The notes beneath the pieces were generated by a model. The model had not been told where the DNA came from and made no database searches. It saw only the letters and a program-made list of their open reading frames with translations. Of a stretch of DNA of 64,000 nt, positions 1-64,000 are shown in pieces (position 1 is the stretch's first letter; each line of letters starts with the position of its first letter). The position numbers and the translations under genes were made by a program. Origin of the DNA: Chthoniobacterales bacterium (lineage in GTDB: Bacteria; Verrucomicrobiota; Verrucomicrobiia; Chthoniobacterales; DASVRZ01); contig JBDSQB010000016.1 in the NCBI GenBank assembly GCA_039930045.1, positions 62,001 through 126,000 on the forward strand. The letters are read 5' to 3'.

Positions 1-1
1 T

Positions 2-199
2 GTGAAATTTCTCGTTCTCAGTCTCATTGCACTCTTGCTGGCTGGTTGCGAGACCGACCCGGAGTCGCGCGATTTCTTTTACTCGGGCTGGATGCATCCG
101 CAACAGGGCTCCGACGAGCGGATGTATGGCAAAAAAGGCCCGCCGCCAAACGAGGGTGGACGCTCCATGGAATCGCTGGATGAAGTTCCCAGCCGATAG
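2..199 (+). CDS. small lipoprotein, function unknown
   Basis: Predicts 65 residues from a GTG start at the left edge. The N-terminus is a short hydrophobic signal ending in the lipobox LLAGC (residues 13-17), so the mature protein should be lipid-anchored at Cys17. The rest is polar, rich in Gly, Pro and Glu, with no domain I recognise. Because the signal peptide begins directly at the GTG, the gene is probably complete although it touches the window edge. Its last 20 bases overlap the start of the downstream glycosylase gene, which suggests co-transcription. Function cannot be inferred. Confidence 0.6.
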   Translation: MKFLVLSLIALLLAGCETDPESRDFFYSGWMHPQQGSDERMYGKKGPPPNEGGRSMESLDEVPSR

Positions 200-782
200 C
201 GCGCCGTTGCCGCGGGCGTTTTTTCAGCGCGATCCGCTGGTCTGCGCACGCGAAATGATCGGCTGCGAACTGGTCTGGGACGAGTGCCGCGGCCGAATCG
301 TCGAGACGGAGGCGTATGCGGAATTTGGCGACGAGGCGTGCCACACGTTTGCGCGTCAGTCGGCGCGGAAATTCATCGCGGAGCAACCACCGGGAGCGGC
401 TTACGTTTACCAAAATTACGGCATTCACTGGCTGCTGAATGTTCTCATCAAAGGCGGGCAGGGGAATGGCTTCGTGCTCATCCGCGCGATCGAGCCGACG
501 CAGGGAATCGAGAAAATGCGCGAGCGCCGCAAGCTGGAGCCGGTGCGCCAGCTTTGCTCCGGGCCGGGAAAACTGACGGTCGCCTTCGGGATCGGGCGCG
601 CCGAGCACGGGTTCGATCTTTGCAGTGATCCGAGTCACGCCTTTTACTCGTCGCAGAGTGCGATGGAAGTCGAATCAGACGTTCGAGTCGGCATCACGAA
701 GGCTGCGCATTTCCCCTGGCGCTTTGTCGAGCGCGGCTCGCCGTTTCTGAGTGTGAAGGTGAAGTCCGGCATCACCCCATAA
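180..782 (+). CDS. 3-methyladenine DNA glycosylase (AAG/MPG family)
   Basis: A 200-residue protein of the AAG/MPG family, which excises alkylated purines such as 3-methyladenine in base-excision repair. Visible family signatures are VETEAYAEFGDEACHTF near residue 40, holding the catalytic Glu of the ETEAY block, then AYVYQNYGIHWLLNV near residue 75, and the late block LCSGPGKLTVAFGI. Length fits the family (about 190-210). I chose the ATG at 180 because the family's N-terminal FFQRDPLVCAREMIGC block begins about 14 residues later; the longer open frame upstream only shadows the lipoprotein gene. It overlaps that gene by 20 bases and is followed by a strong hairpin. Confidence 0.88.
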   Translation: MKFPADSAPLPRAFFQRDPLVCAREMIGCELVWDECRGRIVETEAYAEFGDEACHTFARQSARKFIAEQPPGAAYVYQNYGIHWLLNVLIKGGQGNGFVLIRAIEPTQGIEKMRERRKLEPVRQLCSGPGKLTVAFGIGRAEHGFDLCSDPSHAFYSSQSAMEVESDVRVGITKAAHFPWRFVERGSPFLSVKVKSGITP

Positions 783-787
783 AAAGA

Positions 788-819
788 CCGGGGCAATCCC
801 CGTAAAGAGATTGCCCCGG
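788..819. terminator. hairpin terminator between convergent genes
   Basis: A perfect 10-bp inverted repeat, 788-797 (CCGGGGCAAT) against 810-819 (ATTGCCCCGG), with a 12-base loop. It starts six bases after the glycosylase stop codon, and a small minus-strand gene ends at 839. An A-run precedes it, giving a T-run on the minus strand, so it could end transcription from both sides. Confidence 0.7.
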
Positions 820-838
820 CGAAATCAGTGGTAACGAT

Positions 839-964
839 TTACTTGGACATACCGGTCGTCGATGCGCCGGTGGTGCTCATCGTTTCCTTCTTGTGTGCAC
901 ACGCGCCTAGGCTGAGTGCGCTCGCTGCGATAGCAACGATTGCGAGAATTTTGATAGTTTTCAT
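839..964 (-). CDS. 41-residue lipoprotein (entericidin-like size)
   Basis: A 41-residue peptide with a Lys-containing N-terminus, a hydrophobic core and a lipobox-like LGAC (Cys at residue 21), followed by a short Thr/Ser/Met-rich tail. I placed the start at 964 because a strong Shine-Dalgarno AAGGAGG lies nine bases upstream (974-980 on the plus strand as CCTCCTT). The longer open frame to 1036 has no such signal. Tiny lipoproteins of this sort are common in Gram-negatives, but the role here is unknown. It converges on the glycosylase gene with a shared hairpin between them. Confidence 0.6.
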   Translation of the reverse strand: MKTIKILAIVAIAASALSLGACAHKKETMSTTGASTTGMSK

Positions 965-1169
965 AGTTATTTCCCTCCTTTCTTGAGCGGGTAGCTCGGT
1001 GACAGATTTAGGGGCTGCCAGTGGGACTGACAACACTTAATTCCAAATCTTTCACCTAACCATCGCGTGAAAAGAAAAATGGGGCCCTCTTTTTTTTCCA
1101 AAATGGGGTTGTTCTTTCCTGACAAACTCCGCCATCTTGCGCAGTGCCACGGCCCTGGCATTCCTTATT

Positions 1170-1709
1170 ATGCAAGAAGATCTCTCCAAAGTCCTCCTTC
1201 ACACCTCCACCATTTTCGCGCGGCTCGATGAAATGGCGGCCACCCTCACCGAGGAATACGCCGGGCGCGAGCTCACTGTGCTTTGCCTGATGAGCGGTGC
1301 CTTCATGTTCGGCGCCGACCTCCTGCGCCGCATCCCGCTGCCCTTGCGCATTATCTGTCTCAGCGTCTCGTCCTACCACGGCGGCACGTCCACGAGTGGC
1401 CAAGTTACCTTCCAGGCCGCCATGCCCGACCTGGAGGGCCGCCATGTTCTCATCATCGACGACATCCTCGACACCGGGCTGACTTTGAGCTGCCTCCGGG
1501 AAAAAATCTTCCGCGAAACGCACACCCTCAGCACGAAGATCTGCGTCCTGCTTCGCAAAAACACTGGCGCTGACCGTCCCATCGAGGCGGATTACGTCGG
1601 GTTCGACATTCCGAATGAATTCGTCGTCGGCTACGGTCTCGATTTCCAGGAGAAATACCGCAACCTCCCGTTCATCGGCGTCCTCCGAAACGAAGTCGCC
1701 GGTCTGTGA
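1170..1709 (+). CDS. hpt: hypoxanthine phosphoribosyltransferase
   Basis: A 179-residue type I phosphoribosyltransferase that converts hypoxanthine or guanine plus PRPP to IMP or GMP (purine salvage, cytoplasm). The PRPP-binding loop is clear: VLIIDDILDTGLTL near residue 95, with the paired acidic residues. The flexible-loop region SSYHGGTSTSG lies near residue 70 and the family's C-terminal VGYGLDFQEKYRNLP block is intact. The ATG at 1170 gives the usual family length; a TTG at 1137 is possible but adds 11 residues before the conserved start. The stop overlaps the GTG of the next gene (GTGA), implying translational coupling. Confidence 0.92.
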   Translation: MQEDLSKVLLHTSTIFARLDEMAATLTEEYAGRELTVLCLMSGAFMFGADLLRRIPLPLRIICLSVSSYHGGTSTSGQVTFQAAMPDLEGRHVLIIDDILDTGLTLSCLREKIFRETHTLSTKICVLLRKNTGADRPIEADYVGFDIPNEFVVGYGLDFQEKYRNLPFIGVLRNEVAGL

Positions 1710-1951
1710 CCATTCGAATTCAATTCTTTTCGCGGCTGCGGGAGATTGGCGGTTCAGCCGTGCTCGAACGCGAAGTGGCACCCGGCACCACCGTCGGAGC
1801 GGCCTTGGCCGAGTTGGAGCGCGATCTGCCGAAACTGGCCGACTGGCAGGGGAAACTCCTCCTCGCCGTCGGAGTCGAATTTGCCCCGCACGACCAGATT
1901 TTGCAGGCAAACGATCTCCTTAGTGTGATGCCACCCGTCCAGGGCGGCTGA
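1706..1951 (+). CDS. moaD: MoaD-type sulfur carrier protein
   Basis: An 81-residue ubiquitin-fold protein ending in Gly-Gly (PPVQGG). This is the hallmark of MoaD/ThiS carriers, whose C-terminal Gly is thiocarboxylated to donate sulfur; MoaD is the small subunit of molybdopterin synthase. The N-terminal MTIRIQFFSRLREIGG and the ending LLSVMPPVQGG match MoaD better than ThiS. It begins with GTG overlapping the hpt stop. No moaE is adjacent, but moaC and a mogA/moaB gene lie about 6 kb downstream, supporting molybdenum cofactor synthesis. Assignment as MoaD rather than another carrier is likely but not certain. Confidence 0.8.
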   Translation: MTIRIQFFSRLREIGGSAVLEREVAPGTTVGAALAELERDLPKLADWQGKLLLAVGVEFAPHDQILQANDLLSVMPPVQGG

Positions 1952-1963
1952 TTTTTTTCCCCA

Positions 1964-3247
1964 ATGATTGCTGCCACACTCCAGCCACATCCGGCGATGA
2001 TTCTGCCGTTTGCGCTCCTGCTTTTCTGCATCGCCGCCATGCCGTTCGTTCACCGGCATTGGTGGGAAAGTCACTACCCGAAGATCGCGGTCGGTCTTGG
2101 ACTCATCACGGCTGGCTACTACGTTTTCGCCCTGCATCACCCGGAGCGCATGGCCCATGTGGCGCTGGAATACGTCAGTTTTATCGCGCTCATCGGCAGC
2201 CTGTTCGTCGTCTCGGGTGGCATTCATATCCAAGTCAAAGGCGAGGCCACGCCACGGGTAAACGTCCTTTTTCTCGCCATCGGCGGCGTCCTCGCCAGCA
2301 TCATCGGCACCACCGGCGCGTCCATGCTCCTCATTCGGCCTTGGATTCGGATGAACCGCTATCGCATCACCGCTTTTCACATCGTCTTCTTCATTTTCAT
2401 CGTCAGCAACGTCGGGGGCGGGCTCACCCCGATTGGCGATCCGCCGCTGTTCCTCGGATTTTTGAAGGGAGTTCCATTCGGATGGGTCATCGAGCATTGC
2501 TGGCCCGCCTGGCTGATAACCATGGGACTCCTCCTCGCCGTTTTCCACGTCCTCGACCGGAGAAACTTCCGCCGCGCGCCGCAGACCGTCCGCGACCAGG
2601 AAACCGCCCACGAGTCGTGGAAATTCGACGGACTCCATAACCTCCTCTTCCTCGGCGTCATCCTCGGCGGCGTTTTTTGCCCCACGCCCTGGCGCGAAAT
2701 CCTCATGATCGCCGCCGCGCTCGGTTCGTATTTTTCCACCCGACGACACGTCCATCGCATCAACGATTTCTCCTTTCTCCCGATCCAGGAAGTCGCCTGG
2801 CTCTTCGCCGGCATCTTCGCCACGATGGTTCCTGCGCTCGACCTTTTGGAAACCCATGCCGCGTCCCTCGGAGTTAGCCAGCCGATGCAATTCTACTGGT
2901 TCAGCGGCATCCTCTCCGGCCTGCTCGACAACGCCCCGACCTACCTAACCTTCCTCGCCGCCGCCTTCGGTTTGCAAGGCCTCAGCCTCGACAACCCCGC
3001 CCACATGGAGACGTTTCTGGCCACGCGCACGCACGATCTGATCGCCATCTCACTCGGCTCCGTCTTCTTTGGAGCCATCACCTACATCGGCAACGGCCCC
3101 AATTTCATGGTGAAATCCATCGCCGACCGCGCCCAGGTCGAGACGCCCGGATTCGTCGGCTACTTCCTGAAGTTCGCCCTGCCGATCCTGCTCCCGATCT
3201 ACTTTTTAATCGGCCTGCTTTTTTTCTCACGCTTCCACCTTTTCTGA
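1964..3247 (+). CDS. NhaD-like sodium:proton antiporter (ion transporter superfamily)
   Basis: A 427-residue inner-membrane protein with about eleven hydrophobic segments. The stretch from residue 105, ASIIGTTGASMLLIRP then SNVGGGLTPIGDPPL, is the signature of NhaD-type Na+/H+ antiporters in the ion-transporter superfamily; a second conserved block, LLDNAPTYLTF, lies near residue 320. The role is presumably Na+ extrusion and pH homeostasis. Members of this superfamily also carry arsenite, citrate or sulfate, so the ion is inferred from motif resemblance only. It follows the MoaD gene by 12 bases, but no functional link is evident. Confidence 0.78.
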   Translation: MIAATLQPHPAMILPFALLLFCIAAMPFVHRHWWESHYPKIAVGLGLITAGYYVFALHHPERMAHVALEYVSFIALIGSLFVVSGGIHIQVKGEATPRVNVLFLAIGGVLASIIGTTGASMLLIRPWIRMNRYRITAFHIVFFIFIVSNVGGGLTPIGDPPLFLGFLKGVPFGWVIEHCWPAWLITMGLLLAVFHVLDRRNFRRAPQTVRDQETAHESWKFDGLHNLLFLGVILGGVFCPTPWREILMIAAALGSYFSTRRHVHRINDFSFLPIQEVAWLFAGIFATMVPALDLLETHAASLGVSQPMQFYWFSGILSGLLDNAPTYLTFLAAAFGLQGLSLDNPAHMETFLATRTHDLIAISLGSVFFGAITYIGNGPNFMVKSIADRAQVETPGFVGYFLKFALPILLPIYFLIGLLFFSRFHLF

Positions 3248-3314
3248 TTTCCTGATTGTAATTCTCCCTCCCGATGGAAACCTGACTTTCCGTCAGCCCT
3301 CTCTATTCTCCCAA

Positions 3315-3908
3315 ATGTTTACCGGAATCGTCGAAGAAATCGCCCAGGTGCAATGGTTGCGTCGCACCGCCAAGAGCACCCAGCTCCTCCTCACCAGCCG
3401 CTACGGCAAACGCGTCAAACGCGGCGACAGCGTCGCCATCAACGGCGTCTGCCTCACCGTCACCTCGCATCGCGACGACCAGATCGGATTCGAACTCCTC
3501 GAAGAAACCCTCAGCCGCAGCAACCTGCGCGACGTCAAACCCGGCTCCCACGTCAACGTCGAACGCGCCATGCGGGCCAGCAGCCGCATCGACGGACACC
3601 TCGTCCAAGGCCACGTCGATTGCGTCGGCACCGTCGCTTCCTTTGAGCAACAAGGGGCCGATCACCGGCTCGAAATCCTGTTTCCGCCCGACTTCAGCCA
3701 TTACATCGCCTTCAAGGGAAGTATCTGCGTCAACGGCGTCAGCCTCACCGTCGCCGAAGCGGGTGAATCGAGCCTCGTCTGCTGGATCATCCCCTTCACC
3801 TTTGAAAACACCAACCTGCGCCACCTGCAAAGCGGCGAAACGGTGAATCTGGAATTCGACATTCTCGCCAAATACGTTGAGCGCATGTTGATCCGCCGCG
3901 AAGGCTGA
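3315..3908 (+). CDS. ribE: riboflavin synthase, alpha subunit
   Basis: A 197-residue enzyme that dismutates two molecules of 6,7-dimethyl-8-ribityllumazine to riboflavin. It starts with the invariant MFTGIVEE and has the two lumazine-binding barrels in tandem: GDSVAINGVCLTV near residue 36 and GSICVNGVSLTVAEA near 135. The HLVQGHVDCVGTV block sits between them and a C-terminal helix promotes trimerisation. Length is as usual (about 200-215). It stands alone, without other rib genes. Its TGA stop is followed in the same frame by an open 21-bp repeat array (3918-3990). Confidence 0.95.
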   Translation: MFTGIVEEIAQVQWLRRTAKSTQLLLTSRYGKRVKRGDSVAINGVCLTVTSHRDDQIGFELLEETLSRSNLRDVKPGSHVNVERAMRASSRIDGHLVQGHVDCVGTVASFEQQGADHRLEILFPPDFSHYIAFKGSICVNGVSLTVAEAGESSLVCWIIPFTFENTNLRHLQSGETVNLEFDILAKYVERMLIRREG

Positions 3909-3917
3909 CTAAATAGC

Positions 3918-3990
3918 GGCGTCAAGGGACTAAGTATTGGCGTCAGAGGACTAAGTATTGGCGTCAGGGGACTAAGTATTGGCGTCAGCC
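3918..3990. repeat. 21-bp tandem repeat array, three full units plus partial
   Basis: Three consecutive 21-bp units start at 3918, 3939 and 3960, followed by a partial unit at 3981. The consensus is GGCGTCAGGGGACTAAGTAT plus a final T; units differ at only one or two positions near bases 8-9. The array is bracketed by a 7-bp inverted repeat, GGCTGAC at 3903-3909 and GTCAGCC at 3984-3990. It lies between the convergent 3' ends of ribE and the M20 deacylase gene, whose stop codon falls inside the partial unit. Read in the ribE frame it gives heptads of the form GVRGLSI with no stop. Two other arrays of the same period occur in this window. Confidence 0.95.
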
Positions 3991-5109
3991 TTGGAGTGAT
4001 TGCAAAAAGCGAGCAAAAAACTCTGCGCCGCGCTCCAGTTCGGCGACTTCGATCCATTCGTCCGCCGTGTGGGCTTGCGATATCGAGCCGGGTCCCATCG
4101 CTATCGACGGGATGCCCGCCGCTGCAAACATCGCCGCGTCACAAAACCACGGGGCACCGACGGGTTTTGAGCCGAGTTCCATTAAATTCGCGATGAGCGG
4201 ATGGCCGGTTTCGGTGTGCAGGGCAGGGGATTGTTTGCTGACGGTCACCGTGGCTGTGGGACAAACGAGTTGGATCTCCTGCGTCAGCTGGGCGAGGAAA
4301 TTTTCCATGCCGGGGATGGTCCGCACATCGACCTCGAGCTGGCAGTTGTCGGGCACGACGTTGATCTTTTGTCCGCCGCGAATCACCCCGGCGCTGATCG
4401 TCGGAGAGCCGAGAATCGGATGGAACTCGTCTGCGAGCCGGGGCGCGAGGCGTTCCTCGATGCAGCGCACGACGCGGGCCATGTCGTAGATCGCATTCTT
4501 CCCCAACTCGGGCCGCGAGCTGTGCGCCGCCAGACCGTGCGTGGCGACCTCGAGCCAGATGCTGCCCTTGTGGGTGTGGACGATTTCCATGGAAGTCGGC
4601 TCGGCGACGATCACAAAATCCGCGAGGTCGTCCGCTGCCGCTGCGATGGAACCGGCCTGGCCCGCCTCTTCATCCATCAGGCCGAGGAAAATGATTTCGT
4701 GCGAGAGATCGGCGAGCTGGTGGCGCATCTGCCAGAGCGCCCAAAGTTGCGCGGCCATCGGACCCTTGGTGTCGCAAGCGCCGCGTCCGTAGAGTCGTCC
4801 ATCGCGCACCTCGCCGCCAAAAGGGGCGACTTCCATTCCACTCACGCCGACCGTATCCGTGTGCGGCGCGAAGGCGAGACGTGGTTTCTTTGCAGTCGAG
4901 TTGGAGTGAAATCGGGCAACGACATTGGGCCGTCCCGGGAGGATTTCCACGAGGGAAACGTCGGCCCCAGCCTCACGGAGGAAGCCGCAAAGGTAGTCAG
5001 CGATGGCCTTTTCCCCGATCTGATCGGTGCCCGGATCGCCCGCCGGGTTGACGCTCGGAATGCGGATCAACTCACGGGCGAGATCGAGGACGGAGCCGGG
5101 CATTTTCAT
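3985..5109 (-). CDS. M20 family deacylase (acetylornithine deacetylase / DapE-like)
   Basis: A 374-residue zinc-dependent amidohydrolase of the M20 family. Visible metal and active-site blocks are FAPHTDTVG (near residue 78), GRGACDTKGPMAA (near 110), the catalytic MDEEAGQ (near 145), and the dimerisation-domain HGLAAHSSRPELGKNA (near 190). Such enzymes remove acyl groups from acetylornithine (ArgE) or succinyl-diaminopimelate (DapE); which substrate is used cannot be settled from sequence alone. The start overlaps the stop of the upstream epimerase gene by four bases (ATGA). The stop lies in the edge of a 21-bp repeat array, so the last residues may have been shaped by that array. Confidence 0.82.
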   Translation of the reverse strand: MKMPGSVLDLARELIRIPSVNPAGDPGTDQIGEKAIADYLCGFLREAGADVSLVEILPGRPNVVARFHSNSTAKKPRLAFAPHTDTVGVSGMEVAPFGGEVRDGRLYGRGACDTKGPMAAQLWALWQMRHQLADLSHEIIFLGLMDEEAGQAGSIAAAADDLADFVIVAEPTSMEIVHTHKGSIWLEVATHGLAAHSSRPELGKNAIYDMARVVRCIEERLAPRLADEFHPILGSPTISAGVIRGGQKINVVPDNCQLEVDVRTIPGMENFLAQLTQEIQLVCPTATVTVSKQSPALHTETGHPLIANLMELGSKPVGAPWFCDAAMFAAAGIPSIAMGPGSISQAHTADEWIEVAELERGAEFFARFLQSLQG

Positions 5110-6053
5110 TGCTGCTGGCTGCGATACCAGGCGACAAATTTCGGGATGCCCTCGGCAATCGGAGTCTTGGGGGCGTAACCGAGGAGGCGCCGGGCTTTGC
5201 TGATGTCGGCGAAAGTGCGCGGCATGTCGCCAAGCTGCTCGGGGAGGTAATTGATGAGGGCTTTCTTGCCGACGGCGTCTTCGATTTTGGCAATGAGCTG
5301 GGCCAGGGTCGTGGTCTCGCTTTCGCCGAGATTGAAGATGTCGAAGAGCTCGCCCTGGTAGTCGATGGCCCCCTGAATGCCCTGCACGATGTCGTCGATG
5401 TAAGTATAATCGCGTTGGGTCGAGCCGTCGCCAAACTGGTCAATGGCGATGCCTTGGTCGATCTTTTTGGTGAATTGATGGATGGCGAGGTCGGGACGCT
5501 GGCGCGGTCCATAAACGGTGAAGAAACGCAGGCAAACGATGCGGATGCCGTAGAGGTAGGCGTAGTTCGAGCAGATCGTTTCCCCGGCCAATTTGGTCGC
5601 CGCGTAGGGGGAAAGGGTCATGCTGAGGCGTTGTTCCTCCGAAAAGGGGACGACTTGCGACGCGCCGTAAACCGACGAGCTGGAGGCGAAGATGAAGCGT
5701 TTCACCCCAGCCTCGCGAGCAGCTTCGAGCATGTTAAAGGTGCCCTTGATATTGGTGTCGAGATACAGCTCGGGGTTCTGCATCGAAGGACGAACGCCGG
5801 CGCGCGCCGCGAGGTGAACGATGGTGTCGTAACCGCCGTCCTTGACGAGTTTTTTGACCACGGCCTGTTCGCCGAGATCGACCTGATGCAGGCTGATTTG
5901 GTCGAGAACACCAGCGAGGTTGGCCTTTTTCACCTCGGGGGAGTAGTAGTCGTTGAAATTGTCGAGGACGCCGACGGTGTCGCCGCGTCGCAAGGCGTGT
6001 TCCACTAGATTGGAGCCAATAAATCCGGCGCCGCCGGTCACAAGAAGTCGCAT
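5106..6053 (-). CDS. NAD-dependent nucleotide-sugar epimerase (UDP-glucuronate 4-epimerase-like)
   Basis: A 315-residue short-chain dehydrogenase of the extended type. The Rossmann motif GGAGFIGS starts at residue 7. The catalytic Ser-Tyr-Lys set is in SSSSVYG (near 125) and SPYAATKLAGE (YxxxK, near 148). The segments FNDYYSPEVKKANL and HLAARAGVRPSMQNP are typical of UDP-glucuronate 4-epimerases (CapI/LspL type), which supply UDP-galacturonate for surface polysaccharides. UDP-glucose 4-epimerase activity cannot be excluded. It is first of a two-gene unit with the M20 deacylase and diverges from the proline-rich protein gene at 6262. Confidence 0.85.
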   Translation of the reverse strand: MRLLVTGGAGFIGSNLVEHALRRGDTVGVLDNFNDYYSPEVKKANLAGVLDQISLHQVDLGEQAVVKKLVKDGGYDTIVHLAARAGVRPSMQNPELYLDTNIKGTFNMLEAAREAGVKRFIFASSSSVYGASQVVPFSEEQRLSMTLSPYAATKLAGETICSNYAYLYGIRIVCLRFFTVYGPRQRPDLAIHQFTKKIDQGIAIDQFGDGSTQRDYTYIDDIVQGIQGAIDYQGELFDIFNLGESETTTLAQLIAKIEDAVGKKALINYLPEQLGDMPRTFADISKARRLLGYAPKTPIAEGIPKFVAWYRSQQQ

Positions 6054-6261
6054 ATTTCACAGACAATGGAGGAAGAGATTTCGGTGGTAAAGCACGTTCC
6101 TGAGCCGACTTCCATCGCACTCACGGCGATTTGTAAGATGTGGCCGGAAAATATTCGCAATTTGGCTCGGTGGACGATTGACAATAATTTCGCCGGGTGC
6201 GATACCACCGAGAGCCAGCAGTGGATTGTCTGGCAAATAAATTTCACCCCAGAAGCACCCC

Positions 6262-7395
6262 ATGAGCGACGAACCTAAAAAAGAAACAGTCAGAATCACC
6301 CTTCCACCCCGTCCGATGGGCGGTGGTCCCGGCGGCCCAATGGTCAAGCGCGAGACGGTGCGCATCAATCTTCCCCCGGTCGGAAATACCGCGTCGCAAA
6401 ACCCGGTGATCCCCCAAGCGGGCCTGCCAACGACTTTGCCGCCGTCGCCTGCTTTTCAGCCGCGTCCGGTGAATCCAGTGCCGTCTATCCCGAGCGCCTC
6501 GCCGACTCCGAGCGTTTCGGCAGTGCCGTCAGCAACGCCCTCAACTCCGGCTGCGCCAACATCGCCCCAGCCATTCACGCCATCGGCTCCACAGGCCTTT
6601 GCGCCCAAAGCATTTACCCCGATGCCGACAGGCCAGCCATCCGTGGCCGCCGTTCCTCCAGTGGGAACCACTCCGAGCGCTCCAGCTTCGTCTGGTCCCA
6701 CCGCGGTGCCCGCTTTCCGTCCGGTTTCTCCAGTATCGCCAGTTGGCGCGACTCCCAGTTCGCCCTCGGCTCCGACTGCGACGACTCCAGTGGGAGTTTC
6801 AACTCCATCACCGACGCCCAGCGCACCAGCGGCGATGCCTCCGATGGCTCGTCCTATGCCGCCTGTGGCTGGTGGAACTCCTCCGACGGCTCCCGGATTG
6901 CCCGGTGGCATCCGCCCAACCGCTCCCGGCGCGCCTGTGACTCCGCTCATTCCGCCGTCGAGCCTCGGCAAACCCGGCATGCCTCCCGCCGCTCCCGGCG
7001 TGGGCGTTCCACCTCCTTCCGCACCGACCCTGCCGACGGCAGGTGTTCCTCCTCTCGCGCCAGCAGCACCGATCGCCAAGCCAGCCGTGCCTGCGAATGT
7101 TTCCGCTCCGAAAGCCACGTCTGAAGTGGCTCCGGTAACGATGAAACCCAGCCCGAAAAAGGAAACCGCCCGCATCCAGATTCCGGCGCAAGCGAAGGAT
7201 TTGCCCAAAGCCACCGTGCGCTTGCAGCAAACCGTCCCGCTAACCAATCCGACGAGTTCGATCAAACCCGCGATTTCTCCGGTCACCGTTACCCAGACCG
7301 GCGGGGGCGATTCCCTCAGCATGCCGCTCTGCGTGGGCGCATTCGTCTTTGCGCTCATCGCATTCCTGATCCAGCTTTGGATCTTTCTCATCTAA
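6262..7395 (+). CDS. proline-rich tail-anchored membrane protein, unknown function
   Basis: A 377-residue protein made almost wholly of low-complexity Pro/Ala/Ser/Thr sequence, ending in a single hydrophobic helix (residues about 352-376) at the extreme C-terminus. It has no signal peptide, so it is probably tail-anchored with the Pro-rich part in the cytoplasm. A short motif recurs near both ends of the soluble part: [11 protein letters not shown] and [11 protein letters not shown] at the N-terminus, [10 protein letters not shown] and KATVRLQ just before the anchor. I do not recognise the family. Thioredoxin begins four bases after its stop, implying one transcript. The upstream 208 bases to the divergent epimerase must hold promoters for both directions. 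Confidence 0.75.
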
Positions 7396-7399
7396 TCTT

Positions 7400-7726
7400 A
7401 TGGCCAGCGCAAATATCGTCACCGTCACCGACTCTTCCTTCGATTCCGACGTTCTGAAATCCGACAGCCCCGTGCTCGTCGATTTCTGGGCCGAATGGTG
7501 TGGACCCTGCAAAATGATCGCCCCGATTCTTGACGAGATCGCCTCGGAAAATTCCGCCATCAAGATCGCCAAGATCGACGTGGATGCCAATCCCGCGACT
7601 TCCAGCAAGTTCGGCGTTCGCGCCATTCCGACACTGCTCATCTTCAAAGGTGGCGAAGTGGTGGATAAAATCGTCGGCCTCGCCAGCAAAAAAGCCTTGG
7701 TGGACAAGCTGGCTGCGGTCGCCTAA
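7400..7726 (+). CDS. trxA: thioredoxin
   Basis: A 108-residue thioredoxin, a general cytoplasmic disulfide reductase. The active site [10 protein letters not shown] is at residues 28-37 (CGPC). The buried Asp in LVDFWAEW and the cis-Pro in [15 protein letters not shown] are all present. Length is standard. It follows the proline-rich membrane protein by only four bases and precedes moaC by 21 bases, so the four genes 6262-8688 may be one transcription unit, though the functions are not obviously linked. Confidence 0.95.
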
Positions 7727-7747
7727 GGCCCGCTTTTTTCCACCGGC

Positions 7748-8209
7748 ATGACCGCTGGTTCGCAACTGACTCACGTCGATGCCACCGGCGCGGCTCGCAT
7801 GGTCGATGTCGGAGCCAAGCCAGTCATTCAGCGCGAGGCGGTCGCCAGCGGGGAGATCACCTTGTCGTCCGAAGTCATCCGGCTGATCCAGTCGGATGCG
7901 ATTGCCAAGGGAAACGTCCTCGCGGTGGCTCGCGTCGCCGCGATTCAGGCGGTCAAAAACACGGCGAGTCTCATTCCACTCTGCCACACCCTGCCGATTG
8001 ATGCGGCCAGCGTCGATTTTGAGTGGAGTTCCAATGGGCTCACCATTCGCTGCACCGTCCGCACCACGGCGAAAACCGGCATCGAAATGGAGGCGCTCAC
8101 TGGCGTTTCCGTGGCTGCGCTGACCATTTACGACATGTGCAAAGCCGTGGACAAATCCATGTCCATCAACGGAATCCAACTCGTCTCGAAAACGAAAACA
8201 CCTCTATGA
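7748..8209 (+). CDS. moaC: cyclic pyranopterin monophosphate synthase
   Basis: A 153-residue MoaC, which turns the MoaA product into cyclic pyranopterin monophosphate, the first stable intermediate of molybdenum cofactor synthesis. Diagnostic blocks are LTHVDATGAARMVDVG at residues 7-22, KNTASLIPLCHTLPI near 78, and GIEMEALTGVSVAALTIYDMCKAVDK split over 118-143. Length and order are canonical. Its stop TGA overlaps the ATG of the next gene (ATGA), so the two are coupled. A MoaD-like gene lies at 1706. Confidence 0.94.
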   Translation: MTAGSQLTHVDATGAARMVDVGAKPVIQREAVASGEITLSSEVIRLIQSDAIAKGNVLAVARVAAIQAVKNTASLIPLCHTLPIDAASVDFEWSSNGLTIRCTVRTTAKTGIEMEALTGVSVAALTIYDMCKAVDKSMSINGIQLVSKTKTPL

Positions 8210-8688
8210 ATCCTCAAGTTGGCATCATCACCGTCTCCGACCGCGCTTCCATCGGCGTTTACGAAGACAGGGGCGGCCCCGCACTGGCCGAAGCTTGCAA
8301 GAACTACGGTTGGACCGTGGCCGCAGACGTGCTTGTTCCCGATGAGATTGATGCCATCGCTTGCGCCGTCGAATCGCTTGAAGTCCAGGGCTGCCAGCTC
8401 ATTCTCACCACCGGCGGCACGGGTGTCGCCCTGCGCGATGTTACGCCCGAGGCCATCCGCAGCGTCATGCGAGTCGAACTCCCCGGTTTTGGAGAAATCA
8501 TGCGCGCCGAGTCGATGAAGATCACGCCGAACGCCATTCTTTCCCGCGCCATGGCTGCCATCGTCGGCAAATCGCTCGTCATCGCGCTTCCCGGCAAACC
8601 CAGCGGCGCGGTCGAATGTCTCAGCTTCGTCTCCGGGACGATTCCCCATGCGGTGGAAATCGCCGCCCGCATTCCGACGAGCTGCTAA
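8206..8688 (+). CDS. molybdopterin adenylyltransferase-type protein (MogA/MoaB)
   Basis: A 160-residue protein of the MogA/MoaB family, acting late in molybdenum cofactor synthesis by adenylylating molybdopterin before metal insertion. The motifs are GIITVSDRASIG (residues 6-17), LTTGGTGVALRDVTPEA (near 68) and LPGKPSGAVECL (near 127). I use the ATG at 8206, which overlaps the moaC stop; the longer frame upstream is antiparallel-free shadow of moaC. MogA and MoaB are hard to separate by eye, so I give no symbol. The next gene converges with a 3-base gap. Confidence 0.88.
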   Translation: MNPQVGIITVSDRASIGVYEDRGGPALAEACKNYGWTVAADVLVPDEIDAIACAVESLEVQGCQLILTTGGTGVALRDVTPEAIRSVMRVELPGFGEIMRAESMKITPNAILSRAMAAIVGKSLVIALPGKPSGAVECLSFVSGTIPHAVEIAARIPTSC

Positions 8689-8691
8689 ACG

Positions 8692-9654
8692 CTACCAGCG
8701 CGTCCCAAACCAGCGCAGCCTTGGACTGACCCCGGCCTCGCGATGGATTTTTTTGGCCGCCTTTCGCAACGGATGGAGCAGGCGATACAGCGAGTCGTCC
8801 TCGCGCATGGCAAAACGGCGGTCGCCATGTCGCAATTCCCCGCGATGCACCGAGGAAGCCATCCATTCCGAGGCGAGTTGCATGGCATTCATCGAAACGA
8901 GGCGAGTCAGATGCCAGCTGTTTCCCAGCACATAGTCCGGTGACGCGAGAATTCGTTCCCCGGCTTTCCTGCGTTCCTCCGTTTTTTGCTGATGACGATG
9001 CGGCAGATGGTGGATGATCAAATCTGCGGCAAATTTACTTTTGCGAGACATGCCCTCCCAGCGGTGGCCGCCCTGTTCGATGAGCAGACCGCGGTCGGCG
9101 CGAAAGAAGCACTTGTGCAACGGCTCCAGCAGACTCACCGGAATCCGGCCATCGCGGGCATCTTCCCGATTCGTTTTGGACTGCTCCAAAGTCTCAACCG
9201 TCACCCAGCGCGCGTGCAAGGCGCAACTCAGCCGCGGGCTGCGCTCCGACATGGGCACAAAATAATTTTGCACCGCCACACGCTGGCCTGGTTCCTCGTC
9301 TTTGCAGCGGCGAAAAATCGTCGCCAGTTTCCTGGAACCCGGATCCCAGAACTCGTCCGCGTCGATTGGCACAATCCATTTCGCACCTTGCGCGAGAGCG
9401 GTTTGAGCGAGTTCGTTGGTGATGCGTTTTTGCTCGAAGGGCCCGTCGTGTCGCGTCACCGATACGGGTCCCATTCGGCTCATCGTTTCCAGCAACGCCT
9501 CTGTGCCATCCGTCGAGCCATTGTCCACGACGTGAATCCGATCCAACCCGAGTCGGAGATGATGCAGCAGGTTGAAAGCAATCACGTCCCACTCGTTGCG
9601 CACGACCATCACACCGTGAATGCCCGTCGCTGGCTTGGCTGGGATTTCGCTCAT
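8692..9654 (-). CDS. glycosyltransferase family 2-like protein
   Basis: About 320 residues from the ATG at 9654, 337 if the ATG at 9705 is used. It begins with GVMVVRNEWDVIAFNLLHHL, and has a HVVDNGSTDGT nucleotide-binding block and a DxD-like PIDADEF near residue 95, all features of the GT-A glycosyltransferases that transfer sugars from nucleotide donors. The remaining C-terminal half is basic and unplaced. The acceptor is unknown. Its promoter region is shared with the divergent hpnJ, so it may add a sugar to a hopanoid or a surface glycan, but that is only positional inference. Confidence 0.75.
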   Translation of the reverse strand: MSEIPAKPATGIHGVMVVRNEWDVIAFNLLHHLRLGLDRIHVVDNGSTDGTEALLETMSRMGPVSVTRHDGPFEQKRITNELAQTALAQGAKWIVPIDADEFWDPGSRKLATIFRRCKDEEPGQRVAVQNYFVPMSERSPRLSCALHARWVTVETLEQSKTNREDARDGRIPVSLLEPLHKCFFRADRGLLIEQGGHRWEGMSRKSKFAADLIIHHLPHRHQQKTEERRKAGERILASPDYVLGNSWHLTRLVSMNAMQLASEWMASSVHRGELRHGDRRFAMREDDSLYRLLHPLRKAAKKIHREAGVSPRLRWFGTRW

Positions 9655-9735
9655 GAAGGGCGTGATGCTAAACCGGCTGCGGGCCGCGTCAATCCGCTTG
9701 CTCATCGCGGGGTCACCGCCGATAAATCAGGGACC

Positions 9736-11157
9736 ATGGAATGCCGTCCGACTTTGTTTTTAAATCCACCGTCGTGGCAGGGCTTCGATGGAGGCGCTGG
9801 CTCCCGCTACCAGGCGAAACGCGAAGTTCGCTCGTTCTGGTATCCCACCTGGCTCGCGCAGCCGGCCGCTCTGGTGGATAATTCCCGGCTCGTCGATGCT
9901 CCGGCGGACGATCTGTCCGTCGATGACGTCCTGAAAATCGCCCGCGACTACGAGGTCGTGGTCATTCACACGAGCAACCCAACTTTGCGCGGCGACGCCT
10001 TGCTGGCGGAGGCCTTGAAAAATCAGAAACCGCAAACCAGCGTCGGCCTCGTCGGAGCGCAGGCGGCGGTGCTACCCGACATCACCATCGGCGCTTCCGA
10101 GGCGATCGACTGGGTCGGCAGAAAGGAGTTTGATTTCACTTGCCGCGACGTGGCGCTCGGAAAACCTCTCGCCGAAATCACCGGCCTCTCTTACCGGCAC
10201 GAGGGCAAAATCATTCACAACAGCGAGCGCGCTCTCATCCACAATTTCGACGAATTGCCCAGCGTGATGGACATCTACAAGCGCGATCTCACCATCGAAA
10301 ACTACGCCATTGGCTACCTAAAACATCCCTACGTTTCCCACTACACTGGGCGCGGATGTCCGGCGCAATGCACCTTTTGCCTCTGGCCGCAGACCGTCGG
10401 CGGGCACCAATATCGCGCCAAATCCCCCGCCGCTGTCGGTCGCGAAATGGCGCACGCGAAGTCCTTGTTTCCACAGGTGAAAGAGTTCTTTTTTGATGAC
10501 GACACCTTCACCGCCTACGCGCCGCGAGCCCGCGAGATCGCCGTGGAAATGGGAAAACTTGGAGTTACCTGGAGCTGCAACGCGCGCGCCAACGTCAACT
10601 ACGAGACGCTGAAAACGATGCGCGACAACGGACTTCGATTGTTATTGGTCGGCTACGAAAGCGGCAGCCAGGCCATCCTCGATAACATCAAAAAAGGCGT
10701 CACCATCGAGCAGGCGAAACGTTTCACCAAGGACTGTCACGCACTCGGCATCACCATCCACGGCACCTTTATCGTTGGCCTGCCCGGCGAGACGCCCGCC
10801 ACCATTCGCCAGACGATGGAGTATGCCAAGGAACTCGATTTGTTTTCGATTCAGGTCAGCCTCGCCGCGCCATATCCGGGCACGGAATTGTATCGTCAGG
10901 CCATGGAAAACGGCTGGTTTCGCGAGGGCGATCTAGTCAACGACGCGGGCCAGCAAATCGCCGCGCTGGAATATGCGGATCTCACCAAAGAGGAAATTTT
11001 CGCCGCCGTGGAGAAGTTCTACAAGAGCTACTACTTCCGGTTCAAGCCGATCAGCCGCATCGTGAAAACCATGTTGCGGGACAAGGACGTGATGAAGCGC
11101 CGACTGCGCGAGGGCGGGGAATTTTTCAAGTTTCTCCAGTTGCGCGGAGTTCGATAA
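9736..11157 (+). CDS. hpnJ: hopanoid-associated radical SAM protein HpnJ
   Basis: A 473-residue B12-binding radical SAM protein. The iron-sulfur site is C208, C212, C215 in TGRGCPAQCTFCLWPQT; the FFFDDDTFT block follows near residue 250. The N-terminal LFLNPPSWQGFDGGAGSRYQ and SFWYPTWLAQPAAL match HpnJ as I remember it, and the length is typical (about 470). HpnJ is tied to the cyclitol ether head group of bacteriohopanepolyols. The ATG at 9736 is the natural start; the open frame runs further upstream only because it shadows the glycosyltransferase gene. No other hpn gene is in this window. murJ follows after two bases. Confidence 0.87.
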   Translation: MECRPTLFLNPPSWQGFDGGAGSRYQAKREVRSFWYPTWLAQPAALVDNSRLVDAPADDLSVDDVLKIARDYEVVVIHTSNPTLRGDALLAEALKNQKPQTSVGLVGAQAAVLPDITIGASEAIDWVGRKEFDFTCRDVALGKPLAEITGLSYRHEGKIIHNSERALIHNFDELPSVMDIYKRDLTIENYAIGYLKHPYVSHYTGRGCPAQCTFCLWPQTVGGHQYRAKSPAAVGREMAHAKSLFPQVKEFFFDDDTFTAYAPRAREIAVEMGKLGVTWSCNARANVNYETLKTMRDNGLRLLLVGYESGSQAILDNIKKGVTIEQAKRFTKDCHALGITIHGTFIVGLPGETPATIRQTMEYAKELDLFSIQVSLAAPYPGTELYRQAMENGWFREGDLVNDAGQQIAALEYADLTKEEIFAAVEKFYKSYYFRFKPISRIVKTMLRDKDVMKRRLREGGEFFKFLQLRGVR

Positions 11158-11159
11158 CA

Positions 11160-12722
11160 ATGGCGGCCAAATCCCGCAGTGCCAGCTTCCTCGTTGCCGC
11201 AGGAATTTTACTGAGCCGCATCGCCGGGCTCGTGCGCCAGCGGGTCTTTGCACATTACTTCGGACAATCGGCGGCGGCGGACGCCTTCAACGCGGCGTTT
11301 AGGATTCCTAACTTCCTGCAAAATCTCTTCGGCGAAGGCGTGCTCTCCGCTTCCTTCATCCCGGTTTATTCGCGATTGCTGGCAGGCGACGATGAGAAAG
11401 AAGCGGGCCGCGTCGCCGGGGCCATCGCGTCGATCATTTTGTTAGTCGTCTCCAGCATCGTGTTAGTCGGCGTGCTTCTAACACCGTGGCTCGTCAGCGC
11501 CATCGCGCCCGGATTTGTCGGTGAACGCCGAGAGCTCACCATCGTGTTGACGCGCATTCTTTTTCCCGGCGCAGGACTGCTAGTACTATCAGCGTGGTGC
11601 CTGGGAATTTTGAACAGCCACCGCAAATTTTTTCTCTCCTACACCGCGCCGGTTTTGTGGAATGTCGTGATGATCGGCGCGATGTTTTGGTGGGGCCGCC
11701 ATTCGACTCAAAGTCAGCTCGCCGTCTCACTCGCCTGGGCCTCCGTCGCAGGAAGCGCCGCGCAATTTCTCATTCAGCTTCCCGTCGTATTGCGCTGTGC
11801 CCCAGCGATTCGGCTCGGCGCGAGCTGGAAAAATCCGGCGGTGCAAATCGTTACACGCAACTTCGTTCCCGTCTTCATCGGACGCGGCGTGGTGCAGCTC
11901 AGCGCCTTCATCGACGCGTTGATCGCGAGTCTCCTGCCTATCGGCACGGTGTCCGCGCTGGCTTACGCACAGGTGCTCTACACGTTGCCGGTGAGCTTGT
12001 TTGGAATGTCCGTTTCCGCCGCCGAACTGCCCGAGATGTCGTCGGCGCGCGGCACGGAGGAGGAAGTTTTCGCCTACCTGCGGAAGAGGTTGGATAAAGG
12101 TCTAACTCGCATTGCGTTTTTCATTGTGCCCTCGGCGATGGCGTTTCTAGCCTTGGGTGATGTTCTGGTCGCGGCGCTTTTTCAAACCGGAAAATTCACT
12201 TCCGGGGATGCAAACTACGTCTGGGCAATCCTTGCCGGCTCGACGGTTGGATTGCTGGCCGCGACCCTGGGACGGCTCTACGCCTCCACCTACTACGCGC
12301 TGCAAGACACCAAAACTCCGCTCAAGTTTGCCATCATCCGGGTCGTGTTAGTTACGGTGTTAGGATATTGGGCCGCAGTCATTTTGCCAGGCTGGATGGG
12401 CTGGAGCGCCGTCTGGGGCGGGGCGGGGCTCACCGCTTCCGCAGGCGTTGCGGGGTGGGTGGAATTTTTCCTCCTTCGCCGCAAGCTTAATCAGAAAATC
12501 GGCCCCACTGGACTCCCCGCTGGACTAACTTCACGGCTCTGGACGTCGGCTTTGTTAGCAGCAGGATTGGGCTGGTTGGTAAAACTATCTCTTCCAATCG
12601 AGTTGCATCCGATTGTGCGCGCGGCGGTGATTCTGCCGGTTTTTGGAGCGAGTTACTTCGCCTTGGCCGCAATTTTCAAAGTGGAGGAAGCGTTGGCGCT
12701 ATTCCGGCGATTGCGGCGCTAG
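11160..12722 (+). CDS. murJ: lipid II flippase MurJ
   Basis: A 520-residue polytopic membrane protein of the MurJ/MviN family, which flips the peptidoglycan precursor lipid II across the inner membrane. Visible signatures: the N-terminal AGILLSRIAGLVRQRVFAHY, then ADAFNAAFRIPNFLQNLFGEG and LSASFIPVYSRLL, with about fourteen hydrophobic segments overall. It starts two bases after hpnJ, so the two are probably co-expressed, placing a hopanoid enzyme beside an envelope-lipid flippase. Its last 24 bases overlap the convergent PhzF-like gene. The gene uses TTA and CTA leucine codons unusually often and is dense in CTAAC/GTTAG. Confidence 0.92.
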   Translation: MAAKSRSASFLVAAGILLSRIAGLVRQRVFAHYFGQSAAADAFNAAFRIPNFLQNLFGEGVLSASFIPVYSRLLAGDDEKEAGRVAGAIASIILLVVSSIVLVGVLLTPWLVSAIAPGFVGERRELTIVLTRILFPGAGLLVLSAWCLGILNSHRKFFLSYTAPVLWNVVMIGAMFWWGRHSTQSQLAVSLAWASVAGSAAQFLIQLPVVLRCAPAIRLGASWKNPAVQIVTRNFVPVFIGRGVVQLSAFIDALIASLLPIGTVSALAYAQVLYTLPVSLFGMSVSAAELPEMSSARGTEEEVFAYLRKRLDKGLTRIAFFIVPSAMAFLALGDVLVAALFQTGKFTSGDANYVWAILAGSTVGLLAATLGRLYASTYYALQDTKTPLKFAIIRVVLVTVLGYWAAVILPGWMGWSAVWGGAGLTASAGVAGWVEFFLLRRKLNQKIGPTGLPAGLTSRLWTSALLAAGLGWLVKLSLPIELHPIVRAAVILPVFGASYFALAAIFKVEEALALFRRLRR

Positions 12723-13502
12723 CCATTCTACCCGGCTCATCAACACGGCCTGGCCTTTTAGAAGGATCCGGTTGCCTTGAATGCTAACTTTGACCACACC
12801 GCCGCGTGCGCTGGCTTGATACGCGGTGAATTCATTTTTGCCTAACTTCTCCTGCCAGAACGTCGCCAGCGTGCAATGGGCGGAGCCGGTGACAGGATCT
12901 TCCGCGATGCCGGCGGATGGCGCGAAGAAGCGCGAGATGAAATCGAACTCCGCCGCTGCGCTGCGGCAGGTAACGATGATTCCTCGAACGGCAAACGCCA
13001 TCAGTCGAGAAAAATCTGGAATTAGCGCGCGCAAAGTCGCTTCATCCGCCACTTCGACTAACAGATCACTGGAACTCCGCAGCACGGAAACTAACTCGCA
13101 ACCGAGCGCCTCGGCCAGACCGCCCGGAGTCGGGCAGGGGACCGCGATGTTAGTCGGGAAATCCATTTCGATCCAATCGCCCGCACGGCGACATCTGAGC
13201 CAGCCGCTGGTGGTGAGAAATCGCGCCTCCTCATTATGATCTAACTCGCCTGTTTTCCACAGAATCATGGCGCTCGCCAACGTGGCATGGCCGCAAAGAT
13301 CGACCTCGACCGTGGGCGTGAACCAGCGCAGCGACCAGCCGTCCTTGATAGGATGCAGAAACGCCGTCTCGGATAGATTCATCTCGCGAGCGACGAGTTG
13401 CATCCAACTCGCATCACGCGGAGCATCGAGCACGCAGACCGCCGCCGGATTTCCTTGGAATGGAATTGCGGTGAAAGCGTCAACGACCCAGAGAATCGTC
13501 AT
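12699..13502 (-). CDS. PhzF family isomerase-like protein
   Basis: A 267-residue member of the PhzF/YddE fold, built of two similar alpha/beta-barrel halves. The N-terminal VDAFTAIPFQGNPAAVCVLD, the catalytic Glu in MNLSETAFL (residue about 45), VDLCGHATLASA, and the second-half EDPVTGSAHCTL are all in place. The family includes phenazine isomerases and amino-acid-like epimerases; the physiological substrate here is unknown and no phenazine genes are nearby. It overlaps the murJ 3' end by 24 bases on the opposite strand, and shares its richness in CTAAC/GTTAG. Confidence 0.85.
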   Translation of the reverse strand: MTILWVVDAFTAIPFQGNPAAVCVLDAPRDASWMQLVAREMNLSETAFLHPIKDGWSLRWFTPTVEVDLCGHATLASAMILWKTGELDHNEEARFLTTSGWLRCRRAGDWIEMDFPTNIAVPCPTPGGLAEALGCELVSVLRSSSDLLVEVADEATLRALIPDFSRLMAFAVRGIIVTCRSAAAEFDFISRFFAPSAGIAEDPVTGSAHCTLATFWQEKLGKNEFTAYQASARGGVVKVSIQGNRILLKGQAVLMSRVEWLAPQSPE

Positions 13503-13519
13503 GCACTTGGATGTGACGT

Positions 13520-14806
13520 CTAAATCCAGCGGCCAGCGGGGATGACGCCGTTCTTGGGGATAACGATGATGCCGTCCCTCACGAAGAAGCCGTCGCCGTC
13601 CATGTGGTCGGGTTTGCCTTCGGGCGTGATGACGCAGCCGTCGCCGATGCGGGCGTTTTTGTCGATGATGGCGCGGTCCACGACGCAGTTTTTGCCGATG
13701 CCGATGGCGGGCAAGCCGGCGGGCGGGGTGGTTTCGTAGAAGTCGCTGCCCATGATGACGGAGTGCCGCACGGTGGCCCCGCTATTGATGATGGATCGGA
13801 TGCCGATGACGCTGCGTTCGAGGGAGCAGTCGGAGATGATGCATCCGTCGGAGATGATGGCCTGGCGGACCATGGCGCCGTTGATCTTGGTGGCGGGCAG
13901 GAACCGGCGGTGGGTGTAGATGGGGCTGTCCTTTTCGAAGAAGGAGTACTCGGGGACGAGGTCGGTGAGTTTGAGGTTCGCCTCGAAGAAGGCGCGAATG
14001 GTGCCGATGTCTTCCCAGTAGCCTTGGAAAATATACGCGCTGACGTGCCGCTCTTTGATCGCGGTGGGGATGATGTGTTTACCGAAGTCGGCGAAGTCGT
14101 TATCGAGGCATTCCTCGAGGACTTTGCGGTTGAAGACGTAGATGCCCATGGAGGCCTGATAGAGATCGGAGTCGGCTGGCTGGCCGAGTTTCTTGAGGAG
14201 GTCGGCTGGAATGCGAAGGGTGTCGAGGACGGCGGGGTCTTTGGGTTTCTCCTCGAAGCGGGTGATGCGGTAATCGGCGTCGCTGTCCATGATGCCGAAG
14301 TCGGTGGCGGCAGCACGGGCGACGGGAATGGTGGCGAGGGTGATGTCGGCCTTGGAGCGAATGTGGCTGGCGAGGAGGTCGGCGTAGTCCATCCGGTAGA
14401 GCTGGTCGCCGCTCAGGACGATGTAATATTCATACGGGTCCTCGAGGAAGTAGCGCATGTTTTGCCGGACGGCGTCGGCGGTGCCTTGATACCAATGGGA
14501 GCCCTCGGGGGTCTGCTGCGCGGCGAGGATTTCGACGAAGCTCTTGGTGAAATGGTCGAACTGGTAGCTGGCGTTGATGTGGCGGTGGAGGGAGGTGCTG
14601 TTAAACTGAGTGAGGACGTAAATTTTCCGCAGGCCGGAGTTCAGGCAGTTCGAGATCGGGATATCGACGATGCGATATTTTCCACCGAGTGGGACGGCGG
14701 GTTTGCTGCGGTCCTTGGTGAGGGGATAGAGCCGGGAGCCAGCTCCGCCACCCATGATGACAGCGAGGGTTTTCCGAACGACAGAGGGGAGATTGAGGGT
14801 ATCCAT
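13520..14806 (-). CDS. glgC: glucose-1-phosphate adenylyltransferase (plant/cyanobacterial type)
   Basis: About 428 residues; makes ADP-glucose from glucose-1-phosphate and ATP, the committed step of glycogen synthesis. The nucleotidyltransferase signature GGGAGSRLYPLTKDRSKPAV lies near residue 18, with KYRIVDIPISNCLNSG next; YQGTADAVRQN and SGDQLYRMDY follow, and a C-terminal left-handed beta-helix holds the allosteric region. The wording resembles cyanobacterial and plant enzymes more than E. coli GlgC. Three starts are possible (14857, 14818, 14806), none with a clear Shine-Dalgarno; I chose 14806 by length. It diverges from glmS across about 90 bases. Confidence 0.9.
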   Translation of the reverse strand: MDTLNLPSVVRKTLAVIMGGGAGSRLYPLTKDRSKPAVPLGGKYRIVDIPISNCLNSGLRKIYVLTQFNSTSLHRHINASYQFDHFTKSFVEILAAQQTPEGSHWYQGTADAVRQNMRYFLEDPYEYYIVLSGDQLYRMDYADLLASHIRSKADITLATIPVARAAATDFGIMDSDADYRITRFEEKPKDPAVLDTLRIPADLLKKLGQPADSDLYQASMGIYVFNRKVLEECLDNDFADFGKHIIPTAIKERHVSAYIFQGYWEDIGTIRAFFEANLKLTDLVPEYSFFEKDSPIYTHRRFLPATKINGAMVRQAIISDGCIISDCSLERSVIGIRSIINSGATVRHSVIMGSDFYETTPPAGLPAIGIGKNCVVDRAIIDKNARIGDGCVITPEGKPDHMDGDGFFVRDGIIVIPKNGVIPAGRWI

Positions 14807-14897
14807 GGCGGGTAGCATTGACTCATTGCGGCGGAAAGTCACGCCTGAACCTTTCACTTTTCAGCGACAATTTTTCCTCCTAAGCTCTGCGCCAACT

Positions 14898-16751
14898 ATG
14901 TGTGGAATTGTTGGTTACATCGGTCAGGCAGAGGCGAGTCCCATTCTATTGGACGGGCTTCGGCGCTTGGAATATCGCGGCTACGACTCGGCCGGTCTCG
15001 TGACGGTGTATCAGGGCGCGATGCAGATTCGCAAAGCCGTTGGGCGCATCGCCAGTCTGGCCGAGCATCTTGAGAAACAACCCGTCTGCGGCACGATCGG
15101 GATCAGCCACACGCGCTGGGCCACCCACGGGCCGGCGACGGAGACCAATGCCCACCCGCATGTCGATGCCAGTGGCCGGCTGGCGATCGTTCACAATGGA
15201 GTGATTGAGAATTACCAGACGATCAAGGCCGGATTGGTGGCTGAGGGGCACACCTTCCAGAGCCAGACCGACACCGAGGTGCTGGCGCATTTCATCGGGA
15301 AATATTACGACGAGGCGGGTGGGACGCATGGGGCCTCGCGCCTGCTCGATGCCGTGCGTTCCGCGCTGAAAGGCGTCATCGGGACTTACGGCCTGGCTAT
15401 CACGCATCTCGACGTGCCGGAGGTGATCGTCGGCGCGCGCCGGGGCAGTCCGCTGGTGGTAGGCCTGGGCAAAGGCGAAAACTTCCTCGCGAGCGATCCG
15501 CAAGCCATCGTCGCCCACACGCGCGAGGTGATCTATTTGAAGGACTACGACATCGCCTGCGTCGGGCGGGATTCGTTTGAAATCAGCAGTCTCGTGGGCG
15601 CAGTGACGGGGAGTTACGAGGTGACCAAGGTGGAATTCACCAGCGACGACATCGAGCTCGGGAAGTTTCCGCACTACATGCTGAAGGAGATCTACGAGCA
15701 GCCGAACAGCGTGCGCGACGCCATGCGCGGGCGGCTTTCCAACGAGGACGCGACGGCGATTCTCGGCGGCTTGAACATGACTTCGCAGGAACTCCGTGCC
15801 GTCGAGCGAGTGGTTCTCACCGGTTGCGGCACGGCGTCGCACGCGGGCTTGGTTGGCGAATATCTCATCGAATCGCTGGCGCATCTGCCTGCCGAAGTGG
15901 AGATCGCGAGCGAGTTTCGCTACCGCAATCTGCCATTGAGCAAGGACACACTAGTCTTCGCGATTTCGCAGAGTGGCGAAACCATCGACACGCTGGCCGC
16001 CGTCCGCGAGGCGCAGCGCAAGGGGCAGCGCACGCTCGGCATTTGCAACAACGTCGCCAGCACCATCGCGCGCGAATGCGGTGCCGGAGTTTACATGCAC
16101 GCCGGGCCGGAAATCGGCGTCGCCGCGACGAAGTCCTTCACCAGCCAGGTGACGGTGCTGACTTTGATTTCACTCTTGCTCGGACGCATCCGAAATCTGT
16201 CTGCGACCGAGGGACTGCGTATCGTCAAGGCGCTCGAAGCCATCCCCGGCCAGATCGAGCAAATCCTCACCCAGAGCGAGCACATCCGGCACATCGCGGA
16301 GAAATATGCCGACGCCAAGTCGATGCTTTTCCTCGGGCGCCAATACAACTTCCCGATCGCTCTCGAAGGCGCGCTGAAGATGAAGGAGATCACCTATATT
16401 TCGGCCCAAGGCTACCCCAGCGCGGAGTTGAAACACGGCGTCATCGCGCTGGTCGAGCCGAGTTTGCCGAGCGTTTTCATCGCGCCGAGCGACGGCGTTT
16501 TCGAGGCCAACTTGAACAGCATCGAGCAAGTCAAGGCGCGCCAGGGCCCGGTCATCGCCATCGGCACCGAGGGCGAAACGGAACTCAGCCGCATCGCGGA
16601 CGACGTCATCCACATTCCCGCCTGCCCCGATTATCTCAGCCCGCTGTTGACGGTGATTCCACTGCAACTCCTCGCTTACCACACCGCTGTCGCTCTCGGT
16701 CGCGACGTGGACAAACCCCGCAATCTCGCCAAAAGCGTGACGGTGGAATAA
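14898..16751 (+). CDS. glmS: glutamine--fructose-6-phosphate aminotransferase
   Basis: A 617-residue enzyme that makes glucosamine-6-phosphate from fructose-6-phosphate and glutamine, the entry to amino-sugar and peptidoglycan synthesis. The N-terminal glutaminase domain starts MCGIVGYIG with catalytic Cys2; GLRRLEYRGYDSAG follows. Two SIS sugar-isomerase domains occupy the C-terminal part (VLTGCGTASHAG near residue 304, and KEITYISAQGYPSAELKHG near 495), and the end DKPRNLAKSVTVE is canonical. The start at 14898 is fixed by the need for Cys2. I saw no ribozyme-like leader upstream. Confidence 0.97.
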   Translation: MCGIVGYIGQAEASPILLDGLRRLEYRGYDSAGLVTVYQGAMQIRKAVGRIASLAEHLEKQPVCGTIGISHTRWATHGPATETNAHPHVDASGRLAIVHNGVIENYQTIKAGLVAEGHTFQSQTDTEVLAHFIGKYYDEAGGTHGASRLLDAVRSALKGVIGTYGLAITHLDVPEVIVGARRGSPLVVGLGKGENFLASDPQAIVAHTREVIYLKDYDIACVGRDSFEISSLVGAVTGSYEVTKVEFTSDDIELGKFPHYMLKEIYEQPNSVRDAMRGRLSNEDATAILGGLNMTSQELRAVERVVLTGCGTASHAGLVGEYLIESLAHLPAEVEIASEFRYRNLPLSKDTLVFAISQSGETIDTLAAVREAQRKGQRTLGICNNVASTIARECGAGVYMHAGPEIGVAATKSFTSQVTVLTLISLLLGRIRNLSATEGLRIVKALEAIPGQIEQILTQSEHIRHIAEKYADAKSMLFLGRQYNFPIALEGALKMKEITYISAQGYPSAELKHGVIALVEPSLPSVFIAPSDGVFEANLNSIEQVKARQGPVIAIGTEGETELSRIADDVIHIPACPDYLSPLLTVIPLQLLAYHTAVALGRDVDKPRNLAKSVTVE

Positions 16752-16754
16752 GCT

Positions 16755-17393
16755 CTAACTCGAAAAGGAAATATTAATGAAATCCGGCTCGATGGCCGGT
16801 TTCGGAGTTGGATGCGGACGCGGCTGTGATGCGGGTGCGGTTGTGTCGGATGGTGCGATCAGCCCGCGTAGTTGATCCACCGATTTCTCGATGCTGCTAA
16901 GAATGTGAGCCGCCTGCGGATGGGAAATGCGCGCGCCGCGAACGCTGACTAGTGGGGACGGGGGCTGCTCCTGAGCGGCTGTGAGTTCGCTGGCGAGCTT
17001 GGCGATTTCCCCGGCATGTTCGCTCTTCATTTTTTCCAATTCCTGCTGCAGCGCGTCGCGGTCGGCGGCGGCTTTTTGCAAGAGGAGGTCCAAGGCCGTG
17101 GCGCGCATCGCCTCATTGGCCAGCCGATGGCGCTCCTCCCGCAGCTCCTCGATGTCCTTCTGGAGTTGAGTGAGGCTCTTCTGTGTTTTCTCAAAAACGT
17201 GTTTGAGCAGCGCAAACTCGTTCGATTTTCCGGCGAGTTGACACTGGAGATCCTGCGACATGGCGTTGGCTTGCTCGAAGTCGTTTTGCAACGCCTCAAA
17301 GTCCGCCCGCAGCGACGCGCTGAGATGGATATTGACCCCGGAACTGGCGGGTTCCTCGGGGGCGGGGGATGAAGCGGAAAGGTCGTCGGGCAC
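16755..17393 (-). CDS. coiled-coil protein, unknown function
   Basis: Predicts 212 residues from a GTG start; an in-frame stop lies four codons upstream, so the start is well bounded. Residues about 25-145 are strongly helical and heptad-like (rich in Leu, Glu, Lys, Gln), typical of a long coiled coil, followed by a Pro/Ser-rich linker and a short C-terminal segment ending ISFSS. No signal peptide or membrane segment is seen, so it is likely cytoplasmic. The family is not one I recognise. It converges on glmS with only three bases between stops. Confidence 0.68.
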   Translation of the reverse strand: MPDDLSASSPAPEEPASSGVNIHLSASLRADFEALQNDFEQANAMSQDLQCQLAGKSNEFALLKHVFEKTQKSLTQLQKDIEELREERHRLANEAMRATALDLLLQKAAADRDALQQELEKMKSEHAGEIAKLASELTAAQEQPPSPLVSVRGARISHPQAAHILSSIEKSVDQLRGLIAPSDTTAPASQPRPHPTPKPAIEPDFINISFSS

Positions 17394-17522
17394 AAGCGTG
17401 GATTACAAATTCACCTGCAAAGCTAGAAGCAGAACGCGAGCCCAGCCGCAAATGACTGTGCGTTTCTTCCATTTTTTCGAGGACCACTCCCTCTGTAACC
17501 CCGAGGGCCGGGCTTGTCCGAC

Positions 17523-18773
17523 TTAGCTGCGCTGCGAGAGAATCTGCCGCTCGTGGGCCTGAACCTCGCGCAGCCAGGCCGCGCCGATGGGCGTGTTCTG
17601 GCGGCGACAATATTCATCCCAGACGATGCCGAAGGGCAGCGTTTTCATCTCCTCGATCAAGGCGAGCCGCGAGGTGTTGTCGCCTTGGGTTTCCATTTCG
17701 CGGAGCGTGGCGGTGGGTTCCAACAAGGCGATGAGCAGTGCCTTTAACGTGCTGCGGGTGCCGATGACCCAGGCCGCGATGCGGTTGATGCTGGCGTCGA
17801 AAAAGTCGAGTCCGATGTGAGTCCGCGACAGGAAATCGCCACGGACGACTTCCTCCATGATGGCGCGGGTCGGGTCGTCGAGGAGGACGACGTGATCGCT
17901 GTCCCAGCGAACGCCGCGGCTGACATGCAGGAGAATCTCCGGGACGAATTGGAGCGTGGAGGAAATCTTGTCTGCGACACTTTCCGTGGGATGAAAGTGG
18001 CCCGCGTCGAGGCAGTAGAGCTTCTGGTTTTTCGTGGCGTAAGCCAGATAAAATTCGTGCGAGCCGACGACATACGACTCCGACCCGATTCCAAAAAGTT
18101 TCGATTCCACGGCGTCGAGGTTATGGCGCGGGTCGAGATTTTCCTGAAAGATCGCCCGGAGCGAGGCTTCGAGGAGTTCACGCGGACCTTTGCGATCGAC
18201 CGGAATGTCTTTCGAGCCATCGGGAATCCAGACGTTCGTCACGGTCGGCGAGCCGAGCTGGCGTCCCATGTCTGCCCCGATTTTGCGGCAGGCAATGCCG
18301 TGATCGATCCAGAACTGGCGCACTTTTTCGTCGGGATGCGTGAGGGTTTTTCCGTCATTGGCCAGTGGGTGCGAGAAATAAGTGGGGTTGAAATCCAAAC
18401 CGAGTCCGCGTGTCTGGCACCAGTCGATCCAGCTTTGAAAATGTGTGGTGGTGAGGGCGTCGCGCTCCACTTTTCCGGCGGTGAAATCGGCGTAGCAGGC
18501 GTGCAGATTCAGCCGATGCCGGCCGGGGATGAGCGAAAAAGCCTTGTCCAGATCGGAGCGCAACTCGTCCAGCGTGCGCGCTTTTCCAGGGTAATTTCCG
18601 GTGGCTTGAATGCCGCCGCCGGTGATTCCAGTGCCGGGGTTTTCAAAGCCGCCGACGTCGTCGCCCTGCCAGCAGTGGAGTGAGATTGGTATCGAAGTCA
18701 GACGTGCGAGGGCGGCGTCGGTGTCCACGCCGAGCGCGGCGTATGTTTCTTGAGCGAAGGTGTAGGGATTCAT
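17523..18773 (-). CDS. rhaA: L-rhamnose isomerase
   Basis: A 416-residue enzyme (E. coli RhaA is 419) interconverting L-rhamnose and L-rhamnulose, the first cytoplasmic step of rhamnose catabolism. Conserved blocks include [15 protein letters not shown] near residue 30, [14 protein letters not shown] near 148, and [17 protein letters not shown] near 213, which carries metal-binding and substrate contacts. It lies four bases downstream of rhaT on the same strand, so they form one unit. Rhamnulokinase and aldolase genes are not in this window and must be elsewhere if the pathway is complete. Confidence 0.94.
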
Positions 18774-18777
18774 AAAA

Positions 18778-19938
18778 TTAGTGGCCTTTTAACCAGGTGC
18801 CGTAGCCAATGATGACGGTGGAAAGAATGAGCACCGCGATGCCGGTGGCGATGAGCCGGTGGACCTTCGGGCTGGAGCCTTTCCATTCGCGGAAATAGAC
18901 GCCCCAAAGGGTGCTGAAAATGATGATGCTCGCCATGTGCAGCGTCCAACTGGCGAAGCCAAATTTACCCATTTGCGTCTCGCCCATGGTGTAGAAGAAA
19001 AATTGCAGATACCACGTGACGCCGGCCAGGGCGGAGAACAAATAGTTGCTCAAACGCGGCACTTGGAGGTCACCTGCCGGTGCGCTGGCGGCGGTGTGAG
19101 ACGGGCCGTGTTCACCTCCGCCCGCTCCACTGTGGCCGGCGTGCTCTGGCTTTACCGTGGCGCTGATATACTGGTAGCCGGTGCGGTTTTTGAGGTTGAG
19201 AAACAGGCACCAGATAAAGTTGGTCGTGAAGCCGCCGAGGAGCACAACCACAAGCTTGGGCAGTCCGGTCCAGATAACGTTGGTGCCCGCAGCTAGCGAG
19301 GCAGTTCCGATGGGATTGCCAGCGGCCAGGGCAAAGGCGAAGCAAGCGCTCATGATTCCCGAAAACGTGGCGACGAGGAGGCCTTTCTTGAAGTCAAACT
19401 CGGCTATCGCCTGCGTCTTTTCGGCACCAGACATTTCCTTTTCCTTGGTCAACCCAGCGAGCGCGGCGATGCCGATGCCGAGCAAACAGACGGCCACGCC
19501 AGCGAGGGTGACCTGGCCCGGTGTTGTCGAGGCGATCTGCGCGATGGATTCCGCCACGGGAATGGACGGCGCGAACATCTTGAAGATCGGCGGGAGGAGC
19601 GTGCCGAAAGCGGCGCAATAGCCGAGCGCGACACCCATGCCGAGCGACATGCCGAGATAGCGCATGGTGAGCCCGAAGGTGAGTCCGCCCAAGCCCCACA
19701 TGGCTCCGAAGAAATAGGTCCACCAGAGTGTGGGTGTGGTCTGTTGATGCAGCACGCCGGCGAGATCTTTCGTCATGAGCGACGCCAAGGTGACCGGGCA
19801 GATGATCCAGGAAAAGAAGCCGCCGACGAGCCAGTAGGTTTCCCACGACCATTTACGGACGCCTTTGTAGGGCACGTAAAAGCTGCCGGAAGCGAGGCCG
19901 CCCAGCCAGTGAAAGAAGACGCCGAGGATGGGATTCAT
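18778..19938 (-). CDS. rhaT: L-rhamnose:proton symporter
   Basis: A 386-residue inner-membrane protein with about ten hydrophobic segments. It opens with [20 protein letters not shown] and [14 protein letters not shown], which are diagnostic of RhaT. A His/Gly-rich cytoplasmic loop near residue 285 is an addition I do not recall from E. coli RhaT (344 residues) and accounts for much of the extra length. Its ATG overlaps the stop of a small broken gene upstream (ATGA), and rhaA follows, so rhamnose uptake and isomerisation are co-expressed. Confidence 0.9.
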
Positions 19939-20151
19939 AGGGGAGAATTGTTGTTATGGATGACCAAAGATTCAGGCTGGCCCTGTGTTTGTCGACGCCG
20001 ATATTCAAAATGTGACAAAGTTTTGGGTTCTGGCACCGCGATGAAAGTCTGCTGAAGCGCTTCGCCCACCGAATCTTTCACTTGGGCCAGCGGAGTCGGC
20101 GCGGCAGACGCGAGCGTGGTCCAGAAGGCGAGCAGAAGGATTCTTTGTCAT
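19935..20151 (-). pseudogene. frameshifted small secreted protein upstream of rhaT
   Basis: On the minus strand an open frame of about 66 codons ends with TGA overlapping the rhaT ATG (ATGA). Its N-terminal part is a good signal peptide, ILLLAFWTTLASAAP, followed by LAQVKDSVGEALQQTF, but the frame has no ATG, GTG or TTG before it and begins just after a stop. An ATG exists at 20151-20149 one base out of frame: removing a single A in the run AAAGAATCC would give MTKILLLAFWTT and restore a complete short gene. So this looks like a recent one-base insertion or a sequencing error. Function unknown; the coupling suggests it belonged to the rhamnose operon. Confidence 0.5.
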
Positions 20152-20322
20152 TCGGGAAACGCGTCGGGGGAATATGAGTTTAAGAGGGAAATAGAAAATC
20201 AGCCATCATCCGTGAATCCACAGATTACGCCCCCCTTGGCAGGTGCAATACAGTGGAACTCGAACTCAAAAATTTTCGGCATGAACACCCCGGCTTCATC
20301 GCCTAAGCTGACCGCAAATTTT

Positions 20323-23300
20323 ATGAAATCCCCCCTGCTGACCCTCGGTCTGTTTGCTGTTTTTTGTCTTTTTTCCGTGAAGGCGGCGGAGCTAACGCCG
20401 CTCGTCTTGCCTTTGGGCGGCGCGGCCTTTGAAAACTGGAAGGGCCTCGAATCTACCGCTGGAGCCGCGACTCTGAAATGTCCCAGCGAGGCGGTTTTTC
20501 GTTATCCGGACGGCCCACGCGGCGCTTACAAACACGGCTTCCGGAACTTCAATGACGGCACGGCGGACTGGCATTTTTTTTACGGCGTGCAGATGGAGGT
20601 GCAACTCGCCGATGGGAGTCCGGTGGAGTTGATCTCGACCATTTTTCCAGCCAGCAAGGACCCGGGCCGGGGCTGGTCGACTCTCACTCGATTGAGCGGT
20701 CCGGACTGGCACACGGTCACGCTGCCGTGGTCGGCATTTGGCGCGCCATCCGCGAACCGGTCGTGGTTGTTTCAGGTGAAAGAACTCAAGCTCGCCGTGC
20801 GTCCGGTGGATGGAAAATCGGCGGGCCCGCTGCAAATTCGCCATCTGCGAGTCGTCAAAGCGCCCGCTGTTTCCCTGGAAAGCGAAGTCCTCGGAAAAGC
20901 CGCCGCCGCCGGTGAGACCGCGACCTACAGCGTTACCGTCGGCAATACATCCGCGGTGCCTCAATCGGTCGTCCTCTCCTTCGCGCCGTATGGCTGGGAA
21001 GCCTTTCCGCCGAGTGTGACGCCGTCCGCCTTGGACCTGGCTCCGGGCGAAACCCGGAAGCTGGAAGTGCGCGTGCAGGTTCCCTCAAACGCGCCGGCTG
21101 GCGGACACGAAAAGCAGGTGCTCCAAGCCGTCGGCAACGGCGACGCGGCGGCCCGTTCTGAGCTGACTTTCATTACTTCCTCGCGGGTGGCTTACCCGAA
21201 CATTCTTCATACCAAGGAGCGCTGGGATGAAGTCCGCGCCAAGGTGAAAAATTATCCGTGGGCGAAGCAGGCGCAGGATGAAATGGTCGCCAAGGCCGAG
21301 AAATGGCAGGTGCCCGACGTCGCGCCCGCGCCCGGGAACGACCCCGACGACACGATGGGGCCGTTTCTTTTCAAGACTTCTGTCGAGCACGACATGATGG
21401 CCTGTGGCGTTTCCTGGCAGCTCACCGGCAATCGTGTTTATGCCGAAAAAATCGCCCGGTTTCTGCGCAATCTCTCCAATCCGGCGAATGGCTACCCGAC
21501 CACTTTGCGCGGGTGCAATCAGGCGCTCGTGCAGGAGGGGCATTTCTTTCAGCACATCGCGATGGCCTACGACATGGTCCACGAGTCAGGAGTTTTCAGC
21601 GAGGCGGATCATCAGCAGATCGAGGCGACGTTCCGGATTTTCATGGAGACGATGAACCTCGCGAGTCTGAATGGCTCGATCAACAACTGGAATCTCTCCG
21701 AGGTCACCGGCGCGTTGTATTGTGCGCTGACTTTGCAAGATTTCAGCCTCGCCGAGCGTTTCTTTTCCGGTCCGGCGGGCGTCTGCGACCAGCTCTCCAA
21801 GGGAACGATGGACGACGGCTGGTGGTACGAATGTTCGATCAGTTACAACGTCTGGTGTGCCAGCGAATTTTCCCAAGTCGCCCTCGCCTTGCAGCCGTGG
21901 GGGATCAATTTCAAGGACATGTGGTTGCCCGCGAGCTATCTGCCGAGCGTGATGCTCAACGCTGAACTGAACGGCGGCGCGAAGCCTGCGGCCGGGGCCG
22001 GCCAGCCACCGAATCGGCCCTTTGGCATGACGCCCGAACTTTGGGGGCCGAACACCCGGCCCTATCGGAAAATCACTGATCTCTGGAACAGCCTCCTGCC
22101 ATATCTCGACTATCGCGGTGTGATGTTTGGCGTGAATGATTCCTCTGAAAATCTGGTTGCCACTCCGCGTGCCGAGGTGGGCGGGCAGCCATTCGAGTTG
22201 GCTTATTATCTGTTTCGCGATCCGGCCTACGCGGCCATCGCCCGGCTCTCTGCCAAACGCGATCTGCTCTATGGCGTTCCCCAGCTGCCCGACAAGACCA
22301 CCGAGCGTTTCCTCAACTCCGCCAGCGCAGACAATGTAGGGCTCGTCATGCTGCGTTCCCAGACGCCGGATCGACCGATTCGCGAGCAGATCCAAGCCGT
22401 GCTCCACTATGGCATCCACGGCTGGGCGCACGGGCATTTTGATCGTACAAGCCTGCTTTCGCTGATGCGTTACGGGCGTAGTTTCTACAATCCAGAGATG
22501 ATCTGGTACGGCTACGAGCCGTTCATGTACAAGTTTTACGTGCAGAACTCGGTCGCGCACAACATGGTCGTGGTCGATCAGAAAAATCAGGAGGCCTCGC
22601 CCGGCGAGCGCACCCTATTTCACACGGGGAAAATGATGCAAACCACGTCCGTCGAGACCGTTTCCCGGTGGTCGAATCCACCCTACGGCGGCATGGTTTA
22701 CGACTACGTGCCGGTGAAAACCTTTGAGGAAAAAACCTGGCGAGAGGGACGTTTCGTGCCGATTCCGGAGAATCCGCCGACGTATGGCACGCTCACCGAT
22801 TTCACCGAGCCGATCCTCCAGCGCCGTCTGATGGTGGTCACGGATGATTACGTCGTTTTGGCGGATTACCTGAAATCGGAGCAGCCGCACACCTTCGAGA
22901 GTCTCTACCAAATGAAGGGTTTTCTCGGCCTCGACGCGCCGGATAAAACGCCGCTCCGGCACGACGCGCAGTGGACTTCCAATCCACTCAGCAGTGCGCA
23001 ATTTGTCACCGACGCCGACTGGTTTTCCGTCACCGCGCCGGCAATAAGCCGCTTCGAAATACGCTTCGGCCCCGGCGCTGATAACACTGGAACTCGTGCG
23101 GAAAACAGCGAGCCGGGCGTGCTCCAGCTCGACGTGCATTCGCTCTGGCCGCAGAAGCAGGAGATCATGGTCGCCACCGCGCCCGAGGATCATGCCGTGG
23201 AAAAACGGCTTTTCTACACCGTGCGCGGCGACGGCAAAACGCTGGCCGAGGGAAAATTTGGCGCGTGGATTCTGGGCCAGTCCGAGATCGACGTTCCCCT

Positions 23301-23913
23301 CGACGGCTTGAAACAACTCGAACTCGAAACCCGCACCGAGCTGGCGAAAATGCCCACGCTTTTCTGGGCCAATGCCCGGATCGTCACCCGCGATGGAAAA
23401 GAGATTCCAGTTAGGCAGTTATCAGCGCAATCCGAGAACGTCGTCGCTCCGAAGGCGCCGGGTCAGGATTACTTCGGAGGTCCGATCAAAATCGCCGGCG
23501 TTCCCTTCACCGAAGCCACCGCCGCCGAGCCGCAGGATGCGAAAAAATCTGCCTTCGTCCGCGTCGATCTGAGCCAGGTGCAGGCCGTTCGCTTCAAGGC
23601 GACGCTGGGGGGCGATTACCCGCTTGGCGACGAAAGCCAGCGTCGCAAAACCTACGCCATCAAGGCTCCCGGCGGGAAAACGAAAGAGGCGCGTTTTCTC
23701 ACCATCATCGAGCCTCACGAAAACCAATCCGTCATCCAATCCGCCCAAGCCACCGACGCCGATCACATACGAGTGCAACTCACCGATGGACGAGTTCAGG
23801 AGATCACCTTGAAGAGTTTCACCGGCCCAAAAAACGAGCCCGCCGTGGAAATTACCGAGACGAAAAACGGAACTGCGATTCGTTCCGAGACAACGCTCCA
23901 ACCCGCTCCATAA
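20323..23913 (+). CDS. secreted heparinase II/III-like polysaccharide lyase
   Basis: Predicts 1196 residues with a signal peptide (residues 1-25, cut near VKAAE). A beta-rich N-terminal part (about 30-170) resembles a carbohydrate-binding or jelly-roll domain, then a NEW3/CARDB-like domain (about 175-285, with LDLAPGETRKLEVRVQVPSN). A helical toroid follows (about 300-690; INNWNLSEVTGALYCA near 453), then a heparinase II/III-like beta domain starting with HGWAHGHFDRTSLLSLMRYG near 697, whose His and Asp are the expected catalytic and metal residues. Such enzymes cleave uronate-containing polysaccharides by elimination. Divergent rhaT-rhaA suggests a rhamnose-containing substrate. I start at 20323 because the signal peptide begins there. 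Confidence 0.75.
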   Translation: MKSPLLTLGLFAVFCLFSVKAAELTPLVLPLGGAAFENWKGLESTAGAATLKCPSEAVFRYPDGPRGAYKHGFRNFNDGTADWHFFYGVQMEVQLADGSPVELISTIFPASKDPGRGWSTLTRLSGPDWHTVTLPWSAFGAPSANRSWLFQVKELKLAVRPVDGKSAGPLQIRHLRVVKAPAVSLESEVLGKAAAAGETATYSVTVGNTSAVPQSVVLSFAPYGWEAFPPSVTPSALDLAPGETRKLEVRVQVPSNAPAGGHEKQVLQAVGNGDAAARSELTFITSSRVAYPNILHTKERWDEVRAKVKNYPWAKQAQDEMVAKAEKWQVPDVAPAPGNDPDDTMGPFLFKTSVEHDMMACGVSWQLTGNRVYAEKIARFLRNLSNPANGYPTTLRGCNQALVQEGHFFQHIAMAYDMVHESGVFSEADHQQIEATFRIFMETMNLASLNGSINNWNLSEVTGALYCALTLQDFSLAERFFSGPAGVCDQLSKGTMDDGWWYECSISYNVWCASEFSQVALALQPWGINFKDMWLPASYLPSVMLNAELNGGAKPAAGAGQPPNRPFGMTPELWGPNTRPYRKITDLWNSLLPYLDYRGVMFGVNDSSENLVATPRAEVGGQPFELAYYLFRDPAYAAIARLSAKRDLLYGVPQLPDKTTERFLNSASADNVGLVMLRSQTPDRPIREQIQAVLHYGIHGWAHGHFDRTSLLSLMRYGRSFYNPEMIWYGYEPFMYKFYVQNSVAHNMVVVDQKNQEASPGERTLFHTGKMMQTTSVETVSRWSNPPYGGMVYDYVPVKTFEEKTWREGRFVPIPENPPTYGTLTDFTEPILQRRLMVVTDDYVVLADYLKSEQPHTFESLYQMKGFLGLDAPDKTPLRHDAQWTSNPLSSAQFVTDADWFSVTAPAISRFEIRFGPGADNTGTRAENSEPGVLQLDVHSLWPQKQEIMVATAPEDHAVEKRLFYTVRGDGKTLAEGKFGAWILGQSEIDVPLDGLKQLELETRTELAKMPTLFWANARIVTRDGKEIPVRQLSAQSENVVAPKAPGQDYFGGPIKIAGVPFTEATAAEPQDAKKSAFVRVDLSQVQAVRFKATLGGDYPLGDESQRRKTYAIKAPGGKTKEARFLTIIEPHENQSVIQSAQATDADHIRVQLTDGRVQEITLKSFTGPKNEPAVEITETKNGTAIRSETTLQPAP

Positions 23914-23929
23914 CGAATCGCGAGTCTGC

Positions 23930-23961
23930 AAAAAAGGCCGCAGTCTGAGACTTTTCTGCGG
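23930..23961 (-). terminator. Rho-independent terminator of tRNA-fMet
   Basis: Read on the minus strand, the stem CCGCAG (23961-23956) pairs with CTGCGG (23943-23938) over a 12-base loop, followed after two bases by six T (23935-23930). It starts 22 bases after the tRNA 3' end, the expected place for its terminator, and also lies just beyond the stop of the convergent lyase gene. Confidence 0.8.
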
Positions 23962-23983
23962 AGAAACCACCTCTAAAAAGAAG

Positions 23984-24060
<77 letters not shown>

Positions 24061-24073
24061 TTTGAAGAAGGCG

Positions 24074-24101
24074 ACCATACCAGCACGAAACGAGGGCGCA
24101 A
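24074..24101 (-). promoter_or_regulatory. likely sigma-70-type promoter of tRNA-fMet
   Basis: On the minus strand, TTGCGC (24101-24096) and TATGGT (24079-24074) are separated by 16 bases, and the -10 element lies 13 bases before the tRNA 5' end. Each hexamer matches the consensus at about four of six positions. Spacing and placement fit; the call rests on these alone. Confidence 0.35.
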
Positions 24102-24245
24102 GGACGATTTTCAAAAACCTGCCAGCATTAACCTCGCCCAGAGGTATTTTCTGTTTGCTCCCACGGGGCAACTGCATTACTGAATCCATCCCTCTCTGAT
24201 CGGCTAATTGCCCGGTCTTTGACTTCAGCCTTCTAAATAAGACCC

Positions 24246-24569
24246 ATGATATTTTCCAGTTTTACTCTTCTCGCCCAGGCGACTCCGAATGCCAATCCTT
24301 TGAGCAGCCTGCTCCCAATCCTGTTCCTGGTCCCGATTTTTTATGTGCTGATCATTCGGCCACAACAAAAGCGGCAGAAGGAACTGAAAACCCTCATCAC
24401 CAGCATGAAGACCGGCGACAAGATCATCACCAATGCCGGTCTTCACGGCATCGTCTCGAATGTGAAAGAGAAAACCTTCCTCCTGAAGGTCGCTGACAAC
24501 GTCAAACTCGAGTTCGACAAGTCGGCCGTGGCCGTGGTCGAGTCCCGTTCCGATGTCGTGGAAGCCTAA
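24246..24569 (+). CDS. yajC: preprotein translocase accessory subunit YajC
   Basis: A 107-residue single-pass inner-membrane protein. The hydrophobic helix near residues 20-38 is followed at once by the family's IIRPQQKRQKEL basic stretch, then the small soluble domain with KTGDKIITNAGLHGIV. YajC associates with SecDF and the SecYEG channel. The order yajC-secDF, 27 bases apart, is the classical one and supports both calls. The N-terminus lies periplasmically and includes an Ala/Pro/Asn-rich stretch. Confidence 0.93.
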   Translation: MIFSSFTLLAQATPNANPLSSLLPILFLVPIFYVLIIRPQQKRQKELKTLITSMKTGDKIITNAGLHGIVSNVKEKTFLLKVADNVKLEFDKSAVAVVESRSDVVEA

Positions 24570-24596
24570 GCGCTTCAGCTATTTCCCCACTGATTT

Positions 24597-26927
24597 ATGG
24601 TTCTGTCGCCCGCCCTCACTTTCGGTCTCGGCATCGTCCTGCTGATTCTTTTTGCCGTCTATTTTGCCGCCGAGGAGCCGCGTCGGAAACGTATTGCCGG
24701 CTTGGTTTTGACGCTGTTTATCACGGCGTTTTGCATTCAGTCGATGACGCCGTTTGATAAGAAGATTCGACTCGGACTCGACTTAAAAGGCGGCACGTCC
24801 TTCCTGATGCGCCTCGTCCGCGAGAACGACGATAAAGGCCAGCCGCGGAAAATTTCCAAGGACCAGCTTGATCAAGCCGTCGAGACGATCCGCAAGCGCG
24901 TGGATCAATTTGGCACCGGCGAACCCGTCATCAGTCCGCAGGGCGAGGATCGCATTTTGGTCCAGATTCCCGGCTTGAAAACCGAGGATGTGGAAATGGC
25001 GCGTCAGCAGTTGGAAAAAGTCGCCAAACTGGAGTTCAAGCTGGTGCATCCCGAGAGCCAGTCGCTGGTTCCGCAGATCGAGGCAGGCACGGCTGTAACT
25101 CCTCCCGGTTACCGTGTTCAGACCGAGAAAGTGGATAAAAAAGGCGACAAACCGAACAAGGTTTTGGTGAAGCAGCGCGCAGAGATGAATGGAACTGGAA
25201 TCGAAGCGGCTTACCCGCAGTTCGACGGCATGAAATATCTGGTGGCGATGAAGTTCACCAAGGAAGGCACCAAACAATTTGCCGATCTCACTGCGAAAAA
25301 TGTGGGAAATCAGCTCGCGATTGTCCTCGACGGCGAAGTGCAGTCGGCACCTGTGATTCGCGAGGCGATGCCCAATGGGCAGGCGACGATTTCTGGAACC
25401 TTTACCGACACGGAAGTGCGCAATCTTTCCAGCGTTCTCGAGAATCCGCTGCAAACTCCTGTGAAAATCGACGAAAGCCGTAGCGTCTCCGCCACATTGG
25501 GCCAGGACTCGATTCATTCCGGCATTCTGGCGGGTTTGCTCGGGGTCGTGGTCGTGGCGATTTTCATGGCCATTTATTACCGAACAGCCGGTGTGGTGGC
25601 TCTCGTCGGCTTGGTGGTGAACATCGCCATTTTATTTGGTGTGATGTCGCTTTTTAACTTCGTGCTCACACTTCCGGGTATCGCCGGCATCATTCTCACG
25701 ATCGGCATGGCGGTCGATGCGAACGTCCTCATTTACGAACGGTTGCGTGAGGAACTGGCCACCGGCAAATCCATCATCGCCGCGGTGGAGGCGGCGTACG
25801 AAAAGGCTTTCAGCGCCATTTTCGACGCCAACGCTACGACTCTCATCACCGCCGCGATCCTCTTCTGGCAATCCAGCGGACCGGTCAAAGGCTTCGCCGT
25901 CACCCTTATGGTCGGCATTATCGCGTCGCTCTTTTCCGCCTTAGTCGTCACCCGCATGTGCTTCGGCTGGATGACACATTTCGGCTGGTTGAAGGAGTTC
26001 ACCATGATGAACATTCTCTCGAATCCGAAGTTCGATTTTCTCGGCAAACGCAAGATCGCGGTGGCTGTTTCCGTGATTGTCCTGCTCGCTTGCGGGGCCA
26101 TTTTCGCGCTGCGCGGAGAGAAAAATTTCGGTGTGGACTTTCGAGGTGGCGACTTGCTTTTGATGTCGATGGAAAAACCGATCACCGATGCCGAGGCGCG
26201 CGCCGCCCTGGGACGTGACGATCTGGTCGTGCAAAGCGAAACCGCCGGCACTGCCAAATACCTGCAAATTCGCGGCCCATTTGACTCCAGCCCGGCTGTG
26301 GCTCAAAAACTGATCGCCAGTTTTCCCGATGCGGGCCTGAAAATCAGCCAGAAAGACACCGTCGGAGCCCTCGTCGGCAAGCAACTCGCCCAGCAATCCC
26401 TCATTGCGCTCGGACTCGGCATGTTGGGAATTTTGATTTACGTCACGATGCGATTTGAGCTGTCGTTCGCCATTGGAGCCTTAGTAGCCGTGCTCCACGA
26501 TGTCGTGATCACGATTGGCATGTTTGCTCTGTTCGGACGCGAGCTTTCGCTGGTCATGGTGGGCGCTGTGCTGACGATTGCCGGCTATTCGATCAACGAC
26601 ACCATCGTCGTCTATGACCGCATTCGCGAAGGCTTGCGCAGTGGTCGCAAAGGCTCCGTGCAAGAAATCATGAACGCCAGCATCAATGAGACCCTGAACC
26701 GCACCTTCCTCACCGGCGGCGTGACGCTGATGTCGATGATGGGCCTTTATTTCCTCGGTGGCGACGCGCTCAACGACTTCGCTTTCGCCATCCTGATCGG
26801 CATTCTGGTCGGCACTTATTCCTCCGTCTTCATCGCCTCGCCAGTCGTTCTCTGGTGGTCGAAATGGAAAGGCGAAGCACTAGATCGCCAGATCAAAGCC
26901 AGCGATCTGGTCGTCGTTCAGGGATGA
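24597..26927 (+). CDS. secDF: fused protein translocase SecDF
   Basis: A 776-residue fusion of SecD and SecF, which use the proton motive force to pull exported proteins through the Sec channel. SecD part: IRLGLDLKGGTSFLM near residue 60, the periplasmic P1 domain, AIVLDGEVQSAPVI near 240, and the helix motif MAVDANVLIYERLREEL near 370. SecF part: FGVDFRGGDLLLM near 515 and YSINDTIVVYDRIREGL near 662. About twelve membrane helices in two sets of six are visible. Many bacteria have separate genes; the fusion is normal in several phyla including Verrucomicrobiota. Confidence 0.95.
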   Translation: MVLSPALTFGLGIVLLILFAVYFAAEEPRRKRIAGLVLTLFITAFCIQSMTPFDKKIRLGLDLKGGTSFLMRLVRENDDKGQPRKISKDQLDQAVETIRKRVDQFGTGEPVISPQGEDRILVQIPGLKTEDVEMARQQLEKVAKLEFKLVHPESQSLVPQIEAGTAVTPPGYRVQTEKVDKKGDKPNKVLVKQRAEMNGTGIEAAYPQFDGMKYLVAMKFTKEGTKQFADLTAKNVGNQLAIVLDGEVQSAPVIREAMPNGQATISGTFTDTEVRNLSSVLENPLQTPVKIDESRSVSATLGQDSIHSGILAGLLGVVVVAIFMAIYYRTAGVVALVGLVVNIAILFGVMSLFNFVLTLPGIAGIILTIGMAVDANVLIYERLREELATGKSIIAAVEAAYEKAFSAIFDANATTLITAAILFWQSSGPVKGFAVTLMVGIIASLFSALVVTRMCFGWMTHFGWLKEFTMMNILSNPKFDFLGKRKIAVAVSVIVLLACGAIFALRGEKNFGVDFRGGDLLLMSMEKPITDAEARAALGRDDLVVQSETAGTAKYLQIRGPFDSSPAVAQKLIASFPDAGLKISQKDTVGALVGKQLAQQSLIALGLGMLGILIYVTMRFELSFAIGALVAVLHDVVITIGMFALFGRELSLVMVGAVLTIAGYSINDTIVVYDRIREGLRSGRKGSVQEIMNASINETLNRTFLTGGVTLMSMMGLYFLGGDALNDFAFAILIGILVGTYSSVFIASPVVLWWSKWKGEALDRQIKASDLVVVQG

Positions 26928-27038
26928 TGTTTTCCCACGTAGTTTCTCAGAAACGCCGGTTGACGACATAACAGAAGCCAGCTAATCTCCACCCTCACTC
27001 AACAGATTTTTTAACCAGCCAAAACCACTAAATACATT

Positions 27039-27236
27039 ATGCCAGAGGTAATTGTTCGCAAAGGAGAGCCCATTGATCGCGCTCTTAAAAGACTCAAAAG
27101 CAAGCTCGACGCCGAGGGAATCATGGAGGAAGTCCGCCGCCTGCGTGCGTTTGAGACTCCGGTCCAGAAGACCCGCCGCAAGGCCAAGTCCAATGCGAAA
27201 AAAGCGAAGCTGAAATTCCGTTTCAACCCAGCCTAA
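27039..27236 (+). CDS. rpsU: 30S ribosomal protein S21
   Basis: A 65-residue basic protein of the bS21 family: it opens PEVIVRKGEPIDRALKRL and ends in a Lys/Arg/Ala-rich tail. bS21 sits near the mRNA exit on the small subunit and assists initiation. Length is typical (58-71). No ribosomal or sigma-factor genes flank it as they do in E. coli. A strong intrinsic terminator follows 21 bases after its stop, so it is transcribed alone or with the secDF genes. Confidence 0.95.
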   Translation: MPEVIVRKGEPIDRALKRLKSKLDAEGIMEEVRRLRAFETPVQKTRRKAKSNAKKAKLKFRFNPA

Positions 27237-27257
27237 CTCGTTTTCCAAAGATTTTCG

Positions 27258-27293
27258 AAAATCCCGCTGCCCATTGGGTTGGCGGGATTTTTT
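27258..27293 (+). terminator. Rho-independent terminator after rpsU
   Basis: A 10-bp perfect stem, AAAATCCCGC (27258-27267) with GCGGGATTTT (27282-27291), 14-base loop, running into a T-tract of six (27288-27293). The next gene starts only six bases further on, so that gene's promoter must lie within or upstream of the hairpin, or rely on read-through. Confidence 0.85.
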
Positions 27294-27298
27294 CGTTT

Positions 27299-27964
27299 AT
27301 GACTCCAGCGACCATCTGGCGGAAAGCGCCCGCCGAACGGCATTTGCCGCAGGACGAGATTCATCTCTGGCGCGCGTCGATTCAGGAACTGCTCCCGCAG
27401 GCCCAAGTTGCAGACTTATCTGAACAGGAAAGAATCAAACTTGGCGCGCTGAAAAATGAAACCGTCCGAGCGCAGTTTTTCGTGTCGCATTGGCTGACGC
27501 GTCAGATTTTGGCCAGTTACCTGCAACTGGCGCCCTCGGAGTTGCAGTTCAATCAGAGCAAAGCTGGCAAGCCCAATTTGATTGGAACTCCGCTGGAGTT
27601 CAATCGAAGTCACTCCGGCGGCTGGCTCGTCCTCGCTCTTTCGACAAAAGCAGTCGGCGTGGACATCGAGAAAGTCGGACTGCGCTCTCAAATGGACGCG
27701 ATTGTCGAACGCTGGTTTGAGGAGCCGGAAAAAGAGGAATTTCGCCGTTTATCGGACGCTGAAAAGCCAGCGTTTTTTCACAGCCGTTGGACGCAAAAAG
27801 AAGCCGTCCTGAAAGCCTGGGGAGTCGGTCTGGTTCAGCTCAGCGACTACGCAAAATTCCAGAGAGCGTCCTGGAGCTGTCGTTTTGAGCCCGCGCCCGG
27901 CCTCGCTGGCTGCGTCGCCCAAGTGGACCTGACGCCGCGGCAGTTGCAGTTCTATCGGGCCTGA
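27299..27964 (+). CDS. 4'-phosphopantetheinyl transferase, Sfp type
   Basis: A 221-residue enzyme that attaches phosphopantetheine from CoA to a serine of carrier proteins. The three motifs are in order: KAGKPNL plus LEFNRSHSGGWLVLALS (near 86-113), GVDIEKVGLR (Mg-binding Asp and Glu, near 118-127), and RWTQKEAVLKAWGVGL (near 161-176). The two-domain length of about 220 marks Sfp type, which often serves polyketide, nonribosomal peptide or lysine pathways, rather than AcpS. No carrier-protein gene lies nearby, so the client is unknown; it may serve the general ACP. Confidence 0.9.
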   Translation: MTPATIWRKAPAERHLPQDEIHLWRASIQELLPQAQVADLSEQERIKLGALKNETVRAQFFVSHWLTRQILASYLQLAPSELQFNQSKAGKPNLIGTPLEFNRSHSGGWLVLALSTKAVGVDIEKVGLRSQMDAIVERWFEEPEKEEFRRLSDAEKPAFFHSRWTQKEAVLKAWGVGLVQLSDYAKFQRASWSCRFEPAPGLAGCVAQVDLTPRQLQFYRA

Positions 27965-27971
27965 GTCGAGT

Positions 27972-29375
27972 TCAATACTGCTTGCGCAGATTGCTCGGCA
28001 GAATATTCAACTCGTTGCGATACTTGGCCACCGTTCGGCGTGCGATGGGAATGCCGCGTTCCGAGAGAATTTTGACGATGTCCTTGTCGCTGAGTGGACT
28101 GGAAGTGTCCTCGTTTTTTACCATCTCGGCGATGCTGCCCTTCACGCTGGTATTGCTCATGTTTTGCCCCGCATCGGTCTGATATCCGGGCGTAAAGAAA
28201 TATTTCATGTCGAATACACCCTGCGGCGTGGACATGTATTTGCCGGAAATGGCCCGGCTGACGGTTGTTTCGTGCACGCCGACGATGTTGGCGATCTGCA
28301 CCATGGTCAGCGGCTTCAAATGCGCCGCGCCATTTTCGAGAAACTCCTGCTGATGCTTCACGATCTCGGTCGCGATGTTATGAATTGTCTGCTGGCGCTG
28401 GTGGATGCTCTTGATGAGAAACTTCCCGCTACGAATTTTTTCGCGAATGTAATCCTTCACCTCGGCCCCGTTGCCTTCCTGCGACATAAGATCCTTGTAA
28501 GTGTTGCTGATGCGCAGATGCGGGATTTGTTCGCCATTGAGGGAAATGGTGAATTCGCCGCTGATTTTCTCCACGTTTACGTCGGGCAGCACGTAGTTAT
28601 TCGGGTCCGGCGTGAAAACCTGGCCGGGTCGCGGGTCGAGCGTGCCGATCATATTGGCGTGCCGCTGGACTTGTTCGGGCGACATTCCGAGTTTGCGTCC
28701 AATCTCCGGAAAACGGCGTTTGCCCAAGTCGGCGAGGTGGTTTTCCACAATGCGATACTCGGCGGAATTTTCTTTGCCCAGCCGCCGAAGTTGAATCATC
28801 AGACAATCGCGCAAATCGAGCGCACCAACGCCGACGGGATGAAACCCCTGCACGACATCGAGCATTCTCCGAAAATTTTCCTCGGGAATGCCGGTGTTCA
28901 TGGACATTTCCTCGGGCGTGGTTTGAAGAAAACCAACGTCGTCGATGTTGCCGACAATGAGTTCGGCGGTGCGGCGATCATCCTGGTCGAGATCGAGCAT
29001 GTTGAGCTGATCGAGTAAATGCTGCTGGAGCGTTTCCTCGTTCACAATGGAATCGAAGAAAAATTGGCGCCGCTCTTCCTCGTCCGCCGTGCGCCCGGAG
29101 TAACTGCTGCTCTGCGCCATGTAATCGCGCCATTCCTCATCGAGTTTGGCTAGCTTCTCAAACTCGTCCTTAAAGTCCTCCATCTCCCGCTGCTTGTCCT
29201 CAATGCTCGGCTCGGTGATGTCTTCCTCGATCACGGGATTGGTCTGCATCTCCTGCTGAATGATGTTGCGCAGCTCGATCATGGGAGCTTGCAGAATGGC
29301 GAGACTTTGTTGCAACTGCGGTGCGAGCACCTGCTGCAGCGACATGTTCTGGGACTGGTGCATTCCTGAAGCCAT
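27972..29375 (-). CDS. rpoN: RNA polymerase sigma-54 factor
   Basis: Predicts 467 residues from the ATG at 29375. Region I is the Gln/Leu-rich QNMSLQQVLAPQLQQSLAIL stretch that binds activator ATPases; an acidic region II follows; region III contains the core-binding and helix-turn-helix parts (NIVGVHETTVSRAISGKY), and the C-terminal RpoN box reads ARRTVAKYR. The frame is open further upstream but region I fixes the start. The only obvious partner nearby is the AAA+ response regulator ending at 29937. Two tiny secreted proteins lie between them on the other strand. Confidence 0.95.
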   Translation of the reverse strand: MASGMHQSQNMSLQQVLAPQLQQSLAILQAPMIELRNIIQQEMQTNPVIEEDITEPSIEDKQREMEDFKDEFEKLAKLDEEWRDYMAQSSSYSGRTADEEERRQFFFDSIVNEETLQQHLLDQLNMLDLDQDDRRTAELIVGNIDDVGFLQTTPEEMSMNTGIPEENFRRMLDVVQGFHPVGVGALDLRDCLMIQLRRLGKENSAEYRIVENHLADLGKRRFPEIGRKLGMSPEQVQRHANMIGTLDPRPGQVFTPDPNNYVLPDVNVEKISGEFTISLNGEQIPHLRISNTYKDLMSQEGNGAEVKDYIREKIRSGKFLIKSIHQRQQTIHNIATEIVKHQQEFLENGAAHLKPLTMVQIANIVGVHETTVSRAISGKYMSTPQGVFDMKYFFTPGYQTDAGQNMSNTSVKGSIAEMVKNEDTSSPLSDKDIVKILSERGIPIARRTVAKYRNELNILPSNLRKQY

Positions 29376-29459
29376 TGAGAAGACAGTATCTGGGTATATT
29401 TCCTGCTGCAAGACTATAGTGCGGCAAATCGCTCCCCAACACCCACTCTCCCAACGCTC

Positions 29460-29714
29460 ATGAAAATTCCCGTTCCCTATTTGTTGACTGCCGCCGTGCT
29501 GGCGTCGCTCGCCTGGATGCTCCCGCTCGGGGCGCAAAGCCCCGCAGGCACCAGCGATGAACTCGTTCCACTCGTGCAGGCGATCACGGCGCAGCAGAAG
29601 TTAATCGATGAAAATCAGGCCAGCATCGACAAGAGTCTGGCCACCATTCAGGAAGATCTGCGGCAGGCGAAAATCTACGTCAGTCGCGCGGGCAAAGCCA
29701 AGGGAACAAAATAA
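29460..29714 (+). CDS. small secreted helical protein, unknown
   Basis: Predicts 84 residues with a signal peptide (about 1-25, ending LGAQS). The mature part is one amphipathic helix: ELVPLVQAITAQQKLIDENQ and onward, closing with a basic tail. No family is recognised. The next gene, seven bases on, is similar in size and pattern (a Gln/Ala helix with a basic tail), so they may be a duplicated pair. Divergent from rpoN across 84 bases. Confidence 0.6.
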   Translation: MKIPVPYLLTAAVLASLAWMLPLGAQSPAGTSDELVPLVQAITAQQKLIDENQASIDKSLATIQEDLRQAKIYVSRAGKAKGTK

Positions 29715-29721
29715 GCACGAA

Positions 29722-29940
29722 ATGAAACCCATTTATCTCATCCTCACCACGCTCTTTCTGGGAGCCACATCGCTGCGAATCCATTCACAAAGTAAACCCT
29801 CGGAAAGCGCCGGAGCCGCTCTGATTCAAATCAAAGCTGCCAACGAATCTTTGATCACGCGTCAGGCCGCGACTTTGGAAGTGCTGAAAGCGATGGAAGC
29901 CGACTCGAATCAGCTTCGCATTGTGGCGAAGCGCGGCTAA
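29722..29940 (+). CDS. small secreted helical protein, second of pair
   Basis: Predicts 72 residues from the ATG at 29722, with a signal peptide (about 1-23). The mature sequence ALIQIKAANESLITRQAATL resembles the LVQAITAQQKLIDENQ stretch of its neighbour when aligned by eye, and both end in a short basic tail (IVAKRG here). Function unknown; a periplasmic or envelope role is likely from the signal peptide. Its stop overlaps the stop of the convergent response-regulator gene by four bases. Confidence 0.6.
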   Translation: MKPIYLILTTLFLGATSLRIHSQSKPSESAGAALIQIKAANESLITRQAATLEVLKAMEADSNQLRIVAKRG

Positions 29941-31319
29941 ACCAAAACGTCCTTGTCGCCCTTTTTGATCTCCAGCTTGCGATAAAGCGTCGCAATGCTG
30001 ATGTCGAGCATCCCGGCTGTTTTCTCCCGGGAATCGTTGTTAAAGGCAAGCGTCTGCTCAATGTAACGGCGCTCCATGCCGCGCACAAATTCGTCGAGTT
30101 TTTGGCCGATGCGCCATTCGACGTTCGGTCCATTGACTGTGGTGTCGTGATTATTGGCGACGTGCGGCGGCAAATCCTCGGGCTTGATTACGCCGTTATC
30201 GCACAAGGCGCAGGCGCGTTCGACGGCATTTTCCAGTTCGCGCACATTGCCCGGCCAACTGTAGCGACCGAGGAGTTCGAGTGCTTTCGGCTCGATTTTC
30301 TTGGGCTCGGTGCTCGTCTGCGACGCGTTTTTGGCTAAAAAATGATTCACCAAAAGCGGCACGTCTTCCAGACGATCGCGCAGCGGCGGGAGTTCCAATG
30401 GAATCACAGCCAGGCGGTAATACAAATCCTCGCGGAATCCGCCGCCCTTGATTTTTTCGCTCAGAGCCTCGTTGGCGGCAGCGACAACGCGGACATTGAT
30501 TGCCACGCTTTTCGTTTCACCAACCCGACGAATATGACGCTCTTGCAGCACGCGCAGCAGCTTGGTTTGCAACGCAGGGGCCATGGAATTCACCTCATCA
30601 AGGAAAATGGTGCCCTCGTTGGCTTCTTCGAAAAGGCCCAATTTGTCCTGCACCGCGCCGGTGAAAGAGCCTTTTTTGTGACCAAACAATTCCGACTCCA
30701 GCAAGTTTTCAGGTAAAGCCGAGCAGTTGATCGCGACAAATGGATGATGCTGGCGATGGCTGTTGAAGTGTAAAGCCCTGGCGACCAGTTCTTTACCGGT
30801 GCCGCTCTCGCCTTGTATCAGGATCGTGCTGTCGGTGTCCGCAACCTTGGCGATGAGATTGTAGATCGCCTGCATCTTGCCGCTTGTGCCGATGATATTC
30901 TCAAATTTGTATTTTTCCTTTAGTTCGCGTTTGAGATAGACATTTTCGCGAATGGCCGCTTGGAAATCCAAGGCGCGCTGCACAGTCAACTGTAACTCGT
31001 CGATTTTGAAGGGCTTCGTGATGTAATCGAAAGCGCCGAGCTTCATCGCATCCACGGCCGTTTCCACCGAGGCGTAACCGGTGATCATAATCACCGCCGT
31101 ATTCGGGAGCTTCTCCTTGCACTCTCGGAGGATGTCGAATCCGCCGACTTTTTCCATTTTGATGTCGACGATAACCAGTTGAGGCGCAGCCTTTTCCAAC
31201 TGATCCAGGGCGGCGACTGAGGAGCTGAATGGCATCGCTTGATGCCCTTTTTCGCGACAGAGAGTGGCGATGACTTCGACCATGGAAGGTTCGTCATCAA
31301 CGATCATTATTTTGGCCAT
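29937..31319 (-). CDS. sigma-54-dependent response regulator (NtrC family)
   Basis: Predicts 460 residues in three domains. Receiver 1-120 with D8, D9 and phospho-acceptor D52 (LVIVDIKM). AAA+ ATPase about 140-380: Walker A GESGTGKE, the sigma-54 contact loop ELFGHKKGSFTGA (GSFTGA instead of the usual GAFTGA), Walker B TIFLDEVNSM, and the R-finger region FREDLYYRL. A Fis-type helix-turn-helix closes the protein (REKTAGMLDISIATLYRKL). It should activate sigma-54 promoters after phosphorylation. No partner kinase is adjacent; rpoN is about 600 bases away. The targets are unknown. Confidence 0.93.
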   Translation of the reverse strand: MAKIMIVDDEPSMVEVIATLCREKGHQAMPFSSSVAALDQLEKAAPQLVIVDIKMEKVGGFDILRECKEKLPNTAVIMITGYASVETAVDAMKLGAFDYITKPFKIDELQLTVQRALDFQAAIRENVYLKRELKEKYKFENIIGTSGKMQAIYNLIAKVADTDSTILIQGESGTGKELVARALHFNSHRQHHPFVAINCSALPENLLESELFGHKKGSFTGAVQDKLGLFEEANEGTIFLDEVNSMAPALQTKLLRVLQERHIRRVGETKSVAINVRVVAAANEALSEKIKGGGFREDLYYRLAVIPLELPPLRDRLEDVPLLVNHFLAKNASQTSTEPKKIEPKALELLGRYSWPGNVRELENAVERACALCDNGVIKPEDLPPHVANNHDTTVNGPNVEWRIGQKLDEFVRGMERRYIEQTLAFNNDSREKTAGMLDISIATLYRKLEIKKGDKDVLV

Positions 31320-31376
31320 ATTGAAACGATTTTATCTCAACGATGAGAATCGGCAATCCAAAATTGCAACTGATTA

Positions 31377-32201
31377 TCAGAATTGAGTGGAGGCAAATCC
31401 GAAGTCGAGCATCTTGGTGCTGTCTTCCCAGATTCCGGGGCGATTCGTATGCAACACGACTGCGAGATATTCGCGCCCGTCGCGGAGGGCGCTGCTCACC
31501 AACACCTGCTGCGCCTGACTGGTGTAGCCTGTCTTGATACCGATACAACCCGGATAGCGCACGAGCAGCCGGTTGTGATTGCGGAGCGGCACCATCCCAC
31601 GCGGCGACTGCCAGTCGAAGGCTTGGGTGCGAACGATTTCGCGGAAATACGGCAGTTGCATCGCGGTCCGGCTGATCAGCGCCAAGTCGTGCGCCGTGGT
31701 GTAATGCTGCGGGTGATGCAGCCCGTTGGGGTTCATGAAATGACTGTCAGTCGCCCCCAACTCGGCGGCGCGTTTCGTCATCTTTTCGGCAAAGGCAGCC
31801 ACGCTTCCGGCGTTGTCGCGGGCGAGGGCCATAGCGACGTCGTTGGCGCTTTTCAGCATCAGACCGAAGAGCAACTGCCTCCGCGTGTAAGTTTCGCCCG
31901 GCTTGAGATCGAGCGAACTCGGCTCCACTTTCGTGTCTTCCAACGTGACTGTGACAATGTCGTCCAAGTGGCCGGACTCGATGATCAGCAACGCCGTGAG
32001 AATCTTCGTAGAGCTCGCCGGGAAAAAACGCTGGTCCGCATTCTTCTGCCAGAGAAATGTGCCAGCGAAACTATCCATCACTGCGGCTCCCCCGGCGGCC
32101 ACCACCAATTCACCGGGAGCCGGTTTTACCTCCGCTGATTCGCATGGAACTCCACTGCAAAAAAGCAGGGCAGCCGCGGTGAGGCAGGCGAGCGTTTTCA
32201 T
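31377..32201 (-). CDS. D-alanyl-D-alanine carboxypeptidase (S11, PBP5/6 type)
   Basis: Predicts 274 residues with a signal peptide (1-23). The penicillin-binding motifs are SSTK at residues 63-66 (nucleophile Ser63), SAN in LMLKSANDVAMAL near 118, and KTG in CIGIKTGYTSQA near 225. It trims the terminal D-Ala from peptidoglycan stem peptides in the periplasm. It lacks the C-terminal beta domain and amphipathic anchor of E. coli PBP5 (403 residues), as in many shorter homologues. Last of four genes joined by ATGA overlaps. Confidence 0.9.
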   Translation of the reverse strand: MKTLACLTAAALLFCSGVPCESAEVKPAPGELVVAAGGAAVMDSFAGTFLWQKNADQRFFPASSTKILTALLIIESGHLDDIVTVTLEDTKVEPSSLDLKPGETYTRRQLLFGLMLKSANDVAMALARDNAGSVAAFAEKMTKRAAELGATDSHFMNPNGLHHPQHYTTAHDLALISRTAMQLPYFREIVRTQAFDWQSPRGMVPLRNHNRLLVRYPGCIGIKTGYTSQAQQVLVSSALRDGREYLAVVLHTNRPGIWEDSTKMLDFGFASTQF

Positions 32202-33430
32202 GCACCGACGACCTCGCCCGCGATCATCATCCAAGGGATCGGGCGTTTGTTTTGCAGGATGGTTTCGTAAACTTCCGAGGTCCGAATGTCTCCCGCCGGG
32301 ATGGCAATCGCATCCGCCCAAGCACCGGGCCGGAGCACGCCGAGCTTGTCGGGCTGGCGGAGCGATCGCGCCGGATTGCGCGTGACCATTTCCACGATTT
32401 CGACCGGAGCAACGTCTGGGAAAGCCTCCGCGAAACGGCGCATTTCGGCAAAGAGATCGAGCTTGTCGTTGCTCGCGAGACTGTCGCTGCCGAGGCTGAT
32501 ATTCGCATTCGCGGCGAGCAGTTTCTCGTAAGGAAACACACCGTGCTGGAAAAACTGGCTGCTCTTCGGACAATGCACCACGTGGATCATTTCCCCCTGC
32601 GACCAACGTGCCAGCAGGGCGTAATCGTCGGCGCTCAATTCATTCAAGTGCACCAGCAGCGCGTCCGGTTTCAGGCAGCCATATTCGATGACATAACGCA
32701 GCGGAGTCATCCCTCCGCAATCGCTCATGTCGCGCCCGAGACTCTCCAGAAACTCATAGAGCGGGCCGGTGGCGTCGAGCAGCATTTGCATCTCCTCGGA
32801 GGACTCGGCGACATGGGTGGTGACGAGCAAATCACCCGCCTCTGCCGCCGCGGTGGACAGCCGGTAAAGCTCCGCCGACGCCGTGTAAGGCGCGTGCGGA
32901 CTGAGCGCGAAATGAGTCAGCTCCGACTCCGCTGGATGGAAGAAACGCAGGGCGCCGCGCATGGATTCCTCGCTGTGATTGCGCTGGCGGATGTCCAGCA
33001 TTTCGTAACACCACCATGTGCGCAGCGGGAGCTTCGGCTCGCGATCCAGCAGCTCGGGAAACGACTCGATATTCACCACCGTCGTCGTGCCGTGGCGGAG
33101 GAGTTCCGCCGCACCCGCGAGTGTCGCGGCGAGATAATCGTCGTCCGTAAGATTGCGCTTCGCCGCATTGATCCGCTGAATCCATTTCGCAAACGTCGTT
33201 TGAGTCAGAATCAAATGCCGCAGCGAGCTAAATTCCAAGTGGCAATGAGCGTTGATCAGGCCCGGCATCAGGATCACCTCGCCGAGATCGACTTTGCGCC
33301 CGGCGTGTTGCGCGGCGAGATCGTCATACTTACCGAGAGCCACGATTTGGTCGCCTTCGACGAGCAATCCACCATCCTCGATGGGCGGGGAATCCATGCT
33401 GACCAAGTGGCGGGCTCGATAAAGAATCAT
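32198..33430 (-). CDS. amidohydrolase, MtaD/TrzA-like deaminase family
   Basis: A 410-residue metal-dependent hydrolase of the amidohydrolase superfamily. Metal ligands are visible: HCH in LINAHCHLEFSSLRH near residue 60, a His in LLVTTHVAESSEEM near 200, VVHCPKSSQFF near 270, and the Asp in ISLGSDSLASND near 295. Such enzymes deaminate purine or pterin-like rings; homologues include aminodeoxyfutalosine deaminase of menaquinone synthesis, a possible role but unproven. The ATG at 33430 overlaps the preceding stop, and its own stop overlaps the carboxypeptidase start. Confidence 0.8.
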   Translation of the reverse strand: MILYRARHLVSMDSPPIEDGGLLVEGDQIVALGKYDDLAAQHAGRKVDLGEVILMPGLINAHCHLEFSSLRHLILTQTTFAKWIQRINAAKRNLTDDDYLAATLAGAAELLRHGTTTVVNIESFPELLDREPKLPLRTWWCYEMLDIRQRNHSEESMRGALRFFHPAESELTHFALSPHAPYTASAELYRLSTAAAEAGDLLVTTHVAESSEEMQMLLDATGPLYEFLESLGRDMSDCGGMTPLRYVIEYGCLKPDALLVHLNELSADDYALLARWSQGEMIHVVHCPKSSQFFQHGVFPYEKLLAANANISLGSDSLASNDKLDLFAEMRRFAEAFPDVAPVEIVEMVTRNPARSLRQPDKLGVLRPGAWADAIAIPAGDIRTSEVYETILQNKRPIPWMMIAGEVVGA

Positions 33431-34056
33431 GCGGGGGCTCTCTTTACCGTCTCGCGGGCGGCGGCGACAAGGATATTGCAACATTCTTCGCAGGGCAGGG
33501 GAATGAAACCGCGCCCGCACTCCAGCAGATCGTGACCCAACTCCAATTTCCCTGCTGGCAGACTCGTGATCGCCACCCCCGGCTCGATCTGCCAGGTGAT
33601 CGTCTTCAGGCAGCGATTCGGTGGGCAGACCTCGCCGATCAACGCGTCGGCTTGTTCGTTGGTGATCTTACCCGCCACGCGATACATGCCCGACTGGCGA
33701 TTCAACGTCTCGCGCAAATCCACCGGACGTCCGGCCTTTTCCTCAAACGCCGCCGCCGTCCCCAGCATCGCCGGATAGAAAAACTCCAGCGCCCGCACCA
33801 CGTCCTCAAGACTGCCCAACTCCAGCCGCCAGCCGCGCTGCAACGTCGGCGCACTGCGCAGCGGACGATATTTTCCCGCCGCATCCAGCTTGCCGAGTTC
33901 GATAGCGTCCTCCGCCTGCTGATACGACTGCAACTCCCCCGGTTCATCCAGATAGTGATGCAACTCGAATCCTTCCGCCGTCCGCCCGATTCGCACCTCG
34001 CCCAAGTCGGCGCGGCCCGCCTCCAGCCACGCGGCTAATTTCTCCGCCAGCTTCAT
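33427..34056 (-). CDS. CbiX-companion iron-sulfur protein (DR2241 C-terminal-like)
   Basis: A 209-residue protein translationally coupled (ATGA) behind the CbiX-like gene. From memory, it resembles the C-terminal portion of DR2241-type chelatases, in which a CbiX part, a stabilising domain and a 4Fe-4S domain are one chain. Here the middle part is LHHYLDEPGELQSYQQAEDA and the Cys-rich part includes CPPNRCLKTITW (near residue 145) and LPCEECCN near the C-terminus, enough Cys for a cluster. If right, a usually fused protein is split into two genes. Role inferred: redox or regulatory partner of the chelatase. Confidence 0.55.
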   Translation of the reverse strand: MKLAEKLAAWLEAGRADLGEVRIGRTAEGFELHHYLDEPGELQSYQQAEDAIELGKLDAAGKYRPLRSAPTLQRGWRLELGSLEDVVRALEFFYPAMLGTAAAFEEKAGRPVDLRETLNRQSGMYRVAGKITNEQADALIGEVCPPNRCLKTITWQIEPGVAITSLPAGKLELGHDLLECGRGFIPLPCEECCNILVAAARETVKRAPA

Positions 34057-34835
34057 ACGGCCAGCGCGTGTTTCTCATCAAACGCCGCCACTTGATCCAG
34101 AATCACGTCCGCCAGCAGAGACGATGTCCCGATGGCGCTTGCGTAGTAAAGCTGCCGCCCGCGCAACGGCACCGGATTTTGCCGAGTCGCCCCCGCCTCC
34201 ATCCCCAGTAACACAGGGATGTCCTCATAACTATGTAACCCGTCTGCGATAAAAAACGGCACCACCACCACATGCTTCAGCGTCGTCAGTTGATCCCACT
34301 CCGCCACATTCGGCGACTCCTCCATAAACGCATCCACCACCTCGCCAAATTGCCCCAGCGCCCGAATCCGCGCCACCTGATCGCGGATCGCCCGCGCCGA
34401 ATTATCATTCAACCCCGTGCCGTGCCCCACAATGATGAGACTGATCGCAGCCAAGTCCACTCCCGGTGCCACCTCGCGGGCGCGTTGCAGGAGCAGGCCC
34501 GTCATATTGGCGTGATTCCCCACCGGCTCGCAGTATTTGATTACCCGTCCATCGCGCTCGGTGATTGGCCCATTTAACCCTAACTCCCGCGGCAGCACCG
34601 TCTGGGTAAAATACCCTTCGCTAATAAAATTCGGCACCACATAGACCTCGTCCGCCTCCACCATCCGCCAGATCTGACGAAAACTCGGCTCCTCCTTCCA
34701 GAAACAGACATGCACCTCGGCAAAAATCCCCCGCGCCCGAATCGTCGCCGCGTGGAGATGCGTCGGCCCGCTGGAATCCGGGTTCAGCGTGGACCCATGC
34801 CCGGCCAGAACGAGAGCGCAGCGAGATTTATCCAT
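34053..34835 (-). CDS. sirohydrochlorin chelatase-like protein (CbiX family)
   Basis: A 260-residue protein with two class II chelatase-like halves: ALVLAGHGSTLNPDSSG at residues 7-23 and LIIVGHGTGLNDNSA near 133, each with the His that binds the metal. VVPNFISEGYFT and VVPFFIADGLHSYEDIP are the corresponding second motifs (metal-binding His/Glu regions). CbiX/SirB proteins insert cobalt or iron into sirohydrochlorin for cobalamin or siroheme. No other cobalamin gene is in the window. First of a four-gene, tightly overlapped unit; its leader holds an intrinsic-terminator-like hairpin. Confidence 0.75.
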   Translation of the reverse strand: MDKSRCALVLAGHGSTLNPDSSGPTHLHAATIRARGIFAEVHVCFWKEEPSFRQIWRMVEADEVYVVPNFISEGYFTQTVLPRELGLNGPITERDGRVIKYCEPVGNHANMTGLLLQRAREVAPGVDLAAISLIIVGHGTGLNDNSARAIRDQVARIRALGQFGEVVDAFMEESPNVAEWDQLTTLKHVVVVPFFIADGLHSYEDIPVLLGMEAGATRQNPVPLRGRQLYYASAIGTSSLLADVILDQVAAFDEKHALAV

Positions 34836-34880
34836 GCCCTCATCTACGATTGAAACCGCCCTCCCGACAAGACTTCGGCG

Positions 34881-34910
34881 AAAAAATGCGCCAACCCTCG
34901 TTTGGGCGCA
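34881..34910 (-). terminator. terminator-like hairpin in the leader of the CbiX operon
   Basis: On the minus strand, TGCGCC (34910-34905) pairs with GGCGCA (34892-34887), extendable by AA:TT past a bulged C, and is followed directly by six T (34886-34881). It lies 46 bases upstream of the CbiX start on the same strand, and no minus-strand gene precedes it. So it could be a leader attenuator or the end of a short RNA. Confidence 0.5.
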
Positions 34911-34987
34911 CTTGGCTGGGAAACTTCAGTTTCTATGGGACTCAGACTTTCGGACGAAACAGAAGCTGAGGCGTGTTGATTTGGCTG

Positions 34988-35004
34988 TTGGAAGAGGCTT
35001 CCAA
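34988..35004. promoter_or_regulatory. short palindrome upstream of histidine kinase gene
   Basis: A perfect 7-bp inverted repeat, TTGGAAG AGG CTTCCAA, lying 38 bases before the kinase ATG at 35043, in the divergent region shared with the CbiX operon. Size and placement suit a dimeric regulator site or a small hairpin; nothing identifies the binding protein. Confidence 0.3.
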
Positions 35005-35042
35005 CTTGAAAAGTTCAATAGAGTCCGCAATTTAGGGGCGTC

Positions 35043-36854
35043 ATGCCGAATCTGACTTCGCCTGCCACTCTCCGGGAACAAGCCGCGCTGCTGGATCGCC
35101 ACATTTTCCATCAGTCGCTGCGGAGTGCGACGCGGGCGGTAATGATCGGTCTCGGAGTTCCCAGTCTGGCGTTGCTGGGGATGATTTTTATTCTCCTCCG
35201 TGCCTCGGCCTGGGTGGAGCACACGGACGCGGTGATCGCGCAGGCGCATGAGGTGGAGACGACGATGCTCGCGATGCAGGCCGGGTCGCGGGGTTTCTGG
35301 CTGACGCATGAGGAGGCTTTTCTGGCTCCCTACACGGAGGGCGAGGAGGCGCTGGAGGGTCGGCTAAAGGGATTGCAGAATCTGGTGTCGGACAATCCCT
35401 CGCAAACGGCCCAAGCCGGGAAAGTGGAGGCTGCCCTGCACGAGTGGCGGTCGCGGCTCGCGGCCTCGATGGCGGAGGAGCGCACCGCGCCGACGAGTCT
35501 GCAGCTGGAGGCGAGCGCTGCACTGTCGGCCCGGGCGAGGCAGGAGTTAAAGACCTTTGTCAACGAGGAGGAGCGCCTGCGCGATGAGCGGGTGCGCCGT
35601 GTTAAATGGTCGGTGGCCGTGCTCTTCGCCACTCTGGGCGGTGTCGCGCTCGTGGGCATACCTTGGTTGACCCTGCGGTTGAAGAGTCTGCTGCGCAAAC
35701 TCAATGCCACCTATAGTACGAGCCTCTCGGCGGTGCATCGGCGCGCGGACGAGTTGCATGTGACTCTAAACTCGATCGGCGACGCGGTGCTGGCCACAGA
35801 TAGCACGGGGCGGGTGGAATTTCTCAATCCCGTGGCGGAGGAGATGACGGGCTGGACGAATGCGGAGGCGCAAGGGAAGCCGCTGGAGGCGGTGTTTGTT
35901 ATTTTCAACGAGGAGACGGGTGCTACGACCGAGAACCCGGTCGCCCGCGTACTTCGGGAAAATGTGGTCGTGGGTCTGGCGAATCACACCGTGCTGCGTT
36001 CGCGACAGGGCGTGGAGGTGGCGATTGAGGATTCTGCGGCTCCCATCCGCGATGAAGCGGGGAAGGTGCTGGGTGTGATTCTCGTTTTCCACGATGCGAG
36101 CGCGAGTCGCGAGGCTGTGCGCCTGCTGGGGATCGCCAAGAAAAAGGCCGACGAGGCGAACCGCTCGAAGGATGCGCTGCTGGCGACGCTCTCGCACGAG
36201 TTGCGCACGCCGCTCACGCCGGTGCTGTTTGCGGTGGAGTTTATTCGTTCTCACCCGGAGCTGCCCGCCGAATTGCTGGAGGAAGTGGCGATGATCAAGC
36301 GCAACATTCAGGTGGAAGTGCGGCTGATCGACGATTTGCTGGATATTTCCAAGATCATCCAGGGGAAGCTGTTTCTGGAGTTGGAGCGGCGGGACATTCA
36401 CGACTTGATCGTGCTGGCGATGGAGATGGTGCGACCCCAGGCGGTGGAGAAAAAGATCGAGCTGGTTTGCGAGTGCGAGGCGTCGAAGCGGGAGTGGCGG
36501 GTGGACCCGGCGCGTTTCCAGCAGGTGATCTGGAATCTACTGCGCAATGCGATCAAATTTTCGCCGGATGGCGGGAGCATCCAGGTCATCACTCGCGAGA
36601 AGGAGGGCGGCGGTCTGCGGATCGAGGTCATCGATCACGGCATCGGCATCCAACCCGAAATGCTGGGGCGGATCTTCCAGCCCTTCGATCAGGGCGAACT
36701 CCGGGAGAATCATCGCTACGGCGGCATGGGCCTGGGGTTGGCGATCAGCAAAGCCGTCGTGGAAGCGCACGGGGCAACGATTCGAGCGGTGAGCGAAGGC
36801 CTCGGTCGCGGCGCGCAGTTTATTGTGGAATGGCCCGCGCCCGACGCGAAGTAA
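35043..36854 (+). CDS. CHASE3-PAS sensor histidine kinase
   Basis: A 603-residue membrane kinase. A membrane helix (about 32-54) leads into a CHASE3-like periplasmic sensor (about 55-180; QAGSRGFWLTHEEAFLAPY is the family's helix signature), a second membrane helix near 188-210, and a PAS domain (about 235-350; VTLNSIGDAVLATDSTGRVE). HisKA follows with the phosphoryl His in LATLSHELRTPLTPV near 385, then HATPase with N, G1 (VIDHGIGIQPEM) and G2 (GGMGLGLAISK) boxes. No receiver is attached and no response regulator is adjacent. Signal unknown. It is followed by about 320 bases without a gene. Confidence 0.9.
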   Translation: MPNLTSPATLREQAALLDRHIFHQSLRSATRAVMIGLGVPSLALLGMIFILLRASAWVEHTDAVIAQAHEVETTMLAMQAGSRGFWLTHEEAFLAPYTEGEEALEGRLKGLQNLVSDNPSQTAQAGKVEAALHEWRSRLAASMAEERTAPTSLQLEASAALSARARQELKTFVNEEERLRDERVRRVKWSVAVLFATLGGVALVGIPWLTLRLKSLLRKLNATYSTSLSAVHRRADELHVTLNSIGDAVLATDSTGRVEFLNPVAEEMTGWTNAEAQGKPLEAVFVIFNEETGATTENPVARVLRENVVVGLANHTVLRSRQGVEVAIEDSAAPIRDEAGKVLGVILVFHDASASREAVRLLGIAKKKADEANRSKDALLATLSHELRTPLTPVLFAVEFIRSHPELPAELLEEVAMIKRNIQVEVRLIDDLLDISKIIQGKLFLELERRDIHDLIVLAMEMVRPQAVEKKIELVCECEASKREWRVDPARFQQVIWNLLRNAIKFSPDGGSIQVITREKEGGGLRIEVIDHGIGIQPEMLGRIFQPFDQGELRENHRYGGMGLGLAISKAVVEAHGATIRAVSEGLGRGAQFIVEWPAPDAK

Positions 36855-37174
36855 CGGGGGGCAGGAGGGTTATTTTGGCCGTTTCAAGCAGCGAATCGCG
36901 GCTGTTCTAAAGGGGGGATAAGCCAGAGGCCGGGGCGGCGGCAGAAGGGGCGCGGGCCGCTGAACCGGGGCATGGCGATGCGCGGCACCTATGACTGGAA
37001 GTGGGAGCTTCATTAGTCACGGAGTTATAGTTCAAAGTGGGCGGAGTGGAAGTGAGACGATGAGAAACAGTTTACGGCCTTTGCTGGCGATTGCTCGTTT
37101 CCGTGGAAGATGCGTTGCGGCTCATCTTTTCCCGCTTGCGGGGCGAATAGGGATTAGGCTTGGCTCTCTCGATC
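36855..37174. other. gene-free stretch between kinase and L,D-transpeptidase
   Basis: About 320 bases in which I find no convincing gene. It is GC-rich at first, with purine-rich runs (GGGGGG at 36855-36862 and 36913-36918). Short open frames here lack a start signal or a protein-like composition. A promoter for the 37175 gene is expected but none stands out. Confidence 0.5.
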
Positions 37175-37906
37175 ATGCGTTTTGTGTTTCTCTTTTTGTT
37201 ATTGATGCCGGGCGTGATCGTCGCCGCGCCGCTCGATGGGGTGGGGCAACTGATCGTGAGTGTGGCACCAGACTGGAACTCGAATCAGGGCCAGCTCCGG
37301 CTTTTCAATCGAGTGGCAGGGAAATGGCAGCCCGCGTCTCCGGCGATCCCGGTCCTCTATGGAAAGAATGGCCTGGCCTGGGGCCGCGGCGTGCTGGGTC
37401 AGGAGCAGGCGGGCGCGCACAAGGTGGAACGCGATAAACGCGCTCCGGCGGGGCTGTTTGCCATAGGTAAAATCTATACCTACGACGCTGCGCTGCCGCC
37501 GGGGGCGGATTATCCGTTTCACACCGTGGGGCCGAACGATGCCTGGGTGGATGACCCGCGGCTGCCGCATTACAACGAATTGGTAACGGTCGATCCGCAA
37601 AATCGCCCCGAGTGGTGGGAGCGGCAAAAGATGCGGCACAACGACGCGGCTTACCGTTGGCTGGTGGAGATCCGGCATAATCGCGACGACATCGTGCCGG
37701 GCGACGGGAGTGCGATTTTCTTTCACATCCGGCGCGGGCCGACGCGGCCGACGGCGGGTTGCACGACCATGGCCGAGGCCGATCTGGTGTCGCTCATTCG
37801 CTGGCTGCGGGCTCCGGCGCATCCGCATTATGTGCTGCTGCCAAAGTCGGAATACTTGAAGAAATGGCGCGAGTGGGGTCTGCCGCCACCGGAGGCGATG
37901 GAATGA
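37175..37906 (+). CDS. L,D-transpeptidase-like protein (YkuD fold)
   Basis: A 243-residue exported protein with a signal peptide (about 1-21, ending IVAAP). The catalytic block is IFFHIRRGPTRPTAGCTTM near residue 190, giving the His and the Ser/Thr-Ala-Gly-Cys motif of the YkuD-type L,D-transpeptidases. Homologues of this longer form are often annotated as secreted YkuD-like proteins. The start ATG at 37175 places the signal peptide correctly; four residues of open frame precede it. The stop overlaps the ATG of a histidine kinase (ATGA), so a cell-wall enzyme and a sensor are coupled. Confidence 0.85.
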   Translation: MRFVFLFLLLMPGVIVAAPLDGVGQLIVSVAPDWNSNQGQLRLFNRVAGKWQPASPAIPVLYGKNGLAWGRGVLGQEQAGAHKVERDKRAPAGLFAIGKIYTYDAALPPGADYPFHTVGPNDAWVDDPRLPHYNELVTVDPQNRPEWWERQKMRHNDAAYRWLVEIRHNRDDIVPGDGSAIFFHIRRGPTRPTAGCTTMAEADLVSLIRWLRAPAHPHYVLLPKSEYLKKWREWGLPPPEAME

Positions 37907-39240
37907 AGCTCTGGATGCGCTTGCTGGAGTGGCTCGATGGGTTTGTGGACGACAAGTTCCGCTCGAACCCCGATGAGTTGCGTCACGCCCGGCTGGTGGT
38001 GAACTTCGGCTACCTCGGCGGCATTTTTGGGTTGATCTACTGCTGCTTCTACCTCGCGGTCGGCCACTACTGGGGCGCAGGGATTGTGATGATTTGCACG
38101 CTGGGGCTGCTCTCGGTGGCGTTCAGCCGGTTTCAAAACAGTGTGCGCGCGGGGAACCTGATTGCGTTCTATCTCACGCTCGGTTTCGCCGGGTTGTCGG
38201 CGGTCGAGGGAGGAGTGGAGGGTCACGCGGTAAGCTGGCTGGCAACGGTGCCGATCAGCGCTCTCGTCCTCGCCAACCAGCGTTCGGGCGTTCTCTGGTT
38301 CATCGGCTCGCTCCTGGGAACGATGTTTTTCGCGGGGCTCTACGGCATGGGGTATCGCGTGCCGATTCGCTACGACGCACATTGGCATCCGCTGATCACG
38401 GCGATGGGTTACGTCAGCCTCACGCTGTTTGCCGGCATTCTGGGTTTCATCATCGAGGGCGGACGCAAAAGCGCCTTTCTCCGCATGGAGCACGCGCTGA
38501 AGAATCTCCGTTTCGCCAACGACCGGCTGGAGGCGCTCAACCAGGAGAAAACGCACATCTTGCAAGTCGTCGCGCACGACCTGCGGAGTCCGTTGCAAGC
38601 CATCCTCGGCCACAGTTCGCTCATCGCCGAAGGCATCGTCACCGATCTGCCGCAGGTGCAGGCGAGTGGGGGTCAAATCGTAAAAACGTCGCGACGCATG
38701 TCGCATTTGATCGACGATTTGCTCGATCTGAACGCGATGGAGGAGGGCCGTTTCACCCTGAATATCGCGCGGGTGGATTTTTCCGAGATGGTCGTCGAAG
38801 CCGTGCAGCATCATCGGTTCGTCGCGCAAAACAAGGACATCACACTGGAAGTCCACACACCGCAGGAGACGGTCTTCGTTCTAGCCGACGCCAAACCGAC
38901 GCTGCAAATCCTCGATAATCTCCTCTCAAACGCGATCAAGTATTCGGCCAAGGGCACCACGACTCGCATCGCACTGGAACTCCGCGAAAAATTCGCCGTT
39001 CTCTCCGTCCAAGACGAGGGCCCCGGCTTGAGCGAGGAGGATCAGGCGAAGCTTTTCCAGAAATTTACCCGGCTCACCTCGCAGCCCACCGGCGGCGAAT
39101 CCTCCAGCGGCCTCGGACTTTCCATCGCTAAGAAAATGACCGAATCCATGGGCGGCACGATCGGCTGCCGCAGCCAGCTCGGGAACGGCTCGACATTTTT
39201 CATAGAATTGCCCGTGTCTGCGGAGAGCGACCTTGTGTGA
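37903..39240 (+). CDS. membrane histidine kinase
   Basis: A 445-residue protein. The first about 190 residues hold six hydrophobic segments (FGYLGGIFGLIYCCFYLAVG onward) forming a membrane sensor similar to the MASE-type multi-helix modules. A short coiled linker (near 205-220) leads to HisKA with the phospho-accepting His in QVVAHDLRSPLQAILGHSS near 228, then HATPase with DNLLSNAIKYS (N box), VQDEGPGLSEED (G1) and SGLGLSIAKKM (G2). Coupled to the preceding L,D-transpeptidase gene, so it may monitor the envelope; that is inference. No response regulator is adjacent. Confidence 0.87.
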   Translation: MKLWMRLLEWLDGFVDDKFRSNPDELRHARLVVNFGYLGGIFGLIYCCFYLAVGHYWGAGIVMICTLGLLSVAFSRFQNSVRAGNLIAFYLTLGFAGLSAVEGGVEGHAVSWLATVPISALVLANQRSGVLWFIGSLLGTMFFAGLYGMGYRVPIRYDAHWHPLITAMGYVSLTLFAGILGFIIEGGRKSAFLRMEHALKNLRFANDRLEALNQEKTHILQVVAHDLRSPLQAILGHSSLIAEGIVTDLPQVQASGGQIVKTSRRMSHLIDDLLDLNAMEEGRFTLNIARVDFSEMVVEAVQHHRFVAQNKDITLEVHTPQETVFVLADAKPTLQILDNLLSNAIKYSAKGTTTRIALELREKFAVLSVQDEGPGLSEEDQAKLFQKFTRLTSQPTGGESSSGLGLSIAKKMTESMGGTIGCRSQLGNGSTFFIELPVSAESDLV

Positions 39241-39252
39241 TATTCTAATTCC

Positions 39253-39489
39253 ATGAGCGGGCTCTTTCTCACGGCTGGACGGCGGCTGCGTTTGCTCGCG
39301 GAAAACGATCCTCACACCCATTGGTGGAGCCTCGACGAGACGCGTTTTTGCAACCGCTGCGAACACCTCATCGTCGGCCGGGACATCGTCATCACGCTGG
39401 ACGAGCACGAGGCGCCGCACTTTGCCTGCCCGAGTTTTCGCTGCCCCGGCACCTTTGCAAACTGGGAATATCCCCAACTCCATTTGTAA
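39253..39489 (+). CDS. small zinc-ribbon-like protein, unknown
   Basis: A 78-residue protein with two Cys pairs, FCNRCEH (near residue 33) and FACPSFRCPG (near 60), which could bind one zinc as a C4 ribbon. No signal peptide or membrane segment. I do not recognise a named family. It begins 12 bases after the kinase stop and so is probably in the same transcript. The next gene converges, with two bases between stops. Confidence 0.6.
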   Translation: MSGLFLTAGRRLRLLAENDPHTHWWSLDETRFCNRCEHLIVGRDIVITLDEHEAPHFACPSFRCPGTFANWEYPQLHL

Positions 39490-39491
39490 CG

Positions 39492-40295
39492 TTAATCTAG
39501 AGAACCGGGTGTGTCGGCGCTCGCAATCAGGGCGCAGATGCCGCGCTTTTTCGCTGCGCGGATGAACTCAAAAAACTCCGCCGCCTCCGGTCCCCATGGG
39601 CGTTCGTCCGAGGCGGCGAGGGCTTGGGAGACGTTCAATCCGCTGCGATAGATCAGGGCGAAAGCGGCCTTGATTTCATTGCGCGTCTCGGGCGAAAACC
39701 CGGCGCGTTTGAGTCCGATCGCATTCAGCCCGGCGACGGTGTTGATCTCGGCAGCCATCGTGAATGGCGGGATGTCTTTGCTGAAACCGGAAAGTCCCTG
39801 GGCGATGACGAGTCGTCCGATGCGCGTGTGCTGATGCACCACGCTGCCGCCGCCGAGAAAAACGCGGTCGCCCACAGTGACGTGGCCAGCCAGCAGGACG
39901 TTGTTCGCGAGGATGACATGGCTGCCGATCGCGGTGTCGTGGCCGAGGTGCGCGCCAGCCATCAGGAAACAATCGTCGCCAATCTGAGTCAGGCCGTTCT
40001 CTTTCGCGCCGCGATGAATGGTCACGTTTTCGCGGATGACATTTCGTTCGCCGATGACGACCTGGCTGATGGTCATTCGATTGAAACTCACGTCCTGCGG
40101 ATCGCCGCCGAGAACCGCGCCGGAGTGGACGATGTTGCTAGCGCCCAGCTTCACAAAGGGATGAATCACCACATGGGGATGCAACTCGCAATCGTCGCCG
40201 AGGGTGACATTTGCGCCGATAATCGAGTAAGCGCCGATGTTGACATTCATCCCTAACTCCGCTGCGGGATCGATGATGGCTGTGGGATGAATCAT
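39492..40295 (-). CDS. lpxA: UDP-N-acetylglucosamine acyltransferase
   Basis: A 267-residue left-handed beta-helix protein that adds the first acyl chain to UDP-GlcNAc in lipid A synthesis. It begins MIHPTAIIDPAAELG, with many hexapeptide repeats, GGDPQDVSF near residue 74, the catalytic His region AGAHLGHDTAIGSH near 117, and the C-terminal helical domain with GLNAIGLKRAGFS. Length matches family (255-270). LpxA implies an outer membrane with lipopolysaccharide. Here it is separated from lpxD, lpxB and fabZ and is coupled to radC (4-base overlap). Confidence 0.92.
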   Translation of the reverse strand: MIHPTAIIDPAAELGMNVNIGAYSIIGANVTLGDDCELHPHVVIHPFVKLGASNIVHSGAVLGGDPQDVSFNRMTISQVVIGERNVIRENVTIHRGAKENGLTQIGDDCFLMAGAHLGHDTAIGSHVILANNVLLAGHVTVGDRVFLGGGSVVHQHTRIGRLVIAQGLSGFSKDIPPFTMAAEINTVAGLNAIGLKRAGFSPETRNEIKAAFALIYRSGLNVSQALAASDERPWGPEAAEFFEFIRAAKKRGICALIASADTPGSLD

Positions 40296-40981
40296 AGGAT
40301 GCCGCTCTCGCGATAGCTGTAATAACCCCGCTTCGTTTCCGTGGGAACGCCGCAAATGAGGTGATCCATCAGACGCACCTGCATGAGCTGCGCAACCTCG
40401 GCCAGACGGCGGGTAAATTGGTTGTCCGCCGAACTCGGCTCGGGATTTCCCGAGGGGTGATTGTGGACAAGGATGAAGGCGTAAGCCTGGCTCGCCAGCA
40501 CCGGCCGGAAGATGAGCGGAATGTGGGCGACGGTCTCGTTGATGCTCCCCTTGGAAACCTCCTCGATGCTGATGAGATGAAGCTGGGTATTCAGCAAAAC
40601 GACCTGCAGCGACTCGGTGGAAAGCATCCGCATTTGCGCGCCGAGAAACTGGTAAATGACCTCTGGATTATCAAATGGCTCGGTGGTGATCCGCTCGTAA
40701 CCAAGCCGATGGCCGAGGGCAAAAGCGGCGGCGAGTTGCACGGCTTTGGCGGGTCCGACGCCCTTGATTTTGCTGAGTTCCTGCACTGAGCAGCGCGCGA
40801 TGGCGGTGAGCGTCTGGTAGCGCGTGAGCAACTGGTCGGCCAGCTCGAGGACGTGCGTGCCCTCCATCCCAGTGCGCAGGAGAATGGCGATCAACTCGGC
40901 ATTGGAAAGCGACCCGGCTCCGTGGCGTTGCAGCCGTTCGCGCGGCAGCTCGTCGGCGGGAAGTTCCTTCAGGCGCGCCAT
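40292..40981 (-). CDS. radC: RadC family JAB-domain protein
   Basis: A 229-residue RadC protein. The N-terminal helix-hairpin-helix-like part includes LSNAELIAILLRTG and LSKIKGVGPAKAVQL (near residue 75), and the C-terminal JAB/MPN domain holds the metal-binding motif ILVHNHPSGNPEPSSADNQF (near 170-189). Despite its name a repair role is doubtful; the biochemical function remains unsettled. It lies between murA and lpxA on the minus strand, overlapping lpxA by four bases and 13 bases after murA. Confidence 0.92.
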   Translation of the reverse strand: MARLKELPADELPRERLQRHGAGSLSNAELIAILLRTGMEGTHVLELADQLLTRYQTLTAIARCSVQELSKIKGVGPAKAVQLAAAFALGHRLGYERITTEPFDNPEVIYQFLGAQMRMLSTESLQVVLLNTQLHLISIEEVSKGSINETVAHIPLIFRPVLASQAYAFILVHNHPSGNPEPSSADNQFTRRLAEVAQLMQVRLMDHLICGVPTETKRGYYSYRESGIL

Positions 40982-40994
40982 TAGATCAAAGGAT

Positions 40995-42254
40995 TCAGGC
41001 CTTCACGCGCTCGATCTGGGCACCGAGGTTGTTCAGCTTCTCGTCGATGGATTCGTAGCCGCGGTCGATGTGGTAAACGCGGTTGATTTCCGTGATGCCC
41101 TCCGCCTGCAATCCTGCCAAAACCAGCGCCGCCGACGCGCGCAGATCGCTCGCCATCACCGGGGCCGCGCTGAGCCGTTCCACCCCGCGAATGACCGCCG
41201 TCGAAGCTTCCAGATGCGCCTGCGCACCCATGCGTTTCATCTCCGAAATGTGCATGAAACGCTGCGGAAAAACATTGTCCGTCACCGTGCTGAGTCCGTC
41301 CGTGGTCGCGAGCAAGGCGCACATCTGGGCCTGCATGTCGGTCGGAAAACCAGGGTAGGGTTCGGTGCAAATCTCCAGCGATTTCCCCGCGCCATTGGCT
41401 TTGACTCGAATGGAAGTCGCCTCAATTTCGAGGTGATGCCCCGCAGCAATCAGCGCGTCGGTCACGGCCACGAGATGACTCGGATCGAGCCGGGTGATGT
41501 TTACATCGTCACCCGCGATGGCGGCGGCGGCCAGAAATGTGCCCGCTTCGATGCGATCGGGGATGACATCGTGTTCGGCCCCGTGGAGTTCCTCGACGCC
41601 CTCGACGACGATTCGATGCGTGCCCGCGCCTTCGATTTTGGCTCCCATTTTAATGAGGAAATTCGCCAGATCCACGACTTCGGGTTCCTCCGCCGCGCCG
41701 TCGATGACGGTCGTTCCCTCGGCGAGCACGGCGGCCATCAGGACGTTGCCGGTGCCGAGAACGGTGGAGCCAAATTTGCCGCTCAGATTCACGGTGTTGC
41801 CGATCAGGCGGCTCGCAAAAAGTTTTACATCACCCGATTGAATCCGCACCGCCGCGCCGAGCGCCTCGAAGCCACGCAGATGCAAGTCGATTGGCCGGTC
41901 GCCGATCACGCAACCGCCCGGCAGCGAGACGGTGGCCTCCTTTTCACGTCCGAGCAGTGGCCCGAGAATGCAGACCGACGCGCGCATTTTTCGGACGATC
42001 TCGTAGGGCGCGGTCGTCTTGATTTTCTCCGCCTTGATCTGGACGGTGCCGCTGGCGCGCTCGACCTCGGCCCCGAGGCTGCTGAGGATCTGGAGGAGAA
42101 AATGCACGTCGCTCAAGTCAGGCACGCGGCGGATGATGCACGGTTCCTTCGTCAGCAGTGTCGCGGCGAGAATGGGCAGCGCGGAGTTTTTCGAGCCGCT
42201 GATGCGGACCGTGCCAGTGAGGCGGGGGCCGCCGTGAACGAGAATTTTATCCAT
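40995..42254 (-). CDS. murA: UDP-N-acetylglucosamine 1-carboxyvinyltransferase
   Basis: A 419-residue enzyme transferring enolpyruvate from PEP to UDP-GlcNAc, the first committed step of peptidoglycan synthesis. It opens with ILVHGGPRLTGTVRISGSKN, and has the active-site Cys at residue 115 in SLPGGCVIGDRPIDLHL, the residue targeted by fosfomycin. LHGAEHDVIPDRIEAGTFL near 230 completes the signature. The start at 42254 fits family length; it overlaps the prmC stop by eight bases, so expression is probably coupled. Confidence 0.96.
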   Translation of the reverse strand: MDKILVHGGPRLTGTVRISGSKNSALPILAATLLTKEPCIIRRVPDLSDVHFLLQILSSLGAEVERASGTVQIKAEKIKTTAPYEIVRKMRASVCILGPLLGREKEATVSLPGGCVIGDRPIDLHLRGFEALGAAVRIQSGDVKLFASRLIGNTVNLSGKFGSTVLGTGNVLMAAVLAEGTTVIDGAAEEPEVVDLANFLIKMGAKIEGAGTHRIVVEGVEELHGAEHDVIPDRIEAGTFLAAAAIAGDDVNITRLDPSHLVAVTDALIAAGHHLEIEATSIRVKANGAGKSLEICTEPYPGFPTDMQAQMCALLATTDGLSTVTDNVFPQRFMHISEMKRMGAQAHLEASTAVIRGVERLSAAPVMASDLRASAALVLAGLQAEGITEINRVYHIDRGYESIDEKLNNLGAQIERVKA

Positions 42255-43095
42255 GTGGTGCGATGAGAAATCGGGGGACGCCTTGATAGTCTTTTTCGAT
42301 GCGAATGTCCCGGAAATTTGCGGCGCGCAATAAATCGGCGACCCGCTCCGATTGGTCGTGCCCGATTTCCAGGGCGATGAATCCATTGGAACTCAAATGG
42401 GCCGGAGCCTGCGCGATGAGGCGGCGAACCAGATCGAGCCCGTCCGGGCCGCCATCGAGCGCGGACACCGGATCGTGCTGCACCTCGCGGGCCAGCCTCG
42501 GAATTTCGCCCGCTGGAATGTAGGGCAGATTGGCCACGATCAGATCAAACTCGCCTGTCGCCGACCCCAGCAGGTCGCCCGATACGAATGCAACTCGACT
42601 GGAAAGCTCCAGCAGCGCGGCGTTTTCCCCAGCGAGCGCGAGTGCAGCGGGCGAGAGATCGATGGCGGTCACGTCAGCCTCGGGCCATTCGGCGGCGAGA
42701 GTGAGCGCAATGATGCCGCTCCCGGTGCCGACATCGACCACTTTCACGGGCCGCCCTCGCAGCAGCGGCAGGAGGAGTTCGATCAATCGCTCCGTCTCCG
42801 GTCGCGGCACGAGCGCACGGGAGTCGCAGCGGAATGTGCGCCCGTAAAATTCCTCCGTGCCGAGCAAATGCTGCAACGGCACCCCCTGGCTGCGGCGTTT
42901 CACGAAGTCGCGCAACGGAGCCAGCTCGTCCTCAAATAACTCGCGCTCCGAGTCCATATAGAGCTCGATGCGTTTCACCTTGAGAACATGCGCCACGAGA
43001 TGCTGCGCATTCAGCCGGGCGCTTTCCACGCCATGTTTCTCGAAATAGCCCGTCGTGGACTGGAGGATTTCGAGGACAGTTTTGCGCGCAGCCAT
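42247..43095 (-). CDS. prmC: peptide chain release factor N5-glutamine methyltransferase
   Basis: A 282-residue SAM-dependent methyltransferase that methylates the GGQ glutamine of release factors. The N-terminal helical domain is followed by LLGTEEFYGRTFRCD and ALVPRPETERLIE, both diagnostic of PrmC, then the SAM loop VVDVGTGSGIIAL near residue 119. The catalytic motif, usually NPPY, reads NLPY (residues 189-192). prfA, the usual neighbour, is not here. Start at 43095 chosen for the MAARKTVLEIL opening; longer frames upstream add poorly conserved residues. Confidence 0.92.
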   Translation of the reverse strand: MAARKTVLEILQSTTGYFEKHGVESARLNAQHLVAHVLKVKRIELYMDSERELFEDELAPLRDFVKRRSQGVPLQHLLGTEEFYGRTFRCDSRALVPRPETERLIELLLPLLRGRPVKVVDVGTGSGIIALTLAAEWPEADVTAIDLSPAALALAGENAALLELSSRVAFVSGDLLGSATGEFDLIVANLPYIPAGEIPRLAREVQHDPVSALDGGPDGLDLVRRLIAQAPAHLSSNGFIALEIGHDQSERVADLLRAANFRDIRIEKDYQGVPRFLIAPHG

Positions 43096-43198
43096 GAGAA
43101 GAGGGCAAGGCTTACCAGCGAATCCCCCCAGCGGCAAGTGGGGTTTGGTTCAAGCGGTGAGTCTGCGGTGCCAGCCTGATGTCATCTTCGAGTCGCTC

Positions 43199-44041
43199 TC
43201 ACTTCACCTCAAACTCCGCATGGACAATCGTGATGATGTCTTTCTCCAGCGACGATGTGTCGTTGTTGCCCTCGTTGGAGGTCGCAGTTTCATTCGCCGG
43301 GTTGATGTTGATGATTCCCATGTCGGCGGTGACGAGTTTGCCGATGGAGGCATTACCGGCGGATTGCAGGATATTCTCGGCTCGCGTGCGGGCATCCTTG
43401 GCGGCGGCGGCGAGCATTTCGACCTTCAGGTCGCCCAGCTTGGTATAGAAATAATTCGGTGACTCAGAATTGACCGTCACGCCTTGTTCCAGCAGCGAGG
43501 TGATTTCCCGCGAAGCTTTTTCCACTCGCGAGACATCCGTGGAACGCACGGCGACGACCTCGCGACTGCGGAATCCCTTGGAAACTTTGGTTTCGCTGCG
43601 GACGGCTGTCGTGGTGCCGGGCAAGACTTTGTCTTCGATCACTTTTTCAAAGAGCTCCTCGGAGGAGGCTGACTGAGGGATGATTTCCTCGGCTTTGATG
43701 CCTTGGGCCGTGAGAAAAGCGACCACTTTTTCGCGTCCTTCTCGCGATGTTTTGTAAGCTGCGGCGCGATCTTCGCCTCGGCCTTCCACCGTTGCCTGCC
43801 ATTGGATCAGATCGGAGACGATCCGTTTTTTGGCCGAGCCAGTGATGCGGATGTTGTGCTTTTCCGGACGGTAGCGAACTTGAAACCACCGTTGGGAAGC
43901 GATCGCTGTGCAAAGAACCAAGGCTATCGCAATGGCTAACGAGCCGATAAAGCGAAGATCGAGGGCAGTTCGGGAGGATTCGTCAGGTGTTCTCATAGAG
44001 GGGTCGATCACTGCATACTCAGGGACAACCACTTTAGCCAT
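43199..44041 (-). CDS. SIMPL domain (DUF541) membrane-anchored protein
   Basis: Predicts 280 residues; an ATG at 43996 giving 265 is equally possible. One N-terminal membrane helix (about 32-50) anchors a SIMPL/DUF541 domain, seen in NIRITGSAKKRIVSDLIQWQ and AAYKTSREGREKVVAFL followed by the C-terminal AAKDARTRAENILQSAG block. Family members form periplasmic oligomeric assemblies of unclear role. A distant GGGAGG 15 bases before the 44041 ATG slightly favours that start. Diverges from the 44107 gene. Confidence 0.82.
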   Translation of the reverse strand: MAKVVVPEYAVIDPSMRTPDESSRTALDLRFIGSLAIAIALVLCTAIASQRWFQVRYRPEKHNIRITGSAKKRIVSDLIQWQATVEGRGEDRAAAYKTSREGREKVVAFLTAQGIKAEEIIPQSASSEELFEKVIEDKVLPGTTTAVRSETKVSKGFRSREVVAVRSTDVSRVEKASREITSLLEQGVTVNSESPNYFYTKLGDLKVEMLAAAAKDARTRAENILQSAGNASIGKLVTADMGIININPANETATSNEGNNDTSSLEKDIITIVHAEFEVK

Positions 44042-44106
44042 CGCAAACTATGGCGACCTCCCATTTTCCCGTTGGTGGCAGTGGGGGATTTGCGCTAATT
44101 TGCGGC

Positions 44107-44640
44107 GTGCGCAAACTGGTGTCCCTCCTTTTTATTCTCTCGGCAGGGGTGGTCCTTGGGCAGGAGTCGCGGCAGGAAAATGAGTCGGAGGGGATGAAGC
44201 GCATCCTGCATCCGACCCTGAATGCGGCGACGGATTTGCAGGACAAGGCGTTCTACGGCGGGGCGGACAAGGGATTTTCCACCAATGCGGGGAATGTGAA
44301 GACGTTTCACTGGATCGATCTTTTTCGCCTGAAGGCTTTTGCCGGCTCGAAGAAATACGGCGCGAACGATTACTGGACGGGCGACTACGAGGCGGGCGGA
44401 AAAAAGGCACGAACGCAGGGAAATTACACCATTCCCAATGCCGACACGAAGACCGAGGTAAAGACGAATCCGGTGAAGGAAGATCGCGACGCGGGCAAGA
44501 CGCAGGAGACGCGGGACTACGATAAAAACCGGCCGTTTCTAGTGCCCGGAAAGTCGCAGAAGGTGCTCGACGCGCAGGAGAACTCCAAAAAAGCGCTGAC
44601 GGTGGACGATGTTAGGAAGCTGCTGAACACGACGCGCTAG
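44107..44640 (+). CDS. secreted hypothetical protein
   Basis: Predicts 177 residues from a GTG start; the signal peptide (KLVSLLFILSAGVVLGQ) begins right there, which decides the start over the longer frame from 44050. The mature part is hydrophilic, with a Tyr/Trp-containing middle (HWIDLFRLKAFAGSKKYG, NDYWTGDYEAGG) and a Lys/Asp-rich tail. I recognise no domain. Its stop abuts the stop of the convergent folC gene with no gap. Confidence 0.68.
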   Translation: MRKLVSLLFILSAGVVLGQESRQENESEGMKRILHPTLNAATDLQDKAFYGGADKGFSTNAGNVKTFHWIDLFRLKAFAGSKKYGANDYWTGDYEAGGKKARTQGNYTIPNADTKTEVKTNPVKEDRDAGKTQETRDYDKNRPFLVPGKSQKVLDAQENSKKALTVDDVRKLLNTTR

Positions 44641-45828
44641 CTATTGCGTGGTGGTCCTCGCCTTCGGCTCGTTTTGAAAGTGGGCCAGCGCATCGCCGAC
44701 CAAAAAAAGGCTGCCGCAAACGAGCAGGGGCGGAGGAGCGACGAGGGCCTGCGCGAGCGATGAGGCGATGTGAACAGGCGCAGAACTAACCTTGGCGATT
44801 TGCGTCGCCAGATCGACGGGAGCGAGGCTGCGGGGAGAGCGGGGTGCGAGACAAATCCAACTCGCGGCCAGCGGGGAGAGTGCGCTCAAGGTGGCGTCGA
44901 TTTCCTTGTCGCCTAACATCCCGATGAGGATGGTCGGTTTCGCTGCCGGGCCATCCGTTTGCCAGGTTTTGACGAGCTCCCCGGCGGCGGCGGGATTGTG
45001 CGCTCCGTCGAGGTAAATGCCGGGGCGAATCTGCTGGAAACGTCCGGGCCAACGGACGTTTTTCAGACCGGTGGCGATGCTCGCAGAATCGATTGGAACT
45101 CCGATGGTTTGCAGGGCGGAAATGGCGAGCGCGGCGTTCCATTTTTGATGCTCGCCGCTGAGTGCGATGGAACTCGAATCGCAGGGATCGTCGAGGATGG
45201 TTAGCAGCGGTGTGGCGCGGCGGAAGACTTCGAGCACTTCCGGCGCTTGCGGCCCGGTGATGGCGGGGATGCCGGGCTTGATGATGCCGGCTTTTTCGGC
45301 GGCGATTTTCTGCAGCGTGTTGCCGAGCCATTGGGCGTGGTCGAGGTCGATCCGGGTGAGGACGGATACTGCGGGGGTCACGATGTTAGTCGCATCGAGG
45401 CGCCCGCCCATGCCGGTCTCGAGGAGGATGATTTCGCAGGCGTGTTTTTTGAAAAGGAGCAAGCCGAGCGCAGTGGTGATTTCAAAGAAAGTCGGATGCG
45501 TTTCCCAGTCGGCGACGATGTCGCGAATGCGGGTGAGGCCGTCGGCGATTTCGATGTTAGTCGCATCGGTGCCGTTGATTTTGATGCGCTCGTTGTAGTG
45601 GACGAGATGCGGCGAGGTGAAGAGTCCGGTCGTGCAGCCGGCGGCGCGGGCGACGGACTCGGCCATGGCGCAGACGGAGCCCTTGCCGTTGGTGCCGGCG
45701 ACGTGGATGATTTTTCTAGTCGGGTTGCAGTCCAATGCGACTGCCAGCCGGTGCATGTTTTCCAGGCCCAGCTTGATGCCGAACATCTGGGTAGAATAAA
45801 GCCAGTCGAGGGATTCCCGATAATCCAT
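44641..45828 (-). CDS. folC: dihydrofolate synthase / folylpolyglutamate synthase
   Basis: A 395-residue Mur-ligase-fold enzyme adding glutamate to dihydropteroate and folates. The P-loop HVAGTNGKGSVCAM lies near residue 42, FTSPHLVHYNERI near 71, and ILLETGMGGRLDATNI near 134, all diagnostic of FolC. The C-terminal domain has GIYLDGAHNPAA near 277. It lies directly after accD on the same strand (18-base gap), a pairing seen in several phyla. Confidence 0.93.
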   Translation of the reverse strand: MDYRESLDWLYSTQMFGIKLGLENMHRLAVALDCNPTRKIIHVAGTNGKGSVCAMAESVARAAGCTTGLFTSPHLVHYNERIKINGTDATNIEIADGLTRIRDIVADWETHPTFFEITTALGLLLFKKHACEIILLETGMGGRLDATNIVTPAVSVLTRIDLDHAQWLGNTLQKIAAEKAGIIKPGIPAITGPQAPEVLEVFRRATPLLTILDDPCDSSSIALSGEHQKWNAALAISALQTIGVPIDSASIATGLKNVRWPGRFQQIRPGIYLDGAHNPAAAGELVKTWQTDGPAAKPTILIGMLGDKEIDATLSALSPLAASWICLAPRSPRSLAPVDLATQIAKVSSAPVHIASSLAQALVAPPPLLVCGSLFLVGDALAHFQNEPKARTTTQ

Positions 45829-45846
45829 GGCGACGGCGAAAAGGAG

Positions 45847-46701
45847 CTAGGCTGCGTGTCGCTTCGGAGTGAAGTAGGTGAGGATTTTCCCGAGGGTGCT
45901 GCGCATTTTCCGGCGGTCGCAAATGAGATCAACGAGGCCGTGCTCGACGAGAAATTCCGCCGTCTGGAAACCCGGAGGCAAATCCTGGTGCGTGGTTTCC
46001 TTGATCACGCGCGGGCCGGCAAAGCCGATCATGCATTTGGGTTCGGCAATAATCAGGTCGCCGAGCGAGGCGTAACTGGCCATGACGCCGGCGGTCGTCG
46101 GATTGGTGAGGATGGAGAGATAGGGGAGTTTCGCCTGGGCGTGGCGGGCGAGCGCGCCGCTGGTTTTGGCCATTTGCATGAGACTCAACATGCCCTCGTA
46201 CATGCGCGCACCGCCCGAGGCGGAGACGACGATGACGGGGATGCCCTCGGCGGTGGCAAGCTCGATGGCGCGGGTGATTTTTTCCCCAACGACGGAGCCC
46301 ATGGTGGCGGCGAGAAATGAGAAATCCATCACGGCGATGCTCACGCGGTGGCCTTCGAGCGTGCCAGTGCCGGTGATGACGGCGTCCACGAGGCCGGTGT
46401 CTTTCTGGTATTTGCGGAGGCGGTCGGCGTAAGTGGAGACGCCTTTGAAATTCAGCGGATCGACGGAGGCCATGCGGGCGTCGCGCTCCTGAAACGAGCC
46501 GGGGTCGAGCAGCAACGCGATGCGTTCACGCGCAGACTGGGTGAAATGGTGGTCGCACTTGGGGCAGACGCGGCTGTTTTCCTCGAGTTCGAGATTGTGA
46601 ATGACCTCGCCGCAGCTCGGACATTTTTGCCAGAGACCTTCGGGCATATCTTTTTTCTTGGTGTTGTCGGTCTTGATTTTCGGTTTGGAAAAAATACCCA
46701 T
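45847..46701 (-). CDS. accD: acetyl-CoA carboxylase carboxyltransferase beta subunit
   Basis: A 284-residue subunit that carries the carboxyl group from biotin to acetyl-CoA, starting fatty-acid synthesis. An N-terminal C4 zinc ribbon is clear (KCPSCGEVI and RVCPKCDHHF), then the crotonase-like core: DFSFLAATMGSVVGEKI near residue 125, SASGGARMYEGMLSLMQM near 160, and IIAEPKCMIGFAGPRVI near 219. Length is usual. The alpha subunit is not in this window. Confidence 0.96.
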   Translation of the reverse strand: MGIFSKPKIKTDNTKKKDMPEGLWQKCPSCGEVIHNLELEENSRVCPKCDHHFTQSARERIALLLDPGSFQERDARMASVDPLNFKGVSTYADRLRKYQKDTGLVDAVITGTGTLEGHRVSIAVMDFSFLAATMGSVVGEKITRAIELATAEGIPVIVVSASGGARMYEGMLSLMQMAKTSGALARHAQAKLPYLSILTNPTTAGVMASYASLGDLIIAEPKCMIGFAGPRVIKETTHQDLPPGFQTAEFLVEHGLVDLICDRRKMRSTLGKILTYFTPKRHAA

Positions 46702-46734
46702 GGGAGTTGCAGTGTTATGGAGTTTCGGAAAAAA

Positions 46735-47460
46735 TCAGCCCCTTGCCACGCAGATGGCGCGGACGCTGGCAGCCCCGCTGGCGAGCAGGACGCGGGCGCA
46801 CTCGTTGAGCGTGGACCCGGTGGTCAGGACGTCATCGACGAGAACGAGGTGTTTGTTTTGCACAGCCGTATTCTGACTCACGTGAAAGGCATCGTGCAAG
46901 TTTTCCATGCGCTCGGCCCGGTCAAAGGAGGTTTGCGTCTGGGTGCGGCGGACGCGTTTCAACGTATGGAGCAAGGGAAAATGGAACTCGGCCGCGAGAA
47001 TTTCGGCGAGGAGCCGGGCCTGATTGTAACCACGCTCGCGCTGGCGCGTGGCGTGGAGCGGCACGGGAATGAGCGCGTCGATGGGAGTCGCAGTCATCCG
47101 CGAGTCGTCGAGCGTGTCCGCCAGCCAGCCGGCGAGCGGGCGGCGAAGGTGCTCGCGGTGATTGTATTTGAAGTCGTGAATGAGGTTGCGGACGAGGCCC
47201 TGGGCGTGACGCGACGCGACGGCGCAGGTGAAATGCATGGGCCGATCCTGACAATTCGGACACTGAAATTCCGTGTCAATCGCGCCGTCAAACGGATGCG
47301 AGCAGCATTGGCAAAACGGCGGCTTCACCCGGCGCGTGAGGCGGGTGCATTTCGCGCATAGCCAGCCCGATTCGAGCCGACACTGGCAGCCGGCGCAGAG
47401 TGGCGGGATCAACAAATCCGCCGCCGTCTGCGTCCAGCGTTGGAGTGTGGGAAACGTCAT
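46735..47460 (-). CDS. ComF family phosphoribosyltransferase-like protein
   Basis: Predicts 241 residues starting at the ATG of 47460. An N-terminal Cys-rich zinc finger (LCAGCQCRLESGWLCAKC, then FCQCCSHPF and CPNCQDRP) precedes a phosphoribosyltransferase-like domain with IPVPLHATRQRERGYNQA (near 140) and the PRPP loop LVLVDDVLTTGSTLNEC (near 206). ComF proteins are needed for DNA uptake in naturally competent bacteria, but homologues occur widely and competence here is not shown. Its start overlaps the CPBP gene's stop by four bases. Confidence 0.87.
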   Translation of the reverse strand: MTFPTLQRWTQTAADLLIPPLCAGCQCRLESGWLCAKCTRLTRRVKPPFCQCCSHPFDGAIDTEFQCPNCQDRPMHFTCAVASRHAQGLVRNLIHDFKYNHREHLRRPLAGWLADTLDDSRMTATPIDALIPVPLHATRQRERGYNQARLLAEILAAEFHFPLLHTLKRVRRTQTQTSFDRAERMENLHDAFHVSQNTAVQNKHLVLVDDVLTTGSTLNECARVLLASGAASVRAICVARG

Positions 47461-48347
47461 CGCGCGGAGTTTTTGCGGAGCGTCAGCCAGACTAAAACGA
47501 AGAGCAAAAGCATCACGCCGAGTGCTCCGAAACCGATGGTCAGGTCGGTGTCGAACCACGGCATCGCGTTTCGTTTCACGTCATATTTCGCCAGTTTGGT
47601 GAAGGAAAATTTGCTCAGGATCACCCCCGAATGCAGGCCGATGGAGAACCACAAACCGCGCGTTTTCATGGCCGCGTAACCGAGCGTGCAGCCGAGGATG
47701 AAGAGCGTGCCGCAGCCGGCGAGGACGAGCTGCGGATGCGAGAAACGTTCGAAGGAAAGGGGAATCAAATGGAACCCGGAAAGCCAGGTGACGGACTTGG
47801 CGGCGATGACGGTGTCCATCGGTTTCAGGAAGTGGACGACGGCGTAGAGCGCCGAGACGAAGATCAGCGCCCACCAGCGATTCGACGAGCGGGTGACGAG
47901 CTTGGTCAGCGCGCCGCGGAAGAAATATTCCTCGATCACGGGCGCGACGATGGCGGTCAAAACCACGCTTTGGACGCGGCTCCAGGGGAGGGGACTTTTC
48001 CAGTTCCAGTAATCGAAATGGATCAGCCCAAAGACGAGCGCCGTCAGAACGAAGAACGCCAGGAGGAAGCCGATGACTAAATTTTTGAGCGGAGTTGGAT
48101 CGTTTTGAGCGAAGAGCACTTTCGCGCCGGGCAAATGCAGCCAGCGGCAGATCGGCACTAGTAACACCACCGCTGCGATCAATATTGCGCGGTGAAAATA
48201 CCGCTGAAAGTCGCTCTCATGGAGAATCCGCAGCCAGTGATGCTGATGCCCCAGCCAGTTGCCCGCCCAGAAAAGCCACGGGGCCAGCAGTGCGCCAAAC
48301 AACACGACGGCAGCGAAGTAAACGAGGATTTTAAGGCTGTCTTTCAA
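47457..48347 (-). CDS. CPBP family intramembrane protease
   Basis: About 296 residues from a TTG at 48347, which I prefer because no ATG or GTG lies near the first membrane segment (KILVYFAAVVLFGALLAPW) and longer frames run antisense into the neighbour. About eight membrane helices. Family motifs: EEYFFRGAL (EExxxR, near residue 165), ALYAVVHFL (FxxxH-like) and the later helix with HSGV. Such proteases (Abi/CAAX type) act on membrane substrates. Coupled to comF by ATGA. Start confidence is low; family confidence is good. Confidence 0.78.
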   Translation of the reverse strand: MKDSLKILVYFAAVVLFGALLAPWLFWAGNWLGHQHHWLRILHESDFQRYFHRAILIAAVVLLVPICRWLHLPGAKVLFAQNDPTPLKNLVIGFLLAFFVLTALVFGLIHFDYWNWKSPLPWSRVQSVVLTAIVAPVIEEYFFRGALTKLVTRSSNRWWALIFVSALYAVVHFLKPMDTVIAAKSVTWLSGFHLIPLSFERFSHPQLVLAGCGTLFILGCTLGYAAMKTRGLWFSIGLHSGVILSKFSFTKLAKYDVKRNAMPWFDTDLTIGFGALGVMLLLFVLVWLTLRKNSAR

Positions 48348-48417
48348 GAATGAGGCGGTTTGAAGTGACCCGTTTTTAGAGTGGTCAAGACGCGTCCGCC
48401 AGTGAAAAACTGCGCGT

Positions 48418-48696
48418 GTGCACAACGAACACACATGGAAGGAACGGACCGCTGACGGCGACAAACGCGAGGTGCGCGCGGTGAAATTTGGCGGCAACTG
48501 GCGCATCCAGGCCAAGCTCCGCAACGATCCGCAGTGGACCTATTTCGACACGCCGCTGATGGACGATTTGCTGGAGTTGCGCGAGGTGCTTTTTCGGAAA
48601 TATCAGCGTCGGCGCGCGGCGGTCGAGGACGTGCTTTTGATTAACAGCCTCATCGTCAAACGCGGCGGCGAGTCGAAATATGCCGACTCCGAGTGA
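48418..48696 (+). CDS. small conserved-looking protein, unknown
   Basis: Predicts 92 residues from a GTG at 48418. Hydrophilic and basic, with AVKFGGNWRIQAKLRNDPQW in the first half and a helical LDDLLELREVLFRKYQRRR-like second half. No signal peptide or metal motif. I do not recognise the family. It overlaps bioA by 17 bases, and its position in front of bioA implies co-transcription; the divergent CPBP gene starts 70 bases away. Confidence 0.6.
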   Translation: MHNEHTWKERTADGDKREVRAVKFGGNWRIQAKLRNDPQWTYFDTPLMDDLLELREVLFRKYQRRRAAVEDVLLINSLIVKRGGESKYADSE

Positions 48697-49930
48697 AGTC
48701 ATTGCGCTGGACAAGGCGCACGGCTGGCACCCGTTTACTCCGATGGCGCAGTGGTGCGATCCGGCGCATGAGCCGCTGGTCATCGTTAGTGGCGACGGGC
48801 CCTATTTATTCGACTCGAATGGAAATCGTTACCTCGATGGAAATTCCTCGATCTGGACGAATATCCACGGGCATCGGCATCCGAAAATCAACGCGGCCAT
48901 CGCGGCCCAGCTTGAGAAAATTGCGCACGTTTCGTTTCTCGGTTTCACCCATCCACTGGCGGCGGAACTCGGCGCTCGGCTCTGCGGTTTCTTTCCAGAT
49001 AACACTCTAACTCGCTGCTTTTTTTCCGACGACGGCTCCACTGCGATGGAAGTCGCCTTGAAAATGTCGGCGCAGTTTTGGGAAATGACCGGCCAGCCGC
49101 AGCGGACGCGGTTTGTGAGTTTTCGGTCGGCGTATCACGGCGACACGCGCGGCGCAGCGAGCTTGGGAGACATCCCGCTTTTTCGCGGAGGACTCGGGGC
49201 GCAGGATTTTCCAGCGGCGCGGGTTTCCAGTCTGGAGGAGCTGTCCCGCATCGAGGCGAATGACGTCGCAGGCATCGTCATCGAACCCATCATTCAAGGC
49301 GTCGCCGGCATGAAACCGTGGCCGGTGGGAATGCTGGCGGAACTGCGCAAATGGACAGAATCGAATGGAACTCACCTCATTTTGGACGAGGTGATGACGG
49401 GCTTTGGGCGCACCGGGAAAATGTTTGCCTGCCAGCACGAGGACGTGATTCCCGACTTTCTCTGCCTCGCCAAAGGACTCACCGGCGGCTACCTCCCGAT
49501 GGCTGCGACGCTGACCAATGAGACGATTTTTCGCGCTTTCCAAGGCGATGTCAGCCGGACGTTTTTCTACGGCCACAGCTACACCGCAAACCCGCTGGGT
49601 TGCGCCGCCGCGATGGCGAGTCTGGATGTTTTCGAAGAGGAAAAAACGCTGGAAAACTTGCAGCCAAAGATCGCTTTCCTCGGAGAAAAACTGGCCGAGT
49701 TAGGGCGTAATCACGCGGTCAGCTTTCGCCAATGCGGCTTCGTCGCCGGGATCGACGTCCCGCCCGGAACCGGCGCGAAAGTCTGCCTCGCCTCCCGCGC
49801 TCATGGATTGCTCACGCGCCCGATTCGCGACACCGTCGTCCTCATGCTGCCGCTCTGCGTCTCGCTCGCGCAGATTGCAGAATCCGTCGCTGCGCTCGAT
49901 AGTGCCCTCCATGAAGCCGAATCTCGTTAA
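48680..49930 (+). CDS. bioA: adenosylmethionine-8-amino-7-oxononanoate aminotransferase
   Basis: A 416-residue class III aminotransferase converting KAPA to DAPA in biotin synthesis, using SAM as amino donor. Typical BioA features: [12 protein letters not shown] at residues 14-25, [18 protein letters not shown] near 54, the PLP region [16 protein letters not shown] near 235, and the Schiff-base Lys in [17 protein letters not shown] near 260. The early W and H residues separate BioA from other class III enzymes. No other bio gene lies here. yacG overlaps its last 20 bases. Confidence 0.93.
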
Positions 49931-50117
49931 ATGCCCCATTTGCGGGAAGGAAAATGAGTTTTTCTCCGAGCCGACCGGGCCGTTTTGCTCGGCACGTTGC
50001 AAGAATGTCGATCTCTACGGCTGGCTCAAGGAGGAATATGTCATTAGCGAGCCGCTGCGCCCCGATCATCTCGCCGAATACGAGGAATTGTCGGGCGAGG
50101 ATCTCGACCGGCCTTAA
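49911..50117 (+). CDS. yacG: DNA gyrase inhibitor YacG
   Basis: A 68-residue zinc protein: [12 protein letters not shown] and [17 protein letters not shown] provide the four Cys, and the ending [10 protein letters not shown] is typical. YacG homologues bind GyrB and inhibit gyrase. The ATG at 49911, inside the bioA 3' end, gives a family-length protein; longer frames merely shadow bioA. Length matches (about 60-70). Confidence 0.9.
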
Positions 50118-50141
50118 AAAGACTTGCGGATTGGAAAGTTA

Positions 50142-50158
50142 GCCATACGATGTATGGC
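50142..50158. promoter_or_regulatory. palindromic operator overlapping vapB start
   Basis: A perfect 7-bp inverted repeat, GCCATAC GAT GTATGGC, whose right arm covers the vapB ATG at 50154. Antitoxins of this type usually repress their own operon by binding palindromes near the promoter; a site over the start codon would also block initiation. Inferred role. Confidence 0.55.
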
Positions 50159-50423
50159 AATGAAAATGACCATGCATATCGACGACGACTTGTTAAGAAG
50201 CGTGATGGCGGAATATGGCTGCGACTCCAAGACGGAAGCCGTGGAGATGGCTTTGCGCGAAGCAGACCGGCGAGCCAAATTGAAAAAATTTGCCACCGCT
50301 GGCCTCGGCTTCACCGCCGACGAATTGCGCGATGCCGTGGAGCCCGATTACGATGTCATGAGCCTGCGCGTAGCCGAGGCGCCTGCCCGATATGGAAAAT
50401 CTGGAAGCTCCGACGCTCGTTGA
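50154..50423 (+). CDS. VapB-type antitoxin
   Basis: An 89-residue protein with a ribbon-helix-helix-like N-terminus (MTMHIDDDLLRSVMAEYG, then SKTEAVEMALREADRR) and a flexible C-terminal part suited to wrap a toxin. Starts at the ATG of 50154, inside a palindrome; further ATG codons follow at 50160 and 50166. The toxin gene overlaps its 3' end by 32 bases, a common arrangement in type II modules. Expected to neutralise VapC and autorepress the operon. Confidence 0.82.
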   Translation: MAMKMTMHIDDDLLRSVMAEYGCDSKTEAVEMALREADRRAKLKKFATAGLGFTADELRDAVEPDYDVMSLRVAEAPARYGKSGSSDAR

Positions 50424-50793
50424 TTCTAATGTGTTCATTGGCCTCATGCGCAAAGGGCTCGACCCGGCGGAGACGCTGACGCAGACCGTGTCGCTGACCG
50501 ATCTGGCGACGTGCGGCATGGTGCGCCTGGAGGTGCTGCGCGGGGTGAAAAATCCCCGTGTGCGCGACAAGCTCTCCAGCTTTTTCGATGTGCTGCAAAA
50601 TGTCCCCACCGACAACCGGCTCTGGGAAGAGGCGGCCAGTCTCGCCTGGAAACTCGACCGCGTGGGGCGTGTGCTGCCCGCGCAGGATATTCTCATTGCC
50701 GCGTCCGCCATGCGGGTGGGTGCGGTGGTGCTGACGGCGGATGCTCATTTCCAAAACATCCCCGGTTTGCGTGTGAATAAATGGGTGGACTAA
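50392..50793 (+). CDS. VapC-type PIN-domain toxin
   Basis: A 133-residue PIN-domain ribonuclease. The acidic metal-binding residues are D11 in TLVDSNVFI, E47 in MVRLEVLRG, D99 in LPAQDILIAASA and D117 in VLTADAHFQNIP, in the right order and spacing. VapC toxins cleave tRNA or rRNA when freed from their antitoxin; the target here is unknown. Overlaps vapB by 32 bases and the convergent MBL-fold gene by four. Confidence 0.86.
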   Translation: MENLEAPTLVDSNVFIGLMRKGLDPAETLTQTVSLTDLATCGMVRLEVLRGVKNPRVRDKLSSFFDVLQNVPTDNRLWEEAASLAWKLDRVGRVLPAQDILIAASAMRVGAVVLTADAHFQNIPGLRVNKWVD

Positions 50794-51386
50794 TCCACCA
50801 GTGCGGCGAGCCGTTTTGAGGTTTCGCCTCGAACTGGCAGGCCGTGGGCGAAGCAGATCGTGCTCACATCGAGCGTTGTTAGCAGTTGCAGACTGCGCCG
50901 CATTTGCTTGGCGTCGGTGGCGTATTTGTCGGGCAGGGGAGCGAAGGAGAACGAGTCGAGATTGATCACGATGTCGCCGAGGATGAGCAGTTTCTTTTGA
51001 GGGAAATAGAACCCGACTTCCCCCGCTCCCGCTCCGGGAAGTGTTAGGACTTCCAATCCATTCAGGCCGTCGGGAAATGGCTCAGTCCCGATGGAAATTT
51101 CCGCCGCCGCCTCAGGATGCGCGAAGACGGGAACGCCGTAGCGGTCGCGATAAAACGCAGAGTCGCGCTCGTGGTTTCCATTGGTTAGAAGAATCGCTGA
51201 CACCTTCGCCGGCAACTCCTCCAATTGACTCAAACCCGAATGTGTTAGTCGAATCGGATCGACCAAATAAAGCATTCCGCCGCAGCCCACCGCGTGGCTG
51301 GTGATCTCGACTTTGGCTTGCGCCGAATAGGCCTGCCAGAGATGGACGCCGGGCTGGACTTCCTGAATTTCCTCGGCGGCAGCCAT
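50790..51386 (-). CDS. MBL-fold protein with altered metal motif
   Basis: A 198-residue metallo-beta-lactamase-fold protein starting at the ATG of 51386. The expected HxHxDH motif reads TNGNHERDS (near residue 70), keeping only one His and the Asp; later positions LPGAGAGEVGFYFP and LILGDIV are recognisable, and a final His is in ICFAHGLPV. Subfamilies with this NxNHxRD form are known but the activity is unclear. It is last of the run dsbD, redoxin, MBL (15-base gap), so may share their redox role; inference only. Confidence 0.72.
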   Translation of the reverse strand: MAAAEEIQEVQPGVHLWQAYSAQAKVEITSHAVGCGGMLYLVDPIRLTHSGLSQLEELPAKVSAILLTNGNHERDSAFYRDRYGVPVFAHPEAAAEISIGTEPFPDGLNGLEVLTLPGAGAGEVGFYFPQKKLLILGDIVINLDSFSFAPLPDKYATDAKQMRRSLQLLTTLDVSTICFAHGLPVRGETSKRLAALVD

Positions 51387-51401
51387 AAGCAAACCGCGAG
51401 G

Positions 51402-51992
51402 TTAGTATTTAACTCCGCAGCCGTAGGGCTTCGACGTACTAACAGTGACCGGATTGCCCGCCATGGCGGCGTCGAGTGTTGACTTCACATAGTTCTCCGC
51501 AGTCGCGATGTCGGCGGGATCGGCGGACGGTTTGTTATCAATGCCGCCCTGGTAAATGAGGTTGCCCTCGGGGTTAATGATGAAGATGTGCGGAGTCGTT
51601 TTCGCACCGTAGAGATGGCCAACTTTGCCATCGTGATCTAACAATAGCGCCGTGGGGGAGGTCTTCTTCTCAGCGGCGATTTTGTTATACTCCTCGGGAG
51701 AATAGTTACCCTGCTTGCCAGTGGCGGAGGAGTTGATGGAAAGCCAGACGACGCCTTTGTTAACATAGGTCTTTTGCAGCGTCTGCATGTTGGAGCTGTC
51801 GTAGTGTTTCCTAACAAATGGGCAATCCGGGTTATACCATTCGAGGACCACAAACTTGCCTTTGAAATCAGTCAGCGAATGCGTCTTTCCCTGCGTGTCG
51901 GTGAGGGTGAAATTTTCCGCGGGTTTGCCGACTTCCACTGCCGCAAACACAGGCGAAAGAAGTCCGATGAGAAGGAGGGCGAGGAGTTTCAT
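51402..51992 (-). CDS. exported redoxin (AhpC/TSA-like thioredoxin fold)
   Basis: A 196-residue thioredoxin-fold protein with a signal peptide (about 1-17, SPVFAAVEVG). The peroxiredoxin-type active-site Cys is in EWYNPDCPFVRKHY (near residue 57); a second redox partner Cys may be the one in KPYGCGVKY at the C-terminus. The fold motif TPHIFIINPEGNLIYQGGID (cis-Pro) follows near 134. It sits 33 bases after dsbD, which could keep it reduced in the periplasm. Confidence 0.82.
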   Translation of the reverse strand: MKLLALLLIGLLSPVFAAVEVGKPAENFTLTDTQGKTHSLTDFKGKFVVLEWYNPDCPFVRKHYDSSNMQTLQKTYVNKGVVWLSINSSATGKQGNYSPEEYNKIAAEKKTSPTALLLDHDGKVGHLYGAKTTPHIFIINPEGNLIYQGGIDNKPSADPADIATAENYVKSTLDAAMAGNPVTVSTSKPYGCGVKY

Positions 51993-52025
51993 GTTAGCCT
52001 GAGACAGAAGGAAGATAGATTGCGT

Positions 52026-54074
52026 TCAAAGTCGTCCCAAGGCATCAAGCACCGTCTGCGGCGTGAGCAATTCTGGAAGCACCACCGCCGGCCGCGAACG
52101 GTCCGCTGGATAGATCAGGTAGAGTGGCACTCCGGCGCGTCCATATTGCTTCAGCACGCGGGTAATTTCCGGGTCGCCGTTGGTCCAGTCGCCTTCGAGA
52201 AAGAGGACGTTTTTCTCTCGAAACACCTGCTGCACGGCGGCGGAATCGATGGCGACGCGCTTGTTGACCTTGCAGGAAAGACACCAGTCGGCGGTGAAAT
52301 CGACGAAGACAATCCGTTCGCCAGCCAGAGCGCGATCCAACTCGGCTGCAAAACTTTTCTGCCCGACTGGCGTTTCTTTCACCGGACGAAACCAGCCCAG
52401 CGTCACCGCGATGCCGCCGAGGACGACTAACAGTGCGATCACGCCAAATCTGCGGCTTCCCGGCGACGCGACCGGCGTGAGAAACGCCCCATAAATCCAC
52501 GCGCCCAATCCGCAGAGCAGGAGCAGCGCGCCGAGGAAAACGATGGCGTCGATGCCGAGTTGACGCCCCACGATCCAGACAAACCAAAGCAGCGTCGCGA
52601 GCAGGAGAAACCCCATGAATTCCTTCAGCCGCACCATCCAGAGACCCGGCTTTGGCAGAAATCGCATCCAGCCCGGATTCGCGCAGAGCAGCAGATAGGG
52701 CGCGCTCATTCCGAGGGCGATGGCGGCGAACACCGAGAGCAGCGCCGGCGCGGGCTGGGTGAGCGCAAAAGCCAGCGTCGTCCCCAGATACGGCGCCGTG
52801 CAGGGCGTCCCGAGGATCGTCGCAAAGACGCCCTGGAAAAACGCCCCGCCGTAGCCGTCGCCCGTGTCGTCCAGTTTCGTCGTGGCGCTGCCGGGCAGGG
52901 TGATCTCGTAAACGCCGAGCAGATTCAGAGCGAAGAGGAAAATGAGCACGGCGATCCCGATGTTAAACCATGGGTTTTGAAACTGCTGCGCCCACGAGAT
53001 TTCCCGTCCGGTCGAACGCAAAATCAGCAGTACCACGCCGATGCCGAGAAACCACGCAAACATGCCGCCAGCAAAGGCGAGCCCGAGCCGAAACACGCGC
53101 TGCCGCGACTCGCCCGCTTGTTTGACGAATGAAAACATCTTCAGCGAAATCACCGGCAGCACGCAGGGCATGAGGTTCAGGATCAGCCCGCCGATGAAGC
53201 CGAAAAGCAGCGCCGGGAGCAGGGTGAGGCTGGAGGTCGAAGCTGGTGTGGCTTGAGTGGCGCTAGGGGTTTTCTCGCCGACCATTTCGATGAAACTCCC
53301 ATCCGCAGTTTGCAGGACGCCCGGAATTTTCTTGGCGGGCTCGCTGCCGTCGAGCAGGGGAATGGTGACCGTCAATCCATTGCCGGTTTGCTGCAAAGTC
53401 GGATGTCCCACGAGCACGCCATCCGGTGGATTGGGAAAATAATTCGTTTCCGAGCCGTCACCGATGGGCCCGGCGATAAAGAACTCCAGCGCCTTCCCAG
53501 TGCTCTTCCATTCCACTTTTAGACTGGGCGCACGCTCCGGGATGCGCTTTTCATACCGCTCAAACTCCGCTCTGTTTTCCTGATTCCCCGGGATGGTTAG
53601 TTGCAGTTCCGCCTTGCCCGGCACGCAGAGTTTCTCGCAGACCAGCCAAGACGCCTTCGCCCCAATTTCCACGGGAGTTCCATTCCAATCCTTCGGCGGT
53701 GTCACCGTCGCAAAGAGCAGCACCTCGCCCGAGTAAACATACACCTGCAAGCCGCCGTCCTCGTTGTCCACCGTGGGCGCGGGCCATTGCAACTCCCCCG
53801 CGACAAACCCCGGCGGGAGCGTCCATTCGATCTTCGTCGGCAAGCCCGAATCGCCCGGATACCGCCAATACGTGTGCCAGCCCTCCGCCATTTTCAGGAG
53901 CACGCCCACACGAAATGGCTTTCCCGCCTGCACCTGCGTCGTGTCGGCAATGAGACGCGGCTCTACGAGCGTCTTCCCCTGATAATTCTGCGCCTGCGCC
54001 GGCCAGAGCGTTGCCATCCACAGGAGACAGAGAAAAAAGCCGGACCGGAAAAAATTCACCGCACTACCTACCAT
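52026..54074 (-). CDS. dsbD: DsbD family protein-disulfide reductase
   Basis: About 682 residues; moves electrons from cytoplasmic thioredoxin across the membrane. The N-terminal DsbD-alpha/ScsB-like domain contains SWLVCEKLCVPG. An eight-helix domain follows with the two membrane cysteines in LMPCVLPVISLKMFSF and GTPCTAPYLGTTLAFAL. A thioredoxin-like domain ends the protein with DFTADWCLSCKVNKR (CxxC). All three redox centres are present. Start 54074 chosen since the signal-like SGFFLCLLWMATLWPAQA comes shortly after. First of the run dsbD, redoxin, MBL. Confidence 0.9.
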   Translation of the reverse strand: MVGSAVNFFRSGFFLCLLWMATLWPAQAQNYQGKTLVEPRLIADTTQVQAGKPFRVGVLLKMAEGWHTYWRYPGDSGLPTKIEWTLPPGFVAGELQWPAPTVDNEDGGLQVYVYSGEVLLFATVTPPKDWNGTPVEIGAKASWLVCEKLCVPGKAELQLTIPGNQENRAEFERYEKRIPERAPSLKVEWKSTGKALEFFIAGPIGDGSETNYFPNPPDGVLVGHPTLQQTGNGLTVTIPLLDGSEPAKKIPGVLQTADGSFIEMVGEKTPSATQATPASTSSLTLLPALLFGFIGGLILNLMPCVLPVISLKMFSFVKQAGESRQRVFRLGLAFAGGMFAWFLGIGVVLLILRSTGREISWAQQFQNPWFNIGIAVLIFLFALNLLGVYEITLPGSATTKLDDTGDGYGGAFFQGVFATILGTPCTAPYLGTTLAFALTQPAPALLSVFAAIALGMSAPYLLLCANPGWMRFLPKPGLWMVRLKEFMGFLLLATLLWFVWIVGRQLGIDAIVFLGALLLLCGLGAWIYGAFLTPVASPGSRRFGVIALLVVLGGIAVTLGWFRPVKETPVGQKSFAAELDRALAGERIVFVDFTADWCLSCKVNKRVAIDSAAVQQVFREKNVLFLEGDWTNGDPEITRVLKQYGRAGVPLYLIYPADRSRPAVVLPELLTPQTVLDALGRL

Positions 54075-54128
54075 TCCCCCGCGCCCCGCGCAAAACCGCC
54101 CCGCCCGGCACTTGTCCTCAAGTGCCAC

Positions 54129-54794
54129 CTACCCCTCGCGCAACTTCCCGCCCGTCACATAATACATCGCCTGACGCTGCAACTCGTGACCCGTCCGCAG
54201 CCCCAGCTTGTCCTTGATCTTGCCGCGATAGCTTTCCACCGTCTTCACACTCACCCGCAACTCCGCCGCCACCGTCTTCGTCGCCGCGCCGCCGCCGATC
54301 AGTCGAAAAATTTCCAGCTCCCGTCGCGTCAACGACTCCACCCCATTCGACCGCAACTCCACCCCGCCCGACGCCAGATTTTCCAGCAGCAAACTCTCCA
54401 CTTGCGGACCCACCATGCGCCGCCCCTCCGCCGCCTCCAGCATCGCCCCGAGCAGCGCCGACACCGGGTCCAGCCGCGTCACATACCCCAGCGCCCCCGC
54501 CTGCAACGCCCGTTGCACCGTTGTCGCATCCGCCTGCCCGGTAAACACCACCACCCGCGTCGCAGCCGACCACTGGGGCAAGTCCTGGATCAGCGTAAAC
54601 CCATCCGCCAGCACCGCATCGAGCACCAGCAAACCCGGCTGCCATTTCGCGCAAAGATCGCGGGCCGACCGGGCGCACGCCGCCTCCGCGCACACCTCCA
54701 ATCGGTCATGCGCCTCCAGTAAATGACGCACCCCCAGCCGGGCCATCGGCTCGGCATCCGCCACCACCACTTGGATTTTTTTGGACTTAGGCAT
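54129..54794 (-). CDS. LuxR/NarL-type response regulator with variant receiver
   Basis: A 221-residue regulator: receiver (1-120) plus a LuxR helix-turn-helix (about 150-210; LTRRELEIFRLIGGGAATKT, VSVKTVESYRGKIKDKLGL). The phospho-acceptor is D59 (LLVLDAVL). The upstream acidic pair is D13 and E15 in ADAEP rather than adjacent Asp residues, and the conserved Lys of strand five is replaced by Arg (GYVTRLDP). So phosphorylation may differ from normal. No kinase is adjacent. The minus-strand gene precedes dsbD by 54 bases; its 5' side opens on a 21-bp repeat array. Confidence 0.87.
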   Translation of the reverse strand: MPKSKKIQVVVADAEPMARLGVRHLLEAHDRLEVCAEAACARSARDLCAKWQPGLLVLDAVLADGFTLIQDLPQWSAATRVVVFTGQADATTVQRALQAGALGYVTRLDPVSALLGAMLEAAEGRRMVGPQVESLLLENLASGGVELRSNGVESLTRRELEIFRLIGGGAATKTVAAELRVSVKTVESYRGKIKDKLGLRTGHELQRQAMYYVTGGKLREG

Positions 54795-55030
54795 ACATCC
54801 CCTTTCAAAAACAGCAATTCGCTGATCCGTTCCTAATCCAATCGATGAGAAAACGGCAACGTAAATAATCAGCTTTTTTCTTAATCCCGAGAAACCCCGC
54901 TTCCGGCAAGCCTGAAAGGAACTTCAGCCAAGCCCCGATTACAGGTCTCTGCGATTTCTGTTTTCATCCATCCATGCCCCCACCTCGGATCAACATCGCC
55001 TCCGCAATGCGCTCCGGCTGGACCATTTTT

Positions 55031-55270
55031 CCGCACGGTGAAATCGTCCTACCGCACGGCGGAGCTTTTTCAGCGGAGTTGGGGACGATTCTACCGCACG
55101 GCTGGAGAGTTTCACTGCACGGTCAGACCATTCCACCGTGCGGAAGAACCGCCCTGCCGCACGGTCGGCCCCTTTCACCGCACGGCAGAATCTCCCAACC
55201 GTGCGGCAGAATGATTCCACCGTGCCGGAAAATCATTTCACCGCGCCGAAAAACCGCTCTACCGCAGTAA
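55031..55270. repeat. 21-bp tandem repeat array, 12 units with CCGCACGG core
   Basis: Units start at 55031, 55052, 55073, 55094, 55115, 55136, 55157, 55178, 55199, 55220, 55241 and 55262, every 21 bp without exception. Each has an 8-bp core, CCGCACGG or its exact reverse complement CCGTGCGG (units 6 and 9; units 3, 10, 11 and 12 degenerate), then 13 variable bases. Core arms CCG/CGG are palindromic around a CA or TG. It lies in the divergent region between the LuxR-type regulator (54794, minus) and the 55326 gene. On the plus strand it is open as a heptad peptide with PHG every seven residues, from an ATG at 54974; I do not call that a gene. The upstream part, 54795-55030, shows nothing else recognisable. 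Confidence 0.97.
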
Positions 55271-55325
55271 AACACCCTCCAACGCCTCCCAAACACCCGC
55301 AAACCAACTCCAACACCCGTTCCTC

Positions 55326-56021
55326 ATGGCCAAATCCGACTACATCTCCTCCAACGACGAGGCATTTTCTGCCCAGTTGCTCACCTTTAAGACCAACATT
55401 CCCGCCTACGCCACCACCCTGGGAGTAACCCCAGCCGTGGTGACCAGCCAAGCGGCGGACTCCGATTATTTCGCCTACGTCCTCACGGGTCAGGGCCTTA
55501 TGCGCAATGGCTCCCAGCAGTGGACCTCCTGGAAGACCATCGCCCGCAACGGCGGCACCCCGCCACCCACCGGAGCGCCCATGCCGCCCGCCTTTCCAGC
55601 CAGCGTCACCGCCACCGCGCCGGGGATCGAAGTCCGCTTTCGCGCCTTGGTGAAGTCGATCAAGGCGCACGCCAACTACAACATCTCCATCGGCGAGGCC
55701 CTCGGCATCGAAGGCACCCAGGAAACCGCGCCCGACCTCACCACCATTCAGCCCGACATCGAAGCCAGCGTGAGCGGCAACCGCGTCAATATCGATTGGG
55801 GCTGGGGCGGCAAAGGAGCATTTCTCGACCAATGCGAGTTGCAGGTGGATCGCAGCGACAGCAAAGGCTTTGTCTTCCTCTCCATCGACACCACCCCCGG
55901 CTACACCGACAGCACCCCATTCCCAGCCACCCCAACAAAGTGGACCTACCGCGCCATCTACCGAGTGAACGACCAACAAGTCGGCCTCTGGAGCAAGCCG
56001 GTGAGTGTGTCGGTGGGGTAA
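55326..56021 (+). CDS. hypothetical protein with fibronectin-like C-terminal part
   Basis: A 231-residue protein without signal peptide. The N-terminal half is helical (MAKSDYISSNDEAFSAQLLT, then SQQWTSWKTIARN), the middle is a Pro-rich linker (TPPPTGAPMPPAFP), and the C-terminal half (about 140-231) has the alternating hydrophobic pattern, WTYRAIYRVNDQQVGLWSKP, of a fibronectin III-like beta sandwich. I recognise no specific family, though proteins of this build occur in Verrucomicrobiota and Bacteroidota. GC content is normal, so it belongs to the host side of the AT-rich cassette starting at 56045. Confidence 0.68.
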   Translation: MAKSDYISSNDEAFSAQLLTFKTNIPAYATTLGVTPAVVTSQAADSDYFAYVLTGQGLMRNGSQQWTSWKTIARNGGTPPPTGAPMPPAFPASVTATAPGIEVRFRALVKSIKAHANYNISIGEALGIEGTQETAPDLTTIQPDIEASVSGNRVNIDWGWGGKGAFLDQCELQVDRSDSKGFVFLSIDTTPGYTDSTPFPATPTKWTYRAIYRVNDQQVGLWSKPVSVSVG

Positions 56022-56044
56022 CTTCCACCCTAAGTCCACTAGAC

Positions 56045-56728
56045 ATGACAAAAAAGATCATACAAAAGCCGTGTTTGTTACTGTGCATTTTGATTGTAAT
56101 CAATGTATTGGGATGCTCCAACTATTCCTCATATCGTATAATCAGCAAAGACCCGCCTCCGTCTCATGATCCATATCCTGTGCTGAAAAAAAATCCTGTA
56201 ATTTCTGAGGAATCTTTTAACGTTTATGAGTCGGAAAAGGAAAGCGAATTGTATTATTATGTGCCCCTTCAACTAGAGCCGTTCAAAGGACAGAATACGG
56301 AGGTAATGGGAAATGCCCTCTTTAATAAAAATAACAACCATTGGATTTTTTCTATTCCGGTTGGTCCTGCGGCAGGTAGCTACAACTCCGCTTTAGAAAA
56401 GCTAAAAGCTATTCACCCCAAAGCAAGTTTAGGATTCTATCCAGTTGCAAACTACAGTATAGCACCGATAACAGACCCTGGGGACCCAAGTATAATATCT
56501 AGCACAATTGTAGCTAGCAGCGGAGATCCTATCCTAGCCTTGCTTGTTATACAAACGAAAGGTCGGGAAGCTGGGGAAAGTATAAGAGATCTTCTTGGTT
56601 TGCCTTCAGGATTTCTTGCTCAAGCTGTCTTTACCATTCTTGCCAAGGATGGTAACTCTACTCAAGAAATAAGGATACAAGCGAGCATTAGAATCGGCAG
56701 TATAAACTTAAGCTCCACCACTCACTAA
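56045..56728 (+). CDS. lipoprotein of AT-rich cassette, unknown family
   Basis: Predicts 227 residues with a signal and lipobox (IVINVLGCSNYSS, Cys near 24). Codon use is AT-rich, unlike the neighbouring genes. The mature part carries ELYYYVPLQLEPF, then WIFSIPVGPAAGSYNSALEKL and SLGFYPVANYSIAPITD. Equivalent blocks in similar order appear in the next two proteins, so the three seem paralogous. No known domain. No clear Shine-Dalgarno. Longer open frames upstream belong to another frame of the 55326 gene. Confidence 0.72.
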   Translation: MTKKIIQKPCLLLCILIVINVLGCSNYSSYRIISKDPPPSHDPYPVLKKNPVISEESFNVYESEKESELYYYVPLQLEPFKGQNTEVMGNALFNKNNNHWIFSIPVGPAAGSYNSALEKLKAIHPKASLGFYPVANYSIAPITDPGDPSIISSTIVASSGDPILALLVIQTKGREAGESIRDLLGLPSGFLAQAVFTILAKDGNSTQEIRIQASIRIGSINLSSTTH

Positions 56729-56736
56729 AACCCCAA

Positions 56737-56757
56737 CAACTAACAACTAACAACTAA
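56737..56757 (+). repeat. CAACTAA x3 microsatellite before second cassette gene
   Basis: Three perfect copies of the 7-bp unit CAACTAA in the 35-base gap between the first and second cassette genes. The run ends seven bases before the ATG at 56764, exactly where a ribosome-binding site is expected, and contains no Shine-Dalgarno. Confidence 0.9.
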
Positions 56758-56763
56758 CAAATT

Positions 56764-57741
56764 ATGATACTACTATACGATATTGCAAAATCTGGCCCAT
56801 ATGCGACGATTTACAGAGACTCTAATGATGCGAATTTATTTTATTTTTCACCAGAATTTGCTGAGGTCAGAATATTGCCTAGTCACCGATTAGCATTTGG
56901 CGCTAGAATGTTTCATAAGAATCCAAATATACCCGATGACGGATTTTCGCTTTACAACTTTGGAGTAAAAGCTGTCGTGCCGAGTTCCATTCTTACTAAC
57001 ACTCTTGATGAATTGAAACAACAATATGGTCCCAATGTAAGTCTAGTTGCAATCCCGTCACAAAATCCTACTCTCAGTCCATTAACACAGGGCATTTACA
57101 CAAATATCAACTGCCAAGCTAATGGAGGTAATATTCATACTGATCTTGCGTGTTCTTTTCGAGTGCCGGAAGATCTGGAACCCGATATGTCGAAGTTCTT
57201 CAAATCTGCGTTGGGTTGGGCTGGTGCCATCGATTATAAGGTGCGCACTAAGAAGACATCTTTTGAATGGAAGATTACCGCCAACTGGCATCGGGTTCAG
57301 ACTCATTTCAAAGCTCAAACCAGCGTGTCTCATTGGTTTGTAAAAACAAACTTGTCCTACGAAACTAGAACGCTTATCGAAAATGACACAATTAAGGTCG
57401 AAATAAGTGGGGGTACGCCAAGTGATAAAGAAAAAATTTACACTATGGCAGAAAAAGTGGCCGCGAGACTATTCGTGCAAAGTCTCGAAGAAACGCCTTT
57501 ACCTGCACACCCCTCAGGGGCCGTTGTCTGTCTGAGCATTAACTATAGCAAAATAGAAGAAGACAAGACTAGCATTAGCATGGGAAGCGAAAGCGATTTC
57601 GAAGACCGTGAAATGAGTATCGCTGTGTATGTACAAAATATACCAGCAGACTATTTTTCAGGGTTCGATAAGAAAATTGCAGCCGCTGCAGAGGCGTTCG
57701 CGCCAAGTTATCCTCCTGGCTTTGAACTTGGATTTGTGTGA
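56764..57741 (+). CDS. unknown protein, second of AT-rich cassette
   Basis: Predicts 325 residues, no signal peptide or membrane helix. Opening MILLYDIAKSGPYATIYRD, then LFYFSPEFAEV, GARMFHKN, a strand-rich stretch GFSLYNFGVKAVVPSSIL and LDELKQQYGPNVSLVAIPSQ then SPLTQG, matching in order blocks of the first and third cassette proteins. The second half continues as alternating strands (WKITANWHRVQTHF). No family is recognised. Lacks a Shine-Dalgarno; a 7-bp repeat precedes it. The third gene begins three bases after its stop. Confidence 0.72.
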   Translation: MILLYDIAKSGPYATIYRDSNDANLFYFSPEFAEVRILPSHRLAFGARMFHKNPNIPDDGFSLYNFGVKAVVPSSILTNTLDELKQQYGPNVSLVAIPSQNPTLSPLTQGIYTNINCQANGGNIHTDLACSFRVPEDLEPDMSKFFKSALGWAGAIDYKVRTKKTSFEWKITANWHRVQTHFKAQTSVSHWFVKTNLSYETRTLIENDTIKVEISGGTPSDKEKIYTMAEKVAARLFVQSLEETPLPAHPSGAVVCLSINYSKIEEDKTSISMGSESDFEDREMSIAVYVQNIPADYFSGFDKKIAAAAEAFAPSYPPGFELGFV

Positions 57742-57744
57742 AAT

Positions 57745-58566
57745 ATGGAACAGCCCATTTTTAATATTTCCGAGCAGATCGGGCAGAATACGCTACATCC
57801 AGATTTTCTTGATTCTAAATTGTGGCACATTGAGCCGCTTCCAAAATGGAGCGTTCTTGATTCCCAAGTTGGTGTGCAACTTGCCATTTTCAGGTCCTTT
57901 GTATCTTTCGAAGTTACACAACAAGAAATGGACTCCTTTTCTCAAGCAAAACCAGGATGCCGCTTTTCGTTGATTTCGCCGCTTATAGTCAACGGTCAGC
58001 CAATTTCGAATGTTACTACACATTCACCACATTCTATAACAGTCAGAACCCTTCCGAATTTACCTTTACCGAAGTATGCGTTTGAGGCTCTGTTGCGAGT
58101 TAATGAGGCCGACTACCCAAGTTTAGAAGCAGCAATCCGAAACGCTTATAATAATAAAACACTATTTCGTGGACCTGTTAATTTTGTGTTGAGCGGAAAG
58201 GAACTAGTTTCTTCTGCTGACATTCAGTTGGATTTGCGCAAGGCTGCACTGGACGTTTCTAACAGCCTGCATGGAATTCCTGCACCGTACACTAATTCAT
58301 TCGAAGCGATCGTTGGCTGGGTTGACCTTAATCTTCCAAATATTGTCAGGCCGATAACAAATATTCCGCTTCCTGCAACGTACAGACATGTCATTGCAAC
58401 TGAGTTGGCCAAAAGCGTTTTGTTTGAGACTGGGGAATTGGAAGTGTTCGACAATGGGATCAAAACAATGGGGTATGGCGTTCGCCAACCTGTGGAACTT
58501 GCCCCCGAAATGAAGATGCACCTTGTAAGGTCGCAATCTCTCACTTTGAACCAGCGAATTTTTTAG
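57745..58566 (+). CDS. unknown protein, third of AT-rich cassette
   Basis: Predicts 273 residues, soluble. Block order again parallels the other two: LWHIEPLPKWSV, then VQLAIFRSFVSFEVTQQEMD and FSLISPLIVNGQPISNV. Beta-strand alternation dominates, with a helix near the Ala/Leu-rich FEALLRVNEADYP. No known motif. The end of the gene overlaps the truncated restriction-type fragment on the minus strand by 26 bases, so its C-terminus lies at the insertion boundary and may be altered. Confidence 0.72.
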   Translation: MEQPIFNISEQIGQNTLHPDFLDSKLWHIEPLPKWSVLDSQVGVQLAIFRSFVSFEVTQQEMDSFSQAKPGCRFSLISPLIVNGQPISNVTTHSPHSITVRTLPNLPLPKYAFEALLRVNEADYPSLEAAIRNAYNNKTLFRGPVNFVLSGKELVSSADIQLDLRKAALDVSNSLHGIPAPYTNSFEAIVGWVDLNLPNIVRPITNIPLPATYRHVIATELAKSVLFETGELEVFDNGIKTMGYGVRQPVELAPEMKMHLVRSQSLTLNQRIF

Positions 58567-59002
58567 GATGAATTGGGCAGTCGAAGATGTGGAGTTGCTC
58601 GAAGTCGGTGAGGACGGCTAACGGCGTGCCAGCATTCCACCCGTAACGGAGAGTCTGGAAAGCGGCGTCGGCGTCGGTGCGAAGCTGGATGTGGGGCTTC
58701 TTGGCCTCGTAGAAAAAACGGGCATCGCGAAAGTTGGGCGCGACGTGGAAGGCGTAATCAGCGCGACGATTGGCCCCGGCGATTTTCTGCGGGTCCTCGA
58801 CTTTCACTTCCTGAGCGTAGGGGTTCTTTTGGAGCTGATGGGTTACGTCCCAACCGAGCGCCTGCCAGAGTTTGTCGATGAAGCTGATGCGGGCCTGAGC
58901 TTCGGAGTAGCTGGGGGAAAGATAGTGGACTTCGTTCGCGGAGAAGTCGGCGATGAGCTGGCAGACGGCGGCGTGAGCGGAATCGAGGTCGTGGCAGAGC
59001 AT
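58541..59002 (-). pseudogene. N-terminal fragment of a type IIG/I-like restriction enzyme
   Basis: A 153-residue fragment. It contains a PD-(D/E)xK-like nuclease core: RRADYAFHV and FFYEAKKPHIQL (Asp then Glu-x-Lys, near residues 81-105), followed by LRYGWNAGTPLAVLTDFEQLHIFDC. Such segments open large fused restriction-methylase proteins (over 900 residues) of the type IIG class, and the reading frame simply stops after KKFAGSK at the edge of the AT-rich cassette. No methylase part follows within the window. The gene therefore seems cut by the cassette. Whether the fragment is expressed is unknown. Confidence 0.7.
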
Positions 59003-59075
59003 GATCGGGCTGCATTATGCCTGCGACATCTGCAACGGCGAGAAATTTACTCGGCGGTGATAGTTTAATCGCATG

Positions 59076-59110
59076 AAAAAAGGCGCGCCCGGTGTGGACG
59101 CGCCTTTTTT
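59076..59110. terminator. bidirectional terminator
   Basis: A 12-bp perfect stem, 59076-59087 (AAAAAAGGCGCG) with 59099-59110 (CGCGCCTTTTTT), 11-base loop, flanked by T-runs on both strands. It lies after the stop of the PEP-CTERM gene (59163, minus) and upstream of the truncated restriction gene. Confidence 0.9.
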
Positions 59111-59162
59111 GTTTATTTGACCGTTGTGAGTTACGAAAAAACTCGCCGGGGTCAGAGTCGTT

Positions 59163-60632
59163 TCACAGGCGGCGGCGGTGGGTGATGCCGAAGAGGGTGA
59201 GGGCGCCCAGGAAGATGGCGCTCCAGGTGCCGGGTTCGGGGACGGCTTGCTGCTGGAAGACGGTGGGGCTGCTGAGGGCGGTGCCGTTGGCGGTGGTGGT
59301 GCCGAGGTCGGCGTCGCTGAAGCTGAAGGCGTAGATGTTGCTGGGCCCTGCCACGCCGGGGACGAAGTCGTTGTCGTTGCCGACGTAGAGGGTGTGGATG
59401 CCGGGTGAGAGGTCGAGTCCGAAGGTGGCTCCCTCGAGTTTGGCGGGTATGTTGGCATCGGTGATGCCTCCGGTGTTGAGCGCGACCCGGAGGTCGAGGA
59501 AGAGGCTTTTCGTGACGGCGTAGGTGAGGAGGTTGGCCTCGCCGCTGATGCCGGTGCCGGCGTTGAGGGCTCCGATGTCCACGGCTCCCGTGAGGTCGAT
59601 CTTGTAGAGGCGCTTGACCACGGCGGTGGTGCCGTCGCCCTTGCCTTTGCCGTCGCGTTCGAGGACGAGGAATTCGTGGCTGTTGATGGCGAGGATTTCG
59701 CTGCTGTTGTAGGTCTTGCTCTTGTCGATGAGGAAGTTGTCGTAAACGTATTCGTGGGTGGTGCCAGTGGCGATGTCGATGGTGACAATGCGGTTGGCGC
59801 GCCCGCCGTCGCCGCCGTCCTGGGCGAGCGGGCTTTGCATGAATCCGATGAGAGTCGTGCCGTCGGGGGTGATGGCGAGGCCTTCCATGCCTTTGTTGGT
59901 CACGCGGCCAGAGGCGGTGTTGCTGCTGATCTCGGTGGCTCCGACGGAGTTTTGATTGGCGATGGCGTAGCCGGCGGGGAGATTGTAGGTGGCGGTGCGC
60001 TGGCCGGAGGCGCGGTCGAATTTATAGACGTAGGGGCCGTATTCGTCGGCGATGAAGACGCTCTGGCCATCGTTGGAAACGCGGATCGCCTCGGGGTCGA
60101 AGCGGGCGTTGTTGACATTGGCCGAGGTGCTGCCGCCCGTGCTGCCGAAGTTGTCGGAGCGTCCGTTGAAGTAATAATGGCTGGCGTCGTTGGCTGCCGG
60201 GGTGGCGGCACCGTAGTTGAGAGCCGTCGGGCTGTAGAGCAGGGTGGTGCCGGTGAGCGTGGGAGTGAGGGTGTAGGGCAGGCTGCCAGAGGCGGTGTTG
60301 GTGAGAGCGAGGTTCAGCGTCTCGAACCGGCCCGTGTAGGAGGTGGTGTTATCAATCGCCGCGCCGCCGGTGTAGGTGGTGGCATTGGGCCCGCGATCGG
60401 GCGTGGCGACGAAGGTGGTGCCGCCGGCCCAGGCGAGCCCGGAGCCGATGCCGCCGAAGACGTTGTTGCTGTCCACGCCATTTTCCAAAAGATTGGTCTG
60501 CGTGGAAAAGTCTGTGGTGTTGCCAAAGGTGCCGATGGCGATGAGGCTCGGATTGGCGGAGACGGGTTGAATGGCGAGCAGCGCGGCGGCGGCCAGACTG
60601 GCGGAGAAGATGTGTGAAGCGTGTGGTTGCAT
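59163..60632 (-). CDS. PEP-CTERM protein with esterase-like activity of phytase domain
   Basis: Predicts 489 residues from the ATG at 60632, with a signal peptide (SASLAAAALLAIQPVSA). The middle (about 45-445) is a beta-propeller-like domain of the esterase-like activity of phytase type: FDPEAIRVSNDGQSVFIADE near 177 and NKGMEGLAITPDGTTLIGFM near 247. The C-terminus is a PEP-CTERM sorting tail: VPEPGTW, a membrane helix and HRRR, implying processing by an exosortase encoded elsewhere. Substrate unknown. Low-complexity Thr/Gly/Ala/Asn sequence is common in these exported proteins. Confidence 0.83.
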   Translation of the reverse strand: MQPHASHIFSASLAAAALLAIQPVSANPSLIAIGTFGNTTDFSTQTNLLENGVDSNNVFGGIGSGLAWAGGTTFVATPDRGPNATTYTGGAAIDNTTSYTGRFETLNLALTNTASGSLPYTLTPTLTGTTLLYSPTALNYGAATPAANDASHYYFNGRSDNFGSTGGSTSANVNNARFDPEAIRVSNDGQSVFIADEYGPYVYKFDRASGQRTATYNLPAGYAIANQNSVGATEISSNTASGRVTNKGMEGLAITPDGTTLIGFMQSPLAQDGGDGGRANRIVTIDIATGTTHEYVYDNFLIDKSKTYNSSEILAINSHEFLVLERDGKGKGDGTTAVVKRLYKIDLTGAVDIGALNAGTGISGEANLLTYAVTKSLFLDLRVALNTGGITDANIPAKLEGATFGLDLSPGIHTLYVGNDNDFVPGVAGPSNIYAFSFSDADLGTTTANGTALSSPTVFQQQAVPEPGTWSAIFLGALTLFGITHRRRL

Positions 60633-60793
60633 GGAATGGCGATGGTTGGGTTGGTTCGCGCAGGGGACCGGGTCCTCTCCGCGCCGATCCTTATGCAACA
60701 CAACCGGGCCGCTGGCACGCGGTGTATGGTTACGTTTTCATGACAGAGGGAATTTGACACAGCGGGCCAATAATTGTCTCCTCCCACTCGCCC

Positions 60794-62680
60794 ATGCATC
60801 ATCAACGCAGCAAAACTCTTGGACTTTCCCTCGCGGCGCTGGGCGTGGTCTATGGCGACATTGGCACGAGCGTGCTCTATGCCTTTAAGGAATGCCTGCA
60901 TCACGGGTTGCAGACCACTCACGAGATCATTGGCGTGCTCTCGCTCATTATCTGGACGCTGTTTCTCCTCGTGGGCATGAAATATCTCGGCCAGATCATG
61001 CGGGCCGATAACCAGGGCGAGGGCGGCATTCTCGCGCTGCTTTCCCTGACGGGTCCAAAGGGCCAGCCGCGCCTCGGCCGCTCCGGCTTGGTGATCGTGG
61101 CCGTGGGCATCGGCGGCGCGGCGCTCTTGTATGGCGATGGAGTGATTACCCCCGCGATCTCGGTCTTGTCGGCGGTGGAAGGTTTGCTCATCGCCACGGA
61201 GAAACTCAGCCCATTCGTCGTGCCGCTGACGCTGGGGATTCTCGTTGGATTATTCGCGCTCCAATACAAGGGCACGGGGTTGATCGGGAAATTTTTCGGG
61301 CCCGTCATGCTGGTCTGGTTCGGCACGTTGGCGGTGTCGGGCATCATTCAAATCACCAATCATCCCTCCGTCCTGCACGCGCTCAATCCGCTGGAGGGTT
61401 TCCAGTTTCTGATCCATCACGGCAAGGCCGGATTGGTCATCATGGGCAGCGTTTTCCTCGTCGTCACCGGCGGCGAAGCACTCTATGCCGACATGGGACA
61501 TTTCGGGCGCAAACCCATCGCCATCGCGTGGAATTGCCTCGTTTTTCCCGCACTCATCCTGAACTACCTCGGGCAGGGCGCACTCGTCCTCACCAACCCT
61601 GCGGCGCGGGAAAATCCTTTCTTCTTCATGGTGCCCGAGGCGCTGCTTTATCCGCTTGTCGCCCTGGCCACGGCGGCCACCATCATCGCCTCCCAGGCGC
61701 TCATCTCCGGGGCATTCTCCTTGACCATGCAGGGCATTCAGATGGGCTACATCCCGCGGATGGAAATCCTCCACACCTCGCAGGAGGAGCACGGGCAAAT
61801 CTACATTCCGAAGCTCAACATCATGCTCGCCATCGGGTGCGCGGCGCTCGTTCTCACCTTCCAGAGTTCCACCGCACTGGCCAGCGCCTACGGCATTGCG
61901 GTCACCCTGACCATGCTCTCGACCACGTTCCTTTTCTACTTTGCCTCGCAGCAACTCTGGGGCTGGCACTGGGTGCGATCCGTCATTTTCTGCGCCCTCT
62001 TCGGCTCGCTGGAGCTGGTTTTCTTCGCGGCAAATTCCTTGAAAATCCTCCACGGCGGCTGGTTTCCGCTCGTCGCTGGCGCTCTCATTTTCACGATCAT
62101 GACCACTTGGAAAACGGGTCGCCAGATTTTGCAAAGCCGGCTCTCACCTGGCATGCCGCTAGATGATTTTATCTCCTCCATCAGCCTCGCCGGAACGCTC
62201 TCCGAGGAGAACAAACTGCATCGCAGCCACGGCACGGCCATCTTTCTCGCGAGCAATCCCGTAGGCACTCCCAATGCCTTGGTGAAGAACATCAAACACA
62301 ACCAAGTCGTCCACACGCGCAATATTTTCCTCACCATCCTCACCGACAAAAGCCGCGCCTACGTGCCCGTCGAGGAGCGTGCGGAAGTGTCGGATCGCAC
62401 CGAGGGCTTCTGGCGCGTGGTCACGAGTTTCGGCTTTATGGAGAGCCCGCACATCGCCGAAGTCGTGCGCGCCGCCAAGGAAAAAGGGCTCATCATCCAG
62501 CCCGAGCGTACCACGTTCTTCGTGGGCAAAGAGCGCATCGTCGCCTCCGGCAAACCCGGCATGGCGCTCTGGCGCGAGCATCTTTTCGTCTTCTTGAGCA
62601 AACACTCCGAGAACGCCGCCGACTTCTTCCAGCTCCCGCCCGACCGCGTTTACGAAGTCAGCCAGGTCGTGGAGATCTGA
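60794..62680 (+). CDS. kup: potassium transporter Kup
   Basis: A 628-residue inner-membrane K+:H+ symporter. It opens TLGLSLAALGVVYGDIGTSV, with the family's GDIGTS motif, and has ADNQGEGGILALLSL near 78, GDGVITPAISVLSAVEGL near 114, and TGGEALYADMGHFGRKPI near 233; about twelve membrane helices and a cytoplasmic C-terminal domain. Length fits (about 620-660). The start at 60794 is bounded by these motifs. After its TGA the same frame stays open for about 72 codons through a 21-bp repeat array. Confidence 0.95.
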   Translation: MHHQRSKTLGLSLAALGVVYGDIGTSVLYAFKECLHHGLQTTHEIIGVLSLIIWTLFLLVGMKYLGQIMRADNQGEGGILALLSLTGPKGQPRLGRSGLVIVAVGIGGAALLYGDGVITPAISVLSAVEGLLIATEKLSPFVVPLTLGILVGLFALQYKGTGLIGKFFGPVMLVWFGTLAVSGIIQITNHPSVLHALNPLEGFQFLIHHGKAGLVIMGSVFLVVTGGEALYADMGHFGRKPIAIAWNCLVFPALILNYLGQGALVLTNPAARENPFFFMVPEALLYPLVALATAATIIASQALISGAFSLTMQGIQMGYIPRMEILHTSQEEHGQIYIPKLNIMLAIGCAALVLTFQSSTALASAYGIAVTLTMLSTTFLFYFASQQLWGWHWVRSVIFCALFGSLELVFFAANSLKILHGGWFPLVAGALIFTIMTTWKTGRQILQSRLSPGMPLDDFISSISLAGTLSEENKLHRSHGTAIFLASNPVGTPNALVKNIKHNQVVHTRNIFLTILTDKSRAYVPVEERAEVSDRTEGFWRVVTSFGFMESPHIAEVVRAAKEKGLIIQPERTTFFVGKERIVASGKPGMALWREHLFVFLSKHSENAADFFQLPPDRVYEVSQVVEI

Positions 62681-62734
62681 GTCGAGTTCCAATCGATTCT
62701 CCGCGCGGAGCAGAAAACTAGTCCACTGAACGCG

Positions 62735-62890
62735 AAACGTCTTTTTGGGGCCTGTAAACGTCTCCACGCGGTGGGTAAACGGCTGCCGCAGGGTAGAAAA
62801 CGTCTGCGCACACCCCGGAAACGTCTCCGAGTGGGCTGCAATCGTCTTTTTGCCCCAAGTAAACGTCTTTGGGACGCCCGAAAGTCGCTT
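62735..62890. repeat. 21-bp tandem repeat array with AAACGTCT core
   Basis: Seven units start at 62735, 62756, 62777, 62798, 62819, 62840 and 62861, each 21 bp: an 8-bp core AAACGTCT (unit 3 AAACGGCT, unit 6 AATCGTCT) and 13 variable bases; an eighth at 62882 is degenerate. The array fills the space between kup and the convergent helicase gene. Read in the kup frame it makes heptads beginning KRL, without a stop until 62897-62899. Read on the minus strand it makes heptads with ETF or KTF. Confidence 0.95.
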
Positions 62891-62895
62891 TCGGG

Positions 62896-64000
62896 TTAGC
62901 CCGAGACGACGACGCTGAGTTTTTTGCCTTTGAACTCGATGCCGTTGAGCTTTTTCAGGACGGACGTGAGCTGACTTTCAGCGATATCGATCAAAGTCGC
63001 GTGGTCCTGGAGAATGATCGCGCCGATGTTTTCCTTTGGGATCTTGGAGGCGCCAGCGATCACGCCAACGAAGTCGCCGGGGAAGACGCCGTCGTCCCGG
63101 CCGATGTTGAATTTGACGCGGGTCATGCCTGGCTCGTGGGAGAGCGGCTCGGCGTTGTCCATGTTTTTGCGGCGTTTGGAGGGGCCACGATCTTCGAATT
63201 GATCGCCGCCAGCAGGCCGGTCGCTGAAGGTTTCTTCGCGGCGTTCGCGGCGATTGGCTGGCGGGGCGACGCGGGCACCTTCATAACGTGGATATTCGCG
63301 CTGGCCGCCGCCGAAGTTTCCCTGCGGACGATCATCTCGGGAAAAGCCGCGATCTCCACCGCGCTCGGGACGCTGCGGGCGATCCTCAAAAATGGGCTCA
63401 GGGTTTTGCTCGGAGTTGAGCAAGTGAATGAGGGCCGATGCGATGTCCGTCGGCTGGTGCCCTTGGGACAGGAGTCGGTCGATGAGATCGTCGTGTTTCT
63501 TGTATTTGCCGCCTTCGAGGGTCTCGCGCAGGGTGTCGAAGAAGACGTTGACGCGCTTGACCTCGACCTCGTCGGCAGACGGGATTTTTTCCCGGCGGAT
63601 CTGGCTTTTGGTGAAACGCTGGATGTTTTGCAGTTTGTAAACTTCGCGGCCGGCCACAAACGTAATCGCGCGGCCCGTGCGCCCGGCGCGTCCGGTGCGT
63701 CCGATGCGGTGAACGTAATCCTCGCCGTCGTGCGGCAGATCGTAGTTGAAGACGACTTCGATGTCGTCCACGTCGAGACCGCGCGCGGCGACGTCCGTCG
63801 CCACGAGAAACTCGATCTGGCGCTTGCGAAATTTATTCATCACCCGCTCACGGAAAGCCTGGGAAATGTCGCCGTGCAATTTATCGGCGGAATAGCCACG
63901 GGCGACGAGGTGATCGGTGAGTTCGTCGCACATCATCTTGGTCGCGCAGAAAATGATGCCGAGCTTGATGTCCTGGAGATCGATCAGGCGGCAGAGGACT
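62896..64000 (-). CDS. DEAD-box RNA helicase, C-terminal part (gene cut by window edge)
   Basis: The minus-strand frame runs open to the right edge, so only the C-terminal about 368 residues are seen. Helicase C domain: [37 protein letters not shown], and motif [18 protein letters not shown] basic, Arg/Gly-rich linker follows, then a DbpA-type RNA-binding domain at the end ([20 protein letters not shown], then [15 protein letters not shown]). This resembles DeaD/CsdA of ribosome assembly and cold adaptation. The N-terminal ATPase domain lies outside the window. An ATG at 63936 is internal, not the start. Confidence 0.9.

Follow-up and report, generated by a model that had tools for sequence, protein, structure and literature searches.

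An array of 21-bp units in strict register precedes an orphan gene in the 64,000-nucleotide stretch of a Chthoniobacterales genome analysed here (the window), and arrays of the same period lie upstream of nearly all homologues of that gene that could be compared, almost every one with a core sequence of its own. Such arrays suggest a kind of phased DNA-binding array that has not been described before. Our tentative reading is that they are tandem operators in helical phase, each for a dimeric DNA-binding protein private to its locus, which would control the gene downstream.

The features of the window that matter here are the following:

54129–54794, minus strand: divergent Response_reg + GerE (LuxR-type) gene
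55031–55275, no strand: 21-bp phased array of 12 units with a palindromic CCG-YR-CGG core (7 exact, 4 degraded, 1 without a core)
55276–55325, plus strand: C/A-rich, G-poor leader, from the array to the start codon
55326–56021, plus strand: orphan gene of family 1 (231 aa, helical N-terminal part and C-terminal Fn3 fold), with the array upstream
62722–62889, no strand: second 21-bp array, core AAACGTCT, filling the gap between convergent genes

The array at 55031–55275

The array is an indel-free run of twelve consecutive 21-bp units starting at 55031, with a lag-21 identity of 0.58 (210 bp) against at most 0.46 in this stretch for the other periods between 15 and 39. It ends about 50 bp before the 55326 gene and begins about 235 bp from the LuxR-type gene. 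The first-pass annotation had described twelve units at exactly 21 bp, each with an 8-bp core. The number and the spacing stand, but the exact core, CCGYRCGG, is present in seven of the twelve units: as CCGCACGG at 55031, 55052, 55094, 55157 and 55178, and as CCGTGCGG at 55136 and 55199. Four units carry degraded cores (CTGCACGG at 55115, CCGTGCCG at 55220, CCGCGCCG at 55241 and CCGCAGTA at 55262), and unit 3 (55073, GCGGAGTT) has none. Both core forms do occur in fixed phase, as had been noticed, but a palindrome whose central dinucleotide varies describes them better than a core that reverses its orientation. The dyad reaches TTTCACCG-YR-CGGTGAAA, which is most of the unit, with CA, TG or CG at its centre, and its symmetry exceeded that of all 300 column permutations (z 4.4).

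By itself, CCGYRCGG is found at chance level in the 64 kb (10 occurrences against 12.4 expected), and seven of the ten are in the register of the array. Among 57 genomes (its own and 56 relatives of the order), the three-unit core pattern was found at this locus only; the wider architecture emerged via the neighbouring gene instead. The idea of a shared CCGCACGG motif is not supported, nearly every array having a private core. A control search with the reversed pattern, GGCRYGCC at 21-bp spacing, gave 15 matches in one relative (G014), perhaps another large array.

A link to the LuxR-type regulator is not supported either. At the other loci fetched, no homologue of this gene adjoins the array, which speaks against such a regulator as a general array partner; the gene at 54129–54794 is probably a mere neighbour, outside the module.

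Arrays at related genes and elsewhere in the genome

The 55326 gene belongs to a family (family 1) with no match in Pfam, NCBIfam or PADLOC and no homologue among phage or plasmid records. In the predicted structure (pLDDT 91.8), the N-terminal part is made of helices and the C-terminal part is an Fn3 sandwich. The gene is under purifying selection, the variable sites of five orthologues being distributed 17/13/91 over the three codon positions. Family-1 proteins are mostly acidic, with a median pI of 5.4, although the pI is about 8 in the N-terminal part of the window protein. Reading the genes as a defence system was rejected on the PADLOC result; one cargo gene encodes an FRG-domain protein and the L106 array precedes an HTH_3/Peptidase_M78 gene, which is too little for a defence claim.

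At least 300 bp of upstream sequence was available for 51 family-1 loci, drawn from the window's order, other genomes of the phylum and Verrucomicrobiota MAGs (with labels such as Chthoniobacteraceae, Spartobacteria, Prosthecobacter and Verrucomicrobiaceae; the named MAGs with family 1 come from one sub-branch). Upstream of the gene, 21 was the best period at 50 of these loci, L012 being the exception, as against 3 of 50 downstream; the loci are related, some of them orthologues, and do not represent 51 independent events, and the detection of periodicity is biased towards arrays of more than about six units. Examples of the private cores are ACCA-N4-TGGT (L007), GAGCGCTC (L015), GTTG-N4-CAAC (L010) and GGTA-N4-TACC (L059 and L061 to L064), and further loci have GGGGTG or GGGGGC cores with inverted units near the gene. 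A protein 66% identical to that of the window (L004) goes with a different core, and three close paralogues (L061, L066 and L078, 84–86% identical) have unrelated ones. L035, from another family of the class, encodes a protein 53% identical to the window protein, and its array, which spans about −294 to −85 relative to the gene, also has the ACCGCACGG core. The 40 nt before the ATG average 39 percent A, 37 percent C, 9 percent G and 15 percent T over the family. In many of the MAGs (L059, L061–L083), a W-rich in-frame leader peptide, MNWDxGxWDSGxWDQPSDYF, is encoded between the array and the family-1 gene, and a small MPFDPTKPANN gene lies downstream. Contigs often end at most about 200 bp upstream of the family-1 gene or within it (L060, L069, L071, L074, L086, L087, L089–L091 and L093–L095), as if broken by arrays or by population variation.

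A second, unrelated gene family is also preceded by arrays. Its member in this genome (L102:5609–6346) gave an all-helical model for which a fold search returned no significant match; the homologues L122, L125, L127, L128 and L129 likewise have an upstream array, and the distant homologues L123 and L124 have no upstream array. Neither family adjoins the arrays at L106, L109, L111, L116 and 62722–62889, the last of which is flanked by convergent genes at 60794–62680 (plus strand) and 62896–63936 (minus strand). A 484-kb sample of this genome, partly picked around known arrays, contained ten non-coding arrays with a 21-bp period, and their cores differ except in the duplicated pair L102/L130. 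A less biased 300-kb stretch (contig C2) contained four, which extrapolates to roughly 45 arrays per genome. In the samples from other genomes, the period-21 matches were partly coding repeats (L151, L162 and L163).

Five orthologous arrays from related MAGs allow the constraint on the units to be followed. Core arms vary half as often as spacers (16 of 104 sites against 38 of 117), 21 of 52 loop sites are variable, spacers and loop change at rates near those of third codon positions, and the register is kept over 13 units without indels. Within arrays, the columns are unevenly conserved (median chi-square 33.3, 20 degrees of freedom); singly, only 12 of 45 arrays reach p < 0.01, and the window array (34.0) falls below that. 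Two conservation peaks per helical turn were considered and rejected, lag 10 not being raised (−0.03). The first-pass annotation had held that core and spacing are selected and not merely duplicated, and had named a lone expansion and equally conserved spacers as outcomes against this. The sequence comparison supports the selection claim: relatives with the 21-bp period exist, and the spacers are less conserved than the cores.

The duplicated pair L102/L130 is 89.7% identical across array and gene, and the two arrays differ by exactly one 21-bp unit. Homology ends at the stop codon of the gene, different genes lie beyond, and a second homologous block follows these and ends at its own stop codon. 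The array and gene copies (L102:3300–6861 and L130:5709–9253) face a conserved neighbour, and exactly between the two stop codons each has a different 1.65-kb gene swapped in, an FRG-domain gene in one copy and a gene for a 472-aa protein in the other.

Candidate functions of the arrays

What would such arrays do? As tandem operators, they would offer about a dozen sites, one per two helical turns, on a single face of the DNA. A dimeric DNA-binding protein would presumably cover the array cooperatively, and once bound would set the expression of the gene just downstream, be it 55326 or its counterpart. The spacing would be common to the class and the recognised sequence private to each locus, so that every array would have its own putative binder; units would be gained or lost whole, and array and gene could be copied together as a module. 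Many of the cores are dyads, and the arms of a unit vary independently of each other (Stouffer z −0.49, 46 tests), as expected of half-sites read by a dimer. The spacing is an integral number of helical turns, at 21 bp, at 50 of the 51 family-1 loci. The arrays before the second gene family, the constraint on the core arms between species and the difference of one whole unit between L102 and L130 also speak for operators. A dimeric protein bound along one face, in line with the earlier suggestion, fits both the dyad and the absence of covariation within units. Dyad symmetry is clear in the window and in many other arrays, and absent in L102, L109, L111 and L116, which counts against operators. 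So do the position of some arrays at the 3' ends of genes (62722–62889, for example), the dozens of specificities that dozens of private cores would require, and the 22-bp period of the L150 array. It is doubtful that the downstream family-1 protein binds its own array, because the family is mostly acidic and close paralogues have unrelated cores, although the core shared by L035 and the window array is a hint of such a link. In a broader scheme, possible if rather unlikely, some Verrucomicrobiota would have a chromosome-wide addressing system of dozens of intergenic arrays, in which common machinery reads the spacing, rapidly diversifying factors read the private sequence as the address of the locus, and the orphan helical/Fn3 and all-helical genes are the main clients.

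Other explanations must be weighed against tandem operators. The array could be transcribed as a 5' leader, with a chain of RNA hairpins or a long rod controlling translation or stability of the downstream mRNA. This is unlikely, even though the array lies upstream of a G-poor, unstructured-looking leader, dyad arrays have strong folding z-scores (window −5.6 and −8.9; L007, L085), forward units are followed by inverted ones near the gene in several MAGs, and one unit has changed in both arms at once (GGGA..TCCC) in each of the five orthologues. Hairpins, however, do not need an exact 21-nt period, some arrays are away from 5' ends, and no Rfam match was obtained at the gathering threshold; the RNA explanation is further weakened by the four non-dyad arrays, which fold no better than shuffles, and by the missing covariation of the arms. 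We also regard as distinctly unlikely a mobile or recombining module with the array as its recognition end, the repeats being bound by a transposase or recombinase that moves array and gene. The copying of both to another contig, with homology ending at the stop codon and other genes beyond, would agree with this, as would the patchy distribution of family 1, its several copies per genome and the existence of arrays without the genes. Yet ordinary recombination also explains the single duplication, the orthologous arrays are stable across species, terminal repeats and target duplications are not established, and neither the surroundings of the window array nor the L102/L130 module showed a recombinase or transposase.

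Neutral tandem duplication and decay, in which chance or the replication machinery fixes the period, would make the arrays ordinary minisatellites. Recent expansions do occur (L054, L055, L058 and L083, with units 96–98% identical), a whole unit was gained or lost between L102 and L130, and gene-linked arrays are often found at contig ends. Such an origin is nevertheless improbable and already disfavoured: the period of 21 goes with unrelated sequences at 50 of the 51 homologous loci, and the columns, instead of decaying uniformly, are unevenly conserved, with arms that are constrained between species. Even less probable, and indeed hardly credible, is that the array encodes heptapeptide repeats, 21 bp being seven codons. 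Open frames cross several arrays (98 aa at 54974–55270, for example), but there is no codon-position signal (spread 0.186 against 0.251 for permuted data); variable sites of the orthologous arrays are distributed 28/27/20 by position modulo 3, against the strong third-position excess of the adjacent gene, and coding heptads were rejected on this lack of bias.

Relation to known systems

In our judgement, no known kind of repeat pairs a class-wide fixed phase with locus-private sequence. We know of no precedent for a general phase combined with a locus-private recognised sequence, and no description of the array class was found in the open-access literature. Plasmid replication iterons, which sit at origins beside rep genes, are likewise direct repeats that measure about two helical turns and adjoin a gene, with sequences specific to the replicon. 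Unlike iterons, the arrays occupy numerous intergenic loci of chromosomal contigs in one genome, and the gene does not encode a Rep protein, having neither a Pfam match nor a homologue in plasmid records. With sopC-like partition centromeres, which consist of 43-bp repeats and go with partition genes, the window array shares about a dozen tandem repeats and an inverted-repeat core, but neither 43-bp repeats nor partition genes are present here.

BvgA, a regulator of the NarL/FixJ family, has been shown by test to occupy one DNA face with dimers spaced 22 bp apart (PMC7250471). The resemblance lies in a row of head-to-head dimer sites that recur after two helical turns, on one face and upstream of a gene, and in the tolerance of diverged sites, those of BvgA being weak (PMC7250471). 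BvgA, however, is one regulator with one motif and six sites at 22 bp, whereas the arrays have a 21-bp period, up to 25 units, private cores and putative binders. If the operator reading is right, the parts of the array act like known tandem operators. The GTAG/CGTC REP elements, which have been reported in Verrucomicrobia, are palindromic repeats that occupy many intergenic sites in a genome (PMC3733652). They have a family sequence in common and occur scattered, as single copies or pairs (PMC3733652), in contrast to the private sequence and fixed spacing of the arrays; the core unit pattern of the window occurred at this locus only in the 57 genomes. TAACTGA direct repeats are reported to form more than 100 intergenic sets in one Beggiatoaceae genome and are of unproven function (PMC4679880); they have one shared heptamer, as opposed to private cores at fixed 21-bp spacing here. 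CRISPR arrays have conserved repeats of 24–48 bp (PMC3733652) and unique spacers, which the array of the window does not match, with a total period of 21 bp and a core of 8 bp.

A shared sequence is what normally identifies bacterial regulatory and repeat families; in the arrays, the conserved features are the 21-bp phase and the location ahead of particular orphan genes. Because each locus has its private sequence, searches by sequence miss the class. Should proteins bind the arrays, nature would provide numerous operator arrays that differ in specificity, on which the evolution of tandem phased sites could be tested directly; if they are mobile, they belong to an unrecognised class of elements.

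The period is not always 21, since a relative has a strong array with a 22-bp period and a GGGGTG core (L150:841–1209). In the window, four near-identical 21-bp units (GACTAAGTATTGGCGTCAGGG) at a gene end (3907–3988) look like a young tandem duplication with the same period.
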